A stretch of DNA of 9,477 bases, taken from positions 1 to 9,477 of the forward strand of contig QNFO01000027.1 of the NCBI GenBank assembly GCA_003646355.1, in the 5' to 3' direction. Position 1 is the first letter of the stretch; each line of letters begins with the position of its first letter. Below, piece after piece: positions 1 to 9,477 of this stretch. Made by a program: the position numbers and the translations under genes. This DNA comes from Gammaproteobacteria bacterium. Lineage in GTDB: Bacteria > Pseudomonadota > Gammaproteobacteria > Pseudomonadales > Porticoccaceae. The notes beneath the pieces were generated by a model. It had not been told where the DNA came from. It saw nothing but the letters and a program-made list of their open reading frames with translations, and searched no databases.

Positions 1-788
1 CCCGCCTCACTTAAGGAGGTGGTTGAGGATGCGCTATCAGAGGCACTCGCTGAATCGCTAGCAGAGTGACTGGCGGAGTCATCCAGTGAACGATCGCCCG
101 CTGTACTTTGCGACGCACTCAGGGACCCACTAAATGAACTGCTACCGGAGTCATCCATTGATGATGAGCCTGCGGTACTTTTTGAAGCACTGGCAGAACC
201 ACTGAAGGATGCACTACTAGAATCATCCCAGGAACTCGAACCAGAGGCACTGGCAGAATCATTGTATGAAGAACCTGCAGCCTCATTTTCAGACGCGGAG
301 GAAGCAGAGGAACCCGATGCACTTTCTGATGAGCTGGAGGACGATGCTTTATCCCAGCCCGTCGCCGCGCCTTCATTTACTTCCGCATGAAAAGTCGCGG
401 TAATACCTTCAGACTCTGCTGTCGCAATAGAAGTCGAGTTCTGCTGAATATTGTTATCACCAGCCGCGACGTTAAGGCCAATGTTACCACTTGCACTGTC
501 CAGTGCATTGCCATCGACTAAAGCACTATTTGTTGAATCAGGGCCATTAGTGACCTGGTTGTGATTACTGTCCTGAACTAAGTCAGACACGGCCATAGCT
601 GATGAGTCCACCATGATCAGGCCTAGTGAGAGAATCTCACCATTGATTGATGTGTTTTGCGAAACGTTGATGCTCTTGTTAATAGACACGTTATCGTCAG
701 TTGCTGGCATGCCATCTTCAGCATAAGCAGCACTAACTCCCATTGCCGTAGCAATTGCAATACTAAGTGGTAACTTTGTAAATTTCAT
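1..788 (-). CDS. Exported Ser-rich repeat protein, matrix/adhesin-like (C-terminus beyond the window)
   Basis: Reading from the ATG at 788 gives 262 codons that stay open to the window edge, so the C-terminus is missing. An AAGGAG at 799-804 sits 10 nt before the start. Residues 1-23 form a clear signal peptide (basic start, hydrophobic core, AYA cleavage site before EDG), so the protein is exported. Residues 24-147 are rich in Asn, Ser, Asp and Val and contain one motif (101-117, GNIGLNVAAGDNNIQQN) nearly identical to the repeats of the gene just upstream. From about residue 148 the protein becomes a Ser/Ala/Gly/Asp tail with three 24-residue repeats. There are no cysteines or enzymatic motifs in the visible part. 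The gene lies 54 bp downstream of its relative and probably shares its transcript. A role as an adhesin or amyloid-like matrix component is inference from the motif, signal peptide and low complexity; no substrate or partner is visible. Confidence 0.8.
   Translation of the reverse strand, partial: MKFTKLPLSIAIATAMGVSAAYAEDGMPATDDNVSINKSINVSQNTSINGEILSLGLIMVDSSAMAVSDLVQDSNHNQVTNGPDSTNSALVDGNALDSASGNIGLNVAAGDNNIQQNSTSIATAESEGITATFHAEVNEGAATGWDKASSSSSSESASGSSASSASENEAAGSSYNDSASASGSSSWDDSSSASFSGSASASKSTAGSSSMDDSGSSSFSGSLSASQSTAGDRSLDDSASHSASDSASASDSASSTTSLSEA
36..251 (-). repeat. Three tandem 72-bp (24-aa) Ser/Asp-rich coding repeats
   Basis: Codons 180-203, 204-227 and 228-251 of the Ser-rich protein line up as three 24-residue units. 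The shared pattern is S-x-x-G-x-x-S-x-D-D-S, then a Ser-rich stretch (S-F-S-G-S in the first two) and S-A-S plus a polar residue (K, Q, D). A more degenerate partial copy (AGSSYNDSAS, from residue 171) lies just before. The DNA copies have diverged at many positions while the Asp-Asp-Ser core stays, which suggests old repeats under selection rather than a recent expansion. More units may follow beyond the window edge. Confidence 0.7.
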
Positions 789-842
789 AATATGCACGCT
801 CCTTTATTGTTTGTGCAGTTTTTTACACTGGCAGTGAAACAA

Positions 843-1640
843 TTATTTGCTCACCGACATCGTAAAACTATTGCTCGTCAGGTTTCCCCTACCTGCGGCC
901 TGATTAAGATGAATCACCCCTTGAGCTCCCTGAAAGGCAGCCGTTGATAACACGGTGACAGCACTATCTTGCGTTAAATCACCTGCTGGACTAGACACGC
1001 GAAAGCCCGCAACCTGAGTTTCACCAAGTAACTGTGATTCATTCATTTCGACAATGGCAAAGGGCCTGGCCCCACCTACAGCAATTGCCATTGCGTTGAG
1101 TTGAGTGTTGTCAACGCCAGCTGATTGGTTAATAGAGGCCAGGCCTCGTGTACCATTAAATGCACCTTGGCCAATTTCAGCCGACATTATCTGCCGGCTT
1201 TTATCCGCAAAATTATTTGTTAGTTGTGTACTTTTAATTTTGGCAACAGCGTTATTTTTGTTGTCGGAGATGATGGCAATCGCGCTTGAATTTTGCTGGA
1301 TATTACCTGTGCCGGCAGTCACATTGACGCGGGTCATTCCAGCCACATTTTCAAATACGCGCTCAATACTGCTCTTAGAAATAGTGATTGCTTGCCGCGC
1401 AGTGGGGACTCTTAGTGGATCGGCAAACCCGGTATTGAGTGAAGTGACAAGAAATATAGTAGCTATCTTAAAAGCCGTACGCTTAAAGCGTTGTAGAGTC
1501 GCCAGTTTTGAACTCACGTTCACAGTGGCTATAGAATAGAGTTTCTTAAGGAGGGTCGATTCAGGTGCCGTTGTTACTTGATGCGATACTAAAAAAAGGC
1601 CAGTTCGAAGCAAGCAGAATCCATTCTGGCAATATTTCAT
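843..1640 (-). CDS. Exported protein with three AG-N-Q-N repeats (amyloid/adhesin-like)
   Basis: A 265-residue protein with no enzymatic motif that I recognise. Residues about 52-73 form a signal-peptide-like segment (FKR, a hydrophobic core ending in GFA, then DPLR), so the product is probably secreted or surface-bound. The mature part carries three copies of a repeat, at about 97-124, 159-188 and 234-263, with cores VNVTAGTGNIQQN, INQSAGVDNTQLN and LNQAAGRGNLTSN, each followed by a run such as AIAIAV. The spacers are 34 and 45 residues. Regular Asn/Gln/Gly repeats with variable linkers resemble Fap- and curlin-like functional amyloids, and similar motifs occur in uncharacterised proteobacterial adhesin-like proteins; the family assignment is inference. 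The ATG at 1640 has a good ribosome site but puts about 50 residues ahead of the signal peptide. Internal GTG codons at 1523 and 1517 would give a normal-length signal peptide but lack a ribosome site. It is first in a probable two-gene operon behind a sigma-54 promoter. Confidence 0.78.
   Translation of the reverse strand: MKYCQNGFCLLRTGLFLVSHQVTTAPESTLLKKLYSIATVNVSSKLATLQRFKRTAFKIATIFLVTSLNTGFADPLRVPTARQAITISKSSIERVFENVAGMTRVNVTAGTGNIQQNSSAIAIISDNKNNAVAKIKSTQLTNNFADKSRQIMSAEIGQGAFNGTRGLASINQSAGVDNTQLNAMAIAVGGARPFAIVEMNESQLLGETQVAGFRVSSPAGDLTQDSAVTVLSTAAFQGAQGVIHLNQAAGRGNLTSNSFTMSVSK
852..1352 (-). repeat. Three dispersed ~30-codon repeats in the exported protein
   Basis: Copies lie at 1269-1352, 1077-1166 and 852-941. 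They share the pattern G-x-x-x-x-x-N-x-x-A-G-x-x-N-x-x-x-N followed by a hydrophobic small-residue tail (AIAII, AIAV, TMSV). The last two also share F-x-G-x-x-G before the core. A fourth, related copy is in the neighbouring gene at about 417-500. Conserved Asn/Gln/Gly at fixed spacing is what stacked beta-strand repeats look like, though the sequence alone does not prove amyloid structure. Confidence 0.65.
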
Positions 1641-1647
1641 TGACCCT

Positions 1648-1651
1648 CTCC
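1648..1651 (-). promoter_or_regulatory. Ribosome binding site supporting the ATG at 1640
   Basis: GGAG, within a longer purine run on the minus strand (GGGGGAGAGGG), ends 7 nt before the ATG at 1640. This is the reason to prefer that start over the internal GTG codons at 1523 and 1517, which have no Shine-Dalgarno-like sequence ahead of them. Confidence 0.55.
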
Positions 1652-1761
1652 CCCTTTACACCTCAACTAAAAACATTAAGGCTATCCAATATATTTTGAA
1701 TTTCACCAACAGTGTTTAGCGCTTTAAAATCGTAAATCTCGCTCAACGCTAATATAGACAA

Positions 1762-1777
1762 TGCAAATACAGGGCCA
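1762..1777 (-). promoter_or_regulatory. Sigma-54 (-24/-12) promoter for the exported-protein genes
   Basis: The minus strand reads TGGCCCTGTATTTGCA. It has the invariant GG and GC elements separated by exactly 10 nt, close to the known consensus TGGCAC-N5-TTGCA. The start of transcription would fall near 1751, giving a leader of about 110 nt before the ATG at 1640. The next gene upstream (2114-3484) encodes an activator with an intact GAFTGA loop, the type of protein sigma-54 promoters require, which strongly supports this site. The only consensus deviation in the -24 box is C for A at its fifth base. Confidence 0.75.
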
Positions 1778-1849
1778 AATATGCAACCCCATGATTTACA
1801 TAGATTTTTATACTGACATGGTTTTTTTGATTTTTATTCTTTAAAAGAA

Positions 1850-1869
1850 GTGTCTCAGATTTGAGACAC
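1850..1869. promoter_or_regulatory. 20-bp palindrome, candidate enhancer (activator binding) site
   Basis: GTGTCTCA and TGAGACAC form perfect 8-bp arms around GATT. The centre lies about 108 bp upstream of the start predicted from the -24/-12 promoter, within the usual distance of upstream activator sites for sigma-54 activators, and A/T-tracts lie between it and the promoter. The Fis-type helix-turn-helix of the neighbouring activator would bind such a dyad. On the minus strand the stem is followed by a T-rich run (CTTCTTTT), so a terminator for the regulator gene is a weaker alternative. Confidence 0.5.
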
Positions 1870-1940
1870 AGGGAAATATATAAAGTTTTTTTATTATGCA
1901 TAACAGTATGTTAGGAGATAAATTCCTCCCCGGAATTTCT

Positions 1941-1952
1941 TTACACGTGTAA
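1941..1952. promoter_or_regulatory. 12-bp perfect palindrome TTACACGTGTAA
   Basis: A perfect dyad built from two TTACAC half-sites, centred about 195 bp upstream of the predicted sigma-54 start. It shares its half-site with the 13-bp direct repeats, so it may be a second operator in the same region. No specific regulator can be named. Confidence 0.35.
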
Positions 1953-2113
1953 CAAAAAAGTGACAGTAATATTAGAAGGCGGTGAACATGCGACGCGGAT
2001 TGGTGTAAATTTATTGGACAAATAGGGGAACAATATGGACTAAATAAAACTGAGTTTACACCTCAACATCCACTATCTAGACTGGCAACAGAATGGCTGA
2101 AAAAAATAAAAAC

Positions 2114-3484
2114 TTACGCTAAAGAGTGCAGAGAGTCGATTGAAGTAATGTCATGCTTATCGAGCAAACGATAGAGTGTCATTCGTGAAACACCAAGTTG
2201 CTTGGCAGTTTTTGAAACATTCTGGTTATTAGCAACAAAGGTATCAATTACCGTCACTTTTTCAGCCAGGTTTCTAGCCTGAGCAAGATTATTGACTACG
2301 GCATGCTTATTAGCGTTGGTGACTAATAGGTCAAGGTCACTGGCTAAAATAAGATTGGTCTCACATAAAACGGCCGCTTTTCTTATTCTATTCATCAATT
2401 CTCTGATATTTCCTGGCCATGTATGGGATTTCAAGGCATCTATTGCATCCTTGGAAAAACCTTTTACAACACCTAAACCCTCATTTCTATATTGCTTCAA
2501 GAAATGTCGTGCCAAGATTTCAATATCCCCAACGCGGTCAACTAAAGCAGGAGCGTGTATTTGTAAAACATTTAAGCGATAAAACAAATCTGCACGGAAT
2601 GCCCCTTTTCCAAGGGCCTCTTCTAATCCGATATGACTTGCCGCAATTACCCTCACATCGACATGTCGGGTTTCGGCAAGACCTACCGGATTGATTGTGC
2701 CTTCCTGAAGAAACCTCAAAAATTTAACCTGTTGATTTAAGGGTAAATCTCCAATCTCATCAAGAAACAATGTCCCCTGGTGGGCTAATTCAATTTTGCC
2801 AACTTTATTTCTATCTGCACCGGTAAAGGCGCCTTTTACATGGCCAAAAAGTTCGGATTCAACAAGGTTTTCAGGAATAGCGCCGCAATTAATTACAACA
2901 AAGGGCTCATGGCTACGTGCGGACTGCTGGTGCAAGGTTTGGGCAATTAGCTCTTTGCCGGTTCCACTTTCACCACTTATCAAAACCGGCGCATTGGTGG
3001 CCGCGAACTTGGGAATAAGTTTATATATTTTCTTCATAGAAGGGCTATTGCCAACGATCTTGTCGCAAGTCTCGTTATCGCATTGATAATTACGCCTACG
3101 TAATTCAGCCATTCCATACAAATGCCCAAATACTGCGTCAAGCTTTTCTTTGGCAACCGTTATAGGTTGGCTTATATAATCAACGGCATAGCGACTCAAA
3201 AGCTCTTTAAGAGCTGGAGACTCAAGCTGTTCAGCAGAGACGACGGCTATCCAGTCAATTTCACCGGCCCTACATAACTGTGACTCAAATTCGTCGAGTA
3301 AAGATTGACTGTGAATAATTTCATGTGGAATAAGAAACATACCCAATAAATACTCTGAAAGGTCTTCTTGAATATCGCTCCATTCGCTATAGCACTCTAC
3401 TTTCCATTGAGAAAGCAGAACCAACATCTGGTTAATGACGAATTCATCGACATTCCCCTGAGCCAATAAAGCAACTTTTCTCAT
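2114..3484 (-). CDS. VpsR-like sigma-54-type transcriptional activator (AAA+, Fis HTH)
   Basis: A full-length 456-residue enhancer-binding protein. Residues 1-125 form a receiver-like domain similar to the N-terminus of Vibrio VpsR. Residues about 143-370 are the AAA+ domain: Walker A GESGTGKE (171-178), the sigma-54-contacting GAFTGA (218-223), Walker B GTLFLDEIGD (237-246), RADLFYRLNV (297-306) and the sensor II region WPGNIREL (356-363). The C-terminus holds a Fis-type helix-turn-helix (about 422-444, VSKTAKQLGVSRMTLYRLL). The intact GAFTGA loop means it should remodel sigma-54 polymerase. In VpsR the domain binds cyclic di-GMP; by my recalled alignment the phosphate-accepting Asp position is hydrophobic here (LGMFLIPHE, 47-55), so control by ligand rather than phosphorylation is plausible. 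A weak AGGGA lies before the start. The neighbouring sigma-54 promoter and exported-protein genes are the likely targets. The activator class is certain; VpsR kinship is likely. Confidence 0.93.
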   Translation of the reverse strand: MRKVALLAQGNVDEFVINQMLVLLSQWKVECYSEWSDIQEDLSEYLLGMFLIPHEIIHSQSLLDEFESQLCRAGEIDWIAVVSAEQLESPALKELLSRYAVDYISQPITVAKEKLDAVFGHLYGMAELRRRNYQCDNETCDKIVGNSPSMKKIYKLIPKFAATNAPVLISGESGTGKELIAQTLHQQSARSHEPFVVINCGAIPENLVESELFGHVKGAFTGADRNKVGKIELAHQGTLFLDEIGDLPLNQQVKFLRFLQEGTINPVGLAETRHVDVRVIAASHIGLEEALGKGAFRADLFYRLNVLQIHAPALVDRVGDIEILARHFLKQYRNEGLGVVKGFSKDAIDALKSHTWPGNIRELMNRIRKAAVLCETNLILASDLDLLVTNANKHAVVNNLAQARNLAEKVTVIDTFVANNQNVSKTAKQLGVSRMTLYRLLDKHDITSIDSLHSLA

Positions 3485-3553
3485 AGACCAAATCCCTGGA
3501 CAAACGATAAAAAATAGCCGGATACATCCTGTTAATGGTAATGCAAATTTTAT

Positions 3554-3582
3554 TTATTATTGCCAAAGTATCAGCAGTGCAA
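3554..3582 (-). promoter_or_regulatory. Weak candidate sigma-70 promoter for the activator gene
   Basis: On the minus strand TTGCAC (3577-3582) is followed after 17 bp by TAATAA (3554-3559), about 70 bp upstream of the activator start. The -35 is good and the -10 is poor (three of six). The surrounding DNA is AT-rich, so a chance match is possible. Confidence 0.25.
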
Positions 3583-3716
3583 AAAGACCATAACAAAAAC
3601 TTATGACGAAAGTCACTGATTTTTAATTGATTTTATGAAACTAACATTAGCATAGAGGGAGAATTCTCCTTTCGCCACTTGATCTTAAAATTCGATGTAA
3701 CAGTCCAATCCTATAA

Positions 3717-3740
3717 CATGGGGAAGCTTTATTCCCCATG
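3717..3740 (-). terminator. Hairpin after the Rieske oxygenase gene
   Basis: CATGGGGAA and TTCCCCATG form a perfect 9-bp stem with a 6-nt loop, 33 nt past the stop of the oxygenase gene. The position suits a transcription terminator. On the minus strand only a short GTTATAG follows the stem, so the usual U-tract is weak; it could instead be a stabilising 3' end or a protein-binding dyad. Confidence 0.45.
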
Positions 3741-3773
3741 AGTTTGAACAGTAGGTGCAACCAGGGCGATCGC

Positions 3774-4934
3774 TCACGCACGGCCAATAGCTTTAGCAAC
3801 TTCTCTCTGAAAATGAATCAGCGCCGGCTCGTTACGGCCAAAAGTACTGTGGCTAATGGCGCCACTACTCAAGCCGATTTGAATACCCTCGACACCGGGA
3901 ATATCTTCCTCCAGCACGGTGCGTACAGCCAAATCCATATTGCGCTCCCAGTGGTCTTTCGCCGACTGGGTTTCAGCAGGCTCCGGGATGTAATAGTCCA
4001 TTTGCACAATACATTCGTTGGGCTTGCCGGGAATGGGATAAGAGCGCCATAGCTCGACATGGTCGCGCTGCATTACCAGACCCGCGTTGGGGAAGAGTAA
4101 ATAAACCAGTGCTGAATCGGGCACGATGTCCCAGCTTTCTTTAGGTTGATCGCGGAGTTTTTCAATGGATTTACGAATCACCGCCTCACGCAAGTTTTGC
4201 CCATAGGTGTCGAGTAAGCAGAGGTTGTGATACAGCAAGGGGCCAACCGTGGTCGGGTGCAGTGGCGCAAAGTGATAGGGCTCGAGAAAAGTATCGAGCA
4301 TTAACTTCCAGTTCATTTTGCAGTGCAGTCGACGCTGGGCGTAGGGGTGATAATCTTCAAACTGATAGCTTTGTAAATCTTCAATAAGGCCCTTATCAAG
4401 TCCGCCAAGTTGGATGTCAATATCGAAGTCCTTACCCGCCGTTGGGCAAACCCAGATCATGCCGTATTTTTCTATTACCGGCAGTTTCACCAAGCCATGC
4501 TCGGCTTTATCAACACCAGGGAAACTCACCTGATCGGGCAAGACTTTAAGGTCGCCGGTGAAATCATAAGTCCAGGCATGGTAGGGGCAGGTCAGCCCCG
4601 TTTGAGCACGACCGCAACCGTTCGCCAGTTTGGCCCCGCGGTGTCGACAGGTATTATAGAAAGCGTTGATACCGCCCTCTTTGTCCCTGACTATCAGTAG
4701 TGGTACACCAGCGTCATCATTGGTAATAAAATCGCCGGCCTTGGGCAAATCACAGGAGAAGGCAGCGAGCAGCGGGTAATTCTTAAACAGAATGTCTTCT
4801 TCCAGGGCCAGCCAGTCTTTGCAGGTATAAGAGGCAACCGGGCTTAAATAAATATCGTCGACCCGCGTTGTATCTTTGTTATCGAGCAGCTCAAAGGCGC
4901 GCTCAACCATGTCGATACGTGTCTCTCTTTTCAT
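3774..4934 (-). CDS. Rieske-type ring-hydroxylating oxygenase, alpha subunit
   Basis: A complete 386-residue protein of the Rieske non-heme iron oxygenase family, which uses electrons passed through a [2Fe-2S] cluster to activate O2 at a mononuclear iron. The Rieske ligands are visible as C96-x-H98 (CRHRGA) and C116-x2-H119 (CPYHAW). The catalytic domain shows NWKLMLDTFLEPYH with D214 as the likely electron-bridging acid, H221 and H226 as iron ligands, and D344 (EEDIPGVEG) as the probable third ligand. The length is normal for an alpha subunit. The ATG at 4934 is preceded by GAGAG at 7 nt; the Met at codon 9 is an alternative. The protein is cytoplasmic, with no signal peptide. No beta subunit, ferredoxin or reductase gene is adjacent, so it must borrow an electron donor from elsewhere. 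The substrate cannot be told from sequence: aromatic acids, quaternary amines or other small molecules are all possible in this family. Confidence 0.9.
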   Translation of the reverse strand: MKRETRIDMVERAFELLDNKDTTRVDDIYLSPVASYTCKDWLALEEDILFKNYPLLAAFSCDLPKAGDFITNDDAGVPLLIVRDKEGGINAFYNTCRHRGAKLANGCGRAQTGLTCPYHAWTYDFTGDLKVLPDQVSFPGVDKAEHGLVKLPVIEKYGMIWVCPTAGKDFDIDIQLGGLDKGLIEDLQSYQFEDYHPYAQRRLHCKMNWKLMLDTFLEPYHFAPLHPTTVGPLLYHNLCLLDTYGQNLREAVIRKSIEKLRDQPKESWDIVPDSALVYLLFPNAGLVMQRDHVELWRSYPIPGKPNECIVQMDYYIPEPAETQSAKDHWERNMDLAVRTVLEEDIPGVEGIQIGLSSGAISHSTFGRNEPALIHFQREVAKAIGRA

Positions 4935-5103
4935 AGGAATTCTCTCACTCAGGCTTCGCTTTGTTGTTATCGTTATTAACCACTACCAGCGGGTGGTAAT
5001 GGTGAGGCGATTATCGAAGCCATTGACTAGAAAAGCAATTGCGGGAAATCAAACTCGGCTGCGTAAAGCCAGGGCCATAGGCAGCCTAAAGGGGAACCAG
5101 CGT

Positions 5104-6690
5104 TTAATGTTCGCGGGTTGAAAAGAATTCGATTTCCGGATAGCGCTCAATGGCCAGGCTCAGATTAACCCGTGTCGGCGCCAGATAAGTCAGGTGCCCG
5201 CCGCCATCAATGGCCAGGTTGTCCGCCGCTTTACGTTTAAAGGCATCCAGGGCTTTTTCGTCATCGCTATCAACCCAGCGCGCGGTGTAAACATTGACCG
5301 GCTCGTAAATGGCCTCGACGCCGTATTCGTCTTTTAGGCGATAGGCGACCACTTCATATTGCAATTGGCCCACGGCACCGACAACAATATTATTGTTCTG
5401 CTTAGGATAGAAAACCTGTGTCGAGCCCTCTTCAGAAAGCTGTCTCAAACCCTTATGTAACTGCTTCATTCTCAAGGGATCTTTCAATCTTATCGAGCGA
5501 AATAATTCGGGTGCAAAGTGAGGGATGCCGGTAAATTTTAAGACCTCCCCTTCAGTGAAGGTATCACCAATTTGTATGGTGCCGTGGTTGTGTAGGCCGA
5601 TAATATCGCCGGCAATGGCCTCTGAAACACTGCTGCGCTCACCGGCTAAAAAACTCACCGCATCGGCAATTTTGACATCTTTGTTAATGCGCACATGGCG
5701 CATCTTCATGCCCTGGCGATACTTGCCTGAACAGATGCGCATAAAGGCGATACGGTCTCGGTGGCGAGGGTCCATATTCGCCTGAATCTTGAAAATAAAG
5801 CCCGTCAAGGGCTCCTCTTCTGGCTCGACGTGACGGTCGATGGTATCTCGACCTATCGGCGCTGGCGCCCATTGCACGAAGTGGTTAAGCATCTCGCGCA
5901 CGCCAAAGTTGCCCAAGGCCGTGCCGAAAAACACCGGGGTGATGGTGCCAGCAAGATAGGCTTCCAGGTCGAAGATATTAGTTGCGCCACGAACCAGCTC
6001 GATTTCATCACGAATATTGTCGTACTCAAAACCGAGTAGTTCCCGAGCGGCATCAGAGTCAAGCCCGTCAATCTTTACATCGTCGGGTATATGGCTGCCC
6101 TGACCCTGTTGGTAGACGTGAATCGTGTCCTGATAGAGGTCGTAAACCCCTTTAAAAGCCTTGCCCATGCCCAGGGGCCAATTGATGGGTGCGGCCTTAA
6201 TTTTCAGTACCGTTTCGACCTCGTCTAGCACGTCGATGGGCTCGCGGACTTCACGATCCATTTTGTTGATAAAGGTCAAAATGGGCGTATCGCGCAGACG
6301 GCAGACATCCATCAATTTGATGGTGCGATCCTCCACGCCCTTGGCGCCATCGATCATCATCAGCACCGAATCTACCGCCGTTAAGGTGCGATAGGTATCT
6401 TCAGAGAAGTCGCCGTGGCCCGGGGTGTCGAGCAAGTTCACCGTGCAGCCCTTGTAGGGAAACTGCATCACCGAAGAGGTCACCGAGATGCCCCTCTCCT
6501 TCTCCATCGCCATCCAGTCGGAGGTGGCGTGGCGATCACTCTTTCTACCCTTCACCGTACCGGCAACCTGAATAGCATTACCAAACAGCAGCATCTTTTC
6601 CGTCATCGTGGTCTTACCCGCATCCGGGTGAGAAATGATGGCGAAGGTTCTGCGCTTATTCACTTCATTGATAAATTTGGCATCGGCCAT
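5104..6690 (-). CDS. prfC: Peptide chain release factor 3 (RF3)
   Basis: A translational GTPase of 528 residues, essentially the length of the E. coli protein (529). RF3 uses GTP to recycle RF1 and RF2 off the ribosome after they release the finished peptide. Motifs in order: G1 HPDAGKTT (21-28), switch I with RGISVTSS (66-73), G3 DTPGH (88-92), G4 NKMD (142-145) and a G5-like GTALGNFG (256-263). The rest is the RF3-specific domains 2 and 3, ending in [15 protein letters not shown]. The intact HPDAGKTT and NKMD and the length separate it from EF-G and from the ribosome-protection GTPases. There is no strong Shine-Dalgarno directly before the ATG. It is divergent from dusC, and the next gene on its strand starts 169 bp beyond its stop, so it is probably transcribed on its own. 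Confidence 0.97.
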
Positions 6691-6741
6691 GGAGGTGTTC
6701 TCACTTAAAATAGAGGCTGAAATGAATCTTTAACGGTGCCA

Positions 6742-6760
6742 GCCTTGTACTGGACAAGGC
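6742..6760 (-). other. Hairpin in the prfC leader
   Basis: GCCTTGT and ACAAGGC form a perfect 7-bp stem with a 5-nt loop, about 52-70 nt upstream of the prfC start and downstream of the TATAAT at 6791-6796. It would therefore be part of the prfC leader RNA. No T-run follows, so it does not look like an attenuator. Confidence 0.35.
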
Positions 6761-6790
6761 GACACTTCAGATACTGGCAAAATGGCGGCG

Positions 6791-6796
6791 ATTATA
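6791..6796 (-). promoter_or_regulatory. Consensus -10 box upstream of prfC
   Basis: The minus strand has a perfect TATAAT, with transcription expected to begin near 6784 and a leader of about 95 nt. No good -35 lies 16-18 bp upstream (TGTTCG or CTGTTC), so the promoter may be weak or activator-dependent. Confidence 0.4.
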
Positions 6797-6968
6797 CAGC
6801 TCGCGTATAAGCACGAACAGCGCCTAAACACTTGTCGTCAACAAGGCCAATCGGCCCCGCATCTTCTGGATGCGCCTATGCTGCAATCAAGCACGTAAAA
6901 ACAGCTTCGTTGCTAGAGCCAGCCTAAGGTAAAATCGCACCTCTTTTTTGACTCGACGCCAGCGCCAC

Positions 6969-7946
6969 ATGCAAATATATCTCGCGCCAATGGAGGGCGT
7001 CATCGACCATCATATGCGTTACCTGCTCGATCAACTGGGCGGCATAGACCTGTGCGTCACCGAATTTATTCGCGTCAGTAAAACGGTGTTGCCGAATCAT
7101 ATTTTTCTCAGCACCTGCCCCGAGCTAACGCCACTCGCTGAGCGGATAGCCACAAAGGGTTCGGAATACGGCTCCACTCAAACCACACGACTTCAACTGC
7201 TTGGTAGTGACCCTGAACTCATCGCGCTGAATGCGCAAAAAGCGGCCGAGTTGGGTGCCACTGCTATTGATTTAAACTTTGGCTGCCCCTCCAAAACGGT
7301 TAATCGCAGTTACGGTGGTGCCCGCCTGCTCAATGAAACCGCCCTTCTTCACGAGATCGTTAAAACCACGCGGGAGCATGTGCCACCGATAACGCTGGTC
7401 ACCGCTAAAATTCGCCTCGGTTATGAAGACCGCAGCAGCTATCTGCGCAATGCCATTGCTATTGCCGAGGCTGGCGCTGATGAGCTGATTGTTCACGCTC
7501 GCTCCAAGGCCGATGGTTATCAGCCCCCAGCTTACTGGGGCTATATTAAAGAAATACAGCGCCAGCTCGATATACCGGTGATTGCCAACGGTGAGATTTG
7601 GACGCTTGAAGACTATATCGCCTGCCGTGAACAGTCGGGCTGCGACAGCGTCATGCTCGGACGCGGGCTGCTGGCTCGACCCGATTTGGGCCTAGCTATC
7701 AAGGCCTATCAGCGGGGTGAGGACTATCAATATATGACCTGGCCGCAGATTGCAGCATTAGCCTTAAAATTATTGCGCCTGACACAAGCCTATTACCCAC
7801 CCAAACACATGGGTAACCGTATTAAACAATGGTTGTTTTATTTAATGCGCAGCTACCCACAGGCCGGCACCTTGTTCGAAAACATCAAACGTTCCAGGGA
7901 TTTCGATTTTATCGAGCAGGCACTGACAAAAGAAACTGAGGCCTAG
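6969..7946 (+). CDS. dusC: tRNA-dihydrouridine(16) synthase
   Basis: A flavin (FMN) enzyme that reduces uridine in the tRNA D-loop to dihydrouridine using NADPH. From the ATG at 6969 it has 325 residues and starts MQIYLAPMEGV, which matches the E. coli DusC start MRVLLAPMEGV; an upstream TTG at 6948 would add seven residues with no homologue counterpart. Visible hallmarks are the FMN-barrel start APMEGV, TEFIRVS, LQLLG, the catalytic cysteine in LNFGCPSKTVN (C106), HARSKADGY, IPVIANGEIW and the phosphate-binding SVMLGRGLLARP. The C-terminal helical domain includes RIKQWLFYL, close to RIKQWLSYL in E. coli DusC, which favours DusC over DusA or DusB. No strong ribosome site precedes the start. 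It diverges from prfC. A loose GCCCC/GGGGC pairing at about 7949-7979 after the stop is too poor to call a terminator. Confidence 0.93.
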   Translation: MQIYLAPMEGVIDHHMRYLLDQLGGIDLCVTEFIRVSKTVLPNHIFLSTCPELTPLAERIATKGSEYGSTQTTRLQLLGSDPELIALNAQKAAELGATAIDLNFGCPSKTVNRSYGGARLLNETALLHEIVKTTREHVPPITLVTAKIRLGYEDRSSYLRNAIAIAEAGADELIVHARSKADGYQPPAYWGYIKEIQRQLDIPVIANGEIWTLEDYIACREQSGCDSVMLGRGLLARPDLGLAIKAYQRGEDYQYMTWPQIAALALKLLRLTQAYYPPKHMGNRIKQWLFYLMRSYPQAGTLFENIKRSRDFDFIEQALTKETEA

Positions 7947-8071
7947 TCGCCCCCTGCTGTAAAAAGATCTAAACGGGGCATTTCATTCTTATTGTTGGCT
8001 GGTATACACTCAGGAGATAACGCCACTGTGTCGATATCGTAGGGTAAGTGTCACCAAAAGGTAGGAACAGG

Positions 8072-8097
8072 GCGGTGAAAATAATAGACGCGGTGAA
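8072..8097 (+). repeat. Two GCGGTGAA direct repeats upstream of the diguanylate cyclase gene
   Basis: GCGGTGAA occurs at 8072-8079 and 8090-8097, an 18-bp spacing or roughly two helical turns, about 100-120 bp before the start of the GGDEF gene. An inverted GTCACC lies at 8050-8055. This might be an operator, but it is short and could be chance. Confidence 0.25.
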
Positions 8098-8194
8098 TTG
8101 GTACGGCCAATCCGCAATAAGAGCCTACTGATCATGGTTTGGACGGGTATATAAATGATTTTTACCCTGGATACACAAACAAGGATGAAGATAA

Positions 8195-9256
8195 ATGCGG
8201 CCATTTTCAATATCCACAGCCCTAACCCCGACACCTGATAACGATGATTTAATTGCCAATTTCCGCCTCAATTTTGAGATGTATTTTGGCTTTGCAACTC
8301 TTCTAGTATTATCCCCCTACGTCATAAATCACCTTTTTCAAAACCGGTTTATGATGGCCGCCTTCACCTTTACCATCGTTTTTCTATCATCTATCAATTC
8401 GATGTCTATCTTTCGCCATAGGGTGGAGATGATCCCATTCCCTTATTTCTTTGCACTTATTTTAACGGTCCTGGCAGGTGGACTACTATTACAGGGGCCA
8501 AGTATCATCTATTGGTACTACCCTTTTGCTTTCATCATATTGTCCATCGCCAAACACCGGCAGGCGAGAATAATGCTCGCACTAAGTATTCTTGTCTTCG
8601 TACCGGCTGTGTTTTTTACCACGGATACGGGCATCGCCGCTCGCTTTGGGGCGACCTATATTATGGTCTGTATATTTGGCGATATTGTGGTTCGTTTACT
8701 CGACAAGGCTCAAGCCCAGCAGACCTTGCTAACGTTAACCGACCCATTGACAGGAGCCTTCAACCGCCGTTCCTTTTTGAGTACTCTTGGTGACGCCGCC
8801 GAAAGCTGCCGCCGCGGAATAGGCACCGCTAGCCTGGTTGCAATCGACATCGATCACTTTAAACAGATTAACGATACCCTGGGCCACAAAGCCGGTGACG
8901 AAGCCCTCAAGAACATCGTGGCAAGCCTAACACTGCGCAAACGTAAACTGGATAAGGTTTATAGAACCGGTGGTGAAGAGTTTGTTGTACTGGCCCATAA
9001 TATCGAGCCTGGGGAAGCCATTGCCTTTGCCGATAGCCTGCGTATTGCGGTCGAGCAAGCGGACATTATCACGGGACAAGTCATCACCATCAGTATCGGC
9101 GTTGCCGACTACTCAACGGAGCAGAGTATTGACGACTGGATACGCCAGGCTGATGCTAATCTTTATGAGGCGAAACGACGGGGGCGCAACCGGGTTTGGC
9201 CACCCTACTTTAGTCGGGAGTCAGTATTGTCAGCGCAACAAAATCAATTTAATTAG
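8195..9256 (+). CDS. Membrane diguanylate cyclase (GGEEF)
   Basis: A 353-residue inner-membrane enzyme that makes the second messenger cyclic di-GMP from two GTP. Residues about 29-168 contain six hydrophobic segments (near 29-48, 52-68, 82-99, 104-118, 126-142 and 150-168), an integral-membrane sensor unit that I cannot assign to a named MASE type. The catalytic domain follows: DPLTGAFNRR (183-192), IDIDHFKQIND (217-227) with metal-binding Asp, and the active loop GGEEF (259-263). RKLD at 250-253 followed by R257 is an intact RxxD inhibitory site, so product inhibition is expected. There is no EAL or HD-GYP domain, so it should be a synthase only. AGGA lies 9 nt before the ATG. It stands alone, with 248 bp on one side and 127 bp on the other. 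The signal sensed by the membrane part is unknown. Confidence 0.93.
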   Translation: MRPFSISTALTPTPDNDDLIANFRLNFEMYFGFATLLVLSPYVINHLFQNRFMMAAFTFTIVFLSSINSMSIFRHRVEMIPFPYFFALILTVLAGGLLLQGPSIIYWYYPFAFIILSIAKHRQARIMLALSILVFVPAVFFTTDTGIAARFGATYIMVCIFGDIVVRLLDKAQAQQTLLTLTDPLTGAFNRRSFLSTLGDAAESCRRGIGTASLVAIDIDHFKQINDTLGHKAGDEALKNIVASLTLRKRKLDKVYRTGGEEFVVLAHNIEPGEAIAFADSLRIAVEQADIITGQVITISIGVADYSTEQSIDDWIRQADANLYEAKRRGRNRVWPPYFSRESVLSAQQNQFN

Positions 9257-9273
9257 AGCGGTATTTCAAAAAG

Positions 9274-9373
9274 CTGGCACATACACCTTTGCCAGAATAC
9301 TCTCCGTTCGATAGAGTCTATTGCCAGATCGTACTTTTCAACTATCGACTGGCATTTAAAACCCGCTATCGAA
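9274..9373. repeat. Nested inverted repeats between the cyclase gene and the next gene
   Basis: CTGGCA (9274-9279) pairs with TGCCAG (9290-9295), and a second TGCCAG (9322-9327) pairs with CTGGCA (9349-9354). TTCGATAG (9307-9314) is the reverse complement of CTATCGAA (9366-9373), with another CTATCGA at 9342-9348. The first pair may help end the cyclase transcript, although no T-run follows. The rest sit in the promoter region of the following gene and may be operators. Confidence 0.35.
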
Positions 9374-9383
9374 AGAGGCCCTC

Positions 9384-9477
9384 ATGCACCAACAAATACC
9401 ATCAGACTGGAAAATCCAGCGTTCTACGCCCTTCTTCACTCAGGCGAATGTACCCCAGGCTTTACTCAGCCATCACA
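9384..9477 (+). CDS. DUF1971/YeaR-like small protein (N-terminal part only)
   Basis: The ATG at 9384 opens a frame that runs off the window after 31 codons (MHQQIPSDWKIQRSTPFFTQ, then NVPQALLSHH). GAGG lies 5 nt upstream, a good ribosome site. The pattern I-P-x-x-W/Y-x-x-x-R-S-T-P-F-F/W near the start recalls E. coli YeaR and DUF1971 proteins, small cupin-like proteins, some fused to or associated with tellurite-resistance TehB. E. coli YeaR is known to respond to nitrate and nitric oxide. With so few residues, the family call rests on this opening motif only. Confidence 0.6.
   Translation, partial: MHQQIPSDWKIQRSTPFFTQANVPQALLSHH

Follow-up and report, generated by a model that had tools for sequence, protein, structure and literature searches.

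The window analysed here, a stretch of 9,477 nucleotides from the start of contig QNFO01000027.1 of an uncultured gammaproteobacterium, carries a sigma-54 activator gene, a fapB-like gene and a fapC-like gene in a row on its minus strand. ORF analysis placed the three frames at 2114-3484, 843-1640 and 3-797, the last one open at the left edge of the window, which falls inside the fapC-like gene. The original prediction had described a GAFTGA-bearing, VpsR-like activator, a -24/-12 promoter, a palindrome and two repeat proteins, all on one strand, and each of these elements was confirmed. The gene identities, the promoter, the palindrome and the linkage in relatives are sequence-level evidence.

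The fapB-like gene (843-1640, minus strand) encodes a protein of 265 residues that matches the NCBIfam FapB model with an E-value of 3.3e-18 and 66 bits, versus a cut-off of 190. This protein has an N-terminal extension of approximately 50 residues, a hydrophobic export segment from about residue 56, and three Fap repeats that align with Pseudomonas FapB. In some relatives the extension is shorter. Though under the equivalog cut-off, the protein is a three-repeat FapB by its sequence, with predicted export. Its homologue list holds 49 entries, itself included, and a FapB-like profile (n = 17) matched the solved FapC structure in three stretches (E 1.3e-16). An AF2 model (pLDDT 69) predicted three stacked beta-strand blocks with a weak match to FapC; in the VIA-align list for this model, SufD rows stood level with FapC.

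The fapC-like gene (3-788, minus strand) is incomplete, being cut by the left edge of the window. An ATG at 788, found behind an AGGAG, was preferred as the start over the ORF start at 797. The match to the NCBIfam FapC model reached an E-value of 4.2e-10 and 39.8 bits, versus a cut-off of 195. The encoded part comprises a signal peptide, the N-region, the first Fap repeat (ASGNIGLNVAAGDNNIQQNS) and a Ser/Ala-rich linker, with 55 Ser among the last 118 residues. A repeat search found no tandem repeats in the window, so no clean DNA repeat underlies the Ser-rich linker. P0170 compared with the FapC-like protein gave 93% identity across 55% of the query, under the name KUG60_03180, and the locus tags KUG60_03175 (fapB-like) and KUG60_03180 (fapC-like) are neighbouring.

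The Fap matches of both proteins are clear at the sequence level, albeit below the NCBIfam curated cut-offs, and the FapB and FapC profiles also match proteins of relatives. The two exported repeat proteins originally predicted both carry a hydrophobic segment in their N-terminal part. Their class is a known one: they are relatives of FapB and FapC. A new class of amyloid was ruled out by the Fap profiles and by the match to the solved FapC. It could still be argued that they are adhesins that bear the Fap repeat outside any Fap system, with neither FapD/E/F nor amyloid; the scores under the curated cut-offs, the long extension of FapB, the Ser-rich linker of FapC and the absence of export genes from a window that ends inside fapC would all fit this idea. 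We consider it very unlikely, however, given the order fapB-fapC, the three FapB repeats, the match to the solved FapC and an Aeromonas relative (see below) that carries fapB, C, D, E and F. In addition, the absence of fapA and variable FapC linkers are described as usual for Fap in the consulted sections of PMC3792158. FapB and FapC relatives thus remain the preferred identity of the pair. Before fapB, fapA was not found, as the interval 1641-2113 contains no minus-strand ORF of at least 60 residues.

The remaining gene (2114-3484, minus strand) encodes, according to domain profiles, a sigma-54 enhancer-binding activator of 456 residues: a VpsR/receiver-like N-terminal domain (residues ~1-134) is followed by an AAA+ domain (143-379), with GAFTGA at residues 218-223, and by a Fis-type HTH. 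The Sigma54_activat domain was detected with an E-value of 1.9e-69 together with the Fis-type HTH, and the VpsR domain (PF20161) passed the Pfam gathering cut-off (27.6 versus 23.7 bits). The best NCBIfam model was PrsR (PEP-CTERM response regulator, TIGR02915), an identity ruled out because its score of 377.3 bits lies under the curated cut-off of 502.6. With its GAFTGA motif, AAA+ domain, Fis HTH and gene beside fap, the activator is of the BrfA type, a likeness of position and architecture.

Relatives of the activator also occur elsewhere. In a search of genome contigs with the activator, one locus was recovered, a Bacteroidetes AAA+ relative; the FapB profile gave 0 matches in that Bacteroidetes genome but also 0 in 14 controls, and this result therefore shows no absence. 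Viral contigs yielded 113 sigma-54 AAA+ relatives (80 kept), and no FapB relative was found in the viral contigs searched. A Pseudomonas veronii match sits near phenol genes and a Pseudoalteromonas match near receptor/porin/transport genes, with no annotated fap gene at either place. Caballeronia activators score above the Aeromonas activator in bits.

When related genomes were compared, the linkage of activator and fapB recurred. Homologues of the activator and of the FapB-like protein had a longest contig of the same size in five pairs (9660, 8771, 162299, 313257 and 15670), in one of which FapB identity was merely 33-36%. Among 2487 records of a plasmid collection, Aeromonas caviae KAM479 (NZ_AP026896.1) ranked first for the activator by coverage x identity, with 41% identity over 95%, and the VpsR domain (PF20161) of its activator scored 48.3 bits. 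This match lies 1.7 kb from the collection's sole match to Pseudomonas FapB (P0161), and fapC, D, E and F adjoin the two. The fapB reading frame appears broken in NZ_AP026896.1. FapF-like matches were present in 13 records of the collection and FapD-like matches in 40, from Vibrio, Photobacterium, Cupriavidus, Croceicoccus, Polymorphobacter, Acidithiobacillus and others; none of these records except Aeromonas matched P0161, and in two others that were examined, for which the gene table is incomplete, no sigma-54 activator is annotated.

The predicted sigma-54 promoter of fapB, TGGCCCTGTATTTGCA (1762-1777, minus strand), is a GG-N10-GC site with 10 of 12 consensus positions. It was the top scorer among the window's 63 such sites, of which 35 lie on the minus strand and 28 on the plus strand, where no site scored above 9, and its score was reached in 24/2000 shuffles of the 473-base intergenic region (one strand). 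Transcription of fapB would start near 1751. The palindrome GTGTCTCA-N4-TGAGACAC (1850-1869, no strand assigned) contains TCTC-N6-GAGA and is a candidate enhancer (UAS), its centre lying 84 bases upstream of the -24 GG. Since an 8-base inverted repeat with a spacer of at most 6 was present in 178/2000 shuffles, the palindrome alone is not significant and was discarded as stand-alone evidence. TCTC-N6-GAGA occurs a single time in the window, and 9/200 shuffles contain one. The Aeromonas fapB has a GG-N10-GC site that agrees with 11/12 consensus positions, the highest score among 616 such sites when both strands of the 25 kb locus were scanned and one reached in 4/3000 shuffles of the upstream region, and a version of the palindrome (2/12 mismatches; 30/3000 shuffles) stands 63 bases upstream of the -24 GG. 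It is this counterpart, together with its own position, that supports the palindrome, and TCTC-N6-GAGA is suggestive of an enhancer common to the window and Aeromonas, a candidate new in this work.

The Aeromonas caviae locus resembles the window in having a VpsR-domain activator, fapB, fapC, a sigma-54-type site and a palindrome similar to the window's; its activator, however, points away from fap and is separated from it by a transposase gene, whereas in the window all lie on the same strand. Sigma-54 activators are common, and the top NCBIfam model of this one is PrsR at 377 bits, under its cut-off, so one might suspect a chance neighbour that controls something else while fapB-fapC obey another regulator. 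Linkage to fapB in five pairs and in the differently oriented Aeromonas locus, with sigma-54-type sites upstream of fap in both Aeromonas and the window, makes this quite improbable. Judged from sequence, bases 1-3484 very probably hold the first part of a functional-amyloid (fap) operon that lacks fapA, together with its dedicated activator.

The signal sensed by the activator is the least sure point. By analogy to BrfA, it is probably c-di-GMP rather than phosphorylation. A residue comparison showed that the FleQ-type c-di-GMP residues are not conserved in the activator, and a site of this type was dropped. This absence would suit an activator that responds to phosphorylation or to another ligand, a serious contender that we place somewhat below even; moreover, 22 of the 70 aligned family members carry Asp after beta-3, more than any other residue, so some relatives may be phosphorylated. 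The receiver-like domain of the window's own activator, however, has Pro in place of Asp at this position, which speaks against its phosphorylation, and c-di-GMP responsiveness is reported for both BrfA and VpsR in the portions of the literature consulted. We retain c-di-GMP as the probable signal.

Activator binding, activation, export and fibre formation are steps that we infer. The BrfA-like activator (2114-3484) would occupy the candidate palindrome at 1850-1869; the signal, probably c-di-GMP, would free its AAA+ domain; and the GAFTGA loop would open sigma-54 RNA polymerase at the -24/-12 site of fapB (1777-1762). Transcription would cover fapB, fapC and probably fapD-E-F past the left edge, and FapB and FapC would be exported to form amyloid fibres in the biofilm matrix. 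A broader proposal, to which we give somewhat less than an even chance, is that sigma-54 activators with a VpsR domain serve as the ancestral dedicated Fap switch of Gammaproteobacteria far beyond Pseudomonas and recognise one conserved enhancer, TCTC-N6-GAGA, which lies upstream of the fap -24/-12 promoter at a distance of 60-150 bases; the window would then be a branch without fapA before fapB, whose FapB gained a long N-terminal extension. In its available part, a 2018 review stated that regulatory proteins are not among the products of the fap operon and left regulation as a future question (PMC6173800), which BrfA has answered for P. fluorescens. If activator and enhancer are conserved across Gammaproteobacteria, from Aeromonas to uncultured members, sequence could serve to predict amyloid matrix production in many environmental bacteria, one reporter design could serve to test it, and sigma-54-using VpsR-domain proteins would be distinguished from V. 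cholerae VpsR, which uses sigma-70 in vitro.

The locus is a probable new member of the known BrfA/fap kind, differing in gene order and in its longer FapB N-terminus. The primary paper on the BrfA-RpoN-Fap circuit is Guo 2024 (Microbiol Res 287:127864). In the accessible text of PMC9207406 and PMC13101488, BrfA of Pseudomonas fluorescens PF07 is RpoN-dependent and encoded beside fapA-F; transcription of fap, from a -24/-12 promoter, requires BrfA, and the protein is reported as a c-di-GMP sensor. The combination, which the original prediction had not recognised as a described system, was already known from PF07, and the locus looks like a relative of that switch in an uncultured bacterium. 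As far as these sources go, PF07 shares with the window a Fis-type RpoN-dependent activator by fap and a -24/-12 promoter ahead of the first fap gene. The BrfA ORF has 1,326 bases (441 aa versus 456 here); brfA lies downstream of fapA-F and reversed, whereas the window's activator lies upstream on the same strand; and PF07 has fapA, whereas the window has none before fapB.

The fapABCDEF operon of Pseudomonas and other Proteobacteria, as outlined in the same sections of PMC3792158, likewise has a three-repeat FapB followed by a FapC with export signal and repeat, and absence of fapA is its commonest deviation (6/16 genera). Unlike that operon, the window has a FapB with an extension of ~50 residues and a FapC with a very Ser-rich linker, and fapD-F were not seen in it, as it ends in fapC. 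For V. cholerae VpsR, the available part of PMC9303241 describes action with sigma-70 in vitro on polysaccharide genes and also terms the protein sigma-54-dependent. Given this use of sigma-70 by VpsR in vitro, the proposed control of the window's genes follows the logic of BrfA: activator, -24/-12 promoter and amyloid-type subunits stand as a recurring unit, as predicted, but the parallel drawn with VpsR gives way to BrfA. VpsR does share the VpsR domain and AAA+ with the window's activator, the solved structure 7v2b aligning along 364 residues; the window's activator, unlike VpsR, has GAFTGA and adjoins a sigma-54-type promoter of amyloid genes.

Seven convincing genes were read directly from the sequence of the 9,477-base window. 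Five are on the minus strand: a FapC-like gene truncated at the left edge (3-788), a FapB-like gene (843-1640), the sigma-54 activator gene (2114-3484), a Rieske-type ring-hydroxylating oxygenase gene (3774-4934) and prfC (5104-6690). The plus strand carries dus, for a tRNA-dihydrouridine synthase (6948-7946), and a gene for a GGDEF diguanylate cyclase (8195-9256). fapB and fapC are co-directional and separated by 54 bases. The activator gene lies 289 bases from the oxygenase gene, and directly downstream of the latter a perfect 9-base inverted repeat, CATGGGGAA/TTCCCCATG (3717-3740), is perhaps a terminator isolating the activator gene. The GGDEF gene is 4.7 kb away from the activator, possibly c-di-GMP-responsive, and this nearness is probably incidental.

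The 473-base gap between the activator gene and fapB contains both a sigma-54-type promoter and a palindrome, each recognised from the sequence. The promoter, TGGCCCTGTATTTGCA (1777-1762), matches 10 of 12 consensus positions and is the best among the 63 GG-N10-GC sites on both window strands; when the intergenic region was shuffled, 24 of 2000 versions did at least as well on one strand. The palindrome, GTGTCTCAAATCTGAGACAC, lies at 1869-1850 when read in the direction of the genes; 84 bases separate its centre from the -24 GG downstream, and as an inverted repeat alone it is unremarkable (178 of 2000 shuffles). Expression would involve binding by the activator and control by c-di-GMP.

The activator and fapB are also linked in relatives. 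Homologous proteins were searched in a very large set of sequences without genomic context, and a script comparing 20 of 120 and 17 of 49 rows returned five activator/FapB-like pairs with a longest contig of the same size: P0004/P0123 (9660), P0005/P0125 (8771), P0006/P0131 (162299), P0007/P0128 (313257) and P0075/P0133 (15670). In addition, the FapC-like fragment KUG60_03180, 93% identical to the window FapC across 55% of the latter, is numbered next to the FapB-like KUG60_03175. The closest named homologues (P0007, P0011 and P0122) belong to MAGs called Gammaproteobacteria bacterium, which suggests that the host, too, is an uncultured gammaproteobacterium.

Aeromonas caviae NZ_AP026896.1 ranked first of 2487 plasmid-collection records for the activator by coverage x identity (41% over 95%), although Caballeronia matches were higher in bits (337 vs 310). 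The entry bears a plasmid name, pKAM479_3; its size of 4.94 Mb is more like that of a chromosome. The activator match lies 1.7 kb from the sole plasmid-collection match to the Pseudomonas FapB P0161. In this 25 kb locus (L003), fapF, fapE, fapD, fapC and fapB follow each other on one strand, and a DDE transposase gene (10801-11943) separates fapB from a divergent VpsR-domain activator. As in the window, all Fap scores are under the NCBIfam cut-offs (FapC, 173 vs 195; FapD, 249 vs 330; FapF, 370 vs 700; FapE, 47 vs 250; FapB, 78 vs 190). Identity between window and Aeromonas proteins is 41% for the activator (439 columns), 31% for FapB (163 columns) and 34% for the N-terminal part of FapC (115 columns). 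The Aeromonas fapB frame looks broken at a nine-C run close to its start (10312-10320, minus strand), by phase variation or sequencing error. Elsewhere, a Vibrio sp. SCSIO 43009 plasmid carries C39-peptidase-like and FapF-like stretches less than 4 kb apart, with no FapB match; such matches also lie a few kb apart in Photobacterium, Cupriavidus and Croceicoccus records, and may represent an export pair of the Fap-like or Fil-like type.

Upstream of Aeromonas fapB, TGGCATGGTCGTTGCT (L003 10419-10404) matches 11 of 12 promoter consensus positions; among the 616 GG-N10-GC sites on the two strands of the 25 kb it scores highest, and shuffling the 433-base upstream region gave such a score in 4 of 3000 trials. 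We compared the window palindrome with L003 at 12 central arm positions. Matches with two mismatches (10473-10488) and three (10559-10574) lie 63 and 149 bases upstream of the -24 GG, respectively. At two mismatches or fewer, 30 of 3000 shuffles had a match, as did 17 of the 959 overlapping windows taken from the rest of the locus; at three or fewer, matches are not above chance across the whole of L003 (9 vs 8.3) or the window (3 vs 2.5). TATTGAGAC, a string picked post hoc, has two copies in the 25 kb, both upstream of fapB (0.02 expected). TCTC-N6-GAGA has a single copy in each of the window and L003, each upstream of fapB, and at least one copy arose in 9 of 200 window and 37 of 100 L003 shuffles; it was picked after both sites were known, so the fair comparison is that at 12 positions.

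The window proteins, which would be exported and form fibres, differ from Pseudomonas FapB and FapC in two features. First, the hydrophobic export segment of FapB starts at about residue 56, whereas the Pseudomonas proteins P0159 and P0161 have it from residue 4-5 onwards. Seven close relatives (P0122-P0126, P0128, P0129) place its start at 51-61, three (P0127, P0130, P0131) at 28-32 and P0132 at residue 12, thus the N-terminal extension is variable in length. A strong ribosome-binding site, GGGGGAGAGG, precedes the start codon of the window gene; none is visible at the internal GTG codons (residues 40 and 42). The stretch of about 28-60 residues ahead of the segment (1475-1640, minus strand; for example MKDYRSAFCTVR) is partly conserved between the window protein and P0122-P0131, is lacking in Pseudomonas FapB and is possibly an extended signal region. 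Second, the FapC linker past repeat 1 contains 55 Ser in 118 residues as far as the window edge; FapC linkers are described as commonly variable (PMC3792158).

The reported arrangement is real and makes functional sense. The original prediction did not recognise this combination as a described system; such a combination is already on record, and the arrangement fits this known kind, a fap operon accompanied by a BrfA-like activator that depends on RpoN, as in Pseudomonas fluorescens PF07. Titles and abstract openings in the open literature (subscription journals mostly excluded) revealed no such activator beside fap outside Pseudomonas. To the known system, it adds a distant, uncultured gammaproteobacterial lineage as a further place of occurrence, activator and fap genes that run in the same direction, the N-terminal extension of FapB and a candidate enhancer common to the window and Aeromonas.
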